Assembly: GCA_024275575.1 (NCBI GenBank)
Contig: JAJRYV010000103.1
Location: 1-64,000, forward strand
Reading direction: 5' to 3'
DNA: 64,000 nt
DNA from: a bacterium
GTDB taxonomy: Bacteria; Zhuqueibacterota; Zhuqueibacteria; Zhuqueibacterales; Geothermadaptataceae
The notes under the pieces are model-generated. The model was not told the DNA's origin and made no database searches. It worked only from the letters and a program-made list of their open reading frames with translations. Position 1 is the first letter of the stretch. Each line of letters opens with the position of its first letter. Of this stretch, positions 1 through 64,000 are shown piece by piece. Position numbers and translations under genes: made by a program.

Positions 1-3000
1 GTTGAAAAGGCTGCCGTGGTCTCCGGCCCGGTTCTGGTTCTAATCAAACCCGGCACATACTCATCAGAAGATTTTCCCATCGAACTCTCCGATTCCCTGA
101 CTCTGCGTGGCGTCTCCAATGCAGCCGATGTTATCATCGATGCCGGAGGAAGTGAGCGTATTTTTGAGATTGAAGGCAAAATAGCCTGTCGTATAATCAA
201 CTTGACACTGAAAAACGGCAACGCATCCACAGGCGGCGCAATTCGCTGTTACGACACATATAATACAATCCTCGATTCTCTGATATTTATCGATAATCAG
301 GCAATGAATACCGGGGGGGCGGTATCTCTGGTCAGTGATACGCTTTTTGTTATCCAAAACTGTAAGTTTAAAAGTTGCTCTGCTGATTCCGGCGGCGCTG
401 TTTACGTGGGGCAAAAAAGCTATGGCGATCTGATCAATAATACCATGACGGAGAACCATGCCGCCGTATCGGGCGGTGCGGTCTTTTTGAAGGGTGGCAT
501 GGCTATTTTCAAGCAAAACCGCATTTTTGCCAACAGCCGCAATGCACAAAGCCCGGAGGGTGCCGGCGGAATTTCTTCCTATTACAGCGATGTGTGGATC
601 GGTAACGACGCGGCAGAAGCCAACGATATTTACGACAATCGCGGTGGCGATAAAGGGGCGCAACTTTACGTTCAGGGCGATAAAAATGTTGAGGCAACTC
701 ACAACTATTGGGGCGCCGAACCCAGCCGTCTTCTCGTATATCCGGATCACAAAATCGCCACCGACAATTTTCGCAATGTGGCAGCACGCATCCCGTTGAA
801 TACGAATACACTTTATGTTTCCACGACCGGCAGTGATGAGAATAATGGCATTGACTGGCCGCATGCTTTTCGTACGGTTTCGTTTGCACTGTCGCAATTC
901 TACAGCACCCTGACGGATTCTTTCACCGTTTTTATCGCTGCAGGGACCTATTCGGCATCTCAAACCGGTGAAAAGTTTCCCGTTATGATCGACCATTTTA
1001 CCAGCATTATCGGCGTTGGAGAGCATGTCGTCTTTGACGGCGAATCGCAAAACGGTACGGCGCTTTTTCGGGCGGCGAATGTATTGAATATCCGCCTGCA
1101 GAATCTGAAAATCCGCAACGCCGACAGTGGCGATTTCGGCGCTGTTGATATTCAAAAAGTGACCGGGCTGGTCGTCAAAGATTGCCGTTTTGAAAATAAC
1201 AACGCCAATGCCGGCGCCGCCCTGAGCATGTCGCTTTCTCGCGAAGGGCAGGTTCTCAATAATCAATTTTTACGGAACACAGCCTTACGTGGCGGCGCTG
1301 TGCGCGTTTATCTCGATAAAAGCATTTTCAAATACAATGTTTTTAACGGCAATTCAGCCTCCAGCGGCGGCAGCGTTTTTGTCGATTCAGCGAGTGTGAC
1401 GCGCTTCATACAAAATCACTTCACCGAAAATAGCGCCGATACGGGCGGCGTTGCCTACATAACGATGTCGCGATCACTTTTTTTTGCAAATACGATGGTC
1501 CATAATCATGCAAACGCCATGGGTGGCGGTATCGCCATCGACGGTTCGGCGATGCCGCAAATCGGCGGCGATGAAGGCCGCGCCAATGATATTTACGGCA
1601 ATACCACAGGCGGGTACGGCAGTCAGGTTGCACGAATCAGTTCCGGTGAATTGCTGCGCCTCGGGCTCAATTATTGGGGCGATGTACCAAACGAGAGCCT
1701 CATTTATCCGGCAGATAACCTCGCGGCTGAAACTTATCGCCACACGACAATCAAACTTCCCGAAACCATTCAAAAACTCTATATTTCACCCACGGGAGAT
1801 GACGCCAATTCCGGAACTTCTACTGAAACCGCCTGGAAAACCCTGGCTTTTGCTTTAACGCAGTTTTTCGGCACCGCCAATCAAAAAATGGAACTGGCTA
1901 TCGCAGCCGGCGCTTATTCCGCAAGCCTATCCAGTGAAAATTTTCCGCTGCGTTTACGTTCGTTTACCACCTACCGCGGCGCCTCACCACAGGCGACTCT
2001 CTTTGATGGCGAAGGTCATTCGCTGTTATTTTTTGCTGAAAACGGCAAAGACATTACTATTAAAAACATGCGTTTCACTGCTGCTTTCACCACGGGTGAC
2101 GGTGGCGCACTCAGATTTTCCGGCGGTGAAAATTTAACCGTCAACAACGTGATTTTTGATCGTAATCAGGCAGAAAACGGCGGTGCCTGCAGTTGGCAGC
2201 GTGGACAAAACATTAAACTGGCAAATGTTATTTTTAATCTCAACACGGCACAGGTGAAAGGTGGCGCTGTATTTGGCGATTCCAGCATAATCGATATCAC
2301 CAATTGTGTTTTTACGCAAAATACCGCTGTAAACGGCAGCGGCGGCGCTATTGCATTGATAGGGTTTTCACAGGTGGATTTTAATAATAATAATTTTTTT
2401 AATAATCATGGTGATATTGGCGGTGCAGCAGCGCTTTTGAGTAGCAAAGGTGAATTCATCGGCAATCGTTTCGTGGAAAATAATGCGCGCAAGGGTGGCG
2501 CTCTTTATTTTAAATCAGATAAAGGCAGCTTTGTTGGCAGTATCGAAGATCACAGTAACGATTTTAGCTTCAATACTGCGAATGAAACCGCCCCGGAAAT
2601 TTTTGCCGAAGACGTTGGGTTTCTCAATGCCCGCAACAACTTCTGGGGTAAAATACCGTATCCGGCAATGTTCGGCGACAACCCCGCAATCCGCTATGAA
2701 AATTTTCGCAAGGTTTCCATTCTGTTGCCGCTTGAAACACGTCGTCTCTATTTTTCACCGGATGGCAGCGATAATAATTCCGGTTTGACGGCGGCATCTC
2801 CCTTTCGCAATTTCGAATTTGCCCGTAAACTCGCCGCCGGCACCAGTGATGATCCCATTGAGTTCTACTTTTTACGCGGCGAATACCGACAGGGACGGGG
2901 CGGCAATTTCCCCTTTATATTAAAAGAATTCGTTAACCTGCGCGGTGACAGCAATGAAGCGGTGGGCACGGTTTTTAATGCAGAAAATAACGATCGGATT

Positions 3001-4305
3001 TTCGAATTGAATCAACTGAACGGCATAAAAATCGAGCAGGTAAGCATCAAAAATGGCCGCGCCCCGGCGAATGAGGATGGCGGCGGTGTGCGTATCACAG
3101 CGAGCAAAAATGTAGTTTTTGAAAAGGTGCATTTTCTCGCTAATAAAGCGGAATCCGAATCCGGCGGCGCTGTAGTTATCCTTGGCAAATCGAAAAATAT
3201 CCGGCTGCTCAATTCTATTTTTGAGAAAAATATCGCGCGCAAGGGCGGCGGCGTCGCCGTGCGTTCTGTCGATTCAGTATTGGTTCAGAACTGCCGTTTC
3301 TTCAACAACATGGCTATCGGCGCTGCGATTTTTGTTGAAGATGGTTATAATCAGATCCTGCAAAACCAGATCTACGCCAACAAGACGCCGACGACGGGCT
3401 CAGCACTTTTTTTTACAGGTGTTGCCAAAGGAATTGTACAGCAGAATCAGATTTCCTCAAACGAAGTTGAGGATGCGAACCAGGGTGGAACGATCACATT
3501 TATCCGCGAGGCCGATGTGCAGATCGGTGGTATCCCCGGTTTGGGTAACGATATTTTCAATAATTTCGGTGGTCGTTGGGGCAATGCGCTGATCCATCTC
3601 GGTGGCGGCATCCACAAGATCGAAGCGCGTTATAATTATCTCGGCACAACCGAAATCGATGAATCACTCATCGTGCCGTTACAGCGGTTCAGATATGCAC
3701 CGGTACGTGATAATCCCATTGCCAGCAATAATCCACCGGCAATTCTGCAGGTTTCCCCACTGGCCGGTGTTATCGCTGCGGCGCCCGGTGAGACGATCCG
3801 CTTTGAAGTTACAGCGATCGATTTTGATGCTGAACCGCTATCTTACGTCTGGCTGGTCAATGGTGACGGCGTCAGCCGGGATACCAGCTTCATCCATATC
3901 GCACGCCGCAAAACTGGCGTCGACAGTGTGCAACTGATGGTGAAGGACGGCACATTTACCACCACAGTGAACTGGCAAGTCGAAACGATCATTTCTGCTG
4001 TGCAAGAAACGAAAACGGCACTGCCGATAAAATTTGCACTTTATCAGAACTTCCCTAACCCGTTTAATCCTGTGACGACAATCGCTTTTGATTTACCCAA
4101 AACGGTGTATGTGCGACTAACAATTTTTGATATCACAGGTCGGCTGGTGCGCAATCTGGTTTCACGGGAATTGGCGGCAGGGCAACAGCAGATAAGATGG
4201 AATGGCGCGGATGATTTTGGTAATCAGGTCGGTTCAGGGACTTATTTCGTGCAAATGCGTGCCGGCAAATTTGGAAAAAAAATAAAAATCGCACTGGTGC
4301 GGTGA
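1..4305 (+). CDS. Secreted tandem beta-helix protein with T9SS sorting domain (5' truncated by window)
   Basis: The reading frame is open from base 1, so the N-terminus and signal peptide lie outside the window. The protein is a chain of right-handed parallel beta-helix modules of the DUF1565/polymorphic-repeat type, rich in GGA/GGG turns and N-x-F/I ladders. Each module opens with a strand such as LYVSTTGSDENNG and closes with NYWG-like residues. Module starts at 811, 1777 and 2745 give a period of about 967 bp, so the window opens about 156 bp into an earlier module. After the helices come an Ig/PKD-like domain (about 3740-3990) and a C-terminal T9SS type A sorting domain (QNFPNPFNP, then a FlgD-like beta-sandwich ending KIKIALVR). 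Family knowledge predicts export by T9SS to the cell surface. Substrate or ligand is unknown. Confidence 0.9.
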   Translation, partial: VEKAAVVSGPVLVLIKPGTYSSEDFPIELSDSLTLRGVSNAADVIIDAGGSERIFEIEGKIACRIINLTLKNGNASTGGAIRCYDTYNTILDSLIFIDNQAMNTGGAVSLVSDTLFVIQNCKFKSCSADSGGAVYVGQKSYGDLINNTMTENHAAVSGGAVFLKGGMAIFKQNRIFANSRNAQSPEGAGGISSYYSDVWIGNDAAEANDIYDNRGGDKGAQLYVQGDKNVEATHNYWGAEPSRLLVYPDHKIATDNFRNVAARIPLNTNTLYVSTTGSDENNGIDWPHAFRTVSFALSQFYSTLTDSFTVFIAAGTYSASQTGEKFPVMIDHFTSIIGVGEHVVFDGESQNGTALFRAANVLNIRLQNLKIRNADSGDFGAVDIQKVTGLVVKDCRFENNNANAGAALSMSLSREGQVLNNQFLRNTALRGGAVRVYLDKSIFKYNVFNGNSASSGGSVFVDSASVTRFIQNHFTENSADTGGVAYITMSRSLFFANTMVHNHANAMGGGIAIDGSAMPQIGGDEGRANDIYGNTTGGYGSQVARISSGELLRLGLNYWGDVPNESLIYPADNLAAETYRHTTIKLPETIQKLYISPTGDDANSGTSTETAWKTLAFALTQFFGTANQKMELAIAAGAYSASLSSENFPLRLRSFTTYRGASPQATLFDGEGHSLLFFAENGKDITIKNMRFTAAFTTGDGGALRFSGGENLTVNNVIFDRNQAENGGACSWQRGQNIKLANVIFNLNTAQVKGGAVFGDSSIIDITNCVFTQNTAVNGSGGAIALIGFSQVDFNNNNFFNNHGDIGGAAALLSSKGEFIGNRFVENNARKGGALYFKSDKGSFVGSIEDHSNDFSFNTANETAPEIFAEDVGFLNARNNFWGKIPYPAMFGDNPAIRYENFRKVSILLPLETRRLYFSPDGSDNNSGLTAASPFRNFEFARKLAAGTSDDPIEFYFLRGEYRQGRGGNFPFILKEFVNLRGDSNEAVGTVFNAENNDRIFELNQLNGIKIEQVSIKNGRAPANEDGGGVRITASKNVVFEKVHFLANKAESESGGAVVILGKSKNIRLLNSIFEKNIARKGGGVAVRSVDSVLVQNCRFFNNMAIGAAIFVEDGYNQILQNQIYANKTPTTGSALFFTGVAKGIVQQNQISSNEVEDANQGGTITFIREADVQIGGIPGLGNDIFNNFGGRWGNALIHLGGGIHKIEARYNYLGTTEIDESLIVPLQRFRYAPVRDNPIASNNPPAILQVSPLAGVIAAAPGETIRFEVTAIDFDAEPLSYVWLVNGDGVSRDTSFIHIARRKTGVDSVQLMVKDGTFTTTVNWQVETIISAVQETKTALPIKFALYQNFPNPFNPVTTIAFDLPKTVYVRLTIFDITGRLVRNLVSRELAAGQQQIRWNGADDFGNQVGSGTYFVQMRAGKFGKKIKIALVR

Positions 4306-4632
4306 GTGCGCTACTGAGTTATCCGGCCTGTTCTATTCATAAACTTTGTTGTTTGCCTTCGGAGTGCATTGCCTTTAGTAACTGACAAGTTATTTTCTGT
4401 CATTTTTTGGCAAGAAATATCGATCTAACCTTTATTATTCTCGCGAAGACGCCGGGAAAAACAGCATAACACATTTAAAAACAAAACTCAGCGTCTCCGC
4501 GAGATGATTTTTTTGATAAAAAATAAAATCTTTAACCAGACCTTATTGTCAACTAAAATAAAATCAGTTGTTTATCAGGTTCTTTTTCAAAGTTGATGAA
4601 TGATGCAGGCTGGAATATTTATGCTTGAAGGG
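4306..4632. other. Intergenic stretch with weak terminator and a dispersed-type inverted repeat
   Basis: No gene is visible. A weak hairpin (TGACA/TGTCA at 4383-4402) followed by six T residues could end the preceding gene. An imperfect inverted repeat at 4439-4504 is listed separately. The rest is AT-rich without recognisable signals. Confidence 0.4.
4439..4504. repeat. Imperfect inverted repeat, REP-like
   Basis: Arms TCTCGCGAAGACGC (4439-4452) and GCGTCTCCGCGAGA (4491-4504) are complementary at 13 of 14 positions around a 38-nt AT-rich centre. The arm sequence resembles the 'gcgaagacgc' type of dispersed repeat seen in many environmental genomes. No T-tract follows, so it is unlikely to be an intrinsic terminator. 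Confidence 0.45.
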
Positions 4633-4663
4633 AAAGCGCAGCAAGCTGAGCTGCGCTTTTTTT
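4633..4663. terminator. Intrinsic terminator after the 3D-domain gene
   Basis: A ten-base stem AAAGCGCAGC / GCTGCGCTTT with a seven-base loop is flanked by T-rich sequence on the plus side. It lies immediately past the stop of the minus-strand gene ending at 4663 and can also serve plus-strand readthrough. Confidence 0.7.
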
Positions 4664-5676
4664 TATTTCGCGGTAAAATTACGGCTGCTGCACAGGACTT
4701 TTTCCAGCGTGATATCCGGATCGTCAAATGTGTAACAGGTCGCTTCGACGGTTGAGCCGAGGGCAAGAAAATATTTGATTTGATCGCTGCTGTTACCGAT
4801 ACGCCAGTCGATCCAGTTTCTTTTAACACCGGAACCGGTATCCATGGCTTCGGTGAGAAATTGGCGACCATCTTTGGTTTTAATCACGATAAAAGAGCGG
4901 GCAAAGGGGCCGGTTATGTTTTTTGTTTTAAACTTTGCGGCCAGCCTGTTACGGCGCTTCGGATCGGGCACAGAAACCGGGAAATCTTTCAAATTAACTG
5001 AAACCGTTTGCCAGTTTACCGCCTGCTGGCCGGAAAATGTACGGCCATTGGGCTCCGCATGCTCATCCCATTTTGTAAAGACATTTTTATTGTTGATATT
5101 CGCTCCGATAAATTCCAATGCTTTTTTATTGTTATACTGAAAATTCCTGCAGGTATATTTATTTTTCCTCTCGTGCTCTCCACTGTTCCAACCCGCCTTG
5201 CGCAGTAAATTGTAGCGTGTGACATAGTGCTGCCCTTGCCAGAATAATTCACCGGATCCGGCAATCATGACCCGGTCGAGAAAATAAGTATACTGAAATT
5301 CGGCGGCGGGAATCTTTTTCGCGATTATTTTTTTCCGCAGGCATGTTGACAGCGAATCGATGTGGCAGCGATCGCTATTGGCAAGCAAATAGTAAGTGAT
5401 ACGTGCTTTTTTTATTTTCTTAGCCAATTTGCCGTTGGCATGGAGCCAGTCCTGTGAAAAAATCTGGTTTAGGGGCTGGCCTGAAAAGGTTACTGCTGCA
5501 GAAGAATATTTATGCTGCACAACCGCCGGCCGGTTGGAATTTGAGGGGTTATCCGGCATGAATTGCTGAACCTGTTGTTGCTTTATGGTCGCAGGGTCTT
5601 TTTTAAAAAGCCGTGGGCCGCCCAGCGCCAGAAACAGTGCGAGACCACCGAGAATAGCTTTTGTCAAATTGTTCAT
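4663..5676 (-). CDS. Exported 3D-domain (double-psi beta-barrel) protein, putative cell-wall active
   Basis: The 337-residue product begins with a hydrophobic export or anchor segment (residues about 5-22). Near the C-terminus it has a segment with the features of the 3D domain of MltA/RpfB-type proteins: EAMDTGSGVK followed by NWIDWRIG, which keeps the DTG and ID aspartates. In the family this domain occurs in lytic transglycosylases and cell-wall hydrolases; here the catalytic assignment is inference. The middle (residues 60-200) is charged and unrecognised. The start is well supported: a GGAGGG ribosome site sits just before ATG at 5676. The gene stands alone, ended by a hairpin terminator. 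Confidence 0.7.
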   Translation of the reverse strand: MNNLTKAILGGLALFLALGGPRLFKKDPATIKQQQVQQFMPDNPSNSNRPAVVQHKYSSAAVTFSGQPLNQIFSQDWLHANGKLAKKIKKARITYYLLANSDRCHIDSLSTCLRKKIIAKKIPAAEFQYTYFLDRVMIAGSGELFWQGQHYVTRYNLLRKAGWNSGEHERKNKYTCRNFQYNNKKALEFIGANINNKNVFTKWDEHAEPNGRTFSGQQAVNWQTVSVNLKDFPVSVPDPKRRNRLAAKFKTKNITGPFARSFIVIKTKDGRQFLTEAMDTGSGVKRNWIDWRIGNSSDQIKYFLALGSTVEATCYTFDDPDITLEKVLCSSRNFTAK

Positions 5677-5807
5677 TAAATCACCCTCCTGCTTAAAATT
5701 TTAAGCGCGTCGCTGATCGCTTTTTCGAGCATTTTGCTCGCGGCAAAAGTTAATATGCCGGTTGTTTAAAGGCAAGGGAAACATCGGTTTTCAATTTTTA
5801 TTCGGAA

Positions 5808-5922
5808 CTCGTTCAGCATGCATCAGAGAAGGAATCCCTGAGCTTGCTGAAGCGGGACACACCCCTCGCAGATCAGGCTTCAGACAGGCTCAGCCAGCGC
5901 AATGGGACGGAGGCTGAACGAG
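5808..5922. repeat. Nested palindromic repeat element, copy 1
   Basis: The outer arms CTCGTTCAGC (5808-5817) and GCTGAACGAG (5913-5922) are perfectly complementary. Inside, TGAGCTTGCTGAAGC (5839-5853) pairs with GCTTCAGACAGGCTCA (5877-5892). A related element lies at 27428-27565, sharing CTGAACGAGATAC and the CCTGAGCTTG core. The remaining bases of the gap 5677-6112 are AT-rich; a promoter for the act operon must lie here but I could not fix one. Confidence 0.65.
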
Positions 5923-6112
5923 ATACTTTATCCGTTCATATAGATTGTTTTTTTTATTTTTCTTGCGCATTGTTTACCGGCGCATTATATTTACCGATTA
6001 TAATTTATTAACTTGCAAAAAATCAGCAAATCTAATATTCGCAAATCAATTTAATCCGCCTTTTTTTTATTAGCTCAATCAGATCAGTTGATTTATAACA
6101 GAGGACTTCCCC

Positions 6113-6760
6113 TTGGCACAATTGTTTCCTCAATGGACTAACAGGTTACCACAAATTATCCTGCCCGTGGTCATCGTACTTGGAGCGGGTGTCTATGGCT
6201 TTTTTGCCTACTATGGTTCGCCGTGGTATACCGATGTCGGTTATCAGCCGGTACAACCGGTTGCCTTCAGCCATAAAGTGCATGCCGGTGATATGAAAAT
6301 CGACTGCCGGTATTGCCATAATTTTGTCGAAATTTCTCACGAAGCCAATATCCCGCCAACGCAAACATGTATGAATTGCCACACGATGATCAAAGCGGAG
6401 AGCGAGAAAATGAAACCGGTGCAGGAAAGCTGGAAAAATGATACGCCAATCCAATGGATTCGTGTGCACAAAATTCCCGATTATGCCTATTTTGATCACA
6501 GCGTGCATCTTGCCGCCGGTGTCGGCTGCGCCAGTTGCCACGGTAATATCGCGGCGATGGAAGTCGTTACGCAGAACCAGCCGTTGAGCATGTCTTGGTG
6601 CCTCAATTGCCACCGCAACCCTGATCAGTATCTGCGGCCGGCTTCAGAAATCACCAACATGACCTGGGTTGCCCCGGAAAATCATTCTGAATTCGTTTTG
6701 CAATTTAAAAAAGTTAGAAAAATCGCCCCGCCGGAGGATTGTTCAGCATGTCATCGATAA
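6113..6760 (+). CDS. actA: ACIII subunit A, membrane-anchored pentaheme cytochrome c
   Basis: This is the pentaheme subunit of Alternative Complex III, which oxidises menaquinol and passes electrons to periplasmic carriers. The 215-residue protein has one N-terminal membrane helix (residues about 13-33) and five CxxCH haem sites: CRYCH near 64, CMNCH near 86, CASCH near 139, CLNCH near 163 and CSACH at the C-terminus. The paired spacing and the flanking text (PVAFSHKVHAG, YFDHSVHLAAGVGC) match ActA proteins. Start is TTG at 6113 with an AGAGG box about 8 bases upstream; no ATG fits. It overlaps actB by 13 bases, indicating one transcript. Confidence 0.95.
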   Translation: MAQLFPQWTNRLPQIILPVVIVLGAGVYGFFAYYGSPWYTDVGYQPVQPVAFSHKVHAGDMKIDCRYCHNFVEISHEANIPPTQTCMNCHTMIKAESEKMKPVQESWKNDTPIQWIRVHKIPDYAYFDHSVHLAAGVGCASCHGNIAAMEVVTQNQPLSMSWCLNCHRNPDQYLRPASEITNMTWVAPENHSEFVLQFKKVRKIAPPEDCSACHR

Positions 6761-9750
6761 AAAAGAAAACCGATCAAAAGAAATACTGGCGGAGCATGGA
6801 TCAGCTTGCAGATACGCCGGAATTTAATGCGCTTTTGCAACGCGAATTTCCTGAAGGCGCTTCAGAACTCAAAGACCCTGTCAGCCGCCGGAAGTTCCTT
6901 ACCATCATGGGCGCTTCCATTGCCCTCGCCGGTACCACGAGCTGTCGCCGTCCGGTGGAAAAAATCGTCCCTTACGTTAAGGCGCCTGAAGAAATTATCC
7001 CCGGTGTGGCTAAATATTATGCAACGACCCTGCCTTTCGGCCTCAATGCCTATGGCGTGCTCGTCGAAAGCCACGAAGGCCGGCCTACTAAAATTGAAGG
7101 TAACGAGTTGCACCCCGCAACGATGGGCGCTTCCAATTCATGGTTGCAAGCCTCAATTCTCGATTTGTACGATCCCGACCGCTCGAAATATGTGCGCCAC
7201 AACGGCAACCGCTCGACATGGAAGGCATTTGCGGAAAGCTGGGGAAAAATTGCTGAAGAATACAAAACCAATGGCGGTGAGGGCCTGGCTGTGCTTTCCC
7301 ATGCCTGGTCATCACCGACGATGGCCCGCATGCAGCGGGTTTTCCTCGATGCTTTTCCAAAAGCGCGCTGGGTGACCTATGAACCCGTCTCTGATGAAAA
7401 TAAGATCGCTGGTGTAAAAATCGCAACCGGCACCCCAGCGCTACCGGTTTTTACGCTGGGAAAAGCGCAAGTTATTCTCTCTCTCGATGCTGATTTGCTG
7501 CTCACCGAACCGGATAATATCCGTCATAACAAAGGTTTCGCCCAGGGCCGGCGTCTTACTTCTGAAAAAGATAACATGAACCGGCTCTATGTTGTCGAGC
7601 CGGTATTTTCAGTGACCGGCGGCATGGCCGACCACCGTCTCAAAGTACAGGCCCGGCAGATGGGCGCATTTACTGCGGCCCTGGCGCTGGAGCTCAAAGC
7701 GCAGGGTGTGAATATCGATGTTTCCACACTCGGAGATTATGCATCCCACAATTTTGATAAAAAATGGCTCACTGAAGTCTCCAAAGATTTACGCCGGGCA
7801 GCAGGAAAAAGCCTTGTCGCAGCAGGGCAGCGGCTGGCCCCGGAAATTCACGCGCTGGTTTTTGCCATCAATGCCGCATTGCGAAATAACGGCACCACGG
7901 TCAGTTATTTTTCACTGCGTGATAAGGCCGTGCCGGCACGTGCCGAATTGGCGGAACTCACCCAAAACATCGAATCCGGCCGCATTTCAACATTAATTCT
8001 GCTCGATAGCAATCCCGTATTCAATGCACCCGGTGAGCTGAACTTTAAACAGGCTTTTGAAAAACTTACGCATTCGATTCATCTCGGTTTACATGCCAAT
8101 GAGACCGGTGCCGCAGCGGAATGGCACATCAACGGCACGCACACGCTGGAAACCTGGGGCGATGCGCGCGCCGGCGATGGTACATTCAGCATCATTCAGC
8201 CGCTTATCGCGCCGCTTTTTGCCGGAAAATCTGAAAATGAACTGCTTCATTTTCTCGCTACCGGTGAAGAAAAAACCTCCCACGATATTATGCAGGAGAG
8301 CTGGAAATCGCTTTCAGTTTTTGATCAATCTGAAAAAAACCGGCGCCGTGTTTTGCACGATGGTCTTCTGCAGGACAGCGCACTTGCACCATTGCGACCG
8401 CGCCTGCGCATTAGCGCTCTCGCAGCAGCGCTGCGCGCCAATCCTTTCCCAACCGCCCCGGCTTCTGCGGATGATTTTGATGTCATTTTCGCTACTTCAA
8501 ATTCTCTGCTCGACGGCCGTTTTGCCAATAATGGCTGGTTGCACGAGCTGCCCGATCCGGTGAGCAAAGTGACCTGGGAAAATGTAGCGCTGATCAGTGT
8601 TGCCGCTGCAAAAAAACTTGGCGTACAAAACCGCGACGTCGTGACTGTCAAGGTGGCTGCCGGTGAAATCACCCTCCCGGTTTGGCTGCAACCCGGTCTC
8701 GCTGAAAATACAATCGCTCTGGAACTGGGATATGGCCGCAGCCGCGCCGGCAGAATCGGCGACGGCGTTGGCGTTGATATCTACCCCATCCAATCGCTGC
8801 AATACGGTTATTTTCAGCAGGGCGGCAGTATAACGCCGACGGGTGATTCAGCGGAAGTTGCCAATACGCAGGATCACAATTCGATGGAGGACCGGGCGCT
8901 CATCCGCGAGGCCTCGCTCGATGAATATCGCAAGAACCCTGATTTTGCTCCTGAAATGGTACAGCACCCGCCGCTGAAATCGTTGTGGGAAGAACATAAA
9001 TATGATAAGGGCAATCAATGGGCGATGGCTATCGACCTGACAACGTGCACCGGTTGCAGCGCCTGCACCATCGCTTGCCAGAGTGAAAACAACATCCCGA
9101 TCGTCGGTAAAGATCAGGTCAATCGCGGCCGTGAAATGCATTGGATGCGCATGGATCGTTATTTCTCCGGCGATGAAGATAATCCGGAAATGGCTATGCA
9201 GCCGGTTGCCTGCCAGCATTGCGAAATGGCGCCATGCGAGGAAGTTTGCCCTGTGGCAGCCACCTCCCACGACAAGGAAGGCCTCAATGTGATGACTTAT
9301 AACCGCTGCATCGGCACACGCTACTGCTCTAACAACTGTCCCTACAAAGTGCGTCATTTTAATTTTCTCAATTATACCAAAGATACGCCGGAAATTGTGC
9401 AAATGGTGATGAACCCCGATGTGACGGTTCGTTTTCGCGGGGTGATGGAAAAATGTACATATTGTCTGCAACGAATTAATGAGGCCAAGCACCGGGCTAA
9501 GGTGGAGAATAAGTCCTTGAAAGATGGTGATATCGTCACAGCTTGTCAGCAGACCTGTCCGGCAGACGCCATTGTTTTCGGCAATATGCTCGACCCCGAA
9601 AGCAAGGTCTCGAAAGTTCGGCAACAGAATCGTGATTACAGTATCATCGCTGAATTAAATAACCGCCCGCGCACCACGTATCAGGCAAAAATCCGCAATT
9701 TCAATACAGCGCTGGCGGCTGAAAAAAAAGAACATGCCGAGCATGTATAA
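6748..9750 (+). CDS. actB: ACIII subunit B, molybdopterin-oxidoreductase-like iron-sulfur protein
   Basis: ActB is the large periplasmic iron-sulfur subunit of ACIII. The product is about 1,000 residues: a Tat-type motif SRRKFLTIMG (residues 46-55), a long domain homologous to molybdopterin oxidoreductases (in characterised ACIII it binds no molybdenum), and a C-terminal ferredoxin-like domain from about residue 766 with four cysteine groups: CTGCSACTIAC, CQHCEMAPCEEVC, CIGTRYCSNNC and CTYC...CQQTC. These fit the three 4Fe-4S plus one 3Fe-4S clusters of the family. ATG at 6748 is chosen because GGAGG at 6733-6737 lies ten bases upstream; an in-frame TTG at 6739 is too close to that box. Confidence 0.95.
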   Translation: MSSIKKKTDQKKYWRSMDQLADTPEFNALLQREFPEGASELKDPVSRRKFLTIMGASIALAGTTSCRRPVEKIVPYVKAPEEIIPGVAKYYATTLPFGLNAYGVLVESHEGRPTKIEGNELHPATMGASNSWLQASILDLYDPDRSKYVRHNGNRSTWKAFAESWGKIAEEYKTNGGEGLAVLSHAWSSPTMARMQRVFLDAFPKARWVTYEPVSDENKIAGVKIATGTPALPVFTLGKAQVILSLDADLLLTEPDNIRHNKGFAQGRRLTSEKDNMNRLYVVEPVFSVTGGMADHRLKVQARQMGAFTAALALELKAQGVNIDVSTLGDYASHNFDKKWLTEVSKDLRRAAGKSLVAAGQRLAPEIHALVFAINAALRNNGTTVSYFSLRDKAVPARAELAELTQNIESGRISTLILLDSNPVFNAPGELNFKQAFEKLTHSIHLGLHANETGAAAEWHINGTHTLETWGDARAGDGTFSIIQPLIAPLFAGKSENELLHFLATGEEKTSHDIMQESWKSLSVFDQSEKNRRRVLHDGLLQDSALAPLRPRLRISALAAALRANPFPTAPASADDFDVIFATSNSLLDGRFANNGWLHELPDPVSKVTWENVALISVAAAKKLGVQNRDVVTVKVAAGEITLPVWLQPGLAENTIALELGYGRSRAGRIGDGVGVDIYPIQSLQYGYFQQGGSITPTGDSAEVANTQDHNSMEDRALIREASLDEYRKNPDFAPEMVQHPPLKSLWEEHKYDKGNQWAMAIDLTTCTGCSACTIACQSENNIPIVGKDQVNRGREMHWMRMDRYFSGDEDNPEMAMQPVACQHCEMAPCEEVCPVAATSHDKEGLNVMTYNRCIGTRYCSNNCPYKVRHFNFLNYTKDTPEIVQMVMNPDVTVRFRGVMEKCTYCLQRINEAKHRAKVENKSLKDGDIVTACQQTCPADAIVFGNMLDPESKVSKVRQQNRDYSIIAELNNRPRTTYQAKIRNFNTALAAEKKEHAEHV

Positions 9751-9778
9751 TCTTTAATCAGAACGGAATGATAAACCT

Positions 9779-11176
9779 GTGGAAAGTTCAGTAAAATCAA
9801 CTGCAGCAACAACTGCAAACGGTAAAGTTCCCCTGATTCTGGGGAATCCCACTTTTAATACGGTCACCGAAACGATAAGCGGTATCGTGGAAAACAAACC
9901 ACCACGTATCTGGTGGGGCATCTTTTCGGTTTCCGTGGTTCTCGCTGCTGTCGGCCTGAGCATGATCGGCTATCTGATCTGGGAAGGGACCGGCATCTGG
10001 GGTCTCAACAATCCGGTTGGCTGGGGCTGGGCCATCGTCAATTTTGTCTGGTGGGTCGGCATCGGCCACGCCGGCACGCTGATTTCGGCAATTCTGTTTT
10101 TATTGCGCCAGCGCTGGCGCACCTCGATCAACCGCTTCGCGGAAGCGATGACGATTTTTGCCGTTATCTGTGCGCTTGTCTTTCCCGGCATTCATGTCGG
10201 CCGCGTATGGATGGCCTATTACATGTTTCCCCTGCCAAACCAGATGGGTATGTGGCCCAATTTCCGCAGCCCGTTGCTGTGGGATGTTTTTGCCGTCGGC
10301 ACCTATTTCATCGTTTCGCTGATGTTCTGGTATGTCGGTCTCATCCCTGATCTGGCGACCTTGCGCGATCGGGCAAAAAAAGGCATCCGCAAATATGTGC
10401 TGGCAGCTTTTTCACTCGGCTGGCGTGGCGCCAACCGCCACTGGCAACATTATGAAAAAGCTTATCTGTTGCTCGCCGGTCTTTCGACGCCGCTGGTGCT
10501 TTCAGTACACACCGTTGTGAGTTTCGATTTTGCCATCGCGCAGCTCCCCGGCTGGCACACGACGATTTTTCCACCTTATTTCGTCGCTGGCGCCATTTTT
10601 TCTGGTTTTGCTATGGTAACGACACTGGCGATTCCGGTACGGCACTTCTTCGGGCTGAAAAATTTTATCACCAATAAACACCTCGGCAATATGGCGATGA
10701 TCATGTTGCTCACGAGTTATATGGTGGGATACGCCTACGGCTGTGAATTTTTCGTCGCCTGGTACAGCGGTAATGAATACGAACAATTTACATTTATCAA
10801 TCGCGCATTCGGCCCCTATGCCTGGGCATACTGGATCATGATCACCTGCAACGTGGCAGTGCCGCAAATTTTCTGGAGTAAGAAAATGCGCACTAAACCA
10901 ATCGTACTTTTTATCGCCTCGATCCTGATCAATGTCGGCATGTGGTTCGAACGATTTGTCATCACTGTAACCTCGCTTTCGCGAGATTTTATCCCCGCTA
11001 ACTGGGATTATTTTTCTCCGACGATTTTCGATGTCGGGATTTATGTCGGCACCATCGGTATTTTTATGTCGCTGTTTCTGATTTTTCTGCGTTTTTTACC
11101 GACGATCGCCATGGCAGAAGTGAAATTTATTTTGCCACAAGCAAACCCACACGCACACGATCATCATAAAGTCTGA
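9779..11176 (+). CDS. actC: ACIII subunit C, NrfD-like quinol-binding membrane protein
   Basis: A 465-residue polytopic membrane protein of the NrfD/PsrC family, one of two homologous quinol-interacting membrane subunits of ACIII (the other is ActF). About ten hydrophobic helices are visible, and the loops contain conserved text such as [19 protein letters not shown] and [12 protein letters not shown]. The C-terminus is histidine-rich (NPHAHDHHK). Start is GTG at 9779 with only a weak GGAA box upstream. It lies 28 bases after actB in the same transcription unit. Confidence 0.94.
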
Positions 11177-11198
11177 AATTGAAAGAGTGAGCTAAAAG

Positions 11199-11744
11199 AT
11201 GAGTACAGAGAATAAAAAAATCCTGGGAATTCTGGCCGAATTCGCCAACCCCGGCGAGCTGTTGAAAGCAGCCGAAAAAGTACGCGATGCCGGTTACCGC
11301 AAGTTTGACGTGCATTCACCTTTCCCGGTGCACGGCATGGACAATGCGATGGGATTAAAGCAAAGCAAGTTAGGATATGTCGCCGGAATCGCCGGGTTTA
11401 TCGGCTGCACCAGCGGTATGGTGTTGCAATGGTGGGTAAGCGCCGTGGAATATCCGCTGGTTATCTCCGGCAAACCGTTTTTCAGTCATCAGGCTTTCAT
11501 TCCCATCACATTTGAAATGACGATTTTATTTGCGGCCGTTGCGACGGTTTTCGGTATGTTTCATCTCAACCGTCTGCCGCAGCTCTTCCATAATTTGTTT
11601 TATTCAGAGCAATTTGCCAAAGTCACAGACGACGGTTTTATGGTCAGTATCGAAGCCGGCGATAGCAAATTTGAGCCGCAGAAAACCAAAGCGTTTTTAG
11701 AATCGATCGGCGGAACCTCCCTCGAATTTATCGAGGCGAAATAA
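11199..11744 (+). CDS. actD: ACIII subunit D (DUF3341 membrane protein)
   Basis: The 181-residue protein has two central membrane helices (residues about 60-85 and 100-125) and the N-terminal text GILAEFANPGELLKAAEKVR plus HSPFPVHGMDNAMGL typical of DUF3341. In ACIII structures ActD is a small peripheral membrane subunit that contacts ActC. The gene starts 22 bases after actC with ATG and follows the usual act order. Confidence 0.94.
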   Translation: MSTENKKILGILAEFANPGELLKAAEKVRDAGYRKFDVHSPFPVHGMDNAMGLKQSKLGYVAGIAGFIGCTSGMVLQWWVSAVEYPLVISGKPFFSHQAFIPITFEMTILFAAVATVFGMFHLNRLPQLFHNLFYSEQFAKVTDDGFMVSIEAGDSKFEPQKTKAFLESIGGTSLEFIEAK

Positions 11745-11769
11745 CCCTTTTTTATCATAATTATTGAGA

Positions 11770-12384
11770 ATGAGAATGAGAAAATTGGTCAATAGTTACC
11801 TCACGCACAGCACGGTAATTCTGCTTTCGGCTGCATTCATATTTACGATATTTTTCAACGGTTGTTTTCAGGGCACTGTTTCCGACAAACCGCCCATTCA
11901 CCTCAACCCTAACATGGATAGCCAGAAAAAATACAAACCGCAGTCGCTGAGCAAATTCTTTATCAACGGTTCGTCTATGCGCATGCCGGTTGCGGGCACT
12001 ATCGCCCGCGGTGATTTGCGCAGCAATAGTGAATTCTTTCTCGGCAAAGATGCTGCCGGCAACGAATTGACCAGCAATCCGTTGCCAATAAATGAAAAGC
12101 TGCTCGTCCGCGGCGCCGAACGCTACAATATCTATTGCAGCCCGTGCCATAATAACAACGGCGATGGTAAAGGCCTTGTTCAGCAAAAAGGCTTGTTGCC
12201 GCCTCCGGATTTCCTGAGTGATAAAGTGAAAAATTTTACCGACGGTTATTTATACAACGTTATCAGCAACGGCGTGCGCACCATGCCGTCTTATCGTCAT
12301 CAGATCCTTGTGCGGGACCGCTGGGCCATCGTGGCCCACTTACGTAAAATGCAAGGAAAATCAAGCGCATCAAAAGGCGAATAG
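11770..12384 (+). CDS. actE: ACIII subunit E, monohaem cytochrome c lipoprotein
   Basis: About 204 residues with an N-terminal hydrophobic segment ending in a lipobox-like FFNGC, then one class I haem site CSPCH near residue 123 and a distal methionine candidate in TMPSYRHQ. ActE passes electrons from ActA/B to the next carrier or oxidase. The start is uncertain: TTG 11764, ATG 11770 and ATG 11776 are in frame inside a short MRMRMR run with no strong ribosome site. It is followed at once by actF. Confidence 0.92.
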   Translation: MRMRKLVNSYLTHSTVILLSAAFIFTIFFNGCFQGTVSDKPPIHLNPNMDSQKKYKPQSLSKFFINGSSMRMPVAGTIARGDLRSNSEFFLGKDAAGNELTSNPLPINEKLLVRGAERYNIYCSPCHNNNGDGKGLVQQKGLLPPPDFLSDKVKNFTDGYLYNVISNGVRTMPSYRHQILVRDRWAIVAHLRKMQGKSSASKGE

Positions 12385-12406
12385 CCGGAGGAAAAGCGAG
12401 TTCGTT

Positions 12407-13594
12407 ATGGATTTAAACAGAGAAAATATACGCCTGCAAGAAAGCAGTAAATTCGGCACTTTTGCACTTTTCGCCGGCCTGACCGGCCTGGTTTTGACGG
12501 CCATCGGTTATTTCGCTATCTCGCCGGGGCAGATGTTCCATTCCTACCTGACCGCATTTGTATTCTGGGTAACCATCGGCTTGGGTGGATTGTTTTTTAC
12601 CTTGTTACACCACCTCACCGGCGCCGTGTGGAGCGTTGTTCTGCGGAAATTTTCCGAGAGCCTGATGGCTGTGCTGCCGTGGATGCTGCTCTTTTTTATC
12701 CCGGTCGTTCTCGGTATGCACGAATTATATCACTGGAGCCATGCGGACGTGGTGGCCAAAGATCACCTGCTTCTCGGTAAAGCCGGATTTCTCAACCCGA
12801 CTTTTTTCACCATTCGCGGCATCGGCTATTTCGCTATCTGGATTATTTTGAGCATGAGTTTGTTTAGATTATCGGTAAAACAGGATATAGAACACACAGC
12901 CGGCATCACCGAAAAATTTAAAAAGATCAGCGCTCCCGGCATGCTGCTTTTTGCACTCAGCTTAACATTTGCCTCATTCGACTGGCTGATGTCCCTCGAT
13001 CCGCACTGGTACTCGACGATTTTCGGAGTCTATATCTTTTCCGGCACCGTGCTGGCTGTGCTGGCGACACTTTTGCTGGTGACTTTGTTTCTGCGGGCCA
13101 AAGGTTTTCTCGAAGGTGTGATCACCATCGAGCATTATCAGGATGTAGCTAAATTGCTGTTCGCCTTTACGGTGTTTTGGGCTTATATTGCCTTCTCACA
13201 GTATTTTCTCATCTGGTATGGTAATATTCCCGAAGAGACCGTGTGGTTTCTCCACCGCTGGCAAGGAAGCTGGAAAACAGTCAGCATGGTTATCGTTTTG
13301 GGCCATTTTGTCCTGCCATTTATCATTCTCGTCACCCGTTCTTCCAAACGTAACTTGAAACTTTTATGGGTGATGGGGTTCTGGTTTCTCTTCATCCACT
13401 GGCTCGATATTTACTGGCTGGTGCTGCCGACGTTTCACAAACATTCGGCTCATTTTTCCTGGCTCGACTTTACAGCAATGCTGGGGATCGGCGGTGTTTT
13501 TATGAGTATTTTCTGGCGAAATCTCACTGGTAACAAACTGGTGCCGATGAACGATCCCGAATTGGCGGAGTCGCTGCATTTTACCAATATGTAA
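12407..13594 (+). CDS. actF: ACIII subunit F, second NrfD-like membrane protein
   Basis: A polytopic membrane protein of about 395 residues, homologous to ActC and closing the act operon. Conserved text includes MHELYHWSH, LMSLDPHWYSTIFGVY, SQYFLIWYGNIPEETVWF and the final HWLDIYWLV. ATG at 12407 is chosen because the ORF-like extension upstream overlaps actE in another frame and GGAGG lies at 12387-12391. In most genomes genes for a cytochrome oxidase follow actF; here a terminator and mobile-DNA remnants follow instead. Confidence 0.93.
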   Translation: MDLNRENIRLQESSKFGTFALFAGLTGLVLTAIGYFAISPGQMFHSYLTAFVFWVTIGLGGLFFTLLHHLTGAVWSVVLRKFSESLMAVLPWMLLFFIPVVLGMHELYHWSHADVVAKDHLLLGKAGFLNPTFFTIRGIGYFAIWIILSMSLFRLSVKQDIEHTAGITEKFKKISAPGMLLFALSLTFASFDWLMSLDPHWYSTIFGVYIFSGTVLAVLATLLLVTLFLRAKGFLEGVITIEHYQDVAKLLFAFTVFWAYIAFSQYFLIWYGNIPEETVWFLHRWQGSWKTVSMVIVLGHFVLPFIILVTRSSKRNLKLLWVMGFWFLFIHWLDIYWLVLPTFHKHSAHFSWLDFTAMLGIGGVFMSIFWRNLTGNKLVPMNDPELAESLHFTNM

Positions 13595-13710
13595 TCACTG
13601 TGATGAAATCAGCGCTTTCTGCTGATGGTATCGCTAACCAGCAGGATGGTTTTTTGCTGATGTCCTCACTAATTCGAAGAATTGTGTTGAGTTTGATCAA
13701 TTGAAATTTT

Positions 13711-13748
13711 AAAAAGCGATTTGAAGAAATCCATCAAATCGCTTTTTT
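13711..13748 (+). terminator. Terminator of the act operon
   Basis: Perfect stem AAAAAGCGATTTGA / TCAAATCGCTTTTT with a short loop and terminal T-run, 116 bases after the actF stop. It marks actF as the last gene of the transcript. Confidence 0.85.
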
Positions 13749-13860
13749 ATGTGTTAAAAGGCTGAGGGATGATCACATGGCACAGTATCCGTCCGGTGAA
13801 ATGTAGCTTGAATTTTATTTTATGCAGGAGTTGGCAAGTTGTTTGAAAGGATGAAAAGCC

Positions 13861-14097
13861 TTGCTTGCGCTTTTGCAGTACAAGTTGGGCACGGTGCCAG
13901 TACCAATTAGTCGCGGATATCTTTCCTTAAAATGGCTAAAAGAGAAGATCAAATTGATTACCCGCAAGACCAGCCCGATGACCTTTGACGAACGGATTGC
14001 AAAGTTAAATCTTGATGAAAGGGTGGTTGCACTACTTCAAAATCGAAGATTATGCGAAGCAAAACCGCCGCTTACGACAGCCGGGAGTTTATCCTGA
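13861..14097 (+). pseudogene. Group II intron maturase remnant, frameshifted
   Basis: The frame from about 13924 encodes SLKWLKEKIKLITRKTSP and MTFDERIAKLN, which match the X/maturase region after the reverse transcriptase domain of group II intron proteins. The family then expects a GW-x-x-Y-F motif. It is present as KGWLHYFKIEDYAKQNRRLR, but in the +1 frame from about 14018, so one base change breaks the frame. No reverse transcriptase catalytic core remains upstream. The hairpin CTCCGG/CCGGAG at about 14131-14151 may derive from the intron RNA 3' end, but I could not fold domain V convincingly. Confidence 0.65.
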
Positions 14098-14390
14098 GCC
14101 GGTCGATGGACAGGTGCTGTGAGAGGCGCACTCCGGTCTAATGGCCGGAGCCGCTTGCTCGATTAGAATTTCAATTGCCTGTTTTCTATTTAATTGCTCT
14201 CACTTGTTTCCTGCGACAGAACTCAAAAACCGGTAAACTCTTCGTTTGAGAGTGCTCTAACTTTGATCCTAACGGAAACCCCGGAAAACGCCGAAATCTC
14301 CACCTGGAATTTTCCGACAAACGAGCCGGCTGCGCTTTTTGCAGCGAGCGCATGCCTTGGCTTGATCCCTTTGGAATTACACAAAACAGA

Positions 14391-14434
14391 GCCAACGAGG
14401 CCGTTTTTGAAAAGTGAAAAACGGCCTCGTTGGC
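14391..14434. repeat. Perfect 18-bp inverted repeat
   Basis: GCCAACGAGGCCGTTTTT (14391-14408) and its exact complement (14417-14434) flank an eight-base loop. There is no T-run after either arm, so it is not a classical terminator. Perfect conservation of both arms in a decayed region suggests a recent or selected element. Confidence 0.7.
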
Positions 14435-14776
14435 GGATTTCGAGCACTCGCAAGTTCTTAAAATAAAATCGATTTGATTTTCTGGCACAGATTAAGTGCC
14501 GGATTGTAAATTTTTTTAATTATCCAATTTTTTGTAATATGGGTCCATTTTTCTGAAGGCTTCTTTTTCATTTTAAATAAATCATGTTAATGGATTAACG
14601 ATATCCGGACTTTCGGGCATTGTTATGGTGAAAACCAAAAGATTGATCACAACGCTGCATAAATTCCTGATGAACACCGAAACAGTGCAAGTTGGTATCC
14701 TGCTTCCTGCCAAAATTTTTGTTTCTGCCCCTCAAAACCCTTGATTAAAAATCCAATACAGCGCCCGGCGGGCTCC

Positions 14777-14840
14777 GCACAACCATGAGTTGCAGACGGA
14801 CGCAAAAAATGCGTCCGCTGCGAACTCTTTGTCGTTAGGC
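14777..14840 (-). repeat. attC-like recombination site candidate
   Basis: Read on the minus strand the stretch opens with GCCTAAC, fits the RYYYAAC integron core, and ends near GTTGTGC, which fits GTTRRRY except at one base. Between them are near-complementary arms GAGTTCGCAG / CTGCAACTC with one unpaired base on one side, and an inner perfect stem CGGACGCA / TGCGTCCG. This architecture and the 64-bp length are those of attC sites, but the spacers are unequal (six and three bases). It lies 190 bases from a broken tyrosine recombinase. No second copy was seen. Confidence 0.35.
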
Positions 14841-15026
14841 ACATTTGTGATGGTTGCGAATTCACATAGATTGGACTTATTAAGTTTTTGATTTGCCCCA
14901 TTTATCTTGCGCGCGCGAAACGATTGCCGCGCATTTATTAAATTATTATGGAAGCATAAGGAAACCATTTGTAAATTACTTCAGATAAAAGATTTACAGC
15001 TGGAGGTCTCCCCATGCTTCACTCTT

Positions 15027-15649
15027 ATGTTGCACAATTTTTTACATTACTGTCAAGTCTCAAATTTTTCTGCGAAATCCATTGAAGCCTGTACCACTCG
15101 CTTGAAACAGTTCACGCAATATTGCGATTCGGTTTCCAAGACTTCGATTCACGATATCAACTACAAGCATCTTTTGACATTCGTTGCTGAGTTCGGCTCT
15201 CCCTCAGCGCATATCATCAAGAACCGTGTCTGGGCGCTGCGGCAATTTTATCATTTTCTCAAGCTCGACAAAATCATCGAAGACATATCGCTACCGGGCT
15301 TCCTGTTCCCAAAATCGAAAAGAAGACACCGCACTTTCTCACCGAGGCTGAATTCAAGCGAATTCTCGATCATTTTTCTCACAAGGCCACTTCTCCCACC
15401 GGCCTGATAACCCTGATAATAAACATGCTTTTTGGCTTCACAGAGCTCAGGTTGCAAACTGTTCTCAAGCTCGATATCGAAGATATTGACCTGCAATCCC
15501 GGCCTATTTGGGTTCAGGAAAAGGGTGGTGTGCACAGATATTTGCCGCTGTCTGGGATTTTGTTTAAAGCCCTGATAGCGTACTTGCAAAGCCTGAAGCA
15601 AGTGCGGGGGCCATTGTTTTTATCCGAAAAAAACAAAAGACTGTGCTGC
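15027..15649 (+). pseudogene. Tyrosine recombinase, frameshifted and cut by an IS element
   Basis: The 5' half gives an N-terminal SAM-like core-binding domain (YCQVSNFSAKSIEACTTRLK, ALRQFYHFLK). Around 15305 the frame shifts, and the second frame continues as PHFLTEAEFKRILDHF, LFGFTELRLQTVLKL and EKGGVHRYLPLSG. These hold the first catalytic arginine and the beta-hairpin lysine of the Xer/integrase family. The protein stops at the IS left end at 15650; the HxxR and tyrosine parts are absent. An identity as XerC/D-like or integron-like integrase cannot be settled from what remains. Confidence 0.8.
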
Positions 15650-15715
15650 TGGCCCCCAAAAACTGGACAGTTGATTAAGGTGGAATTATTCACCTAAGAG
15701 GATTAAGTTAGCAGT

Positions 15716-15931
15716 ATGAAACGACGAAATTTCACCCCGACTTTTAAAGCTAAAGTTGCTCTTGCCGCGCTTAAAGGCGACAAAACCTTGAGTGAACTAT
15801 CTACCATTTATCAGGTTCATCCAAATCAAATTGGCAAGTGGAAAAAACACCTGCTCGAAAACATCGGCGATATTTTTACCGATAGCCGCAGCAAAAGTAA
15901 AACAGTCTCTCATAGTGATTCTGCTTTGTGA
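15716..15931 (+). pseudogene. IS3-family orfA remnant
   Basis: Encodes MKRRNFTPTFKAKVALAAL and VHPNQIGKWKKHLLE, the helix-turn-helix of IS3-family OrfA. It ends at a stop at 15931; the usual C-terminal continuation (LYQQIGQLQV) is still readable just after the stop, so the frame is broken. A GAGG-type ribosome site precedes the ATG. Confidence 0.8.
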
Positions 15932-15948
15932 GACCGCCTTTATCAGCA

Positions 15949-16461
15949 GATAGGCCAGCTCCAGGTCGTCTTATTACTATCAGCCGGCTCGGGCAAGTAA
16001 AGCCAATCTCCTGCTGATGTGCGCGATCGATGAGATTTACACCCGCTGGCCCTTCATATGGCAGTCGCAAAATCACCGAGGCGCTCAAGCAGGCTGAACA
16101 CGTTGTGAACCGCAAGCGGGTGCAGCGCCTGATGCGTATCATGCGCATTGCAGCGATTTATCCGAAGCCAAATCTGAGCGTGCCTACAAAGGAACATCGT
16201 GTTTTTCCTTACCTGCTTAGAAATGTGAAAATCAACCGCATTAACTAGGTCTGGAGCACCGATATTACGTATATTCCTATGGCTTCCGGCTTCATGTATC
16301 TGGTCGCAATCATTGATTGGTATTTACCTGCATGATTACAGGACAGTACCGTAACTCCACCAGGGCGTTGTGCCTACATGGAATTTTATAACAAAGAACG
16401 GCCGCACCCGGCTTTAAATTACAAAACGCCGGCGATAATTTATTTTGAAAATAACAAATAA
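15949..16461 (+). pseudogene. IS3-family orfB (DDE integrase) remnant
   Basis: Several frames together spell an OrfB: AIDEIYTRWP, FYGSRKITEALK in shifted form, VNRKRVQRLMR, then VWSTDITYIP with the first DDE aspartate and FMYLVAIIDWY. The part holding the second aspartate is deleted. The C-terminal EFYNKERPHPALNYKTPA with the catalytic glutamate zone follows in another frame up to 16461. In-frame stops (for example at 16246) show the gene is inactive. Confidence 0.75.
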
Positions 16462-16503
16462 ATTCTTTTCTTGTCTTTTAGCGAAAAATATGCTCCGTTG
16501 CGG

Positions 16504-16558
16504 TCAAAGTAAAGACTACCCTGCGGCGTGCCAAAAAACGGTACGGTCTTGACTTTGA
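16504..16558. repeat. Imperfect inverted repeat inside the IS remnant
   Basis: TCAAAGTAAAGAC (16504-16516) and GTCTTGACTTTGA (16546-16558) are complementary at 12 of 13 positions. It lies after the orfB stop in a segment not expected in an IS3-family end, so it may be an inserted fragment. Confidence 0.4.
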
Positions 16559-16670
16559 TCCTCACTACACTTGCCATTCGCCAAGACAATTCAAGGGAAA
16601 AGAAAACAACAACTGTAGAAAATTAACAAACCTTAAACAACCTGCAAAGTGGTACAGACTCTGGGGGCCA

Positions 16671-16776
16671 TCTCAAACCTGAGGTCGAGAACCGACTTAA
16701 TGATCTAATGAATAAATTCGAATCCGGTTCATTATCCAAGCATGAGAGAGGATTCTTCAACTTTGTATTAATTTAG
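16671..16776 (+). pseudogene. 3' fragment of an unknown gene abutting the IS right end
   Basis: The frame from the IS right end reads LKPEVENRLNDLMNKFES, then GSLSKHERGFFNFVLI and a stop at 16774-16776. Composition and length of open frame look genuinely coding, but it has no start of its own. I do not recognise the family. It ends 31 bases before the helicase gene and might be the tail of the recombinase, of an upstream partner of the helicase, or of an unrelated gene removed by deletion. Confidence 0.45.
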
Positions 16777-16807
16777 ATATCAATCACTTATAAATCAGTA
16801 ATAGAAA

Positions 16808-19800
16808 ATGCCTAAACAAAAATTTTACCCAACCTTGTTTCAACATCTCGCCACCGACACCTCCCGCAACCTGGTCGTGTCCGCAGGCGCCGGAGCAGGA
16901 AAAACGGCGGTGCTCACACGCCGCATCATTAAAATATTGCGGGAAGAAGAACTCTCCCTCGAACAAATAATGGTCGTCACCTTCACCGACAAAGCGGCGG
17001 TGGAAATGAAAGAACGCATTTATGCCGCCATCGACGCTGAAATCGGACGTAGCGGCAACGATCATTTTCGTTCTTTGAAGGACGATTTCCTGCAAAACCG
17101 CATCAGCACGTTTCATGCATTTTGCGCCAATCTGCTGCGGCAATACCCCATCGAAGCGCAGATCGATCCCTATTTTCGCGTCATGGATGAGAACGATAAA
17201 ATTTTCTTTCTGAAGAAAGTCATCGACCGCTGCATGAAAGAACTGGCGGAAAAAAAGGACCAACCGGATTTGGCCGTGCTCAGCCGGGAATGGTCAAAAT
17301 CTGAAATTACCCGCACGATTTATGATATCATCCAGAAAAGAGAACACACCGGACCCTGGCTTGCTGAATACCTCGATTTGGCGTGGCCGGCATTTCTGGA
17401 AAAGCTGCATGCCTGTCAAAAGAATACTTTTATCGAGATCGCCCACAAATTGTTAGAGAATACGCCGCTCAGGGAGGCGGCCGCCGGCCTGAAAGAAGCG
17501 CGGCCGGAACCGGAAGACGATGATTCCAAGTTAAGTATGCGACGTTTGCGTTTGCTCGAAGTGCTGCCGCTGTTTATCGCGGAACTGGAGAAAATTGTTG
17601 TCGGTGAAATTGAGCTTGAGAAAGTTGTAGCGCTTAAAAACGAGATCGAAGAATTATGCAATCTCAGCGGGTCCAACGCCAAAGCGTGGGCGGCCAATCC
17701 GGATAAACTGGAATTGCTGCGCGTTAGCTTTCTGCAAGTGCGCAACCTGATGAAGTTAGCCAATTTTGATAATTTTCTAATCAACGAAGCGGTGGAAGAA
17801 GAAGGATTCGAAATTTGTAAATCGTTAGCCCGTATTGCACTCTATTGCCTGAATGCTTATCGTGACAACAAAGCCAAAGAGCATTTTCTCGACTTTCAGG
17901 ATTTGCAGTTGAAGGTGCTGGCGCTGTTGCAGGCTGAAAAACAAGAGCACATTTTGCAGGAATTGCGCGAAAAATTCATCTACATCATGGTCGATGATTT
18001 TCAGGACACCAACGGTTTGCAGTGGGACATTGTCCAATTGCTGGCCTCTGATTCCAATAGGCAGTTATTCGGCGATGGCTTGTTCATCGTTGGCGATGAA
18101 AAGCAAGCCATCTACTCTTTCCGCGGCGGCGACGTCACTCTTTTCGGCAAAGTTAAAGATGGTCTGGCCCGGGCCAATCAGGCACGGCAAACGCATGCGG
18201 CTGATTTTAATCTTGTGCTCGATGAACATGGGGAGAAGAATTACGAGCAAGAGTACAGGCAGCATTTTGATTCCGACCAGACCGTCAAATCAGGTAAAAT
18301 TATTTTCAGTGACAATTTCAGATCAGCCGCCAAACCGATCCACTTTTTTAATGTATTTTTCGATGCTTTGATGAGCAAAAAAGTCTACGACGAATTTGAA
18401 TCCGAACCGCAAAAACTCATCTGTTCCGGCAATAAAAAACAAGGCAGTGTCGAATTTCTGTTTGCCAAACGCAGTGTGCAAAAAAAGGATGAAGCCTTGC
18501 AGTTGGGCGACGATGATATCGAACTGGATGTTTTCACCAAAGAAGGCATGCTCATCGCAGGAAAAATAAAAGAGGCGCTCACCGGAGATGATCCGCTCTA
18601 CGAATCCGTGCGTGAGCGCGCTGCCGCCGGCAAAGCAGCCATCGCGATTTTGCTCAACCGCCGCACCAAGCTCAAGGTTTACGAGGAAGCGTTACGGCGG
18701 CAGAATATCGATTTTATCGTCGTGCGCGGCCGCGGCTTTTTCCAGCGCCGGGAAATCATGGATATCGGCAACATCCTGGGATTTCTTGCCGACAGCGAAA
18801 ATTCGATTTATCTCGCCGGATTCCTACGTTCATCCGTTTGCCACGTCACTGATGATGCGATTTTTCTCATCTCGCGGCTCGGCAGAGGCGAAACGCTGTG
18901 GCAAAAACTCACATTTTCTTTAAAAGAAGACACGACCATTGTGCGGCAATGCAGCGAGGCGGATCAGGCTGCTTTGAAACAAGCTTTTGCTTTGCTGCAG
19001 CGCTGGCAGCAATTGTGCCGTCGACTGCCGCTCATCGAATTTTTGCGTCTGCTGCTCGATGAAGGCTGCTACTACGCCGCTCTGGCGCGCGGCAAACGCG
19101 GCGAACAGGCGTTGTCCAATATCGAAAAACTGCTCGATTATGCGCGCAACGCAACGATGAGTGTGCAGGATGATTTTCTTTCCTTCACCGAATGGCTCAA
19201 CGAACGCATCGATTTTATCGAAGAAGAAGGGGAAGCCGACGTCGATGCTATTCTCGGCGGTACGGTGCAATTGATGACCGTGCACCAGTCTAAGGGGCTG
19301 GAATTCCCCATGGTGTTCGTGCCCGACCTGAACGCCGGCTTCAACTTCGGCGATAAAACAGCGACAACTTTCGGCGACGTTACCGCTGAATTGGAAATTG
19401 GTGAGGACGACAAACTGAAGCGACAGCTCACCTTTGAATGCGGCACCGACGTCGTCGACCCGGAAAACGAATACGAACCCACGGGTACGCTGATCAAAAA
19501 AATCACCGAAAGGCGCAATCGCGAAAAAATTATCGCCGAGAAAAAACGGCTGCTTTATGTTGCCGCCACGCGGGCGATGGATCATCTCGTTTTAGTCGGT
19601 CAGTTGAAAAATCCCGGCGCCCATGCCGCGCAGCAGGAAGAAGCCGCATCGATGATTAACAGCACGACCAACTGGATGGACTGGTTCTGCAAAATATTTC
19701 ATATTGCAACATCTATAGAAGGTACATCGGGCATATTGAAGCTGGAAAGAAGCGGGGACGAACCTTTGCGTATTCCCTACCGGATTTTTACGGATGAGCA

Positions 19801-19867
19801 GAATGTGACGCAACTGGGTGAAGAAATGCGCGCGGACTTTTCGGCAGATGCGATTGCTGCTTTTTAG
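16808..19867 (+). CDS. UvrD/AddA-like superfamily 1 helicase lacking the nuclease domain
   Basis: The 1,019-residue protein carries SF1A helicase motifs: Walker A SAGAGAGKTAVLTRR (near residue 25), TFTDKAAVEMKERI, motif II VDDFQDTN (near 395), motif III VGDEKQAIYSFRGGD, motif V LMTVHQSKGLEFPMVFVPD and motif VI EKKRLLYVAATRAMDHL (near 910). The layout matches AddA/RecB-type end-processing helicases. Two oddities stand out. Motif II has aspartate (GAT, 17996-17998) where the family has the catalytic glutamate of DExQ. The protein also ends about 100 residues past motif VI, without the PD-(D/E)xK nuclease domain of AddA. No addB is adjacent; mobile-DNA debris lies upstream. A DNA repair role is inference and activity is doubtful. 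Confidence 0.85.
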   Translation: MPKQKFYPTLFQHLATDTSRNLVVSAGAGAGKTAVLTRRIIKILREEELSLEQIMVVTFTDKAAVEMKERIYAAIDAEIGRSGNDHFRSLKDDFLQNRISTFHAFCANLLRQYPIEAQIDPYFRVMDENDKIFFLKKVIDRCMKELAEKKDQPDLAVLSREWSKSEITRTIYDIIQKREHTGPWLAEYLDLAWPAFLEKLHACQKNTFIEIAHKLLENTPLREAAAGLKEARPEPEDDDSKLSMRRLRLLEVLPLFIAELEKIVVGEIELEKVVALKNEIEELCNLSGSNAKAWAANPDKLELLRVSFLQVRNLMKLANFDNFLINEAVEEEGFEICKSLARIALYCLNAYRDNKAKEHFLDFQDLQLKVLALLQAEKQEHILQELREKFIYIMVDDFQDTNGLQWDIVQLLASDSNRQLFGDGLFIVGDEKQAIYSFRGGDVTLFGKVKDGLARANQARQTHAADFNLVLDEHGEKNYEQEYRQHFDSDQTVKSGKIIFSDNFRSAAKPIHFFNVFFDALMSKKVYDEFESEPQKLICSGNKKQGSVEFLFAKRSVQKKDEALQLGDDDIELDVFTKEGMLIAGKIKEALTGDDPLYESVRERAAAGKAAIAILLNRRTKLKVYEEALRRQNIDFIVVRGRGFFQRREIMDIGNILGFLADSENSIYLAGFLRSSVCHVTDDAIFLISRLGRGETLWQKLTFSLKEDTTIVRQCSEADQAALKQAFALLQRWQQLCRRLPLIEFLRLLLDEGCYYAALARGKRGEQALSNIEKLLDYARNATMSVQDDFLSFTEWLNERIDFIEEEGEADVDAILGGTVQLMTVHQSKGLEFPMVFVPDLNAGFNFGDKTATTFGDVTAELEIGEDDKLKRQLTFECGTDVVDPENEYEPTGTLIKKITERRNREKIIAEKKRLLYVAATRAMDHLVLVGQLKNPGAHAAQQEEAASMINSTTNWMDWFCKIFHIATSIEGTSGILKLERSGDEPLRIPYRIFTDEQNVTQLGEEMRADFSADAIAAF

Positions 19868-19972
19868 TTTTATAAAAAACCACGCATTAACTCCGATGGA
19901 AAATAACGGACTACAACCATTGACAGGCAGGGAAAATTCCTCCGAGCGATAATTATTAAATAAATACGAAAA

Positions 19973-21214
19973 ATGACACTGATGAAAAAAATACTTCTTT
20001 ATTTTTACGTGCTCGCATTTTTCTGCACCAGCGCCGGCTTAACGCAAACACAAACCGGGCTTGATAATCTGGTCGCAACCGAATTTCAGCCGTTAAAAGG
20101 TTTGCGAGTCGGTCTTATCATCAACCAGACAGCGGTCAGCAGTCGTGGCATACATATTATCGATCTGCTGAAATCCCATGATGATGTGCAACTGAATGCG
20201 ATTTTCGGCCCCGAACATGGTATCCGGGGACGTGAGGAAGCGGGGAAAAAAATAAACTCGGTACAGCTCGATTCACTCAAAATTCCGGCCTACAGTCTTT
20301 ATGGCCTCACCCGTTCACCGACAGCGCATATGTTTAAAAATATCGATGCTTTGGTCTTCGATATTCAGGATGTGGGGACACGCTTTTACACCTATATTAG
20401 TACGATGAGCAAAACCATGCAAGCTGCTGCTGATTTCGGTCTGCGCTATTTTGTTCTCGACCGCCCGAACCCTGTCGGCGGTGAGATGATCGAAGGGCCG
20501 GTTCTTGAGCCTGGTCTGCGAAGCTTTGTCGGTATTCAGCCAATCGCAATGCGACACGGCATGACAGTTGGTGAGCTGGCGCTGATGTTTAAAGGGGAGG
20601 GCTGGCTTGAAACGAAAAACACGCTCGACCTCAGCGTTATCAAAATGAAAAACTGGCAACGCTCGATGCATTTTGAAAATACCGGATTGAGCTGGGTTCC
20701 ACCATCACCCAATATGCCCACGACCGAGACTGCGCTGCTTTATTGCGGGATGGGCCTGCTCGAGGCCACCAACGTTTCCGAAGGACGCGGCACACGCGCC
20801 CCATTTCAGAACTTCGGCGCGCCGTGGGTCAAAAGTCAAACATTGATTACTCTGCTAAAAAAAGCAGGCATGACCGGAATCCGCCTGAAACCGGTGCAAT
20901 TTACACCGGTTGACATCGCAGGAATAGCGACGAACAATAAGTTTTCGGGGCAACTATGTCAGGGCGTTGAAGTGAGCATCCTCAACGCGACCAGTTACCG
21001 GTCGGTGAAATTTACTCTGACCCTGCTCACACTTTTACAGAAAACCTATCCGCAACAGTTCCAGTTGAAAAGAAAATGGCTACAAAAACTTTCCGGCAAA
21101 CGCGACCTCGCCGACGCTATCCTGAGAGGCGACAATGCGCAAAAAATCATTGCCTCATGGCAGGAAGATTTACAAAACTTTACCCGGAAAAGGGAAAAAT
21201 ATCTACTGTATTAA
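19973..21214 (+). CDS. DUF1343/NamZ-type exo-beta-N-acetylmuramidase, exported
   Basis: A 413-residue protein with an N-terminal signal peptide (KKILLYFYVLAFFCTSAG) and the full DUF1343 signature: GLIINQTAVSSRG, FGPEHGIRGREEAG, DIQDVGTRFYTYIS, LDRPNPVGG, PIAMRHGMTVGELA, WVPPSPNMPT and NVSEGRGTRAPF. Members of this family (NamZ) release terminal N-acetylmuramic acid from peptidoglycan fragments, serving cell-wall recycling. ATGs at 19973 and 19982 are both possible; neither has a clear ribosome site. The next gene, 71 bases on, is an NlpC/P60 endopeptidase on the same strand. Confidence 0.92.
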   Translation: MTLMKKILLYFYVLAFFCTSAGLTQTQTGLDNLVATEFQPLKGLRVGLIINQTAVSSRGIHIIDLLKSHDDVQLNAIFGPEHGIRGREEAGKKINSVQLDSLKIPAYSLYGLTRSPTAHMFKNIDALVFDIQDVGTRFYTYISTMSKTMQAAADFGLRYFVLDRPNPVGGEMIEGPVLEPGLRSFVGIQPIAMRHGMTVGELALMFKGEGWLETKNTLDLSVIKMKNWQRSMHFENTGLSWVPPSPNMPTTETALLYCGMGLLEATNVSEGRGTRAPFQNFGAPWVKSQTLITLLKKAGMTGIRLKPVQFTPVDIAGIATNNKFSGQLCQGVEVSILNATSYRSVKFTLTLLTLLQKTYPQQFQLKRKWLQKLSGKRDLADAILRGDNAQKIIASWQEDLQNFTRKREKYLLY

Positions 21215-21285
21215 GCCGGCCAGGCATCAGCCAACTCCCAAACATAGTTGAATAGTAACTTTTTTAGTAGCTTAAGAGACTCATT

Positions 21286-22431
21286 ATGTTTCGACTGAAC
21301 CCGCGTTATCACTTTTTCATCTGTTATCTCATCCTGCTGCTGCTTTTCGCTTGCAGGAATAACCCGCAACAACCCCCGGCAGAAATCATCCAAATTATCC
21401 ATGAAACAAAAATGCAGTTTTGTCCCGATCGTCGGCTCGCTGTCTTTGATGTGGCGCCGGCTTTCGAAGGGCAAGCACTGGTAATTCGCGGCGAGGTGGA
21501 TAACCCTGCGGCAAAAAAAGTCTTGTTCGAAAAGCTTGCACAATCTGCGATCCAGCCCCCGGTTGAGATAAAAATAGCCGTGTTGCCCGATAGTGCCGTG
21601 GGGGATAATAAATGGGGTTTGGTCAGGGTCAGCGTCGGCAATGTGCGGGCAAAACCGGGGTATTCGGCAGAGCTTGTCAATCAGGTGATGATGGGTTCTT
21701 TCATTGAAATATTAAAAAAGAAAAAAGGCTGGTACTACGCCCGGGTGAGCGATGGTTACCTCGGCTGGTTAAACAGCACTTTTTTTGAAAAAATGACTAC
21801 CGCTGAGAAACATGATTGGCAAAGCGGGCAACATCTGGTTTATCACAAACTTGCCGGGAAAATCTATGAAAAACCGAATATGGGCAGTATGATAAAATCC
21901 GATGTGGTCGGCGGCAATATTTTAAAAGTGGTGAGCAATGGGCCTCGATGGTCTGTTGTGAAATGGGCGTCCGGGCAAACCGGCTATGTTAAAACGGCAG
22001 ATTGTATTCCCCTCGATCAATGGTTGCATCCCGGTCTTGCAGATGTCGGCGAGGTGATAAAAACAGCGTTGCAATTCAAAGGATTGCCCTATTTATGGGG
22101 AGGAAACAGCCCCAAAGGTGTCGACTGTTCAGGTTTCACCCAGTCGGTTTTCAAATGGAACGGCATCGATTTGCTGCGTGACGCCAGCCAGCAAATACGG
22201 CAGGGAATGGAAGTATCGGCAGGAGAACATTTCGAAAATTTGCAGCGTGGCGATTTGCTGTTTTTCGGGCCGCGGGAGAATAAAATTACCCATGTGGGCA
22301 TTTATCTCGGCAAGAAAAAGTATATTCACTCAAGCGGGCATGTCAAAATTAACAGCTTTGATTCAACTGCCGGCGATTTTAGCAAGTACCGGCTGGGGCA
22401 ATTTCGTAGCGCCCGCCGAATCATCAATTGA
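21286..22431 (+). CDS. SH3b-NlpC/P60 peptidoglycan endopeptidase lipoprotein
   Basis: A 381-residue lipoprotein: signal peptide with lipobox LLFAC (lipidated Cys near residue 23), two SH3-like domains (VRVSVGNVRAKPGYSAEL; then about 195-250), and a C-terminal NlpC/P60 domain. The catalytic cysteine is in GVDCSGFTQ (near 280) and the histidine in THVGIYLG (near 335), followed by the polar IHSSGHVK. The family cuts D-glutamyl-diaminopimelate type bonds in stem peptides. With the neighbouring NamZ-like enzyme it suggests envelope turnover. It converges with the PilZ gene 23 bases away. Confidence 0.92.
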   Translation: MFRLNPRYHFFICYLILLLLFACRNNPQQPPAEIIQIIHETKMQFCPDRRLAVFDVAPAFEGQALVIRGEVDNPAAKKVLFEKLAQSAIQPPVEIKIAVLPDSAVGDNKWGLVRVSVGNVRAKPGYSAELVNQVMMGSFIEILKKKKGWYYARVSDGYLGWLNSTFFEKMTTAEKHDWQSGQHLVYHKLAGKIYEKPNMGSMIKSDVVGGNILKVVSNGPRWSVVKWASGQTGYVKTADCIPLDQWLHPGLADVGEVIKTALQFKGLPYLWGGNSPKGVDCSGFTQSVFKWNGIDLLRDASQQIRQGMEVSAGEHFENLQRGDLLFFGPRENKITHVGIYLGKKKYIHSSGHVKINSFDSTAGDFSKYRLGQFRSARRIIN

Positions 22432-22454
22432 TTCATGGCAAAGCATAGAGCGCC

Positions 22455-23102
22455 TCATGTCTGCTGAAACTTTGCCGTGCCTTTGCGGCAAAGATCAAGA
22501 TATTCCACCAGTAAGCCCTTTTGAAAATTCTGACCGGTATTTTTCAGGGAATCGATGACACAATAGAACCACCAGCGCTCTTCCGGCGGCAAGCCGAAGG
22601 CAATGTCATGAAAATTATAATGCAGGTCAGTTCGTCGTTCCACCCGGCGCTGGACATCGCGCACTTTCGTGTAAGGTTGTGATTGCTGCAGACGGGCGAT
22701 GAAAAAATTTCTGTTTAACTCTTTGCTTTTATTCCTGTTGCGGATGAGTTCTTTCTCTTCATTGATCTCATGGATATTCGATAACACAGCAGAAAATTCA
22801 ACCCCGAGTTCGATACCCTGCCGGCCGGAAAGGGCTTTTTGTCGACGTACGATTCCGGAAAAGATGAGTGGATTTCCAAACAAGGTTGAAAAGACATAAA
22901 TCCTGTCAAAATAGGTGTTGATCGCAGGGATGTTTTTCTCTTCCCGTGGTACGGCACATCGCAGACCTCCCCCGCCAACATCGAGCAAGCGTGCGCGGAC
23001 TCGTGATTCATCCGGAAAGACAAACTCCGCCCGCCCGTTTTTTTGATTTTTAAAATGCATGCGGTAATATTTTCGCCGGTCATTTTTTATATCTGAACTC
23101 AT
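22455..23102 (-). CDS. PilZ-like domain protein
   Basis: The 215-residue protein starts with KNDRRKYYRMHF, matching the RxxxR arm of PilZ c-di-GMP binding domains, followed by LLDVGGGGLRC at the place of (D/N)xSxxG, and GIELGVEF closing the barrel. Glycine instead of serine in the second motif makes c-di-GMP binding uncertain. The C-terminal third (RRVERRTDLHYNFHDIAFGL onward) is unrecognised. ATG at 23102 is preferred over one at 23126 because a GGAG box lies eight bases before it. A hairpin CTTTGCCG/CGGCAAAG sits in its last codons. Confidence 0.75.
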   Translation of the reverse strand: MSSDIKNDRRKYYRMHFKNQKNGRAEFVFPDESRVRARLLDVGGGGLRCAVPREEKNIPAINTYFDRIYVFSTLFGNPLIFSGIVRRQKALSGRQGIELGVEFSAVLSNIHEINEEKELIRNRNKSKELNRNFFIARLQQSQPYTKVRDVQRRVERRTDLHYNFHDIAFGLPPEERWWFYCVIDSLKNTGQNFQKGLLVEYLDLCRKGTAKFQQT

Positions 23103-23126
23103 GGGATATACTCCAAAATGAGGCAT

Positions 23127-23505
23127 GAAAAACTATTTTGATAGAAAAGTTTTATGGAAGGGTAGCGAGTGAACATATTCTGTTTCCCTTAAAAAGGCAA
23201 ATTATATTCATTTAAAACTTTTGACAATACGATCACTTTTGTAAAAAAGGCAAATAAAAAAAAGTACATTAACAGGCAAACGGACGGTGAGGTGCAGATC
23301 AGAAAGACAGTAACATCACTATTAAATCGGCATTTTTTTGTAACTTGTCGAAAGATTTTGATAATTATTTAATAAACAAATGAGCAAAATATTATTTGGC
23401 GGGAATTTCGATGATGGGAAAGAGTGCTGCCATGAAAATCGAATACTGCTCAAACCGGTTTGCAGCAATCGGAACGACGTCTTTTGCAATATAATTTGAA
23501 ATGAA
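23127..23505. other. AT-rich intergenic stretch
   Basis: Short frames here show no similarity. It should hold the promoter of the PilZ gene and the end of the dacB-FHA transcript, but I see no clear hairpin or promoter boxes. Confidence 0.4.
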
Positions 23506-23802
23506 TCAAGATTCGATGAAGTACAAGCGATAAACCCCAATCTCGATAATATCGTGATCGAAAAGCATGGTTGGCCGGTGCAGCTCGCGGCCGTTATGAA
23601 AGAGTGGGTTTGTCGTGCTCAGATTTTCGATTTCAAAGAACCCCAGTTCTGCCCGTACCTGGATCGATGCATGAAATCGTGATACGGTTTGATCCGCGAG
23701 AACCAGATCATTTTCTTCGTTGCGCCCAATGCGAAAAATATTGTCTGCAAGTTGAACTGATTTCAGCTTGCGCCTAGCACAACTGATGTCTAATCGTGCC
23801 AT
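23506..23802 (-). CDS. Single FHA-domain protein
   Basis: The 98-residue protein is one forkhead-associated domain: FRIGRNEENDLVLADQTVSR with the RIGR strand and the VSRFHA phosphothreonine-binding turn (Ser, Arg and His present), then NLSTTNPLFHNGREL and a final strand. FHA domains bind phosphothreonine peptides. It starts nine bases after the PBP4 gene with a GAGGGG ribosome site, so it is probably co-transcribed. No Ser/Thr kinase is in the window. Confidence 0.88.
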   Translation of the reverse strand: MARLDISCARRKLKSVQLADNIFRIGRNEENDLVLADQTVSRFHASIQVRAELGFFEIENLSTTNPLFHNGRELHRPTMLFDHDIIEIGVYRLYFIES

Positions 23803-23811
23803 TGAGTCCCC

Positions 23812-25353
23812 TCATTTTTTCTCTTTTTGAAAACGTGAAATCGCATCGCAAATTCTATCCTGAGCGTCGCGATACACTTTGGCTTTGCCGACGAAATGTG
23901 ACATGGTGATCGAAAAAACCAATTCATCACCATCTGCTGAGGTCGTGTAACCAGCCAATGCCGACACGCCGCTGAGAGTGCCGGTTTTCGCATGCACAAC
24001 CCCCTCGGCCGCTGAATGACGCATGCGCGATTTGAGGGTTCCATCGACTCCGGCGACGGGCAACGAAGCGATAAATTCATGCCGCCACTGAAACTGTTTG
24101 TATAGCTGCTGTAATAATTGATGGGTGGAGGCCGCGTTTACCAGGGTATATCGCGAAACGCCGGAACCATCCGCCAGGTTTATTTGCGTGGTATCGATTC
24201 CCCAATTATTGAGTAAATTCTTCAAATAATACAGTCCTTTTTTCGCCGTTCCCTGTTCGCCACTTGAAACAGCGCCAACGGTTTTCAGAAACAATTCCGC
24301 ACACAGGTTACTGCTGGGTTTATTCATCGCCGCCAGCAGTTGCGCCAACGGCTGCGAACGATGGGTGGCGATAATTTTGCGTGCAACCGGTGTTACTCCG
24401 AAAACGGTCTCTCCCTGTATTCCAATGCCGATATTCTCACACGTTTCGCGAAAAAGCATACCGAAATAACGCGGCGCATCGACGATATCCACTGTTGTGC
24501 GACCTTCCGCATACCAGTCACCGAAAAACCCGCTGACATCGACGATATTTTCTTTTTCCCGCCAACGCCGCTCTACGCGAAAATGTTCGAAAACTTTTGT
24601 GGAATCGAACCGCAGAGCAAAATAAGTGGCGCTGTCCAGGGTTGTGCTGGTATTGTTAATTATTACATATTGGGTTTTTGGGTAGAGTGAGACTTGCACC
24701 GGATCACCGTTTTTTTTAGCCGCATTGACGATGATATCGACACAATTTTCCTGAATCGACAGGGCGCTTAACGGAGCGGAATACCAGGCGCCGGCATCAT
24801 CCCACATCCAACCCTCGCCGACCGGCAAATCGTCGAGAAATTCGGCATCGCACACGATATCGCCGTTAATGTAGCGAATACCGAGATCGACCAATTGACG
24901 AGTGAGTGCGGCCAAGTTTGACAAAGAAAATACCGGGTCTCCGCCGCCGATAATGTAAATATTACCGCGCAAAGTATCAGCGATCACTGCGGTAGAATCG
25001 ATCGCCAGACGGGTGAGAAAAGTATAGTCAGGGCCGAGGTAGTTCAAAGCCGCTGCCGAGGTGTATAATTTCATCGTCGAAGCGGGGTGAAATAATTTAT
25101 ACGCATTGTGTTCATATAAAATCGAACCATCGCGCAAATTGGAAATGATGACGCCGCTATTGACTGGTGCGATGGCAGGATCGGCTAAAATTCTGTTTAG
25201 CTCTTGCTGTAATGCAGCCACACCGATGATGGGTTTGAAAGTTCGGGGCAAATATTGACCATCGATGGTGCGCACATTTATCGAATTTGGTGCGCAGGCT
25301 TGCAACAGGATCAAGGTTATAGCAGCGGTTAAAAAACAACCTTTTATTTTCAT
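23812..25353 (-). CDS. dacB: D-alanyl-D-alanine carboxypeptidase/endopeptidase, PBP4 type (peptidase S13)
   Basis: A 513-residue exported lipoprotein (signal ending LILLQAC). Penicillin-binding motifs are in order: SxxK in HPASTMKLY (near residue 92), SxN in KPSSNLCAE (near 345) and KTG in VHAKTGTLSG (near 452), with the long insert between the first two that marks the S13 class. The family trims D-Ala and cuts cross-links in peptidoglycan. It lies 17 bases after the Nudix gene and nine before the FHA gene on the same strand. Confidence 0.93.
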   Translation of the reverse strand: MKIKGCFLTAAITLILLQACAPNSINVRTIDGQYLPRTFKPIIGVAALQQELNRILADPAIAPVNSGVIISNLRDGSILYEHNAYKLFHPASTMKLYTSAAALNYLGPDYTFLTRLAIDSTAVIADTLRGNIYIIGGGDPVFSLSNLAALTRQLVDLGIRYINGDIVCDAEFLDDLPVGEGWMWDDAGAWYSAPLSALSIQENCVDIIVNAAKKNGDPVQVSLYPKTQYVIINNTSTTLDSATYFALRFDSTKVFEHFRVERRWREKENIVDVSGFFGDWYAEGRTTVDIVDAPRYFGMLFRETCENIGIGIQGETVFGVTPVARKIIATHRSQPLAQLLAAMNKPSSNLCAELFLKTVGAVSSGEQGTAKKGLYYLKNLLNNWGIDTTQINLADGSGVSRYTLVNAASTHQLLQQLYKQFQWRHEFIASLPVAGVDGTLKSRMRHSAAEGVVHAKTGTLSGVSALAGYTTSADGDELVFSITMSHFVGKAKVYRDAQDRICDAISRFQKEKK

Positions 25354-25370
25354 TTTTATGATCGCTCTTT

Positions 25371-26096
25371 TTATCCATTGATTTGTTTTTTAAAAATGGT
25401 GAGGCAGCCTTCTGCAGAAGGGGTGAATTTATCACATTTTTTTGTCAGAAACAAATTAAAGGCTGCCGGGGTCGCTGTGATAAAGAGCAGGTGCTCGTAT
25501 TCAAAATTCTCTTTTGCCACAGAAGCGCACTTATTAATTTCGCCTGAGTTTAAACCTGTCGTTGCATAAAAAAGCAGTTCGGGTTTATCAATTTCGCTGT
25601 TTTGCAGCAATCCCAGACAATTTTTAATCTGCACCTGTGCAGAATTGAGCCCGACTTCATCACACACTTCTTTTTTTATAGCCGCAAAAATCAATTCCGG
25701 CGTGATTCTTTCCTTTTCAGCCGGCATATCGATATGTCCACCGAGAACGTCGAGCAGACCGGGATACTCACCAACCAGGCGGCTACGCTGCATGAACACG
25801 ATTTTGTCATCCGCCGTCTGCAAAATCGCGCTGATCCCCAGAGCACGGGATAGCCAAGCGGAATGATTATTTCCCCGCCACAAACAGGCCATTTTATTGG
25901 AGAAAAGCTGATCGCGGTAACAGGTCTTGCCGAGCGTGAGTTGAAGCTGCTCTCCGGCAGACCAGTCCTGCAGGGAAATCAATTTTCCATTGAATAGCGT
26001 CGGGTTTTCTTCACTCACCTGCCGCCAAAATATTTCCCGTTCCTGTTGCAATTCCGGTGGAAGCTTTTTTGTCGGTGCACCAGCGAGGGTTTCCAA
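25371..26096 (-). CDS. Nudix hydrolase-like protein
   Basis: The 241-residue product has a Nudix box spread as GGHIDMPAEKERITPE...AIKKEVCDEVGLN, that is GG-x-n-E with KEVCDEVGL in place of REUxEExGU and a lengthened linker. Upstream text (WSAGEQLQLTLGKTCYRDQ, WLSRALGISAILQTADDKIVFMQR) resembles long Nudix proteins acting on nucleotide sugars. The start is doubtful: TTG at 26096 has no ribosome site, and the frame stays open 31 codons further up to a stop at 26190-26192 with plausible residues including GCWPC, but no ATG, GTG or TTG. It probably shares a transcript with dacB. Confidence 0.65.
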   Translation of the reverse strand: METLAGAPTKKLPPELQQEREIFWRQVSEENPTLFNGKLISLQDWSAGEQLQLTLGKTCYRDQLFSNKMACLWRGNNHSAWLSRALGISAILQTADDKIVFMQRSRLVGEYPGLLDVLGGHIDMPAEKERITPELIFAAIKKEVCDEVGLNSAQVQIKNCLGLLQNSEIDKPELLFYATTGLNSGEINKCASVAKENFEYEHLLFITATPAAFNLFLTKKCDKFTPSAEGCLTIFKKQING

Positions 26097-26323
26097 CGCC
26101 GTGCACGGCCAGCATCCCGTACTTAAGATTTCAAAACGTGCGATAGTGAATTCTTTCTTTGTATTCTTTAACAGCCGAGCGCCATAGGATCAGCTGAGTT
26201 AAAATACCGGGATAAGCGGATTTAGCGCCCGGCAATAGCCGACAGTGCGTTGTTTCAGTAAAATTTACTATTTATGGCCAAACAATCAAGTGAAATGGCA
26301 GGACTTGTACTGGCGTAAAGGGC

Positions 26324-27166
26324 TCAATTGCGGGAGATTTTATCAATAGTGAGGGTATATTTGAATGTGGGAGATTTGTTATCGAGACGCAGATCACAAC
26401 CGGCCCAATTAGTGGATTCGTGTCCCCACCAATGCCAGCGGGCAAGTGTTTCCCGACCGAGATATTTAAGGGTTTCCATTTTATCTTTAACCCAGTAAGT
26501 TATACCCAGTCGTGGTGCGTGAATCCCCAGCATAGCCATGGGTAAAGGCGCCTGCCACTGGATTAAATCAATTTTGCGGCCGATGGCATTTAAACCATGA
26601 CGAAAATGTTTTCCGGATTGCTCGTTCATGAAATAAATATACTTGTAATCAACATCGACCAGGCCGCGCATATCCGCATGCACTTCGATGCTGTTCTTGT
26701 AAATCAGGTAATCGATACGCACGCTGCCGATGGGTTGCAACGGCGTGTAGCGACGGCGGGGAAAGTTCACATCATTTTCACGCGTATCAAAAATATATTG
26801 TTTTGATAAAATCGTCGTATCACCGTGCACGAATTTTCCGGTTTTGGCTTTTGAAGCCAGCCAGGTGGCGCCGTTGACGACGATCATCGGCAACCCGAAT
26901 CCATAACCCTCACCAATGAGGTTTTTGCCGTACTGAGTGAGAATCAAACCCTTTTGCAGCCCGGCGATTTTTCCCACGTGCGGCTTACTGCCGGAATACA
27001 TCGCCAATCCAAGCCCGTTTTCGAGCACGACCCGATAGGCAGGACTACTTTTTGAAACCCATTCGTTAATGTGATAGCGCCAATAGGGGGCAACGTATTC
27101 TTTATAACCGATGAACGAGATGATCAAAAGAAAAACGATGAGTTTTGGCAATATTTTTCTTAACAC
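26324..27166 (-). CDS. Conserved-looking membrane-anchored protein of unknown function
   Basis: About 280 residues with one N-terminal membrane helix (KLIVFLLIISFIGY) and a soluble exported remainder rich in aromatic strands (GEGYGFGLPMIVVNGATW, VRIDYLIYKNSIEVHADM, RWHWWGHESTNWAGCDLRL). I do not recognise the family; the beta-rich look suggests an outer or periplasmic sandwich. GTG at 27166 is preferred over TTG at 27181 because a GGAG box lies nine bases before it. It is followed by the Nudix gene on the same strand after 227 bases. Confidence 0.6.
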   Translation of the reverse strand: MLRKILPKLIVFLLIISFIGYKEYVAPYWRYHINEWVSKSSPAYRVVLENGLGLAMYSGSKPHVGKIAGLQKGLILTQYGKNLIGEGYGFGLPMIVVNGATWLASKAKTGKFVHGDTTILSKQYIFDTRENDVNFPRRRYTPLQPIGSVRIDYLIYKNSIEVHADMRGLVDVDYKYIYFMNEQSGKHFRHGLNAIGRKIDLIQWQAPLPMAMLGIHAPRLGITYWVKDKMETLKYLGRETLARWHWWGHESTNWAGCDLRLDNKSPTFKYTLTIDKISRN

Positions 27167-27427
27167 GTTTAATAACTCCAATCGCAGTTTAGTCGTCGTA
27201 ACACTAATTCAGACACTTATTTTTCAAAGATTCCCTTGCCATTAGATCGGCACTTTCTCAGGGAAAAATGCAATCCTTCTGTAAATGTCAAATCTCAAAA
27301 AATTATTCTCTTTGATGTTTCGTTAATTTTATGGGGTCGTCAATCCCGCGAGCAGGTGATATCAGGCCGGGTCTGCATGCTTTCCCCATACAGCAGCCAG
27401 GACATGAATTTTCTCTTCGTCTGCTTT

Positions 27428-27565
27428 TTCAGCGTGCGTAGAGAAGCTTCCCCTGAGCTTGCCGAAGCGATGTCCTGAGTTTATCGAAGGGGCACGTTTC
27501 GGACAAGAGGAGAAAATGCCCCCGCTTTGGCAGGCTCAGCGTCCGCACTCTGCGCTGAACGAGAT
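27428..27565. repeat. Nested palindromic repeat element, copy 2
   Basis: CTGAGCTTGCCGAAGCG (27453-27469) pairs with CGCTTTGGCAGGCTCAG (27523-27539), and TTCAGCG near 27428 with CGCTGAA near 27553. A further CCTGAGTTTATCGAAGG at 27474-27490 repeats the core. It shares CTGAACGAGATAC and the core with the element at 5808. A short minus-strand frame (27481-27762) reads through it; its last third is repeat sequence, so I do not call it a gene. Confidence 0.65.
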
Positions 27566-27730
27566 ACGTTTTTCCCATTAAAGTAGTGATTTTGCATGGA
27601 TTTGCGGACGACCAAATAACCTGCCGGAAATACCTCCTGACGCCCGAGACGACGAGTAAGAAACCAGTTAACTGTCCAGCGATCGAAGCTTTGCAACACA
27701 GTTAATTTCTGGTAAATTTCAAGGATGAAT

Positions 27731-28408
27731 TCAACACGCGGCATCGGCTTTCGTGATTTCAAAAAGTGTTAAAGATGCAAAGAAAAACGTGCTGCAGTGA
27801 TGTAACAACAGACCTTTCGCTTGCAGCTCATTCTGCAAAAATAGCGGGGATTTGGCGGCATGGGTGAGAAACACAATTTTTCCGCCAGGCGCTAAAATTT
27901 TTCCGGCCCGCGCGATCAGTTTCTCGACGAGTGCGTCATTCACTGAATCTGCCGCCGATTGCGGTTGGATAAAAATAAAATCAAAAACCAGCCCGGCGAT
28001 CGCGATGTCAAATTCATCCTGGGGCAAAACCGTCACATTTTTCGAGACATCGTTTGCGATACTATTTTTTCCCACGACGGCTTTTGCCAAAATTCGTCGA
28101 TCGAAAGCAGAAACAAAGGCGCCTTTTTGTGCTGCATAAACGGATAACCAGCCGCTTCCGGCATTGTAATCGAGTATAGATTTTTTGTACAGTTCGATTT
28201 TTTTAAGATATCTAAAAAAAATGCGGCAACTGTAATCGAACCGGGGATGCAATAACGGCAACGAGGTATAAATTATTAATCCGCACAAATGCACCGGCCT
28301 GTTTCGTTTGCGGAAATGCCAGGTTAACGAGTTGGAAACCGTGGCGAAAACAAGTTGTAAAAAGCTGGTAGTATCAGACGGAAAGGGTTTTTTAAAATAC
28401 GATTTCAT
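27731..28408 (-). CDS. Class I SAM-dependent methyltransferase-like protein
   Basis: The 225-residue protein carries a Rossmann-type methyltransferase core: motif I as ILDYNAGSGWLSVYAAQKGA (glycines partly changed from DxGxGxG), FDRR at the acidic motif II position, FDFIFIQPQ at motif IV where N-methyltransferases have NPPY, and GKILAPGGKIVFLTH as post-motif strand. The substrate is unknown. It starts 12 bases after the K+ channel gene and is the last of a four-gene minus-strand row. Confidence 0.72.
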   Translation of the reverse strand: MKSYFKKPFPSDTTSFLQLVFATVSNSLTWHFRKRNRPVHLCGLIIYTSLPLLHPRFDYSCRIFFRYLKKIELYKKSILDYNAGSGWLSVYAAQKGAFVSAFDRRILAKAVVGKNSIANDVSKNVTVLPQDEFDIAIAGLVFDFIFIQPQSAADSVNDALVEKLIARAGKILAPGGKIVFLTHAAKSPLFLQNELQAKGLLLHHCSTFFFASLTLFEITKADAAC

Positions 28409-28420
28409 GGTAGCAACATA

Positions 28421-29239
28421 TTATAGTTTAGCGCTGCAATATTTACAAAAGACCGCATCAAAATCATGCCCTTCAGCGCTGCATTCGGGGCAGGCCTGTG
28501 TGCTCACCTGGCTGCTGATTGAACGTGTCATTTCCGCAGTGACGATGCCAGTGGGCACCGCGATGATGCTGTATCCTAAAATCATGATGAGCGCTGCCAG
28601 CCCTTGTCCGAGAGGAGAAGCCGGCGTAAGGTCGCCGTATCCGACCGTCGTCAGCGTCACAACAGCCCAGTAAACACTGCGCGGGATGCTGGTGAAACCA
28701 CGTTCTTCCCCTTCGATGATGTACATCAATGAACCCAAAATGATCACAAGACTGAGCACGCTGAACAGAAATACGATTATTTTGCGGCGGCTTGCACGCA
28801 ACGCATTCATCAGGTATTGTGCTTCTTTGAGATATTTAACCAGCTTGAGCACACGAAAAATTCGCAAAACACGCATGCTGCGAATAACCAGCAGATAATG
28901 TGTGCCGGGTAAAAACAGGGAAATGTATGTCGGCATAATCGCCAGCAAATCGATGATGCCAAAAAAACTGCGCATATAAGCCAATGGCCGTCCGACGGCC
29001 AGCAGCCGTAATAAATATTCCACAGTAAAAACAAGCGTAAAAAACCATTCAAGCCAATGAAACAATTCGCGCTGCGGACGCATCGCCGGCACACTGTCAA
29101 GCATGACGACAGCGACGCTGATGAGAATAAAAATAATGAGCAGAATGTCGAACAATTTGCCCGCCGGTGTGTCGGCTTCGAAAATAACTTCGTGGAGTTT
29201 GCCGCGCCACGTTTCGCTTTTTTGGTTCGGAGTCGTCAT
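28421..29239 (-). CDS. Voltage-gated-type potassium channel with C-terminal zinc ribbon
   Basis: The 272-residue protein has six membrane helices. S4 carries regularly spaced arginines (VIRSMRVLRIFRVLKLVKYL), and the pore helix and filter read VVTLTTVGYGDLTPASP, the K+-selective TVGYGD. After S6 (IAVPTGIVTAEMTR) the cytoplasmic tail has CPECSAEGHDFDAVFCKYC, a four-cysteine zinc-ribbon pattern. Voltage gating follows from the family; a metal- or redox-sensing role for the tail is inference. Confidence 0.93.
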   Translation of the reverse strand: MTTPNQKSETWRGKLHEVIFEADTPAGKLFDILLIIFILISVAVVMLDSVPAMRPQRELFHWLEWFFTLVFTVEYLLRLLAVGRPLAYMRSFFGIIDLLAIMPTYISLFLPGTHYLLVIRSMRVLRIFRVLKLVKYLKEAQYLMNALRASRRKIIVFLFSVLSLVIILGSLMYIIEGEERGFTSIPRSVYWAVVTLTTVGYGDLTPASPLGQGLAALIMILGYSIIAVPTGIVTAEMTRSISSQVSTQACPECSAEGHDFDAVFCKYCSAKL

Positions 29240-29276
29240 CTCAATCCTGTTATGAGTTTAATCCAGCAGGCGCGTA

Positions 29277-29648
29277 TTACAGAATGATGATCGTACCGGT
29301 TGCGTGGCTGTCAACATCATGATAAACAAATGTTCCTTGTTGGTTTATCTTTAAAGTCTGGGAATTGTTTTTGGTCAAATTTCGCGTCGAAAAAAGAGCG
29401 GTCGGGTTGCCCGGCGTGCCGCTTTGCACGGCATGCGTCATATCATCTTTATTGGTGAAAATCACCGTTTGGCCCAACTGAATGGTGAGCGTCGCGGGTT
29501 CAAATCCGTTGTCATTAATCCAGATTTCATTTTCCGCACGTTCATCTTGCGGCGCCAACGGATTATTGTCGCCGCAACTGCTGAGAAAAAGCAAAACCAG
29601 CAATGCACAAATGATACGGGCGGTTGAAAACAATCCTGTTTTTTGCAT
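29277..29648 (-). CDS. Cupredoxin-like lipoprotein lacking the copper cysteine
   Basis: A lipoprotein of 123 residues (signal LVLLFLSSC) with a plastocyanin-like fold signature: GFEPATLTIQLGQTVIFTNKD, DMTHAVQSG with the first histidine ligand, and a closing GTFVYHDVDSHATGTIIIL. In blue-copper proteins the closing loop holds Cys-x-n-His-x-n-Met; here Asp and Ala stand at the Cys and Met places. ATG at 29648 is chosen for its GGAG box; the upstream extension overlaps the ABC-F gene. Confidence 0.8.
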   Translation of the reverse strand: MQKTGLFSTARIICALLVLLFLSSCGDNNPLAPQDERAENEIWINDNGFEPATLTIQLGQTVIFTNKDDMTHAVQSGTPGNPTALFSTRNLTKNNSQTLKINQQGTFVYHDVDSHATGTIIIL

Positions 29649-29682
29649 GAGGAACTCCTGTTTTCCTTTTAGATACTTTCCT

Positions 29683-31641
29683 TTATATTGAACCAAATTC
29701 TTCATCGAGAAGTTTGGTCTGGTTTTCCAGTTTGGCGGAAAGCGCCTCCCATCGCTCATAGGCGTTTTCCAGTTTTTTGCCGATATCTTTCAGCGCCTTT
29801 GATTTGCTCATCAATATCTGTGAATCGGCGATAACCTGCGGCAAGCAGAGCTCGGCGGTGAGTGCATCTTTCAGTGTCTCCTGCTGCTCAATTTCACCTT
29901 CCAAGGCGGTGAGCGCTTTTTTGATCGGCCCGATACGCCGCTGCTTTTCCTGTAAAATCTGCGCCCGGCGCCGGCGATCGCTTTTTTTATTCTGCTGATT
30001 TTTCATCTCGGTAGCGGTGTTTGGTTTTTCTGTCACACCTATCGTTTTCGCATCAGCCGTTTTCCAGAGATAATATTCGTAATCACCGGCAAAATGCCGC
30101 AATTTCCCGTTGTCGATCTCAACGATCCTACCGGCGACGCCATTGAGGAATTCACGGTCGTGTGTGATAAAAACAAGCGTACCGGTATATTCTTCCAGGG
30201 CTTGCTGCAACACCCGACGGGCCGCCAGGTCGAGATGATTCGTCGGTTCATCAAGTATGAGAAAATTGGCCGGATTGGCCAGCATTTTTGCAAGCGCAAC
30301 ACGTGCCTTCTCCCCGCCACTCAGAATCGAAATCTGTTTGAAGACCTCATCACTGGAAAACATAAACATGCCGGCAAGCGTGCGCACCTGCTGTTCGCTG
30401 AAGTTCGGTGCTGCTGTTGCGATTTCCTGCAGGACTGTGTTGTTGCTGTTGAGAATTTCAAGTTGATGCTGCGCATAATAATAGCTTGTTACATTTTGAC
30501 CGAGATTGATTTCACCGCCCTGAATTTCTGTGTGGTGGGCCAGTATTTTGAGCAAGGTCGATTTCCCGGCGCCGTTCTGTCCCACAAGGCCGATTTTTTC
30601 ACCACGAATCACTTCAAAATCGAGCGATTCATAAACTGTTAAATCACCATATTGCTTTCGCACGCTTCGCAACCGGGCTACGGTTTTGCCGCTGCGAACA
30701 GGAGGCGGCAATTTGAAATGCAGCCTTTTCCCCTGCCCGTCCTGCTCGATACGCTCAAGTTTTTCGAGCATTTTAACACGACTCTGCACCTGCTTTGCTT
30801 TTGAAGCTTTATAGCGAAAACGCTCGATAAATTGTTCGTTTTTTTCGATGAACTTCTGCTGATTTTTAAGTTGTGCTTTCTGTTGCGCTTGTCGCAGTGC
30901 TTTTTCCTGGCAATAAAATCCGTAATCTCCCGGATATGAAACCAGTTTTTTCCCGGCAATTTCGACGATCTGGGTCACCGTCCGATTGAGAAAATATTGA
31001 TCGTGTGAAATGAGAATCACCGTTCCCGGGTAATTTTTAATGAATTTTTCCAGCCAGATAATCGATTGCAAATCGAGGTGATTTGTCGGTTCGTCCATCA
31101 AAAGCAAAGCAGGTTGCAGCAGAAGAAGGCGTGCAAGCGCAACGCGCATCATCCAGCCGCCGGAAAGTTTTCGCATCGGTTTTTTAAAATCTCCGGTGTT
31201 AAAACCCACACCGGAAAGAATGGTTTTTGCACGAGTTTCCAGCAGATACCCATCCATTTGCTCAAATTTTTCACGCAGCTGCCCATATTTTTCCAACGCA
31301 TTAGCATCATTCGGTTTTTCAGAAATCCGCACTTCCAGCTCGATCATTGCATGTTCGAGTTCTGCAAATTCGGGAAAACCCTGCATCACTTCCTCGAGCA
31401 ACGATTTGCAAGCATCGACCGTGACATCCTGCTTGAGATAGCCGATACTTAATGATTCCGGCATGATGATCGCCCCGCCATCGCTTTCTTCCTCCTGGCA
31501 AATCATCTTCAGAAGTGTCGTTTTGCCGCAGCCGTTTGGCCCAATCAAACCGATGCGCTCATTCGGTTTGATTTCGAGGATTGCCTCGTCGAATAATTGC
31601 TTTGGACCAAATTGCTTTAAGAGATGTGATATTTGAATCAT
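29683..31641 (-). CDS. ABC-F family ATPase (ribosome-associated)
   Basis: The 652-residue protein has two ABC ATPase domains without membrane segments. Walker A motifs are GPNGCGKTT (near 35) and GQNGAGKST (near 357), signatures LSGGWMMR and [10 protein letters not shown], Walker [14 protein letters not shown] and [13 protein letters not shown]. The linker between them is the charged P-site tRNA interaction motif of ABC-F proteins, and the C-terminus is a coiled coil like that of Uup or YdiF. The family acts on ribosomes in translation rescue or antibiotic protection. The specific subfamily is not clear. Confidence 0.93.
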
Positions 31642-31863
31642 GATGAGAGATATTTCAAAAGATTTGCCTGACTTGTGAAAAGGTACAGAATATCGAAAAA
31701 AAAATTAAGATTCAAGTTCTGCCTGCGGGTTTAAATTTTTGCATGCGAGGATAATCTTTTGATTGGGGGTGAAAAAAAGGCGGATTAATCAACGGTATGC
31801 AGTTTGAACAAGTTTTCTTCTGTTGAATCGATGGTGCCGGCATCCCTTCCTGCGCCTGTTGTC

Positions 31864-31882
31864 GGCGGAGAATTTCTCCGCC
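31864..31882. repeat. Perfect 19-bp palindrome
   Basis: GGCGGAGAA-T-TTCTCCGCC is a perfect palindrome 23 bases beyond the stop of the LytTR gene. It lacks a T-run and could be a weak transcript end or a protein site. Confidence 0.5.
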
Positions 31883-31905
31883 GCATATAAAATAAAAACC
31901 TGACT

Positions 31906-32328
31906 TTACTGGTACAATTGTATGATATTGCGAATGGGTTGTGTACGCGAAACACTTAACGGCAGTAATCGTTTATTGGGCTCGTTCAGCAAAACTTTAT
32001 TACGCCCGCCATCGACGGCCACAATATTTTCGATACGATTTTTATTGACGATTGTCGATCTGTGAACGCGTACAAATAAGCCGGGGTTCAACCGGCGTTC
32101 CAACTCTTCCAGCGATAGATCGATGGGGTATCGTCTTTTTTCGGTAAATGCATAAACGAGGCGAAATTGGGTGCCAAACCACAATACTTTTTCGACCGGC
32201 AGCAAGCGGAAGCGACCCTGTCTTTTTACCACCAACCGGTTCAAATAGGCCTGAATACCATTTTTGCAGCCAGTATTCGAAGCATGTTCAGGGCTAAATC
32301 GCATAGCAACATCATGCCGTTTCTGCAT
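31906..32328 (-). CDS. LytTR DNA-binding protein (split from its receiver domain)
   Basis: The 140-residue product contains a complete LytTR domain: RFRLLPVEKVLWFGTQFRLVYAFT, YPIDLSLEELERRL, FVRVHRSTIVNKNRI and VLLNEPNKRLLPLSVSR. The family binds DNA in AgrA/AlgR-type regulators. The ATG at 32328 follows the stop of the receiver gene by one codon, and both are in the same frame, so together they look like one LytR/AlgR regulator interrupted by TAA. No ribosome site precedes this ATG, so separate translation would rely on coupling or readthrough. Confidence 0.82.
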   Translation of the reverse strand: MQKRHDVAMRFSPEHASNTGCKNGIQAYLNRLVVKRQGRFRLLPVEKVLWFGTQFRLVYAFTEKRRYPIDLSLEELERRLNPGLFVRVHRSTIVNKNRIENIVAVDGGRNKVLLNEPNKRLLPLSVSRTQPIRNIIQLYQ

Positions 32329-32331
32329 GCT

Positions 32332-32739
32332 TTACAATTGCTGTTCTGCATGTTTTTGGCGAAAAGCAGAAAGAGCGTCAAGAATATCACGCAAGAATTG
32401 AGCATCGACGGGTTTTTTTAAATAATATCCACCGAGTGAACCGACAATTTCTTTTGTCGAAGTGTAATCTTTACAAATGGATATTTTGGGGATATTTTCA
32501 GCAACTCCTTTTGTGAGCACATGCGAAAGATGAGGCTGTGTTGGACAAGAGATAAAAATTACCGAGGGCTTACTTTTCTCAATTCTTGTGATGGCTTCAC
32601 TGATATTTGAAGCTTCGGAGATACGGGTGATTTCCGGGGCAATCTCCAGCAACAGCCGGGATAAACGTTGTCGTGAATGTAATTCATCATCGACGATCAA
32701 AGCCGTTGCCCTGTCATTCCCAACTCTTCGTAAATCCAT
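32332..32739 (-). CDS. Degenerate response-regulator receiver domain
   Basis: 135 residues with a CheY-like fold: ALIVDDELHSRQRLSRLL supplies the acidic pair, and GGYYLKKPVD the conserved lysine-proline. The phosphoacceptor strand reads PSVIFISCPTQP, so serine or cysteine stands where aspartate is needed. It is probably not phosphorylated. A strong AAGGAGG ribosome site precedes ATG at 32739. It ends in TAA directly ahead of the LytTR frame. Confidence 0.8.
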   Translation of the reverse strand: MDLRRVGNDRATALIVDDELHSRQRLSRLLLEIAPEITRISEASNISEAITRIEKSKPSVIFISCPTQPHLSHVLTKGVAENIPKISICKDYTSTKEIVGSLGGYYLKKPVDAQFLRDILDALSAFRQKHAEQQL

Positions 32740-33091
32740 TCCTTCCTCCTTAAAAATACCCTAACCGCGTCTTAAATCTATTTTGCTGTTTATTAAACCT
32801 GCTCTTATATTTTTAAGAATAATGCGAATGCCGCAAACCCGCTGAAAGATTCATCTGCAATAATGTTTTTCAGCAATTCATCGCATGACCTGAAACGGGG
32901 CGATAACTAAAACCAGCCAGACATGTCAGCCTTTTTTGAGGCAATAAACGTTTCAGGCAAATGTAATAGGGTCGCTTTGGTCGTTTAATTTATTCAAGCT
33001 GGTACAAGGCGAAATTGAACAGCTTCCGATGTTCAATTTATTAAGGATATAATTAACATTTTTTGGTCAGGAAAGGGAACTTACTTATAAG

Positions 33092-33217
33092 ATGTCTTCG
33101 CGCAATACTTTAGTCCAAGTGGAAAATCTATCTTTCAGGACTTCAGATCAAACCACCGGGAATACTGGTGTTCAAATTCCGATTGATCTATTTGGTATGT
33201 CCGGGATGGGGTTATGA
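33092..33217 (+). CDS. Possible 41-residue peptide gene
   Basis: An ATG-started frame of 41 codons ends LFGMSGMGL. It is divergent from the receiver/LytTR genes and sits in the 772-bp gap before fbp. No similarity is recognised and no good ribosome site is placed at the right distance. LytTR regulators often control peptide genes, which is the only reason to list it. The remainder of the gap (32740-33511) shows only the inverted repeat given below. Confidence 0.2.
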   Translation: MSSRNTLVQVENLSFRTSDQTTGNTGVQIPIDLFGMSGMGL

Positions 33218-33285
33218 CTTAATTTAATAGCCCAATCAAATCAATCCCATTTAACGGAGTGCCGTATTTTAAAAATTTAACAAAT

Positions 33286-33313
33286 ATTAATCAAGTAAAA
33301 AATCTTGATTAAT
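33286..33313. repeat. 10-bp inverted repeat upstream of fbp
   Basis: ATTAATCAAG (33286-33295) and CTTGATTAAT (33304-33313) are perfectly complementary across an eight-base A/T spacer, about 200 bases before fbp. It could be an operator or a weak hairpin. Confidence 0.45.
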
Positions 33314-33511
33314 TGATCGGAAGATATTCGGTTTATCGTACTTCAGGAAATATTTTAATCAAAAAAGTTGATTTTCATAACGAATAAATTTAGTTTTGGC
33401 CTGATTGCGTAAAGTATTTCAACTGGTTGTATATTTATTCGTTGTATTTACACTTGTTTTTCAAATGCGCTTAATTTTGTAAATAGTTCTTTTATTACTG
33501 GAGGCCTTTAA

Positions 33512-34519
33512 ATGGCACATGCAATTACCATTGAACGCCATATTCTCGAAACACAAAGAAAAGATTTCCCCACAGCGACCGGTGATTTTTCAGCGTTGAT
33601 GTACGATATCGCTTTTGCCGCCAAAATCATCGGCAGTTCGGTCAACAAAGCCGGGCTGGTCGATATTCTGGGTTTGACCGGCAGCGAAAATATTCAAGGG
33701 GAAGAGGTGCAGAAGCTCGATGATTTTGCCAATAGTACAATCATCAAAGCGCTTGATCATACGGGCAGATTGTGTTGTATGGCAAGTGAGGAGATGGAAG
33801 GGCTGATTGAAATTCCGGCAAAATATAAATGCGGCAAATACGTGCTGTTATTCGACCCGCTCGATGGCTCTTCGAACATCGACGCCAACGTTTCCATCGG
33901 GACGATTTTCAGTATATTTCAGAAAGCGAGCAAAGGAGAACGCGGGACGATCGAAGACTGCCTGCAAATGGGGCGCAAACAGGTTGCCGGTGGCTATATT
34001 ATTTATGGCAGCTCAACCATGCTTGTCTATACCGCGGGGAATGGTGTGCACGGATTTACTCTTGATCCGAGTATTGGTGAATTTCTGCTTTCACACAGCA
34101 ATATAGAGACCCCAAAACGTGGGAAAATATACAGTTGTAATGAGGGTAATTTTGCCAAATGGGAGAATAGTTTGCAGCACTACATCAATTATTTAAAGAC
34201 ACCGGACAAAGCTTCCGGCCGGCCGTACAAATCACGCTATATCGGTTCGCTGGTTGCCGATTTTCACCGTAATTTATTATATGGGGGTGTTTTTATCTAT
34301 CCGGCTGATAAATCCAGCCCCAACGGGAAATTGCGTTTGCTTTATGAAGCCAATCCGCTGGCATTTATCGTTGAGCAGGCCGGCGGGGCCGCCAGTGACG
34401 GCAAGATGGACATTTTAAATAAAACAGCAAAAGAACTGCATGAAAGGACACCGCTGATTATCGGCAGTTACGAAGATGTGCGGGAAGCTGAAAATTTTTT
34501 AAATGGTAAACGTGGATAG
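33512..34519 (+). CDS. fbp: Fructose-1,6-bisphosphatase class I
   Basis: The 335-residue enzyme hydrolyses fructose-1,6-bisphosphate to fructose-6-phosphate in gluconeogenesis. Signature segments are present: ASEEMEG metal ligands, [22 protein letters not shown] (metal and phosphate site, near 117), [33 protein letters not shown] and [21 protein letters not shown] with the C-terminal active-site residues. Length is normal. A GGAGG ribosome site precedes ATG at 33512. The gene is monocistronic, followed by a tRNA. Confidence 0.97.
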
Positions 34520-34566
34520 AATAACCATGCGCGGGCTCAGACAACACAAAAAGCAAGATTTTATTC

Positions 34567-34595
34567 TTGACAATTACAGACTATTATAGTATTAT
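34567..34595 (+). promoter_or_regulatory. Sigma-70-type promoter of tRNA-Lys
   Basis: TTGACA (34567-34572) and TATTAT (34590-34595) are separated by 17 bases, and the tRNA begins 20 bases after the -10 box. Confidence 0.65.
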
Positions 34596-34614
34596 TACAG
34601 TCTTCAAAATGAGG

Positions 34615-34688
34615 GAGGGTATAGCTCAGCTTGGTAGAGCAGCGGATTTTTAATCCGTTGGTCGAAGGTTCGAATCCTTCTACCCTCA
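34615..34688 (+). tRNA. tRNA-Lys (anticodon UUU)
   Basis: A 74-nt cloverleaf: acceptor GAGGGTA/TACCCTC, D-arm GCTC/GAGC, anticodon stem GCGGA/TCCGT with loop TTTTTAA giving anticodon TTT, five-base variable loop, T-arm GAAGG/CCTTC with TTCGAAT, discriminator A. The CCA end is not encoded. Confidence 0.97.
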
Positions 34689-34696
34689 CTTTAATT

Positions 34697-34726
34697 AAGA
34701 GCGTTTAACTAACGCTCTTTTTTTTT
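34697..34726 (+). terminator. Terminator after tRNA-Lys
   Basis: Stem AAGAGCGTT / AACGCTCTT with a five-base loop followed by a run of T residues, directly after the tRNA. Confidence 0.85.
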
Positions 34727-35058
34727 GCGCATAACGCCGCCGCTCATCTTTAAACCATAGCAACCATCTTGCCTGTCTTTCACTTTTCCGACATTGTTTT
34801 AGCACGCATACATGCATCAATTAAATGTATAATTAAGTGAAAAAAAACTTCTGCAGAAAAAAACGCAGCAAGTCTCAATATGAGACAATGTCCCAGCAAA
34901 AAACAAGGTGCTCGTAAAAATTCGAAGCAAAATTCGGGGAGAATCATACGTAATTCATGAATTCTGTCCAAAAAATATTAACGGTATGGAAGTTGCTAAG
35001 TGAAAACCATCTGCAAAAAAGCATCAAGGGTTTAATACGCATAAAGAGATCAGCACAC

Positions 35059-36165
35059 ATGAAAAAATTTAAACTCAACGCACTTATTCAACACATTTGT
35101 ATGGAGCAGTATTCGCAGGACGAATTAACGCAGTTCGTCAGTCTGGTACAGAAAATTTCCCTGAGTTATCTGAAATATCAAGAAGTCATCGGTAAAAATA
35201 TCCGCTGGGAAAAAACTGAACATGGTACAGAGCTGGAAGATATGGCACTCGATTGTATTGCGGGTTTGTTCATGCGCAATGAAAACAATGAGTTTGTCCA
35301 GCTCAAGCGTTATTTTGAACCCTATCTTACGGGGGAGAACGACACAGAAGATGTAGATTATATGATTTTGTTACGGCGTCTGATTATTAAAAAAACCAAA
35401 CAGGAATTGTCAAGAATATTTAAGGAACGCGATCCTGAAGGCGCAAAAATCATCCGAAACATTCGTGTTGCCGTAAAAAATGGTATTTCATTCAGCACAT
35501 TTCGTGAAATGGGTCGTGAATATATTTTCACCAATCCAGATAACGGAACTGTACCAGCAGATGATAACACAACTTTAACGGCAACAAAAGAGGCAATTTC
35601 CCAGGATGAATATCTAAGAAAAGACAAACCAACCATTCCGGAAAAAATCTTGCGATCGCAATATCTCGATGTCTACAATCCCAAAGATCACGTCTCCGCT
35701 TCCATCCGCAAAATGCTCACGGTTGTTGAAGAAGATGAGGATTTTCAGAAATGCATTCCCATGGACGTCATCGCCCGCCTGATTCGGCAAACGAATCTCG
35801 AAATGGCGCGGTCTCGGCTATTGGCACAATTTGAGGAAGATTCTCCACTCGACTATGTTCGTATGAAAGAAATTGAGCATGCGAAGAAAAAAGTACTTAC
35901 GCAAGTGAGGTCAAAAATATTTTCGCAATACGTCGATTCCGGAAAAATTGCCGCAGAAAAAGGAGAAATCTATTACCGTACTCTCGGCGATGTTCTCGAT
36001 GATATCACGCACAATAAAAAGATCGAGAGCTACTACCGGCACTTGCAAAAATATATGCCAAATTTGACGCAAAAGCACTATCGAGCCGAAGAAAGAACTA
36101 TTTTTGAATACCTGGGCAAGCTCACAAAAAAGTGGTTCAGGGAATTGCTAAAAGATTTATTATGA
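35059..36165 (+). CDS. Helical protein with sigma-factor-like layout, unknown function
   Basis: I do not recognise a named family. The 368-residue product (402 if the in-frame ATG at 34957 is used; neither start is strongly supported) is soluble, charged and helical. ELEDMALDCIAGLF followed by LLRRLIIKKTKQELSRIFKERD resembles in order and spacing the AED-x-n-QE helix and following helix of region 2 in sigma-70/ECF factors. A second helical block (about 260-300) could stand for region 4. The small downstream gene looks like a zinc-binding anti-sigma domain, which supports the reading as a sigma-like/anti-sigma pair. This is inference; a different role in RNA binding is possible. Confidence 0.55.
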   Translation: MKKFKLNALIQHICMEQYSQDELTQFVSLVQKISLSYLKYQEVIGKNIRWEKTEHGTELEDMALDCIAGLFMRNENNEFVQLKRYFEPYLTGENDTEDVDYMILLRRLIIKKTKQELSRIFKERDPEGAKIIRNIRVAVKNGISFSTFREMGREYIFTNPDNGTVPADDNTTLTATKEAISQDEYLRKDKPTIPEKILRSQYLDVYNPKDHVSASIRKMLTVVEEDEDFQKCIPMDVIARLIRQTNLEMARSRLLAQFEEDSPLDYVRMKEIEHAKKKVLTQVRSKIFSQYVDSGKIAAEKGEIYYRTLGDVLDDITHNKKIESYYRHLQKYMPNLTQKHYRAEERTIFEYLGKLTKKWFRELLKDLL

Positions 36166-36244
36166 TTTTTCCGCCAACGATTGAGCATGTCCGTATATCT
36201 CTATGAATATTAAATGACATGTTCAATTTTTGTGCGTGAAATAA

Positions 36245-36508
36245 ATGAAAATCAAACACCAAATCAGACGCTTGCAGATCAGTTGTCCTGAGCCGTTCGA
36301 TGTCGAAAAAATTCTCCTTCAGTCTCACAAACATCGGATGTTGTTTCGAGCTTTCGAAGAGCATATGATGTGCTGCTCAAAGTGCTTTCGTACAGTACGC
36401 AAGATTCATAAGTTTTATGAAATTCTTGAAAAAGAGCTGCAAAAAAAAGCATCACCGGAGGTTGTCGCCTTTGCCAAATCAGTTTATTCGGAAAAATCCG
36501 AAGTCTGA
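36245..36508 (+). CDS. Small zinc-finger protein, anti-sigma (ZAS)-like
   Basis: 87 residues with HKHRMLFRAFEEHMMCCSKC, an H-x3-C-x2-C pattern like the zinc-binding core of ZAS anti-sigma factors, followed by a helix and a charged tail. There is no membrane segment, so it would be a soluble anti-sigma-like factor. It lies 79 bases after the sigma-like gene and is closed by a terminator, so the two form one unit. The family assignment rests on the cysteine-histidine spacing only. Confidence 0.55.
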   Translation: MKIKHQIRRLQISCPEPFDVEKILLQSHKHRMLFRAFEEHMMCCSKCFRTVRKIHKFYEILEKELQKKASPEVVAFAKSVYSEKSEV

Positions 36509-36570
36509 TTTTAAATAACTGGTGTGGGTCGATAACTCAACAAAATATTTTATATTATTTTTTTGCAAAA

Positions 36571-36597
36571 AAAAAGCACCCCTCCGGGTGCTTTTTT
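36571..36597. terminator. Bidirectional terminator between convergent genes
   Basis: Stem GCACCC / GGGTGC with CTCC loop, flanked by A-run and T-run, between the ZAS-like gene (plus) and the DUF2914 gene (minus). Confidence 0.9.
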
Positions 36598-36608
36598 AAT
36601 TTATTGCA

Positions 36609-37028
36609 TCAATTTCCCGCAGATTTGGTCAGTTCAAATTTCGTTCGCGCCAATTCATCCCCCGATTCATCGAGAATCACCACCGTCCATTCACCAGTCC
36701 ACTGCTGGATAAAATTTTTCGAGCTGTACGTCCGCCAGGAAGCGCTTTGAACGGGCAACTTCACCTCCCAGGTTAGAGTGTCGTTGTACACCCAGCGGTG
36801 GGTGACCGTCATCTCATTATTAGCGCCGGTAATATGGGTAAAACAGAATAGCTTTGGTATTTCATTTGAAAATGTCGTCCCCGTATCGACTGGTTCACGC
36901 TCAACAATATCTTTCGCAATCGCGATGCGGTTAACCTCAAGCTTTGTTGTCTCCTGGGCAAACAGACTGTTGACTGCCAAGAAACTCACGACAGCGGTTA
37001 AAAGCAAACTGTTATTTTTCATGGTCAT
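36609..37028 (-). CDS. Exported DUF2914-domain protein
   Basis: 139 residues: signal peptide (LLLTAVVSFLAVNSLFAQ) and one DUF2914 domain with REPVDTGTTFSNEIPKLFCFT, VTHRWVYND, SWRTYSSKNF and TGEWTVVILDESGDELARTKF. The domain is a small periplasmic beta-sandwich of unknown function that often follows longer proteins; here it stands alone. ATGs at 37028 and 37022 are both possible. Confidence 0.85.
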   Translation of the reverse strand: MTMKNNSLLLTAVVSFLAVNSLFAQETTKLEVNRIAIAKDIVEREPVDTGTTFSNEIPKLFCFTHITGANNEMTVTHRWVYNDTLTWEVKLPVQSASWRTYSSKNFIQQWTGEWTVVILDESGDELARTKFELTKSAGN

Positions 37029-37211
37029 GCCTCCTGATGATTTGAGTATCCTTTTTTGATGTCTGGCGAAATTGCATTGCTGCTATCTGACGCCCGCTTA
37101 AAAGCTTCTCTTCCATTGTTTATATGCTACTTTACAACTATCTTTTATTTCGGCTAATAGTTTTATCGAGATGAAGTTGTTAACGAACAGCAAACTCGGG
37201 TTTTGGTGGTC

Positions 37212-37254
37212 AAAAAAAAACAAGCTCCCAGACCACAAAAATGGTCTGAGAGCT
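37212..37254 (-). terminator. Terminator of the HAD phosphatase transcript
   Basis: On the minus strand AGCTCTCAGACCA / TGGTCTGGGAGCT form a 13-base stem with one wobble, followed by a T-run. It lies about 145 bases past the HAD stop. The gap 37029-37397 otherwise shows nothing. Confidence 0.8.
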
Positions 37255-37397
37255 TTAGGAGGAAGGAGAACAACAGAAAGAGTTCGTCCGAACACAAACA
37301 ACTCGCCTTTTTATTTGCGTTCTAAAATTAGAACACTGACATTTCTGCAAATGTTCCCTTTAATCTTGCATTTATTGAAAATGATATCAGGCCAGCC

Positions 37398-38087
37398 TTA
37401 GTTCTTCGAATTAAATATTTGTAAAAAGGCATTTGAATCAGATAAGTCGTTAAATAGGAAATGCGGATTTTCAGCTTCGAGCTGCGCAGCACTGAAAACA
37501 CCGGTTGCGACTGCCACCGACCAGGCCTGATGCGGCCGTGCACAGGCAATATCACGCGGCGTATCACCGATGATCCAGACCTGATCGCCGCGCGGCACGA
37601 TACCTGTTTTTTGTTGCAGCCGTTCAACCGCATAATTAAACAGCAAATTCCGATCGCCGTTATCATCACCGTAAGCGCCAAAGTCAAAAAATTTATATAA
37701 ATCAAACGCCTCTAGTTTTATCTCTGCACCGCGAGCGAAATTGCCCGTAAGCAATCCGAGGTGCACCTCCGGGATTTCCTGCAATCGTGGCAGCAGTTCA
37801 CCGATTCCCGGACAGATGTACTTTTTGGGATTTGGTTTTTTAATTTCTTCACTTAAAAACTTCAGATAAAGGCTTTTAAACTGGTCTTCTTGCTCTTTTT
37901 GCCATTCGATTTGTCTTGCTGTGCAGGCATTTTTGAAAATAATGCGATCGGTCATTCCGGATAGAGATATCCCCTGCAAACCATCAGGGATATTAAACAC
38001 AGATTCAAATGCGCGTGTCATCGCGCGATAACCGGCGCCACCGGTACTGATCAGCGTTCCATCGATATCAAACAAGAGTATTTTCAT
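37398..38087 (-). CDS. HAD-superfamily phosphatase, phosphoglycolate phosphatase-like
   Basis: The 229-residue protein has all HAD motifs: LLFDIDGTLIST (nucleophile and acid/base aspartates), LGLLTGNF (motif II threonine), the lysine near EIKLEAFDLYKFFDFGAYG, and VWIIGDTPRDIACARPH (motif IV acids). A helical cap follows motif I, as in the phosphoglycolate phosphatase/beta-phosphoglucomutase group. The substrate is not decidable from sequence. Confidence 0.9.
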   Translation of the reverse strand: MKILLFDIDGTLISTGGAGYRAMTRAFESVFNIPDGLQGISLSGMTDRIIFKNACTARQIEWQKEQEDQFKSLYLKFLSEEIKKPNPKKYICPGIGELLPRLQEIPEVHLGLLTGNFARGAEIKLEAFDLYKFFDFGAYGDDNGDRNLLFNYAVERLQQKTGIVPRGDQVWIIGDTPRDIACARPHQAWSVAVATGVFSAAQLEAENPHFLFNDLSDSNAFLQIFNSKN

Positions 38088-38162
38088 TTTAAGCCCGGTT
38101 TTAATGGTGCGGTCCGCAATTCGCTGTAAATGATTACCGCGCCGCGAACGATTATAAAAAAG

Positions 38163-38194
38163 AAAAAACCGCCCTGAATTTTTTATCAGAGCGG
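38163..38194 (-). terminator. Terminator after the prc gene
   Basis: On the minus strand CCGCTCTGA / TCAGGGCGG pair (one G-U) and are followed by six T residues, 110 bases past the Prc stop. Confidence 0.8.
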
Positions 38195-38305
38195 CCAGAA
38201 TTTAAGGTTAATTTTGCTATTTCCAAATTTTCAAAAAACACGGTCAGCGATTCTATGTTTCAGCAATAGATCGACAACTGCCTGCATTCCTGTGGCCCCT
38301 CAGCG

Positions 38306-40396
38306 TTATTTCAAATAACCCGTTAACCCGTCTTTGGAGAAAAGGATCATATCAGCAACGATTCGTGCGCCCTCATCGAGTAGAAAATCATGCATGCTTT
38401 TATCCTTGGGGATTTTATCGCCTTCATTCAACGGCGGCAGTCCCCGCAGCTTTCGGCGCATATTAACACGAGCCAGTTTTTTTCGTTCACTTTGTTTACG
38501 CTCTTTCATTCGGACTGCTTCCACCAGGCTCACAGTTTTATCATTCCTGTCGTTTTTGGCCTTTAGAATATCTTCCCGCAAATATTTAAATTCCAGGTTT
38601 TTTGCCGTGCGGACTTTGTAACGCAGTGAAAGTTTTGGAATATATTTTTTGATATTTCCCTGCCTGCTGAATTTGGCACTACCGATGTGATCCCAGGGTA
38701 ATGCATGTGGCTGTGAAGCCTCACCAAAGTCGTGAATGCCGAATTTTTCCGGGAAAAGAATATCCGGGGTAACGCCTTTGTGCTGTGTGCTGGCGCCGGT
38801 GATACGATAAAACTTGGCGATCGTTAATTTTAGCTGCCCTAACTTATCTTCATCGACACGGCGAACAAAACGTTTCAGCGGGATGAGATTCTGCACCGTG
38901 CCTTTACCAAAAGTCTGATTACCGATGATGATACCACGCTCGTAATCCTGAATCGCTGCTGAAAAAATCTCGGAAGCCGAGGCACTGAAGCCATTCACCA
39001 GGACTGCCAATGGGCCATCATAAAACACGCTCTCATCCGGATCGCGTTCAACCTCGATATCGCCGCCGCTATCGCGCACTTGCACAACCGGCCCTTTTTT
39101 AATGAACAATCCGGTCAGTGAAATGGCTTCGGTTAGAGAGCCGCCACCATTATTTCGCAGATCGATGATGATGCCGTCAATATCTTTCGTGCGCAAGTCA
39201 TCGATTAATTTTATTACATCTCGTGTTGTGCTTTTGTAATCTCTCTCACCGCGGGCGTGGGCTGCAAAATCTGCATAAAAAGTCGGGATGTCGATCACAC
39301 CGAATATGTACTGCCGGCCATCATATTGTAAATGCAAAGTGTCAGCTTTGGCCTCGCTGTCCTCAAGTTTGACTTTATCTCGCACAATACTGATAATACT
39401 CGAGTTGCCGGTGGCTTCTTCGTCGGCCGGAATAATTTGCAAACGCACGATTGAGCCTTTTTTTCCGCGAATTTTCTGTACGACATCGTTGATTTTCCAC
39501 CCGATGACATCGACGATTTCGCCATCTGCTCCCTGGCCGACACCGATAATTTTATCGTTGGCATGCAGCAATCCACTACGGTCTGCTGGGCCGCCGGTAA
39601 CGATAGAAACGACGTTTGTGTATTCACCTTCGCGGTTCAGGCGTGCGCCGATGCCCTCGAGCGACAGACTCATGCGAATGCGAAAATTTTCAGAATTTAT
39701 GGGAGAAAAATAATTGGTATGCGGATCGAATGATTGCGTAAATGCATTCATAAACAATTCAAAAACTTCTTCGCTATCGAGTTCGATAATTGTGCGTTCG
39801 AGGTTTTCATATCGTTTTGTCAACGTTTCCCGAATGCCGTCGTCGTCTTTTTTTGCCAGGCGCAGGTTGAGCGCATCATATTTCACTTTTTTACGCCAGA
39901 GCTCATCGAGGGTCGCTTTATCCGCCGGCCACGGTTCATCTTCCCGATCATATTTGTATGATTCATCGACCGTAAAATCGAACTCCAGCGCCAACTGTTC
40001 TTTTGCATAAGCGATGCGTTCCTGCACCCGTTCTTTAAAAACATTAAACATGTAGAAAACCGGCCCCAACCGGCCATCACGCAGCAAATTATCGAACTGG
40101 TTGCGAAATTGCTCAAATGCTTTAATATCACTCTGGTAAAAATACTGACGATTGGGATCGAGTGTTTCGGATATATATTGGTCAAAAATAATTGACGATA
40201 GGGAATCTGTCAGGCTTTGGTGGTTATAATGATACCGCGAAAGACTGTACGCGAGTTTGCTTGCGACAGCAGCGTGATGATATTCAGGCTTCACCTGTTC
40301 ATTACGGGAGGCATGCAAGCTCGACAGCAGCAGCAATACCGCGATGAATTGGATCGTGAAATATCTGATTATATGCTTAGTCTGGCCTTTCAACAT
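38306..40396 (-). CDS. prc: Tail-specific carboxy-terminal processing protease (S41, Prc type)
   Basis: A 696-residue exported protease (signal near residues 10-30). Order: N-terminal helical domain, PDZ domain (LSLEGIGARLNREGEYTNVV, GPADRSGLLHANDKIIGVGQ), then the S41 core with DGIIIDLRNNGGGSLTEAI, catalytic serine in GFSASASEIFSAA and lysine in FGKGTVQNLIPL, and a C-terminal Prc extension. Length and extra domains match Prc/Tsp, which degrades proteins with exposed C-termini and trims envelope proteins. GGAG precedes ATG at 40396. It lies 91 bases after comEC on the same strand. Confidence 0.94.
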   Translation of the reverse strand: MLKGQTKHIIRYFTIQFIAVLLLLSSLHASRNEQVKPEYHHAAVASKLAYSLSRYHYNHQSLTDSLSSIIFDQYISETLDPNRQYFYQSDIKAFEQFRNQFDNLLRDGRLGPVFYMFNVFKERVQERIAYAKEQLALEFDFTVDESYKYDREDEPWPADKATLDELWRKKVKYDALNLRLAKKDDDGIRETLTKRYENLERTIIELDSEEVFELFMNAFTQSFDPHTNYFSPINSENFRIRMSLSLEGIGARLNREGEYTNVVSIVTGGPADRSGLLHANDKIIGVGQGADGEIVDVIGWKINDVVQKIRGKKGSIVRLQIIPADEEATGNSSIISIVRDKVKLEDSEAKADTLHLQYDGRQYIFGVIDIPTFYADFAAHARGERDYKSTTRDVIKLIDDLRTKDIDGIIIDLRNNGGGSLTEAISLTGLFIKKGPVVQVRDSGGDIEVERDPDESVFYDGPLAVLVNGFSASASEIFSAAIQDYERGIIIGNQTFGKGTVQNLIPLKRFVRRVDEDKLGQLKLTIAKFYRITGASTQHKGVTPDILFPEKFGIHDFGEASQPHALPWDHIGSAKFSRQGNIKKYIPKLSLRYKVRTAKNLEFKYLREDILKAKNDRNDKTVSLVEAVRMKERKQSERKKLARVNMRRKLRGLPPLNEGDKIPKDKSMHDFLLDEGARIVADMILFSKDGLTGYLK

Positions 40397-40487
40397 GGAC
40401 TCCTGTCTTCTTTATAATTATCAAAAATTTTTGTCATGGTTATAGCAACAATGCTTTTTAAGCGAATTATTCCTTTTAAAACAAATA

Positions 40488-42941
40488 TTAATTTACTATT
40501 CGCCACAATCGCAGACCATCTGTAGCAAATTGTAAAGCGCCCTCAAAATCAGTGCGTGCCATGCGGATTGACCTCTGAGAATAGCGTTCAATAATCTCCG
40601 TCGCAGGGTGGTTAAATTTGTTGAACGCACCGGCTGAAATCGTCACCCATTCAGGCCGCACCTGTTGCAAAAACGGCAAACCAGAAGAAGTCCGGCTACC
40701 GTGATGCCCGGTTTTAAGCAAATCCGATATCAGAAAATCGCCGAACTGCAGCAATTCATCTTCCCCGGCAAGCTCGGTATCGCCGCCAAACAGCATTGAG
40801 CATTTTCCGTATTGTAATTTTAGAACGAGCGAAGCCTGGTTCCAGTTTCGCTTTATTTTTGCCATGGCCGGATGCGGCCCCAGCACATAAAATATCGCCG
40901 GGGCAAATTCTTCCAATATATCGCCACGCCGAACAATTTTAATTTCTGTCCCGTTGGCAGCCATGCGTTTGACAAGTCCGCGGAATGCTTTATCCAAATA
41001 TGAAGTATCAGCAAAAACAGCGCAATGAACAGGAATTTTTCGGGCCAGAAAGCCAAACCCGCCATAATGGTCCATATGCGGATGGCTAATGACAGCCATG
41101 TCAATTTGCTCAATACCCGCTTTGCGCAGAAACGGCAGAATAACTTTTTCGCCGGCGTCATACCTGTGTGAGGCCGGGCCGGCATCGATCAGCATAATTT
41201 TTTTCCCGGGAAAAATGATAGCTGTGGCGTCGCCCTGACCGATGTCGAGTACGGTAATTTTGATATTTCGATCATCCTTGGAAAAATTTTGCGACCAGAT
41301 TTGCCAATTGAGCGAAGCAAACGCAGCAAATAACAACACGAAACGCAACCCTGCTTTTTGCCATTCCAGCAGACAAATTATAAAAAGAAGTGTTACGACA
41401 ATATAAAAAGGATGTGGATAAAAATCAACAATACTCAAGCCGTGAATCGAAGCGAAAAATATAGAAGTATTGAGGATAAAATGCATGATTGCATCAATCG
41501 CGTTACCGACATATGCTGCAGCAAAAGGTGAAAAAGAATATAAAATGAATGTTGGAACAGCGATGATAATCATTAAAAATATGCCCGGGATCACAATCAG
41601 ATTCGCAATGAAGCTGATAAATGAGAAACGGCCGAAATGAAAAAAAATAAATGGTGCCGTTCCCAGTTGCGCAGAAAGTGTGACCAGAAAAAGCGCCGGG
41701 AAATATCTCAGGAGGTGAAACCGGAGCCCGGTTTTTGCCAACAATCCGCCAAATCCGGAAGTGAGCGGCAAGCATTTTAAAATTGCGGCAACGGCTTCAA
41801 ATTGCCATAAAAACTCACCAAATTTGCAGGAGCGAAAAAGCTTTTCCAGTTTTGCATAAAAGTACAGAATTCCGGCTACTGCCGAAAACGACAATTGAAA
41901 CCCCACGGCGAAAAGTTCCCGGGGATTGATCGCCAAAACGATCAGGGCGGAAAGCGCCAGCAGAGAAAATCCATCCATTGAGCGGTCACGCAGGCGGGCA
42001 AAAGTGAAAACTGAAAACATGATCGCTGCACGGAAGACCGGCGTTTTCAACCCGGCGAACATGGCAAAAGCCCAAACGACAAGCATGGCGAAGCAATCTC
42101 GAGGAAGGCGCGGCAGCCGGAAAATCGCTGCCAGTATGTAAGCCAGCAGAACGATAAAACCCACATGTAAACCCGAAATTGCCAACACGTGTATGATACC
42201 AATTTGCGAAAAAACATCGATGATTTGCGGATCGATCATGTCGCGGTCACCGATAAATAGCCCACGCAAAATCGGCGCTGTTTCTGCATCGGTGACAATT
42301 TGAATGATATGCCATAGCTTCGCCCGTGCATGCGCCAGCATTCGGTTGACCCCGCCGCTTTCGTTATCCAATTCCACCACGATGGCGCCGTCTTTTCGCA
42401 GCTTGATCAGTCCGCCAATCTTTCTCGAATCTAAATAACGACGATAATCAAAACCACCGGGATAGGCCGGTGCTTTTGGCTGAACCCAGTTGCCGTGCAA
42501 AATCAGTTTGCAAAAAGGCTGATAGTTGGTGGGGAACATCCGGCTGGTAACTCGCACCAGTCCTTTTTCCCGGCGCCATTGGCTATCGAGTTTCACCGCC
42601 TGTATCGCAAAATCAAAACGGAAGCGCTCATTCTTCAATGACACCTCGCTTGCCAGGCGTCCGGCGACTGTAATTTGGGCAAAGTTGGGGTAATTTCCCA
42701 GATGATTAAATTGAAGATTTTTTTGAAATTGACGAGACGTTGCCAGTGCAGAAAACACGACAGCGCAGCCAACAAGCCAGGTGGCAGGTTGAGAAAAGCG
42801 GCGCAATACCAGGCTTGCAAGGGAAAAACCGGCTGCAGTAATTATCGCGGTACTGACAGGCAGTGCAGGATGGAAAAAGTGATCTGTTAATATACCGACG
42901 ACAAAACAGAGCGCTAAAAATATCACCGGGTAGCGTTTCAT
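40488..42941 (-). CDS. comEC: ComEC/Rec2 DNA-uptake channel protein
   Basis: About 817 residues: two N-terminal membrane helices and a DUF4131 domain, a central multi-helix competence domain (FIGDRDMIDPQIIDVFSQIGIIH, LAISGLHVGFIVLL), and a C-terminal metallo-beta-lactamase domain (VLDIGQGDATAI, ISHPHMDHYGGFGF, LKTGHHGSRTSS). ComEC carries single-stranded DNA across the inner membrane in transformation; the lactamase-like domain is thought to degrade the second strand. The inner MKRYPVIFL start at 42941 is preferred over ATG 42980 because it starts the first helix directly. Confidence 0.93.
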   Translation of the reverse strand: MKRYPVIFLALCFVVGILTDHFFHPALPVSTAIITAAGFSLASLVLRRFSQPATWLVGCAVVFSALATSRQFQKNLQFNHLGNYPNFAQITVAGRLASEVSLKNERFRFDFAIQAVKLDSQWRREKGLVRVTSRMFPTNYQPFCKLILHGNWVQPKAPAYPGGFDYRRYLDSRKIGGLIKLRKDGAIVVELDNESGGVNRMLAHARAKLWHIIQIVTDAETAPILRGLFIGDRDMIDPQIIDVFSQIGIIHVLAISGLHVGFIVLLAYILAAIFRLPRLPRDCFAMLVVWAFAMFAGLKTPVFRAAIMFSVFTFARLRDRSMDGFSLLALSALIVLAINPRELFAVGFQLSFSAVAGILYFYAKLEKLFRSCKFGEFLWQFEAVAAILKCLPLTSGFGGLLAKTGLRFHLLRYFPALFLVTLSAQLGTAPFIFFHFGRFSFISFIANLIVIPGIFLMIIIAVPTFILYSFSPFAAAYVGNAIDAIMHFILNTSIFFASIHGLSIVDFYPHPFYIVVTLLFIICLLEWQKAGLRFVLLFAAFASLNWQIWSQNFSKDDRNIKITVLDIGQGDATAIIFPGKKIMLIDAGPASHRYDAGEKVILPFLRKAGIEQIDMAVISHPHMDHYGGFGFLARKIPVHCAVFADTSYLDKAFRGLVKRMAANGTEIKIVRRGDILEEFAPAIFYVLGPHPAMAKIKRNWNQASLVLKLQYGKCSMLFGGDTELAGEDELLQFGDFLISDLLKTGHHGSRTSSGLPFLQQVRPEWVTISAGAFNKFNHPATEIIERYSQRSIRMARTDFEGALQFATDGLRLWRIVN

Positions 42942-43051
42942 GAAAACTTCAGAATTTAGCATGAATATTAGTTGATGCACAGCGCAGAAAGGGGTCCCTG
43001 AAATTCATTTGAATATACACAATTATCCAATTGAGAAGCCATAAAAAAATA

Positions 43052-43087
43052 AAAACCCCGGCAGCATGGCTGTACTGCCGGGGTTTT
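43052..43087. terminator. Strong terminator after glnA
   Basis: Perfect 13-base stem AAAACCCCGGCAG / CTGCCGGGGTTTT with a ten-base loop and flanking A/T runs, 28 bases past the glnA stop. Confidence 0.92.
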
Positions 43088-43114
43088 GTTGATCGGAGGA
43101 TTTAGCAATAAACC

Positions 43115-44533
43115 CTATATATCATAATACAACTCAAATTCGTGCGGATGCGGGCGCAAGCGAATCGGGTCGACTTCATTTTCCCGCTTGTAGGCGATCC
43201 AGGTCTCGATAACATCTTCTGTAAAAACATCGCCTTGCAGCAAGAAGTCGTTATCATTTTCCAGGGCTGTCAATGCCTCGTCGAGGCTGGCCGGGGTTGA
43301 GGGAACGCCGGCCAGCTCTTCCGGTGAGAGATCGTAAATATCTTTGTCGAGCGGCTCTCCGGGATGAATTTTATTTTTAATGCCATCGACACCGGCCATC
43401 AACATGGCGCTGAATGCGAGATAAGGATTGCATGACGGATCCGGGCAGCGAAACTCGATACGTTTGGCTTTCGGACTGTTGGAATACATGGGAATACGAC
43501 ATGAGGCCGAACGGTTGCGCATGGAATAGGCAAGGTTGACTGGCGCTTCATAACCCGGAACGAGTCGTTTGAATGAATTCGTCGTCGGGTTGGTCAACGC
43601 GATCAACGCCTGCGCGTGCTTCAGCAAACCACCGATGTAATACAGCGCTGTTTCGCTGAGGCCTGCATAGCCGGAACCGGCAAACAGCGGCTCGCCATTT
43701 TTCCACAAACTCTGATGCACGTGCATGCCCGAACCATTATCGTTGTATAACGGTTTGGGCATAAAAGTCACGGTTTTGCCATGTTTGAATGCGACATTTT
43801 TGATGATGTATTTATACATTTGCAGATGGTCAGCCATCTCCACCAGGGGGCCATATTTGAGGTCGATCTCTGCCTGGCCACCGGTTGCCACTTCGTGGTG
43901 GTGGGCTTCCACCTCGAGACCGCAATCGATCATCGTCATCACCATTTCGCTGCGCATATCGTGAAATTTATCAAACGGCGGCAGTGGGAAATAGCCCTCT
44001 TTATAGCGTGGTTTATAGCCGAGATTCGGGCCTTCATCTTTGCCGGAATTCCAGCGTCCTTCGACTGAATCGAGATAATAAAAGCCGGAGTGTTCATTAG
44101 TCTGAAAACGCACATCGTCAAAAATAAAAAATTCCGCCTCGGGGCCAAAATAGGCCATGTCTGCGACCCCGGACGCCTGCACATAAGCCTCGGCTTTCTG
44201 TGCAATATTGCGCGGGCAACGGGAATATTTTTCTTTGGTGATGGGATCGACAACATCACAAATCATGATCAGTGCTTTGGGATTCATAAATGGGTCGATC
44301 ACCGCTGTGCTCGGGTCCGGAACGATGATCATATCACTTTCGTTGATCACTTGCCAGCCGCGGATGCTGGAGCCATCGAAACCGATACCGTTTTCGAAAA
44401 TATCTTCACCGAGCAAGGAAACAGGCACTGAAAAATGCTGCCAGAGTCCGGGAAAATCCATGAAACGTAAATCTAAAATTTTGGCATCGCTTTCTTTTAC
44501 CAATGCGAATACATCGCGGGTTGTCTTAGCCAT
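43115..44533 (-). CDS. glnA: Glutamine synthetase type I
   Basis: The 472-residue enzyme makes glutamine from glutamate, ammonia and ATP. Family segments are clear: [79 protein letters not shown] and the [19 protein letters not shown] active-site region. Length fits GS-I. ATG at 44533 has a GGAGG box 8-9 bases before it; the 19-residue upward extension is not needed. It is the last gene of a glnB-glnA transcript with sigma-54-type control. Confidence 0.97.
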
Positions 44534-44638
44534 GATATTTTTCCTCCAAAAGTGGAAATTTATTAATTTAAAATTGTTAGTTATATTCAAATTTCAAGTC
44601 TGATCAACACTCAATTATCGGAAAGTCCCGTGCTTTAA

Positions 44639-44981
44639 TTAGCCGATAGCCTCTCTTCCGCTATCACCGGTGCGAATACGAATACACTGTTCAAGATTTT
44701 GAATAAAAATTTTTCCATCGCCAACTTTGCCGGTTTTTGTGCCTTTAATGATGGCGTCAATCGTCGGTTGTAAATAGGGTTCGTTCATCGCAATTTCCAA
44801 CCTGATCCGCTTGAGCAGATCGACCTCATAACCACTGCCGCGGTACTCTTCGTGGTAACCCGGTTCCTCGCCGCAGCCCAGCGCATTTGTGACGGAAATT
44901 TTAAAAACCTGTACATCTAAAGAGGGCTTGCTTTAGTGAGTTTAATTTATCCGAGTGAATGCAGGTGATAACCAATTTCAT
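44639..44981 (-). pseudogene. glnB: PII nitrogen regulatory protein gene interrupted by one extra base
   Basis: The first frame starts at ATG 44981 and reads MKLVITCIHSDKLNSLKQAL then F-R and soon a stop. From about 44925 the +1 frame gives DVQVFKISVTNALGCGEEPG, HEEYRGSGYEVDLLKRIRLE with the T-loop tyrosine of the uridylylation site, GTKTGKVGDGKIFI and EQCIRIRTGDSGREAIG. Dropping one A after CTCTTT joins them as ...QALFDVQVF..., a full 113-residue PII. PII senses 2-oxoglutarate and ATP/ADP and controls GS and NtrB-type kinases. The extra base may be a sequencing error, a true mutation, or a +1 frameshift site (UUU followed by the often rare codon AGA). glnA starts 105 bases on. Confidence 0.8.
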
Positions 44982-45079
44982 TTATTCACACTTCTCGCTG
45001 AAAATTCAACATAAACATCCACCTCAGGATTTCCGTGAGACTACATACCGCATTATGAATCATCGTCCCCCAGCTTTTC

Positions 45080-45094
45080 ACAAGCATTGTGCCA
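45080..45094 (-). promoter_or_regulatory. Sigma-54-type promoter for glnB-glnA
   Basis: On the minus strand TGGCAC-AATGC-TTGT matches the -24/-12 consensus TGGCAC-N5-TTGC except for the last base; GG and the -12 pair are ten bases apart as required. It lies about 100 bases before the glnB ATG, and the adjacent gene encodes a sigma-54 activator. Confidence 0.65.
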
Positions 45095-45195
45095 AAGAAA
45101 AAAAATCACTTTTAGCGTAAGACAACATTTATATAAACAAATATTTATTAACAAAACGGCTATTCGGGCATGATTTCCGGTTAACCTGTTTCTAC

Positions 45196-45231
45196 TGCCC
45201 TGAAATATACATTTCTGTACAAATCAGGGCA
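45196..45231. promoter_or_regulatory. 36-bp palindrome at enhancer position for the glnBA promoter
   Basis: TGCCCTGA (45196-45203) and TCAGGGCA (45224-45231) are exact complements, and the interior keeps partial symmetry (TATACA / TGTACA). Its centre is about 130 bases upstream of the -12 element, the usual distance for an upstream activator site of NtrC-type proteins. Its sequence differs from the enteric NtrC site. Confidence 0.6.
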
Positions 45232-45319
45232 ATCGACATGCTGGCGAGAAGGTAATTGGGCAGGCAATTTTTACAAAAAAACGTTCGGGGTATTGAAATG
45301 TATTGCATGGGGATGGTTG

Positions 45320-46720
45320 TTAAAGCCCGTATTTTTCAATGCGGTTGCGCAGCGTATTGCGGTGAATTCCCAGAATTTTTGCAGCTTGAACCTGGTTGCC
45401 CGCTGTTTTTTGCAGAACTTTGGCGATGAGTAATTTTTCGACTTCCGGCCAGAGTTTGGTGCCGGATTTTTTATCAATTATCTGCTCGACGAGCTGATCC
45501 AAAGCGGCTTTTTCGTCAAAAACGTTTTCTTCACATTTTTCGACGGCATTCTGCGAAAGGTCGATTTCATCTGCCGTAATAAAATCTCCTTTTGCCAGCA
45601 CGACTGCACGACGGATGCAATTTTCCAACTCCCGCACATTGCCCGGCCAGGAATGCGCGGTGATTTTTTCCAGCGCTGAGCGATCGATCTCTTTTACACT
45701 TTTTCCCGTCTCATTTGCGTAACGTGCAATAAAATATTTCACCAACGCCGGAATATCAGTCATGCGGTCACGCAATGGTGGCAGTTGAATCGTGATGATG
45801 TTTAGTCGGTAGTATAAATCTTCGCGAAAGCGTTTTTGCCGCATCGCTTCCTCGAGATCGATATGCGTGGCAGCGATCAGTCGAATATTGGTATGAATGT
45901 TTTCTTCACCGCCCAGCCGGCTGATTTCTCCGTGCTGAATCACCCGCAAAATTTTCGCTTGTGTCAGCAGCGACATCTCACCGATTTCATCGAGGAAAAG
46001 TGTGCCGCCGTTGACTTGCTCAAATTTGCCGATGTGCCGATTGCAAGCACCGGTAAAAGCACCTTTTTCATGACCAAAAAGCTCTGATTCGAGCAAATTT
46101 TCCGGCAGTGCGGCGCAGTTGATCTCCAGAAAGGGCTGTTGGGCGCGGCGGCTGTGCTGATAAATAGCCCGCGCCACAAGCTCTTTGCCAGTACCGCTTT
46201 CGCCACGAATGAGAACGGTGACGTCCTGTGCCGCCACTTGTCCTATGCGTTTATAAACTTCCTGCATCGCTTCGGAATTGCCCACGATCAAGTCACCGGC
46301 TTGCACTGGCTCTTTAGCGATAGTGAGGGAAACGGTGCGCCGCATTTGCTCGCTGCTGCGAATTGCTTTTTGCAAAACAAAGCGCATTTTTTCAAGATCA
46401 AACGGCTTGAGCAAATAGTCGAAAGCGCCATTTTTCATCGCGGTGATTGCGGTGTTCAGCGTGCCGAAAGCGGTCATTAAAATGATGGGCACACGGGCGT
46501 TGATCGCACGCATTTCGATTAGTGCTTCGAGACCGCTCAAACCCGGCATTTTGATATCCATCACCACCACATCGGGCTGCGCTTCCTGCAATAATTTGAC
46601 GCCCGATCGGCCGTCTTGCGCGGAAATGACCACGTATTCCGGCGGCAATATTTTTTTGAAAGAGTAGTGGATATTGACTTCGTCATCGACGATCAAAATT
46701 GTATATTTATCTGTTTTCAT
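45320..46720 (-). CDS. Sigma-54-dependent response regulator, NtrC family
   Basis: The 466-residue protein has a receiver domain (LIVDDE, phosphoacceptor Asp55 in [13 protein letters not shown] lysine), an AAA+ domain with [15 protein letters not shown], the sigma-54 contact loop [25 protein letters not shown] and an arginine-finger region, and a Fis-type helix-turn-helix ([19 protein letters not shown]). It should open sigma-54 promoters; the nearest is that of glnB-glnA 240 bases downstream. ATG at 46720 follows an AAAGGTG box and begins just before the receiver. It is 19 bases after the kinase gene. Confidence 0.95.
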
Positions 46721-46739
46721 CACCTTTAATTTTCCGTAT

Positions 46740-48431
46740 TCATCCGCCGACAGGCAAGTGGATTGATACGATCGTTCCCTTGCCTGTTTGTGTTTCGATA
46801 AAGACCTGACCGCCATTTTCATCTGCCAGCCTTTTGATGATCGACAACCCCAGTCCCAGTCCTTTTTCTTTGGTTGTGGTGAATGGAACAAAGAGGTTTT
46901 CCTGTACGATCTTCGGTAACCCCGGCCCATTATCCATGATTTTTACCTCCACAAAACCATCGGCAACGCGGGTGCAATAGAGCTGAATTTCGCCATCTTC
47001 GATGAGCGCATCCGCGGCGTTCATCAAAATATTTAAAAAAATCTGCTGCAACTGCACCGGATCAGCGACGATGCCGGGCAAATTCGGGGCAATTTTTTTG
47101 TTGATTTGAATGCTTCTTTTGCCGAAATCATACGAAACCAGCAGCAGCGTATCATCGATTATTTTTTCGAGGGCACAGATTTTTTTCTCCGGCTGCTTAA
47201 GCCGGGTATAATCGAGCAATTGCGTGATAATTTTGTTCATTCGCGCCAGTTCTGAAGCGATGACGTCACGGTCCTGCGCTGTTAATTCGCTGCCGGCTTC
47301 AAAAATCATTTTGATGATGGTCAGCGGGTTGCGAATTTCGTGGGCAATGCCCACCGCCAGCTCCCCCACTGCAGCGATGCGTCCGGCACGGCGCGATTGA
47401 TCTTCGAGTTGTAGGGTTTTTTCATGCAGCCTTGCATTTTCGAGAGCGATAGCGCATAAATCGGCAAAAGTGCGCACCAGACGTCTCTCGCTGCGGTCAA
47501 AACGGTAGGCGTTGCTTTTGTAGATATTGAGCAACCCGATGGCCTCGCCACCGGCGATCAGTGGTACAGTGAGCAGGCTGTGCAGGCCTTCTTTTTCGGC
47601 CAGTCCACCGAACTTCCCATGTTTTTCTTCGTGCAGATTTTTAACCTGCCGGGATTTTTTTTCACCGATGACTTTGCCGTATATCGTACCGGCAACGGGA
47701 ATATTGGGCCTGCGGGCATATTCAGGACTGCCACCGAACTGGGCTTTGAGCTGCAATTCCTTTCCATCATCCGAGAGGAGCAGAACAGAGCAAACACGGG
47801 AATTCATTAAAAATGCAGTGCGTTCAACGATCTGGTGTAGAATTTTATCCACAGAGAGGGAATGGGCGATCATTTTGTTGATTTCGATCAGTGTCGATAA
47901 TTCATCGACCTGCCGCGTCATATCTTCGAATAAATGCCCGTTGCGAATAACCTGTGCCGATTGTTTGGCCAGCAAAGTCAAAAGTTCAACATCGTCGTCG
48001 CGAAATGCCTCTCTTTTTGTACTGTCAACATTGAGCACGCCGATGACTTTATCATCCAGTTTCATCGGTACGGCCAGTTCAGCGTTGATATCATCGCGAA
48101 CCTTGACGTAATGCGGCTCGCTGCCGACATCGGAGATGCGCATCGGTTCTCCGGATAGCGCGACCCAGCCGGTGATGCCTTGCCCGACGCGAAGCCTCAG
48201 ATCGCCGATATGTTTGATAAAACCCCGCGAAACTTTGATTTCAAGCAGGTTGTTTTCCCAATCGACGAGTATGAGCGAACCACTGCTGGCGCGGGTAATT
48301 TTCACCGCGGCGTCGATGATGGAGTTGAGCGCTTCCTGCGGATCGAGCGATGAGGAAATTTCCTGAAAAAGCTCATAAAGGAGAAAATAACGATTTTCAG
48401 CAGGGATAGTTTCTTTAGTTTGAGATGCCAA
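46740..48431 (-). CDS. Soluble GAF-GAF histidine kinase, partner of the NtrC-type regulator
   Basis: 563 residues: two GAF domains (about 25-175 and 190-340), a HisKA helix with phospho-acceptor histidine in GIAHEIRNPLTIIK (near 364), and a HATPase domain with the N box NILMNAADAL, DNGPGLP and GLGLGLSIIKRL. There are no membrane segments, so it senses a cytoplasmic signal, probably through GAF ligands. It forms a two-gene unit with the NtrC-type regulator and takes the place of NtrB in this block. Start is TTG at 48431; no ribosome site is evident, so the start is less certain. Confidence 0.93.
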   Translation of the reverse strand: MASQTKETIPAENRYFLLYELFQEISSSLDPQEALNSIIDAAVKITRASSGSLILVDWENNLLEIKVSRGFIKHIGDLRLRVGQGITGWVALSGEPMRISDVGSEPHYVKVRDDINAELAVPMKLDDKVIGVLNVDSTKREAFRDDDVELLTLLAKQSAQVIRNGHLFEDMTRQVDELSTLIEINKMIAHSLSVDKILHQIVERTAFLMNSRVCSVLLLSDDGKELQLKAQFGGSPEYARRPNIPVAGTIYGKVIGEKKSRQVKNLHEEKHGKFGGLAEKEGLHSLLTVPLIAGGEAIGLLNIYKSNAYRFDRSERRLVRTFADLCAIALENARLHEKTLQLEDQSRRAGRIAAVGELAVGIAHEIRNPLTIIKMIFEAGSELTAQDRDVIASELARMNKIITQLLDYTRLKQPEKKICALEKIIDDTLLLVSYDFGKRSIQINKKIAPNLPGIVADPVQLQQIFLNILMNAADALIEDGEIQLYCTRVADGFVEVKIMDNGPGLPKIVQENLFVPFTTTKEKGLGLGLSIIKRLADENGGQVFIETQTGKGTIVSIHLPVGG

Positions 48432-48591
48432 ATGAACGGGCCCGGTATATTTTTATTTAACATGAATTGGCAAACATAGTCAATTTCATTTTTTTTAGCA
48501 ATAAATCTTTCGTACGATAGGATTGCACGTTCTGCAGATGATTTGCAACCGCGATAAAATTCACTAACAATCGTTGAAAAAAGGTGAGGAA

Positions 48592-49512
48592 ATGACTGAG
48601 AAAAGAAACATATACTGCGGCATGATGCCCATTTTGCCGACAGCGATAAACCCACAGGGTGAGATTGATGAACAAAGCCAGCGCCGGCTGGTGCAGTATT
48701 GTCTGCAGTGCGGTGCAGTGGCTATCGGCCATTTCGGAATTGCTTCGGAATTTCATAAGATTTCGGATTCACAGCGGCGGCAACTCACACGGCTCATCAT
48801 CGACGAGGCGGGCGGGAGAGTGCCGGTTTTTATTGGGGTGACTGCACAGGGATTTGAAATCGCACTCAATTATGCGAAAGAAGCAGAGCAGCTCGGTGCA
48901 GATATGATTATGGCCGCCCTGCCCGCTTTAAATCCGCCGAGCGCCGCTGAAGCTTTTCAATTCTTCAGCGCACTGGCAGATACTGTTTCATTGCCCATCA
49001 TCATTCAGGACACGCCGGAATCCGCAAATATTCTATCGCCGGAACTGGTTTTTAGTATGTTTAAAGAAATTGAGACGGTCAAGTTTATCAAAGCGGAAGG
49101 CAGCAATTTTATCCCGAAAATTGCTGAAATCATGCGCCTTTCCGCTCGTGAATTTGAAGTCATCGGCGGCGCCGGTGGCCGGTATTTGATCCATTTATTA
49201 CGACTTGGCGTCACTTCATTTATGACCGGCACTGAAGCGCTTGACCTGCATAATGCGACAGTGCAAGCGTATTTGTGCGGCGCTAAAGAAAAAGCTGCTG
49301 AACTTTATTTTCAGAAAATCCTACCCTATTTCATGTTCTACGAAAACTACAGTGAGCAGCTGCTGAAAGCGATGCTGCACAAACGCGGCATTATCGAACA
49401 TGCGAATGTCATTTCCCCGGCTGCTAAAGCACCCATGAGTCAAATCGAATGGCAGGAGTTTAACTGGATATTACAGCGAATTGGATTTGATGAAAAGTGG
49501 CCGGTCTATTGA
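48592..49512 (+). CDS. Dihydrodipicolinate synthase (DapA)-family lyase/aldolase
   Basis: The 306-residue protein is a TIM-barrel class I aldolase of the DapA/NAL family: GHFGIASEFHKIS at the substrate loop, VPVFIGVTAQGFEIALNYA, and the Schiff-base lysine in TVKFIKAEGSNF (near 167). The tyrosine of true DapA (YNVPSRTG) is replaced by IIIQDTPESAN, so it is unlikely to be dihydrodipicolinate synthase; other 2-oxoacid aldolases of the family fit better. ATG at 48592 has GGTGAGGA just before it; a TTG at 48574 is unlikely. Confidence 0.88.
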   Translation: MTEKRNIYCGMMPILPTAINPQGEIDEQSQRRLVQYCLQCGAVAIGHFGIASEFHKISDSQRRQLTRLIIDEAGGRVPVFIGVTAQGFEIALNYAKEAEQLGADMIMAALPALNPPSAAEAFQFFSALADTVSLPIIIQDTPESANILSPELVFSMFKEIETVKFIKAEGSNFIPKIAEIMRLSAREFEVIGGAGGRYLIHLLRLGVTSFMTGTEALDLHNATVQAYLCGAKEKAAELYFQKILPYFMFYENYSEQLLKAMLHKRGIIEHANVISPAAKAPMSQIEWQEFNWILQRIGFDEKWPVY

Positions 49513-49525
49513 CCCGGTTTTGGCT

Positions 49526-49557
49526 AAACCCTCAAGGTTTGAAAGCCTTGAGGGTTT
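49526..49557. terminator. Bidirectional terminator between convergent genes
   Basis: Perfect 12-base stem AAACCCTCAAGG / CCTTGAGGGTTT with an eight-base loop, between the DapA-family gene and the T9SS giant gene. Confidence 0.8.
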
Positions 49558-49569
49558 GACAATTTGACC

Positions 49570-52500
49570 TTATTTGAGGAACATCATTTTGCGTGTTTGC
49601 ACAAAAACCCGGCCGGAAACGCCGTGGGCTGTCAGTTTATAGAGGTAAACACCTGCAGCTACCGGCTGGCCGTCATCTGTGATACCGCGCCATTTTATAC
49701 GATATTGTGAGGCGCTCTGCAGTTGATCCACGGCATTATAAACCTGGCGGCCCGAGATATTGTAAATCTTCAGCGAAACCCAGGCTTGTTCAGGCAGGGC
49801 ATAATAGATTACCGTGGCCGGGTTGAACGGGTTGGGAAAGTTTTGCGAAAGCATAAATTCTTCGGGTAAACCGGAGAATATCTGCACGCCAACCGTAGCT
49901 CTAACCTCAACATTAATCCAGATTTCAATCTCCGGTTTTTGCGGATCGTTGGATTTTATCACGATCCTGGCGCCGGTTTTTGTTCCACCGCTCAGCGCCG
50001 TTGCATCTACATCGATCTGGATTTTTGCTGAGTCGCCGCTTGCGATAGTGCCGGTTTGCGGATCAAATGCCAACCAGTCGCTGGTGGTGTCCCTGAGCTC
50101 AATTTGCCACTCAAGTTCAGCATCACCGAGATTCCACAGCGTCAGTTCTTCTGAGAAGGTCGCCCCTTCGTCGATGGTGACAAAAATGCTATCATGATCC
50201 AACGAAACATCTGGCAGCCCCGCTACTGTGAAAGTAAATGGGATTAAAAAAATCATCGGTGGTTCGCTGGTTTGCAGCACATGAATCGTGTCCGAATAAA
50301 CGCCTACAGCAAGTCCGGCAGCATCAAAATTCAACAGGACTTCCTGTGATTGTCCGGGCGGCGTCGAGCCGGAGACCGGCTGTGCCGCAAGATAATCCTG
50401 CTGTTCTTGCACCAGCCATTGCACTTCACTCGTTCCAACAGATTTAATCATCAATTTTCGGGTAATCTTGCCTGCTACCGGCGCTTTTGCAATGATGTTA
50501 TTCGGTGAGACATCGATTCTGCCACCGGACACGCTTTCGATAACATTGACATAAACCGGGATAACGATATTGGGTTCGTCGGCGTCATTACTTTGCACCA
50601 TAACCACGCCTTCATGCTCACCGAGCGCAAGGGTGTCGGTCATCAATTGAACCAGCTTTGTCGTCGTTTGTCCCGGCGGCAGCGTTTGATTGCTCATATC
50701 GACAACAACCCATCTGGCGAAAAATGCGGTTTTCAGAGTGTAATTAAGCGGGCCAACTCCGATGTTTTGAATTGAAAGATCACGCGTGACATTGCTGCCC
50801 CGGGCAACTTCGGCCCGCAACGTATCCGGTGATACGACAATTTCAGGCGCATTGCCGCCGCCGGAGCCTTGCTCGACGATGAGCGAGATGGCCACTTTCC
50901 ACAAGTCATTATTAGCGTCATTCGAAGTGATGGTCAGCGTATCCGAGAAACTGCCGACCTGCATATCGATGGCCGACAGAACGACGCGCATCGTGTCGTC
51001 TTTGCCGGGTTGCACAGAACCCTCAAGATGGTCCGGCTGCACCCACGGCTCATTTTTCGTCGCATTCCAGGTGAGCAGGCCGTTCCCCCAGTTGCTGATG
51101 ATAACCCAGTGTTCCATTGTTTCGCCCTGTTTGAGGCGGCTGCCGAGATTATCCTGCGAGACGAACATTTGCGGATATTTTTCATTGATCGTCATATAGG
51201 CTTTGACGAGAAATGACGGTGTGGTCGGATCATTTGACAGCACATACATGGAATCGAGATAAGCGCCGGGCGCCACTCCTTCAGTCTTATAAACAATGAA
51301 AAAATCGATCGATTGCCCGGGTGCCAGTGATCCGCTGCTCACCGTCGGGTAAACCCAGCTCGCATTCCAGCTCAGCGACCATTGCAGTGCTGCATTGCCA
51401 TTGTTCAAAATGGAAATCGGGTGCGAGGTCGTATCTCCCGGGTCAAGTGTTGATGACAAATTATCCTGCGAGACGCTGATTTGTGGTGTTTCCTGCGTCG
51501 TTTGCATGCGTACGGCTATTTTAACCAGTGGAAAATTGGAGGCATTTGTCACCAGTTGCATCGTATCCACAACCGCTTCAATACCCAGACCGGTGGAGTT
51601 GACCATGATTGAGACTGTATCCGAAGCGCCGGGCGCCACCGTACCGGATTGCGGCGAAGCAGATAACCAACCCGCATTCCAGGACAAATTCCAGTTCAGC
51701 GCACCGCTGCCCTGATTGCCGATAATCAGCGGCATGGTGATACTGTCGCCCAGTGAGACCGTGGTTGAGAAATTGTCGCTATTGATGCTCAGAGAAGCAT
51801 AGCTTTGATTGACATGGAGCTCAACGGGAATATCAAACGTTGGATGGCTCGGATCGTTGGTGGCAATCGAAACTGTATCGCGGTGTGTTTCTGCAGAAAG
51901 GCCGGCGGTTTTCAGCCAGAAGTAGAGTGTTTCCTGCTGGCTGACAGCGACGGAGCCGGAGCTTGCCACCGGCACAATCCAGCTTACCGGCGTGCTCATC
52001 GACCAGGTCAGGGTTTCGGTGCCGACGCTGCTGAGCGTGACGGAGACTTTCAGGCTATCACCGGAGAGCAGCGTCTCGGAAATGGAGCGTGGCTGTAAAT
52101 CGGCCGCCGGCCCCGGCCCGATGACCGTGAAAACAACCGGGATGATCAGCGGGGTGTTGGTGCTGTCGTTGCTGTTGATGGAAACTTCCGCGTTGTAAAT
52201 TCCGGGGGAAAGGCTGGCCGCCATCAACTGTACGTCGATTTGCTGCGACTCACCGACGGCCAATTGGCCACTCTTCGGCATCGCACTCAACCAGGTTTTG
52301 TCGGCAGGTGTCTCGCTGCTCCAGGTCAATATCCCGTGCCCGCTATTTGATATACTGAACGATTCGGCAACCTGGTTGCCGGTGACGGTCTGCGTTTTGA
52401 TGGAATCGACAGAGGCAGCGATTTTGGGCGTTTTGGTTACGGTGAATTGAACAGGTATTTTAATCGCCGCCTGGATGCCGTTGCTGTTTGAAAGCGTGAG

Positions 52501-55500
52501 CGTGTCGACATAAATTTGTGCTGTTAAAGCCGTTGCGCTGAAAGTGAGTACGATATTTTCGCTGGTTAGAGGCTGTATCGTATTCATTGTGGCGCTCGCT
52601 GAAAGCCAGCTTGCATTCCAGCTCAGCGTCCAGTACGTCACCAGGTTGCCGCTGTTTTCGATGGTTAAATCGAAAGTTGTTGATTCTTCGATTTCAGCGC
52701 TGGTTTCAATTGAACTGGTATTTACCGCGAGAACGCCTTCGTTGATGCCGGCCCGAACGCAATTCGAGAATTCACTGGTATTCCATGCCGGATCAGAGGC
52801 CGTGGCCGAAATAAATTTTCCGGCTTCCACCGTTTTTGTCAGCGTCGTGTTGATCACGGCATTGCCGCTGGCGTCCGTTGTTACTTCCATGGCGTCGAGA
52901 TAAGTTTGTCCCTCACCGTAACCGGAGGGATCACAGGTATCGCTAACGAAAAATTCGATGCGGAAAACGGTGTTGGGCGTGCTATTCAATGTTCCGTTGA
53001 TCTGTACTTCACCGGCAATCGCGGAGGTCAGTTCCGGTGCATTCTGAAAGTTGTTCACACCGGTATCCGTATCCTGGTCATCATTACCATTAACCGAATC
53101 GTCAAAGCCGAGATCGATACCCAGCCCATTGGCATTATTATAAATGGAATTGCTCCAGATTTTTATGCCGGTGCCGGCATCACCAAAGAGCATGATACCG
53201 CCGTCTTTGTTGTTAGCGATGGTGTTAGCTTCGCCGGCGCCGGCGCCGCCGATCGCGAGCTGATTGGCATTGTCTTTAATCCACATGCCGGCACCACCGT
53301 TGCCGAGATCGAGAGTGCCACTGGTATCGGTGCCGATAAAATTGCCCTGGATAAAATTACGCGGCCCCTGATCGACCCAAATACCGATATCGTTGTTGCC
53401 GCTGACGACATTGCCGTAACCCGGACGGCCGAAATAGTTGCCCTCGGCGCCCATACTAATCGTGGCGCCGTTGCCGTTGCCGACTTTTCCGCTGCCGTCC
53501 GCTGTCACCCCGATATAATTGTTGAGCACTTGGTTGTCGCTGGTGCCGGCGCCCTCAATTTGTACGCCCTGTGAATTATTACCGGAAAGAAGATTGCGCG
53601 CTTTGATGTTGGCGCCGCCGATGGTATTGTATTGCGCCGCATCCTGAATGGTGACACCCGCCGCCCACTGATCGAGCTTCGTCGTGCCGTTCAAATCCGT
53701 GCCGATGTAGTTGCCTTCGATGCGATTATAAGCGGCGTCCGGCCCTTTGATGCGTACCCCGCCGAGAATCAGATTTCGCCCGGCTGCAGTGGTATCGCCG
53801 ATCAAATTATAAGAAGAAGATTCCAGGCGTACGCCGTCATTTGCCGAGGTCATATTGGTCAATCCATCACCGCTGACGTTGAGAAACATACCCTGCACAA
53901 CATTGCTGTCGCTGTGATAAAAATGTAGTGCATCGCCCTGCTGGCCGTAAATTGCCAGCCCTTTTAACGTATTATGACTGGCCTCAAAAGTAATACCATT
54001 GGCACCGGAAAAATTGAGGGCAATACCGTATTGTGTATTGATCGGCTCGCCGAATGGCGCCGTATTGGGGCTGGAACCGGGCTGGGTAAAACCATTGATG
54101 TTCACTGAATAATAGGAAGAGGGCACGCTTGAACTCAAATTGAGAATTTGCAGACCGCTTTGGGGAATATTAAAAGTGATGTTATACGTCGAATCTGCAT
54201 ACCATGGCGGACGGTTGTTTGATTCTTCGAGAGCAGCCCGAAAACTGCAAAGCCCGGAGGAAGTCTTGCATATGCCGTCTCCCATGTCTGCATCTTGCTG
54301 ATTGCCAGTGCCTGTGATTTCAAAGCCATAGACTTCCAGCTTGTTAAACCGGATGGGAATGCGCACGAGGTCGCGGTCATAGGTGCCCTCGGTGATATGC
54401 CAGCGGGTGAAATATAAATAGGCTTCCCGCCCGGTGATTTCGAAATTGCGTGAGGTATCGGCATGATCGACAATAGTCGGATAAGCGATAATATCTTCCG
54501 CATTCGAGTGTTTGGGATTGATCAGCAAGTTGGCGGCCATGATTTTCTTACGCACGGTCCAGTGAATTAAATCCTCAGAAACTGAATAGTAAATACCCCA
54601 GGTGCTACCCTTCGCCGTCGCCCCGACGATCATCCATTTATTAAAATATGTATTCCAGGTTAAATTCATCGTCATTTTGGCCAGCGCGCCATTGGTAGCA
54701 ATCGGCGCTGCGATATGATCGGCCGGATCAAAACCGGTATTATTTTCCGGGTCGATAAACTGCACGGTGAAACCCGTACCATCCCAGGCGCGCCAACTCG
54801 TGGGGTCGCTTAAATCCTGGGTGCGCATCAGCCCGACGCCCACTTCCTGCAACCCGCGTGCCTCAAGGTGCAGCAGGTTGTAATAGTAACCGTCGCCGGG
54901 ATTATAAACGATATTGCTGCCTCCGAAAATACCCGAGGGGCCAACATCCGGTTCATAGGGATAGGGGATAGTGGCAACAAAATGACCCGGCGCCACAGCG
55001 TGGGTATAAGTTCGCCCGGTATCGGTTGAGGTGGCGTAGGTCAGGCCGTTGTACCAGCATTTCATATAATCTCCCGAGGGGCAGGAGACAAAGTCGGTAT
55101 TTGCCGCACCATGAAATTCGTTATGGATGATGGCATGGATGGTTTTTCCATCGGTCGTATAAGTGCTGACGATCCACTCGTGATCATCCCATTTTGCCGG
55201 GTCGTGATTTTTATGTGAGGTCATAATCGGCCCGTTGGCGCAATCGCGTACCAGGGAGTTAAAATCATCGCCGATCATGCGGTAATTGGTATAGTGCGGC
55301 GCAATGAGCTGGATTTTCCCATCGGCATCGCGGAAAAAACGCGCCGGCGCATCGGGAATATCGATTTGCTCGCAGCTATCCGCCGCCCAGTCGAAAACGA
55401 TCTCTTCGGCGCCAAGAATATCGACATCGCCAGGGTAAATCAGTTGAGCGTAAAGCGGTGCTGCCATGCTTATCAGGAAAAACAGAAATGATGCCTTGAC

Positions 55501-55524
55501 ATAAAAACGGAAAGTAGATGACAT
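49570..55524 (-). CDS. Giant T9SS-secreted protein: beta-propeller-like region, beta-helix, nine Ig-like repeats
   Basis: About 1,984 residues. Signal peptide (FLFFLISMAAPLYAQ), then a ~380-residue region with glycosidase/sialidase-propeller character (HEWIVSTYTTDGKT, WTVRKKIM). Next is a CSLREA-like motif (CKTSSGLCSFRAALEESN) leading into a beta-helix with repeated NYIGTD and NTIGG turns. Nine ~100-residue Ig/BACON-like repeats follow, each with a WL/WV strand, SGS-x-PG turn, Y-x-DTL and SND. The C-terminus is a T9SS type A domain (SQNFPNPFNPATVIYYALPE). GGAG precedes ATG at 55524; an upstream ATG at 55584 lacks one. Family knowledge places it at the cell surface; the ligand is unknown. Confidence 0.9.
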   Translation of the reverse strand: MSSTFRFYVKASFLFFLISMAAPLYAQLIYPGDVDILGAEEIVFDWAADSCEQIDIPDAPARFFRDADGKIQLIAPHYTNYRMIGDDFNSLVRDCANGPIMTSHKNHDPAKWDDHEWIVSTYTTDGKTIHAIIHNEFHGAANTDFVSCPSGDYMKCWYNGLTYATSTDTGRTYTHAVAPGHFVATIPYPYEPDVGPSGIFGGSNIVYNPGDGYYYNLLHLEARGLQEVGVGLMRTQDLSDPTSWRAWDGTGFTVQFIDPENNTGFDPADHIAAPIATNGALAKMTMNLTWNTYFNKWMIVGATAKGSTWGIYYSVSEDLIHWTVRKKIMAANLLINPKHSNAEDIIAYPTIVDHADTSRNFEITGREAYLYFTRWHITEGTYDRDLVRIPIRFNKLEVYGFEITGTGNQQDADMGDGICKTSSGLCSFRAALEESNNRPPWYADSTYNITFNIPQSGLQILNLSSSVPSSYYSVNINGFTQPGSSPNTAPFGEPINTQYGIALNFSGANGITFEASHNTLKGLAIYGQQGDALHFYHSDSNVVQGMFLNVSGDGLTNMTSANDGVRLESSSYNLIGDTTAAGRNLILGGVRIKGPDAAYNRIEGNYIGTDLNGTTKLDQWAAGVTIQDAAQYNTIGGANIKARNLLSGNNSQGVQIEGAGTSDNQVLNNYIGVTADGSGKVGNGNGATISMGAEGNYFGRPGYGNVVSGNNDIGIWVDQGPRNFIQGNFIGTDTSGTLDLGNGGAGMWIKDNANQLAIGGAGAGEANTIANNKDGGIMLFGDAGTGIKIWSNSIYNNANGLGIDLGFDDSVNGNDDQDTDTGVNNFQNAPELTSAIAGEVQINGTLNSTPNTVFRIEFFVSDTCDPSGYGEGQTYLDAMEVTTDASGNAVINTTLTKTVEAGKFISATASDPAWNTSEFSNCVRAGINEGVLAVNTSSIETSAEIEESTTFDLTIENSGNLVTYWTLSWNASWLSASATMNTIQPLTSENIVLTFSATALTAQIYVDTLTLSNSNGIQAAIKIPVQFTVTKTPKIAASVDSIKTQTVTGNQVAESFSISNSGHGILTWSSETPADKTWLSAMPKSGQLAVGESQQIDVQLMAASLSPGIYNAEVSINSNDSTNTPLIIPVVFTVIGPGPAADLQPRSISETLLSGDSLKVSVTLSSVGTETLTWSMSTPVSWIVPVASSGSVAVSQQETLYFWLKTAGLSAETHRDTVSIATNDPSHPTFDIPVELHVNQSYASLSINSDNFSTTVSLGDSITMPLIIGNQGSGALNWNLSWNAGWLSASPQSGTVAPGASDTVSIMVNSTGLGIEAVVDTMQLVTNASNFPLVKIAVRMQTTQETPQISVSQDNLSSTLDPGDTTSHPISILNNGNAALQWSLSWNASWVYPTVSSGSLAPGQSIDFFIVYKTEGVAPGAYLDSMYVLSNDPTTPSFLVKAYMTINEKYPQMFVSQDNLGSRLKQGETMEHWVIISNWGNGLLTWNATKNEPWVQPDHLEGSVQPGKDDTMRVVLSAIDMQVGSFSDTLTITSNDANNDLWKVAISLIVEQGSGGGNAPEIVVSPDTLRAEVARGSNVTRDLSIQNIGVGPLNYTLKTAFFARWVVVDMSNQTLPPGQTTTKLVQLMTDTLALGEHEGVVMVQSNDADEPNIVIPVYVNVIESVSGGRIDVSPNNIIAKAPVAGKITRKLMIKSVGTSEVQWLVQEQQDYLAAQPVSGSTPPGQSQEVLLNFDAAGLAVGVYSDTIHVLQTSEPPMIFLIPFTFTVAGLPDVSLDHDSIFVTIDEGATFSEELTLWNLGDAELEWQIELRDTTSDWLAFDPQTGTIASGDSAKIQIDVDATALSGGTKTGARIVIKSNDPQKPEIEIWINVEVRATVGVQIFSGLPEEFMLSQNFPNPFNPATVIYYALPEQAWVSLKIYNISGRQVYNAVDQLQSASQYRIKWRGITDDGQPVAAGVYLYKLTAHGVSGRVFVQTRKMMFLK

Positions 55525-55959
55525 GAGAAACTCCGTAATGGTGTTTGAGAATATTTTAGCCGATTCCTGATCATCGGCTATCATGCATCAATCTCAAAGA
55601 TTTCGAATAAAATGAAACGAGATTTAGTGAAGTGTAACCAACAATACGCCAGGCATGATTAAAGCGACAGGCAGCGCGGAATAAATGTAACGAAACATAC
55701 AAAATTAAATTATGGGGCCGTTGGGGTTTTGGCTTGCCTTTAAAACCGGAATTTGGTACTTTTCGGCGGCTGGAAAGGGGATCGCCATTCTCAAATGAGA
55801 ATCCACCCGGTTAACAAGATTCTTGTTTTCCCTTTGCGCAACAGCACCTCCCTGATAAATTTTTACTCAGTAAAATCTTCCCAGCGTCTGTTGTCAATCG
55901 AGTCCTTTGTCAGATTTTCGAAAAACCATAGGTGAAATTTTTGAAAATGAGGTGAGATT
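55525..55959. other. Divergent intergenic region
   Basis: No gene is supported between the divergent giant protein and caspase genes. A 60-codon frame at 55753-55935 has no similarity and no good ribosome site. Promoters for both neighbours must be here but no clear boxes were found. Confidence 0.4.
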
Positions 55960-58548
55960 ATGAAAACCCGACGTTTGCGCACAATCAGCGGCAGTATTTT
56001 TTTTCTGAGTTTATTCATCTGTGTGAATTCCGTACTCCCACAAAACCGCTATTCCACAACACAAACGATCCCTGGCGTTTATGGCGGGTTTGCCATGAAC
56101 AGCATTCAAATGGCAAGCGCACAGCAAAAAACGACGGATTCAAAATACCGGATGAGCATTACCGGATTGACCCTGTCAAGCGCTTCTTCCGTTATCGGCT
56201 GGAATTTGAATATTTTCCGCGCCTTCTCTTTCGATGAATCCGTTTATAATGAAAAAAACATCCATCTCGTGAGCTGGGCGGAAGCCGGTATCAATCTGCC
56301 CCTTTACCGTCGCTGGGGCAATAGCGGATTTTTTTCCCGCTTTGTGCTCATGTTGTCCGCCAATGTCAGCCTGTTCAACGAACTTTATTTGCGCAATGAT
56401 TCGGAACTTGTGGCGTATCAAACCAGCGATGACTCGCGCTATTTCAAAGAAGAATATCCGCGCTATATCGATTTCGGTCTCGAATTCCGGCGGAAATGGT
56501 TCAATTTCAAAATCGGCTATTTGAAGCAGACGAAAGACTACCAGGCTGAGAATGCGCTGTTTTCAGCAGTGCCGCAAAACTTGACCGGCTCTTATTTTGA
56601 AGCCGGTTTTACCCTGGGCGGCTGGAATAAAAAAGTGAGAAGAATAAACCCCACAGCCCCCGGCCTGGGAAAAATCGACTTCCGGCTTGCCTATGAGGAC
56701 CCGTCAAAAAACAACGCACTCGATTCCGGCGAAACCGGCGCGATTCTGGTCAAGTTGAAAAACAAGGGCAAAGGCAGCGCCAGCGATATTGCTGTCGATG
56801 TTTTTCCCTCCGAGGGCGATGATAAAGAGATTTCCATCAAACGGACGACCCGCTTGTACACCGATTTATACGCCGGTGAAATAAACACGGTGCGTATTCC
56901 CATCACAGCTTCAAAAAATATCGAAAACGGTTTTGTTAAATTCAAAGTCGTGGTGCGCGGCACTAACTTCAAAACCATGACCCGGGATATTCGTGTCAAT
57001 TTACACAAACAAATCACCCCGGCTGATATCATCGCCTCAGCCGAATTTGCAGACACCAATGATGATGGTATTCTTTCCGAGGGTGAAAAAGGATGGCTCG
57101 TCTTTCGTCTCGAAAACTATGGTGAATGGGTTGCCCGCAATGTGCACATCACCAGCGAGCTCGTTTCCGGGCGCCGTCCGGGTTTTAAATTTGAAAATGA
57201 AATAAAAATTCCTGCGCTCGTACCGAATGCTGTTAAAAATATTCGCCTGCCCATTACCTACAAATCACCGCTCAAACCCGGTGAGGTGCGAATCAAATGC
57301 ACGATTTTCAGTGAAAATATTACCCCCATCAAGCGCGAAATCGTGTTTATTGCTGCCCATCCACAACCGGTTTTGCTTTCGATCGCTGCAATGCTGCAAG
57401 AACCATCCGGCGATGAACTGCTCGGTGGCGGAGAATCGGGTAATATTTTGCTGCAAGTGAAAAATGAAAGCATGACACGTGCTGAAAATGTCAGCATCGA
57501 CGTCAATTTTGCCAGCGAATATTTTTCAACAATTCACTTCAAAGAGCATGTGCGCGCGGGAACCATCCTGCCGGGAACGACCAAAGAGGTGGCTATCCCC
57601 GTAAGGGCTGAGGAGAATGCCGAAGATGGCCGGGTCGATTTAAAATTGCAAATATCTGCCGACAACATCATTTCGTTCAGCGAGGTCTACACCGTACTCG
57701 TTAAAGAACTTGACAATGTCGATGATCCCATCGTTGCCCGCATTGAAAAAAAAGAGGCTATTGCCGTGGTTATCGGTATTTCCAAATACTTCAACAGCAG
57801 CGTTGCTGAGGTGAAATATGCCCAGCATGATGCCGCCATAATGCGTGAATATCTCAAGAGTTCCCTCGGCTTCAAAGCGAAAAATATCTACCCGAAAGAA
57901 ATCAACAGCCTGATGTATACCAAAGGATTTCTCTCTACACTGTTCAAACACCGCTTGCCCAAGTTGGTGCGTCCTGGCGAAACCGAGGTATTTATCTACT
58001 ATTCCGGGCATGGCGCACCTTCAACGGAAGCACAAAAAGCCTTCCTCGTTCCCAGCGATTGTGACCCGGAATTTGTCAACGCAAGCAACGCTTATGCACT
58101 CGATGAATTTTATGCCGATCTGTTTAATCTGCAGGCCAAACACCTCACCGTCGTGCTGGATGCCTGTTTCAGTGGTTACGATGGTTCGGGTAGATCATTG
58201 CTTACAAACCAAAGCTCTCTAGCACTTAAAGTTAAAGACCCATTTCTTGCAAGCTCGAATTCTGTTCTTTTTTCTTCCTGTCGCATGGACGAGGTGGCAA
58301 ACTGGTATCCGGATAAGAAACACGGCCTGTTCACTTATTTCTTTCTCAAAGGACTGCGCGGCAGAGCTGATTTCGACGGCGACCGCCTGGTCACTGTGGC
58401 GGAGTTGACACAATTCCTCACCGATGAGTCATCCGGGTTGAATGCCAAATCACTAAAGTTGTTCAACCGTTCACAACATCCGCAAATCAGGTCGCTGAAT
58501 CCGGATCGAATTCTCGCAGATTACAAGCGTGTCGTGACGACCAAATAG
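55960..58548 (+). CDS. Exported membrane-type protein with Ig-like repeats and C-terminal caspase (C14) domain
   Basis: 862 residues with signal peptide (FFLSLFICVNSVLPQ). Residues about 35-230 look like an outer-membrane beta-barrel (alternating amphipathic strands such as FSRFVLMLSANVSLFNELYL and YFEAGFTLGGW). Next are three CARDB-like segments, each starting with D-x-n-LDSGE or ILSEGEKG. The caspase domain runs from about 600: AIAVVIGISKYFNS, histidine in IYYSGHGAP (near 683) and cysteine in TVVLDACFSGYDG (near 736), both catalytic residues intact, then SSCRMDEVANW. GAGGTGAG precedes ATG at 55960. Domain order suggests a surface- or periplasm-facing protease anchored in the outer membrane; that topology is inference. 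The partner gene downstream carries DUF4384. Confidence 0.85.
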   Translation: MKTRRLRTISGSIFFLSLFICVNSVLPQNRYSTTQTIPGVYGGFAMNSIQMASAQQKTTDSKYRMSITGLTLSSASSVIGWNLNIFRAFSFDESVYNEKNIHLVSWAEAGINLPLYRRWGNSGFFSRFVLMLSANVSLFNELYLRNDSELVAYQTSDDSRYFKEEYPRYIDFGLEFRRKWFNFKIGYLKQTKDYQAENALFSAVPQNLTGSYFEAGFTLGGWNKKVRRINPTAPGLGKIDFRLAYEDPSKNNALDSGETGAILVKLKNKGKGSASDIAVDVFPSEGDDKEISIKRTTRLYTDLYAGEINTVRIPITASKNIENGFVKFKVVVRGTNFKTMTRDIRVNLHKQITPADIIASAEFADTNDDGILSEGEKGWLVFRLENYGEWVARNVHITSELVSGRRPGFKFENEIKIPALVPNAVKNIRLPITYKSPLKPGEVRIKCTIFSENITPIKREIVFIAAHPQPVLLSIAAMLQEPSGDELLGGGESGNILLQVKNESMTRAENVSIDVNFASEYFSTIHFKEHVRAGTILPGTTKEVAIPVRAEENAEDGRVDLKLQISADNIISFSEVYTVLVKELDNVDDPIVARIEKKEAIAVVIGISKYFNSSVAEVKYAQHDAAIMREYLKSSLGFKAKNIYPKEINSLMYTKGFLSTLFKHRLPKLVRPGETEVFIYYSGHGAPSTEAQKAFLVPSDCDPEFVNASNAYALDEFYADLFNLQAKHLTVVLDACFSGYDGSGRSLLTNQSSLALKVKDPFLASSNSVLFSSCRMDEVANWYPDKKHGLFTYFFLKGLRGRADFDGDRLVTVAELTQFLTDESSGLNAKSLKLFNRSQHPQIRSLNPDRILADYKRVVTTK

Positions 58549-58671
58549 GGCATTTCGCCGAATCGCAAGGAGCCCGGTTGATATTTCTCAATACCGGGCA
58601 AGCGTAATTTTGATTGATTGCATTGTTGTTAGCGATGAAATCAAATAAAAAACCTAACTCCCGGAAACACG

Positions 58672-59577
58672 ATGAGAAAAACTTTTATGCTCTTCATTTT
58701 CTGTCATCCCTGTCTTCTGGCGCAAACGATGCAAACCGGATTGCCTGAATCTCCCGCGGTAACGGCAGGGGGTGAAAAATTCAAAGAGGTTATTGCCGAA
58801 GGCATGGCGCTGACACGAAACCGCACTATCGCAGCTGCCTTTACATTGGCCAAACAGCGGGCGCGTGCGGCGGGCATACAAAAAGCCGTTGGTATTCAGG
58901 TGCATTCGGAAAAATTTCGGCGCATATCCGAAACGATCGCCAACAAAAAATCCATTTTGACTGATTATTTTACCAATATCAATCGTGAAGTTTCTTACGG
59001 GCAAATCGTTGAGGAAGAAATGCTGAGCGATACTTTAATCAAGTCAGATATCGACACCTCAATGCCTGAATTTTTTATCAGGGTAAGAATGCGTTTGAAA
59101 GTCGCCACTGAAACCATGCATCCTGATCCGGGCTTTGAGCTGAATGTTAGCACGATACCGGAAGGACGGTTCTTAAAAGAGAAAGATGAGCTGAAATTCA
59201 AAATAAGCACGACGAGGGATTGTTGGCTGTATATTTTCAATTTATTATCGAACGACAGCCTCGTCGTGCTTTTCCCCAATATTTACACACAAAATAATTT
59301 CCTGCCGGCCGGCCGGAGTATCGAACTGATGCCGCCGGGTTTTGCCTTCGTAGCAACGCTGCCGCCCGGTTTGCAGCAAGTGCAGGAGGTGGTTTTTATC
59401 GTTGCGACGAAACGACGTATCAACCTGCCCTTTTATCATCGAAATCAAGTCTCGGATTTCAGTCAATTCTCGCTGGAAAAATTTGCCTATATCGAGTTGC
59501 CGAAATGGCTGGTAAAAATTCGCCCGGATGAACGAACGACCTTTACTTTTGACTACACGGTTTATGCAGTAAAATAA
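58672..59577 (+). CDS. Exported FlgT/LPP20-like plus DUF4384 protein, caspase partner
   Basis: 301 residues with a short signal peptide ending LLAQ. The N-terminal half (AAAFTLAKQRARAAGIQKAV, MPEFFIRVRMRLKV) has the alpha/beta layout of LPP20/FlgT-N domains. The C-terminal half is DUF4384: LKFKISTTRDCWLYIFNLL, DSLVVLFPNIYTQNNFL and LQQVQEVVFIVATK. DUF4384 is repeatedly found with caspase (C14) domains, in the same protein or next to it. It lies 123 bases after the caspase gene on the same strand, so a functional pair is likely. The mechanism is unknown. Confidence 0.82.
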   Translation: MRKTFMLFIFCHPCLLAQTMQTGLPESPAVTAGGEKFKEVIAEGMALTRNRTIAAAFTLAKQRARAAGIQKAVGIQVHSEKFRRISETIANKKSILTDYFTNINREVSYGQIVEEEMLSDTLIKSDIDTSMPEFFIRVRMRLKVATETMHPDPGFELNVSTIPEGRFLKEKDELKFKISTTRDCWLYIFNLLSNDSLVVLFPNIYTQNNFLPAGRSIELMPPGFAFVATLPPGLQQVQEVVFIVATKRRINLPFYHRNQVSDFSQFSLEKFAYIELPKWLVKIRPDERTTFTFDYTVYAVK

Positions 59578-59639
59578 TCCCTATAAGCCAACTTGAAATC
59601 CATCCGGCACCCCACGCCGCAAAGGCCGGGTTACCTCCA

Positions 59640-59760
59640 CAGCAGTGGGCGCGCCAGATATTTGAATTCATCCCCGGTTTTCAAAACAAATCTTTTCGCG
59701 GTCATCGGCAGGCCCAGCCCATGAGTTCCCCCCGGACCCATCGACCGTCATTTTGATAAA
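59640..59760 (-). pseudogene. Possible histidine-kinase ATPase remnant
   Basis: Read on the minus strand, IKMTVDGSGG in one frame continues after a one-base shift as THGLGLPMTAKRFVLKTGDE, reminiscent of the DxGxG and GLGL boxes of HATPase domains. No start and no other domains remain. The rest of the gap 59578-60011 shows nothing. Chance similarity cannot be excluded. Confidence 0.25.
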
Positions 59761-60011
59761 AGCAAGCAATATACCGTTTTGCTGATTAAGGGCGTTTTTA
59801 TCTCTGCAGCCTGTTTTGAGTTAAAAAAATTTCCTTTGCTCTCGCAAAAATGAAGTCGCCGGTCAATTGTGTTGGGAAATTGCCACAAAATGGATTTCGG
59901 TTGTCGTCATTTTGCAACAATCACCAATTTTTGTTGGCAGCGTCTCGCGGGAAATATATGCAGGTAAAAACGGCTCTGAGTATCCATTTAAACCAGTGCA
60001 TCGTACATGCA

Positions 60012-60647
60012 TCACCCCTCTGTTTTTTCCATAATTTTATAGAGGTAGGAACGGTCGAGGCCGAGCAATTCCGCTGTCTTGCTCATGTTGCCATCGCATT
60101 CTTCCAGGGCCGATTGGATATAGCATTGTTCAAACGTCCGCCGGGCTTCACGCAAGGTGGCCCTGTTTGAATTTGAGACGACATCGGTTTCAAAATGCAA
60201 AGCGAACATGGTGATACGCACAGTGATTTTATCGGCTGGAGAAAGAATCGCATCGGTGAATGCGTCGACGATATAAACGCCACACGGCTGATAGGCATGA
60301 CCGGTTTGCACGAGCATAACCAGATCGCCCCGACTGTCGCCGTTTATATCCAGCGAGCCGATTGCAGTCGCTTTGGTGAACCAGACATGACCGTTATTGA
60401 ATTCTTTTTTTAAGCAGAAAAAATGAACTTGTCGACTGTCCCCGGCTGGTGTAAAGATGAATGAAAAGCGAATCACCCAACTGCGCAAAGATTGATGATC
60501 GCCGAGTATACCAAGGCAGGTTAACTCGTTAGAGCCGTTAAAATTGATCTGTGCTGCTATGCCCTGTGTGTTTGGATTGCGAATGACAAAATTGTTAGGA
60601 TCGCCGGCGCTAATGCTCGGGTTCGTACTCATCCGTATTAAAATCAT
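60012..60647 (-). CDS. FG-GAP/VCBS-like segment fused to a Fis-type DNA-binding domain
   Basis: 211 residues. The C-terminal 50 (LREARRTFEQCYIQSALEEC then GNMSKTAELLGLDRSYLYKI) are a Fis-type helix-turn-helix as at the end of NtrC-family activators. The N-terminal part contains AIGSLDINGDSRGDLVML, a calcium-loop motif of FG-GAP/VCBS beta-propellers, with flanking strands. No AAA+ domain is present, so it cannot act as a sigma-54 activator alone. It is divergent from the PorV-like gene. The frame is unbroken, so the fusion looks real, though a decayed regulator is possible. ATG at 60647 and 60632 are both possible. Confidence 0.6.
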   Translation of the reverse strand: MILIRMSTNPSISAGDPNNFVIRNPNTQGIAAQINFNGSNELTCLGILGDHQSLRSWVIRFSFIFTPAGDSRQVHFFCLKKEFNNGHVWFTKATAIGSLDINGDSRGDLVMLVQTGHAYQPCGVYIVDAFTDAILSPADKITVRITMFALHFETDVVSNSNRATLREARRTFEQCYIQSALEECDGNMSKTAELLGLDRSYLYKIMEKTEG

Positions 60648-60750
60648 GCAACATTTACCTGTCGGCGCCCTGTCGAGGTTAATCTCTACAAGGCAAAGGC
60701 GATATTATGCATAGACTAAGGAGTTGATTCTAACAATCCGGAGCTGCATC

Positions 60751-62322
60751 ATGACCCGACAACGAATACTCATTTGCCTTTTTTTATTATTCAGCAGCCG
60801 CCTGCCGGCGCAAGAAGACATCACCATGGCCTATTTTCACGGGGGTAATTTTAAAGTCCGTTTTGGACTTTCATCCAGCTTGCTCAGCGGCATCGGTGCG
60901 CGCAATGCCGGACTCGGCGGCGTCATCAGCGGTTTTCACAGCGATGTTTCCTCTATTATTCATCATCCGGCAGCCTTGGCCGGCTTCAATCGACCGGTTA
61001 TGGCTATCGATTTCACCCCTTCCGGCCTGATAAGCCCGAATAATTTTGCCGATGTCGATGCCGGCGTCTCCTCCAATGTCGACGAAGCGCTGGTGGATTA
61101 TGCTATCCCACAGGAGAATCTCACCTATCCCGGCCTGGATATCGCTTTCGGGCAATCCGGGCTTGCCGGTTCCGGTGGTTTAGTTATGCCGACAAATTAC
61201 GGTCAAATCGGTTTTGCCGTCTACCGGCCGCTATCGCTCAAACTTGATGTTGTCGGTTCCGGATTTTCGACGATGATCGAAACACGCAAAGCCATCGGTG
61301 ATGCGGTGACCGTAGTGCAATTTGCCACTACGATGAGCGCGTCAGTTGAATTTTTTCTCGATACCCGCGCCACCAGTTTTAGCTATGCCCGGGCGTTGTC
61401 GCCCAAATTCTCCGTCGGCGCGGCGCTGGACTGGTTCGATTCACACATCAATCTCGACGCTAATTTTAACATTGAAGGCATTATGCTTTTGCGCCAGGAA
61501 GGTGCCGCTTCCGGCCAGGAATACGTGTTCAACGATCCCTATGACGAGAGCATTCGCACTGAAGATGGTGAGCAAAACAGCCTCAATCAGTGGGCGCGTG
61601 GCGGTTTCGACGGCTCGGGCTGGGGGTTCAAATTTTCAACTATTTATCTGCCTTTTCGCTGGCTCTCCATAGATGCCGCGATCAGCCTGCCGCAAACCAT
61701 AACAATGCGCGGTGGCCTCGAATTTGTGCAAAATACAATGCCGGCGCTCAACGCTGAAAATCTGTTTTCGGACAATGAAAACGATGCCATTTTTGATGTG
61801 ACAAAACTGAGCCTGGCAAAACCAACAGAGACCGAGAGATTTATCAACCCGGGCGCTTCATCGATGACTTTGAAAATGCCCGGCTCTCTCGTTTTTGGCG
61901 CCGGCGTGCGGTTGGGCGCTCGTACGCTCATCGCTGCAAATTTCACCCGATATATTGGTGAGCTCTCATACCAGTATCGCGATTATTTGCAGGGATTAAA
62001 ATTCAAACAAGGCATGCGTTTTGGCGCGTCGTTCCCCTTTGCCTGGTTTTTGAGTCCGGAAACAGCATTGTTGAAGCTGCTCGGTATCAAACCATTTCCC
62101 CGGCTGCGTTTGGGCGGCGGGATTATTTTTGCTGATGAAATCAAAAGTGGATTTAGCTATCAGAAAAAAAACCCGGGGCTGACCTATGCTCAAACCGGTG
62201 TGCTCATCCCTGCATTTTCACTCGGCAAAAGCATGCAATTGTATCCCGGCATCGAAATGGACCTGTTGATTTTCAGTGTTCCGGTCAGTGCCTTTAAAAT
62301 GTCTTTTCATTATCAGTTTTGA
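60751..62322 (+). CDS. PorV/FadL-like outer-membrane beta-barrel protein
   Basis: 523 residues with signal peptide (ILICLFLLFSSRLPAQ), the near-N-terminal GARNAGLGGVISGFHSDVS that resembles the GARAAGMGGA-type opening of PorV/PorQ proteins of T9SS, HHPAALAGF, many amphipathic strands and a final phenylalanine (MSFHYQF) typical for barrel assembly. PorV shuttles T9SS cargo; FadL-type channels move hydrophobic substrates. Which applies here is unclear, but T9SS cargo genes flank it on both sides. ATG at 60751 has GGAG eight bases before it. Confidence 0.8.
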   Translation: MTRQRILICLFLLFSSRLPAQEDITMAYFHGGNFKVRFGLSSSLLSGIGARNAGLGGVISGFHSDVSSIIHHPAALAGFNRPVMAIDFTPSGLISPNNFADVDAGVSSNVDEALVDYAIPQENLTYPGLDIAFGQSGLAGSGGLVMPTNYGQIGFAVYRPLSLKLDVVGSGFSTMIETRKAIGDAVTVVQFATTMSASVEFFLDTRATSFSYARALSPKFSVGAALDWFDSHINLDANFNIEGIMLLRQEGAASGQEYVFNDPYDESIRTEDGEQNSLNQWARGGFDGSGWGFKFSTIYLPFRWLSIDAAISLPQTITMRGGLEFVQNTMPALNAENLFSDNENDAIFDVTKLSLAKPTETERFINPGASSMTLKMPGSLVFGAGVRLGARTLIAANFTRYIGELSYQYRDYLQGLKFKQGMRFGASFPFAWFLSPETALLKLLGIKPFPRLRLGGGIIFADEIKSGFSYQKKNPGLTYAQTGVLIPAFSLGKSMQLYPGIEMDLLIFSVPVSAFKMSFHYQF

Positions 62323-62373
62323 AGTTTTACAGACAGGAAAGTCTGTTCGGGATTTTTTTAAGGAGAATTATCA

Positions 62374-64000
62374 ATGAATTTAAAACCAGGTTTTAAAAAT
62401 ATATTGCTGCTGGGGTTTTTATTACCGGCCATTTTACCGGGCGCCGAAAAACTCTCCGTCATCCGCCGGCCAATTATCAACCTGCCCGCGATCGTACAGC
62501 CGGCACAATCATTCGACATCATTTGTGAAGCGCCGAAGAACACTCTCGCCTGGACGGCGTTGTTAATTACGCCGGGAAAAGCAGAAAATCTCACTATCAG
62601 CTCGAGTACTTTTGATGCAGCAAGCGGCCGCTGGACGTTGTCTGCCGAAGTCCCGGCAGGCGCCGGGGCCGCCTTTTACGATCTCATCATCGCGGCAGGC
62701 GGCGGCATTGCCGATACCAGCGCCAATGCGGTCAAAGTTATCGATTCGCCCAAAACCAGCTACACCGTGATACATATCTCCGATACCCATTTTGACCGTC
62801 GCGCCAACATCGATTATAACACGGTGCCGGAATTTTTAAAAATCGCCCGGGAAATCAATCTCATCAATCCGGAGTTCGTGCTGCATAGCGGCGATCTCGT
62901 CGATGAGGCCACACTCGAGCGCTATTATGAAGTGGCGCAGGAGGCTCTCAATACGCTGGAAGTGCCAATCTGGGTCGCCCCGGGCGGCAGTGATGTGGAA
63001 ATTTTCCAAAGCAATTCGCAGGATACACAGTACTGGAACGCATATTTTGGTGATATTATGGATTTCAGTTTCCGTTACGGTAACCATCTTTTTGCCGGGC
63101 TGCAGGAGTGGGAATTCCCGGGTGAAAGTTTTAGCCGGGCACAGCTCGACTGGCTCGGCGGTGAATACGGTGCGCAGGATGCCATGCGGGTATTATTTTA
63201 CCACTACGATCTGCAAAACCAGCTCGATGCTGCTTATGCCGATGCGAACGCCATCGATCTTTTGCTCTACGGCCATCTCAACAAAAACCGCGACGAAACC
63301 ATCGGCAGCGGCACGCGCAATATCGGCACAGCCGCAACGATGCACGGCGGTTACGGGCAATATACTTACAGCGGCGAATATCGCATTCTGCAGTTCGAAA
63401 ATGATCAATTGATCGATACTGAAGTCATTCAATACAATAATCTCAATCTCAGCTACAGCCCTGTGAACAACGGCAGCAACCCCGAAATTTATGCTGAAAT
63501 CGAAAATAAACTGTTACGAAATTTCTCCGGCGCTCGTCTGCGTTTTTATGTGCCGGAAAGTTACAGCCCATACACGGTGAGCAATGGAACACTGGTGGAA
63601 GAGAGGGCGACCGGCACTGGCGTGGCGATCGTCATCGTGGAGACGGATCTGATCGCCAACAGCAATAAAACGGTGCATCTCGAACCGGCTGCCGGGCTGG
63701 CAAATCATCCACCACGCATTGCGACGACTTCCCCCGAACAGACCTATTCAATCACCGTCGGGCAAACGCAAAGTTTTAGCGCAACAGCGATCGATGACGA
63801 TAACGATCAACTGGCTTTTTCGTGGAAAATCAACGACGTCGATGATAGCGAAACCAGCGGCACGCTGGCTTTTACCGCCAACAGCACCCATATTGGGTTG
63901 AACACCATCGAAGTGACGGTTTCCGACGGCACCTTTGCCGATATTTACCAGTGGACGGTCACAGTCGTAGAATTGTCCTCGGATTATGCCATCATCGCGC
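62374..64000 (+). CDS. Exported metallophosphoesterase-like protein with Ig/PKD domain (3' truncated by window)
   Basis: The frame starts at ATG 62374 after an AGGAGA box and stays open to the window end (542 codons seen). Signal peptide ILLLGFLLPAILPGAE, an N-terminal beta domain, then a calcineurin-type phosphoesterase: HISDTHFD (D-x-H), VLHSGDLVDE (GD), FYHYD and LLLYGHLNKN (GH). The GNH(D/E) motif reads PGGSDVE and the terminal GHxH lacks its second histidine, so some metal ligands are lost. An Ig/PKD-like domain (SFSATAIDDDNDQLAFSWKI) follows, close to the one in the first gene of the window. A T9SS domain may lie beyond base 64000. Confidence 0.82.
   Translation, partial: MNLKPGFKNILLLGFLLPAILPGAEKLSVIRRPIINLPAIVQPAQSFDIICEAPKNTLAWTALLITPGKAENLTISSSTFDAASGRWTLSAEVPAGAGAAFYDLIIAAGGGIADTSANAVKVIDSPKTSYTVIHISDTHFDRRANIDYNTVPEFLKIAREINLINPEFVLHSGDLVDEATLERYYEVAQEALNTLEVPIWVAPGGSDVEIFQSNSQDTQYWNAYFGDIMDFSFRYGNHLFAGLQEWEFPGESFSRAQLDWLGGEYGAQDAMRVLFYHYDLQNQLDAAYADANAIDLLLYGHLNKNRDETIGSGTRNIGTAATMHGGYGQYTYSGEYRILQFENDQLIDTEVIQYNNLNLSYSPVNNGSNPEIYAEIENKLLRNFSGARLRFYVPESYSPYTVSNGTLVEERATGTGVAIVIVETDLIANSNKTVHLEPAAGLANHPPRIATTSPEQTYSITVGQTQSFSATAIDDDNDQLAFSWKINDVDDSETSGTLAFTANSTHIGLNTIEVTVSDGTFADIYQWTVTVVELSSDYAIIA

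Follow-up and report, generated by a model that had tools for sequence, protein, structure and literature searches.

The window (the whole 64,000-nucleotide stretch analysed) encodes an exported caspase, P0001, and an exported DUF4384 protein, P0002, which form a true two-gene pair. We give a probability of about 50% to the reading that the window holds one case of a two-gene envelope module with a wide distribution. In this reading, the module is a protease for periplasmic sensing and execution that acts in envelope stress or conflict and does not serve T9SS processing. Functional studies of bacterial caspases have mainly dealt with cytoplasmic enzymes. The locus contains the following features:

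55960..58548, + strand: exported caspase P0001, 862 aa (Pfam C14 and CARDB, invariant dyad, structure model)
55960..56041, + strand: signal peptide of P0001, MKTRRLRTISGSIFFLSLFICVNSVLP (sequence; helix 4-19 in the model; signal peptides of close relatives)
56062..56664, + strand: residues ~35-235 of P0001, probable 8-stranded outer-membrane barrel (low-confidence model, Foldseek, alignment with the related locus L032)
56674..57705, + strand: three Ig/CARDB-like domains of P0001, residues ~239-347, 357-466 and 473-582 (CARDB match and structure model)
57748..58521, + strand: caspase domain of P0001, residues 597-854, with H684, C736, D624, D734 and an EF-hand-like loop D804-E815
58672..59577, + strand: exported DUF4384 protein P0002, 301 aa, with a signal peptide, an N-terminal region of ~120 aa and DUF4384 at 169-238
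60012..60647, - strand: P0003, an HTH_8 ORF and fusion remnant whose halves match two adjoining genes of the sister genome G001
60724..62322, + strand: PorV-like outer-membrane protein P0004, conserved flank (G001 orthologue in the same flanks)

Pfam assigned residues 601-846 of P0001 to Peptidase_C14 (E=5.9e-13, 49.5 bits against a curated cut-off of 21.4) and residues 250-336 to CARDB (E=2.9e-5). The catalytic dyad, H684 in YYSGHG and C736 in DACFSG, is invariant in 34 aligned relatives, which agrees with the initial annotation of an intact caspase His/Cys pair after CARDB-like repeats. The acidic S1-pocket residue D734 is invariant and D624 is at least 90% conserved in the 34-sequence alignment. 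D624 and D734 correspond by position to Asp95 and Asp211 of TbMC2, in which two Asp accept basic residues (PMC6426788), and the acidic pocket of P0001 predicts cleavage after Arg/Lys. The EF-like loop was found with a strict pattern in 59 of 93 caspases (0.01 expected after shuffling) and with a relaxed pattern in 87 of 93. In a PDB sequence search with the caspase domain, the best matches were EF-hand proteins over this loop, with non-significant E values. P0001 is the sole C14 match in the 4.96-Mb genome. PADLOC matched it to a generic caspase model and nothing more, its score against the EACC1-associated caspase model was under threshold (59 against a cut-off of 140), and no STAND, gasdermin, EACC1 or Cas partners were found among the neighbours of the caspase in the window.

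The Sec signal peptide of P0001 predicts that the protein leaves the cytoplasm. This supports the earlier proposal of an exported caspase, unlike the cytoplasmic caspases of STAND, gasdermin and CRISPR systems. A simple rule detected a signal peptide in 69 of 93 caspase relatives, and several of the others are truncated or visibly carry one. Therefore, export is not unusual for this branch of caspases, and nearly all of its members are exported. Possible extracellular caspase homologs were noted as early as 2012 (PMC3501461).

The N-terminal region of P0001 (~200 aa) was modelled with about eight long strands at a pLDDT of 45 from a two-sequence alignment, and had a pLDDT of <50 in the full-length model. 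Its best Foldseek matches were 8-stranded outer-membrane barrels (OmpA at rank 1, Ail and NspA), all with E of at least 0.015. The strand-alternation statistic for the putative barrel was suggestive (z=1.4-1.7), and the Ig domains scored higher. A homolog of the region was present in one relative only (L032, 43% identity), and no other was found in the 82 genomes searched. A PDB sequence search gave no match, and comparison with the separate outer-membrane barrel protein of the module gave no significant similarity. The barrel annotated at residues ~35-230 is partly confirmed, and an 8-stranded barrel is plausible but unproven. P0001 is probably located at the inner face of the outer membrane. 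If the N-terminal region is a barrel, the caspase domain would lie in the periplasm and not at the surface, because an even-stranded N-terminal barrel leaves the C-terminal domains there.

P0002 matched DUF4384 (PF14326) with E=2.3e-12 and 47.3 bits against a curated cut-off of 27. Its N-terminal region gave weak matches to FlgP-like PDB entries (E=0.22-0.59) and an hhalign match to LPP20 (E=0.004, probability 8%), and two relatives of P0002 matched FlgT_N weakly (E=0.12-0.14). The N-terminal half of P0002 may resemble the FlgT/FlgP/LPP20 outer-membrane accessory proteins.

DUF4384 had been described as a family that recurs with caspases, and the genome comparison supported this description. 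The two genes were found together, and adjacent, in nine of the 11 same-phylum genomes that carry a P0001-type caspase. In a sample of 80 loci drawn by caspase sequence across many phyla, 40 contained DUF4384, which lay within three genes of the caspase in 37 and directly adjacent in 26 (random placement would give about 9). Over all loci examined, DUF4384 was always on the strand of the caspase (43/43), and the intergenic gap often measured between 0 and -23 bp. Pairwise distances among the caspases correlated with those among the DUF4384 proteins (r=0.53; permutations reached at most 0.24), and shared species history contributes to this correlation. Because about half of the sampled caspase loci had no DUF4384 nearby, the partner is not obligatory for the caspase. 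Scanning the collection with a single protein gave no match, and an alignment-based scan recovered the relatives. The pair was also found in Desulfobacterota and Nitrospirota, and its presence in very different phyla suggests a widespread, largely undescribed envelope class of caspase systems.

The initial annotation placed the pair in a four-gene cluster with an FG-GAP/Fis regulator and a PorV-like barrel. This cluster was not borne out. The sister species G001 has an empty site: the same flanks are present, and the caspase, DUF4384 and Fis genes are missing from the interval. Only the caspase and DUF4384 genes belong together, and a conserved neighbourhood in relatives was found for this pair but not for the four-gene set. 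P0003 has a genuine HTH_8 domain (E=4.7e-11), but its FG-GAP match was sub-threshold and its halves are two separate, neighbouring genes in G001. We therefore rejected it as a dedicated regulator; it is a chimaera of an FG-GAP histidine kinase and its NtrC-type response regulator. P0004 fell below the cut-off of NCBIfam PorV_fam (26 bits against 90, E=6.3e-6), and its G001 orthologue, 75% identical, has the same flanking genes but no caspase pair. The PorV-like gene thus belongs to the flanking conserved segment.

In the related loci, the envelope partners are LPP20 lipoproteins, CsgG/FlgO and OMP_b-brl. These partners, like an independent barrel-caspase fusion in L040, favour the envelope module. 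L036 and L037 have barrel, LPP20 and further envelope genes next to the pair, and in L032 LPP20 and FlgO/CsgG genes come after it. Five related loci, four of them with DUF4384, contain, next to the exported caspase, genuine DGRs that diversify FGE/C-type-lectin proteins with signal peptides. The LPP20/CsgG-FlgO genes of some related loci and the DGR-diversified exported lectin-fold genes of others point to a periplasmic sensing-and-cleavage system. The LPP20 and CsgG neighbours, and a syntenic LPP20/CsgG/barrel operon on another contig of this genome, are also consistent with a housekeeping envelope protease for maturation or quality control of CsgG/FlgO/LPP20-type outer-membrane lipoprotein complexes; the DUF4384 protein would then be an adaptor or a substrate. 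We consider this explanation rather doubtful. The operon of this genome has no linked caspase, and the pair is sporadic: none of the six further family genomes tested carries it, and its site is empty in the sister species, so an accessory system fits better than a housekeeping one. The diversified lectins favour extracytoplasmic defence or kin recognition with the caspase as effector of a variable recognition protein, and DGR-linked conflict systems with caspase effectors have been reported (PMC10907252). However, FGE and DGR genes are missing from the window locus and a reverse transcriptase occurs in only 8 of 90 loci, which makes this role unlikely.

Processing of T9SS cargo or surface-triggered proteolysis, as first suggested for the caspase, is very improbable. 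PorU, which processes T9SS cargo, is a caspase-fold C25 peptidase. This genome encodes SprA and giant proteins with T9SS-type C-termini, and the phylum contains one separate barrel-caspase fusion (L040, PorP_SprF E=1.7e-15 plus C14). However, P0001 had no match at E<=1 to a T9SS C-terminal sorting domain (Por_Secre_tail, CHU_C or FlgD_ig) and was rejected as T9SS cargo. The pair does not travel with the PorV-like gene, which forms an independent flank, and Desulfobacterota and Nitrospirota, which share the pair, are not groups known for T9SS. Surface action is further disfavoured by the putative even-stranded barrel, behind which the caspase would stay periplasmic.

P0001 resembles orthocaspases and prokaryotic metacaspases (MEROPS C14, MaOC1-like) in the p20 fold, the His-Cys dyad and the acidic pocket (PMC6426788). 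Unlike them, it is exported and has Ig/CARDB spacers, a probable barrel in this lineage and an exported DUF4384 partner. Two reports on cyanobacterial orthocaspases (PMC7475262, PMC8283722) associate the same two domain families in a single polypeptide, whereas here they are two separate exported proteins, found in many other phyla. By analogy, the cyanobacterial fusion suggests direct contact between the two. In the literature searched, only three papers link DUF4384 with caspases, and the passages found treat both as domains of one protein. PorU and the gingipains are also caspase-like cysteine peptidases, located at the outer membrane or cell surface, but they belong to C25 and P0001 to C14. 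As in DGR-associated conflict systems (PMC10907252, PMC7159879), some relatives of the module have DGR-diversified lectin-fold proteins beside the caspase; unlike in those systems, no STAND or MoxR NTPase was seen in the module, and its caspase, DUF4384 protein and lectin all bear signal peptides. Homologs of the flagellar accessory proteins LPP20 (FlgP) and FlgO/CsgG accompany the pair in related loci, but the genes recovered near the pair are not flagellar, and the likeness of the P0002 N-terminus to FlgP and FlgT is below significance for homology.

In the proposed two-gene envelope module, the N-terminal 8-stranded barrel would anchor P0001 to the outer membrane in this lineage, and the three Ig-like domains would keep the protease in the periplasm. 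P0002 might dock onto the caspase or regulate it. An envelope signal, such as Ca2+ entry, membrane damage or a bound ligand, would activate the caspase, which would then cut periplasmic proteins after Arg/Lys. More tentatively, the module may represent a widespread extracytoplasmic class for periplasmic recognition and execution, with an exported Ca2+-gated caspase and an exported DUF4384 partner, tethered to the outer membrane by a barrel or lipoprotein and equipped in some lineages with retroelement-diversified lectin-fold receptors.

Conserved across many phyla, the exported caspase-DUF4384 pair shifts caspase biology to the cell envelope and offers a testable role for a domain of unknown function, DUF4384. 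Because DGR-diversified exported lectins share loci with the pair, some such systems may be able to recognise variable extracytoplasmic targets.

The product of the gene at 55960-58548 is an 862-aa protein, P0001. It starts with a clear signal peptide and matches both CARDB (E=2.9e-5) and the C14 caspase family (E=5.9e-13); nothing else in the 4.96-Mb genome matches C14. The initial annotation had placed it in a four-gene cluster:

55960-58548, + strand, caspase P0001
58672-59577, + strand, DUF4384 protein
60012-60647, - strand, Fis/FG-GAP ORF
60724-62322, + strand, PorV-like gene

An intact His/Cys pair after CARDB-like repeats had been proposed, and H684 (YYSGHG) and C736 (DACFSG) are indeed invariant in 34 aligned relatives. 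In the full-length model, the caspase domain is mostly above pLDDT 85 and three Ig-like domains are seen (about 239-347, 357-466 and 473-582), with the N-terminal region unresolved. Among 93 caspases of the P0001 branch, a simple rule assigned a signal peptide to 69, and several of the others are truncated or visibly possess one. The gene that follows P0001 has an exported product containing DUF4384 (E=2.3e-12); it is separated from the caspase by 123 bp in which no terminator-like site was found. Judged from sequence, export of the caspase, its pairing with DUF4384 and its catalytic dyad are evident.

Eleven genomes of the phylum have a P0001-type caspase, and in nine of them the two genes adjoin (the window, L032, L033, L035, L036, L037, G071, G073 and G076); in G037, one of the two exceptions, the locus lies on a 4.3-kb contig. 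Scanning the caspase alignment against one-genome-per-species contigs gave 80 loci from many phyla. DUF4384 is present in 40 of these, consistent with the suggestion that it recurs with caspases, within three genes in 37 and immediately adjacent in 26, compared with about 9 expected from random placement. Counting every locus examined, DUF4384 is on the caspase strand in 43 of 43, and the gaps are often near zero or overlapping. Caspase and DUF4384 protein distances, compared for 45 pairs, correlate with r=0.53, where permutation reached at most 0.24; shared species history also contributes to this.

Of the proposed cluster, only this pair belongs together. The sister species G001 has both flanks, a divergent giant gene (58% identity) and the PorV-like gene (75%), with 404 bp and no gene separating them (window 55585-60723 versus L174 13350-13753). 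The segment that holds the caspase, DUF4384 and Fis ORFs is therefore absent there, and the PorV-like gene is a flank rather than a member. The caspase was also absent from all six other genomes of the family searched. The Fis ORF matches two genes of G001 that are separate neighbours there (L175 3062-6688): its N-terminal part corresponds to residues 74-205 of a 740-aa FG-GAP histidine kinase, its C-terminal part to residues 369-445 of a 451-aa NtrC-type response regulator. By these matches, the supposed regulator is a deletion-fusion remnant of the two. Giant exported proteins at 49570-55584 and 62374-64000 (the latter continuing in L043 to 17870) contain HYDIN/BACON/Ig repeats or a metallophosphoesterase domain, and the former has T9SS-type C-terminal sorting signatures.

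Recurrent neighbours of related caspases are FGE-sulfatase-fold proteins (20 loci), LPP20 lipoproteins (9), reverse transcriptases (8) and a protein with sub-threshold transglutaminase-like matches only (7). LPP20 and FlgO/CsgG genes come directly after the pair in L032. Contig C82 of the window's own genome has such an operon without a caspase (L152:6835-11808; TPR-CsgG/FlgO, OMP_b-brl, an unknown 516-aa protein, LPP20 and LPP20-like), syntenic with the genes downstream of the caspase in L036 and L037. Type III CRISPR Cas10/Cmr2-like and RAMP genes lie immediately downstream of it (L152:13256-15702). Genuine diversity-generating retroelements (DGRs) stand beside exported caspases in L077, L079, L088, L091 and L095. 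Their template-repeat mismatches are almost all at adenine (21/22, 18/18, 18/18, 15/16 and 18/20), the variable repeat is located at the end of a gene for an FGE-sulfatase (C-type-lectin fold) with a signal peptide, and DUF4384 is in four of the five loci.

Exported prokaryotic caspases have been noticed before (PMC3501461). In our literature searches, neither the two-gene exported caspase-DUF4384 pair nor its breadth was found described, nor was its association with LPP20/CsgG operons and with exported lectins diversified by DGRs.

Residues ~35-235 of P0001, shared with one relative only (G008/L032, 43% identity), had been read as a barrel. The model from this two-sequence alignment has about eight long strands at pLDDT 45. 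Foldseek ranked OmpA first and then further outer-membrane proteins, Ail and NspA among them, though no match has an E below 0.015. From this low-confidence model, an 8-stranded outer-membrane barrel is predicted as the likely fold. In OmpA-type topology, an even-stranded barrel has both ends in the periplasm; if the region is such a barrel, the caspase would lie in the periplasm too. Barrel-like N-termini of other kinds occur in two further caspases. L040:7006-9573, from the same phylum, fuses a PorP/SprF-type T9SS barrel (PorP_SprF E=1.7e-15) to Ig-like and caspase domains, and the WOR-3 protein L119:9302-11578 has, by inspection only, another type of barrel-like region at its N-terminus, ahead of CARDB and caspase domains.

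In TbMC2, two acidic pocket residues accept basic residues (PMC6426788). They are conserved in P0001 as D624 and D734, and by analogy cleavage after Arg/Lys is predicted. Loop 804-815 (D-x-D-G-D-x-x-V-T-x-x-E) is EF-hand-like. Of 93 relatives, 59 have it in strict form, where shuffled sequences would give 0.01, and 87 have it in relaxed form. When the caspase domain is searched against PDB sequences, the best matches are EF-hand proteins and cover this loop, with non-significant E. Together these suggest Ca2+ gating. Fusions of DUF4384 to some caspases are already known; they occur in cyanobacteria (PMC7475262, PMC8283722), which makes direct contact between P0001 and its partner likely. We infer the outer-membrane anchoring, Ca2+ gating, specificity and purpose of the module: the caspase would sit in the periplasm, probably tethered to the outer membrane, and would respond to Ca2+, and the DUF4384 partner may regulate it.
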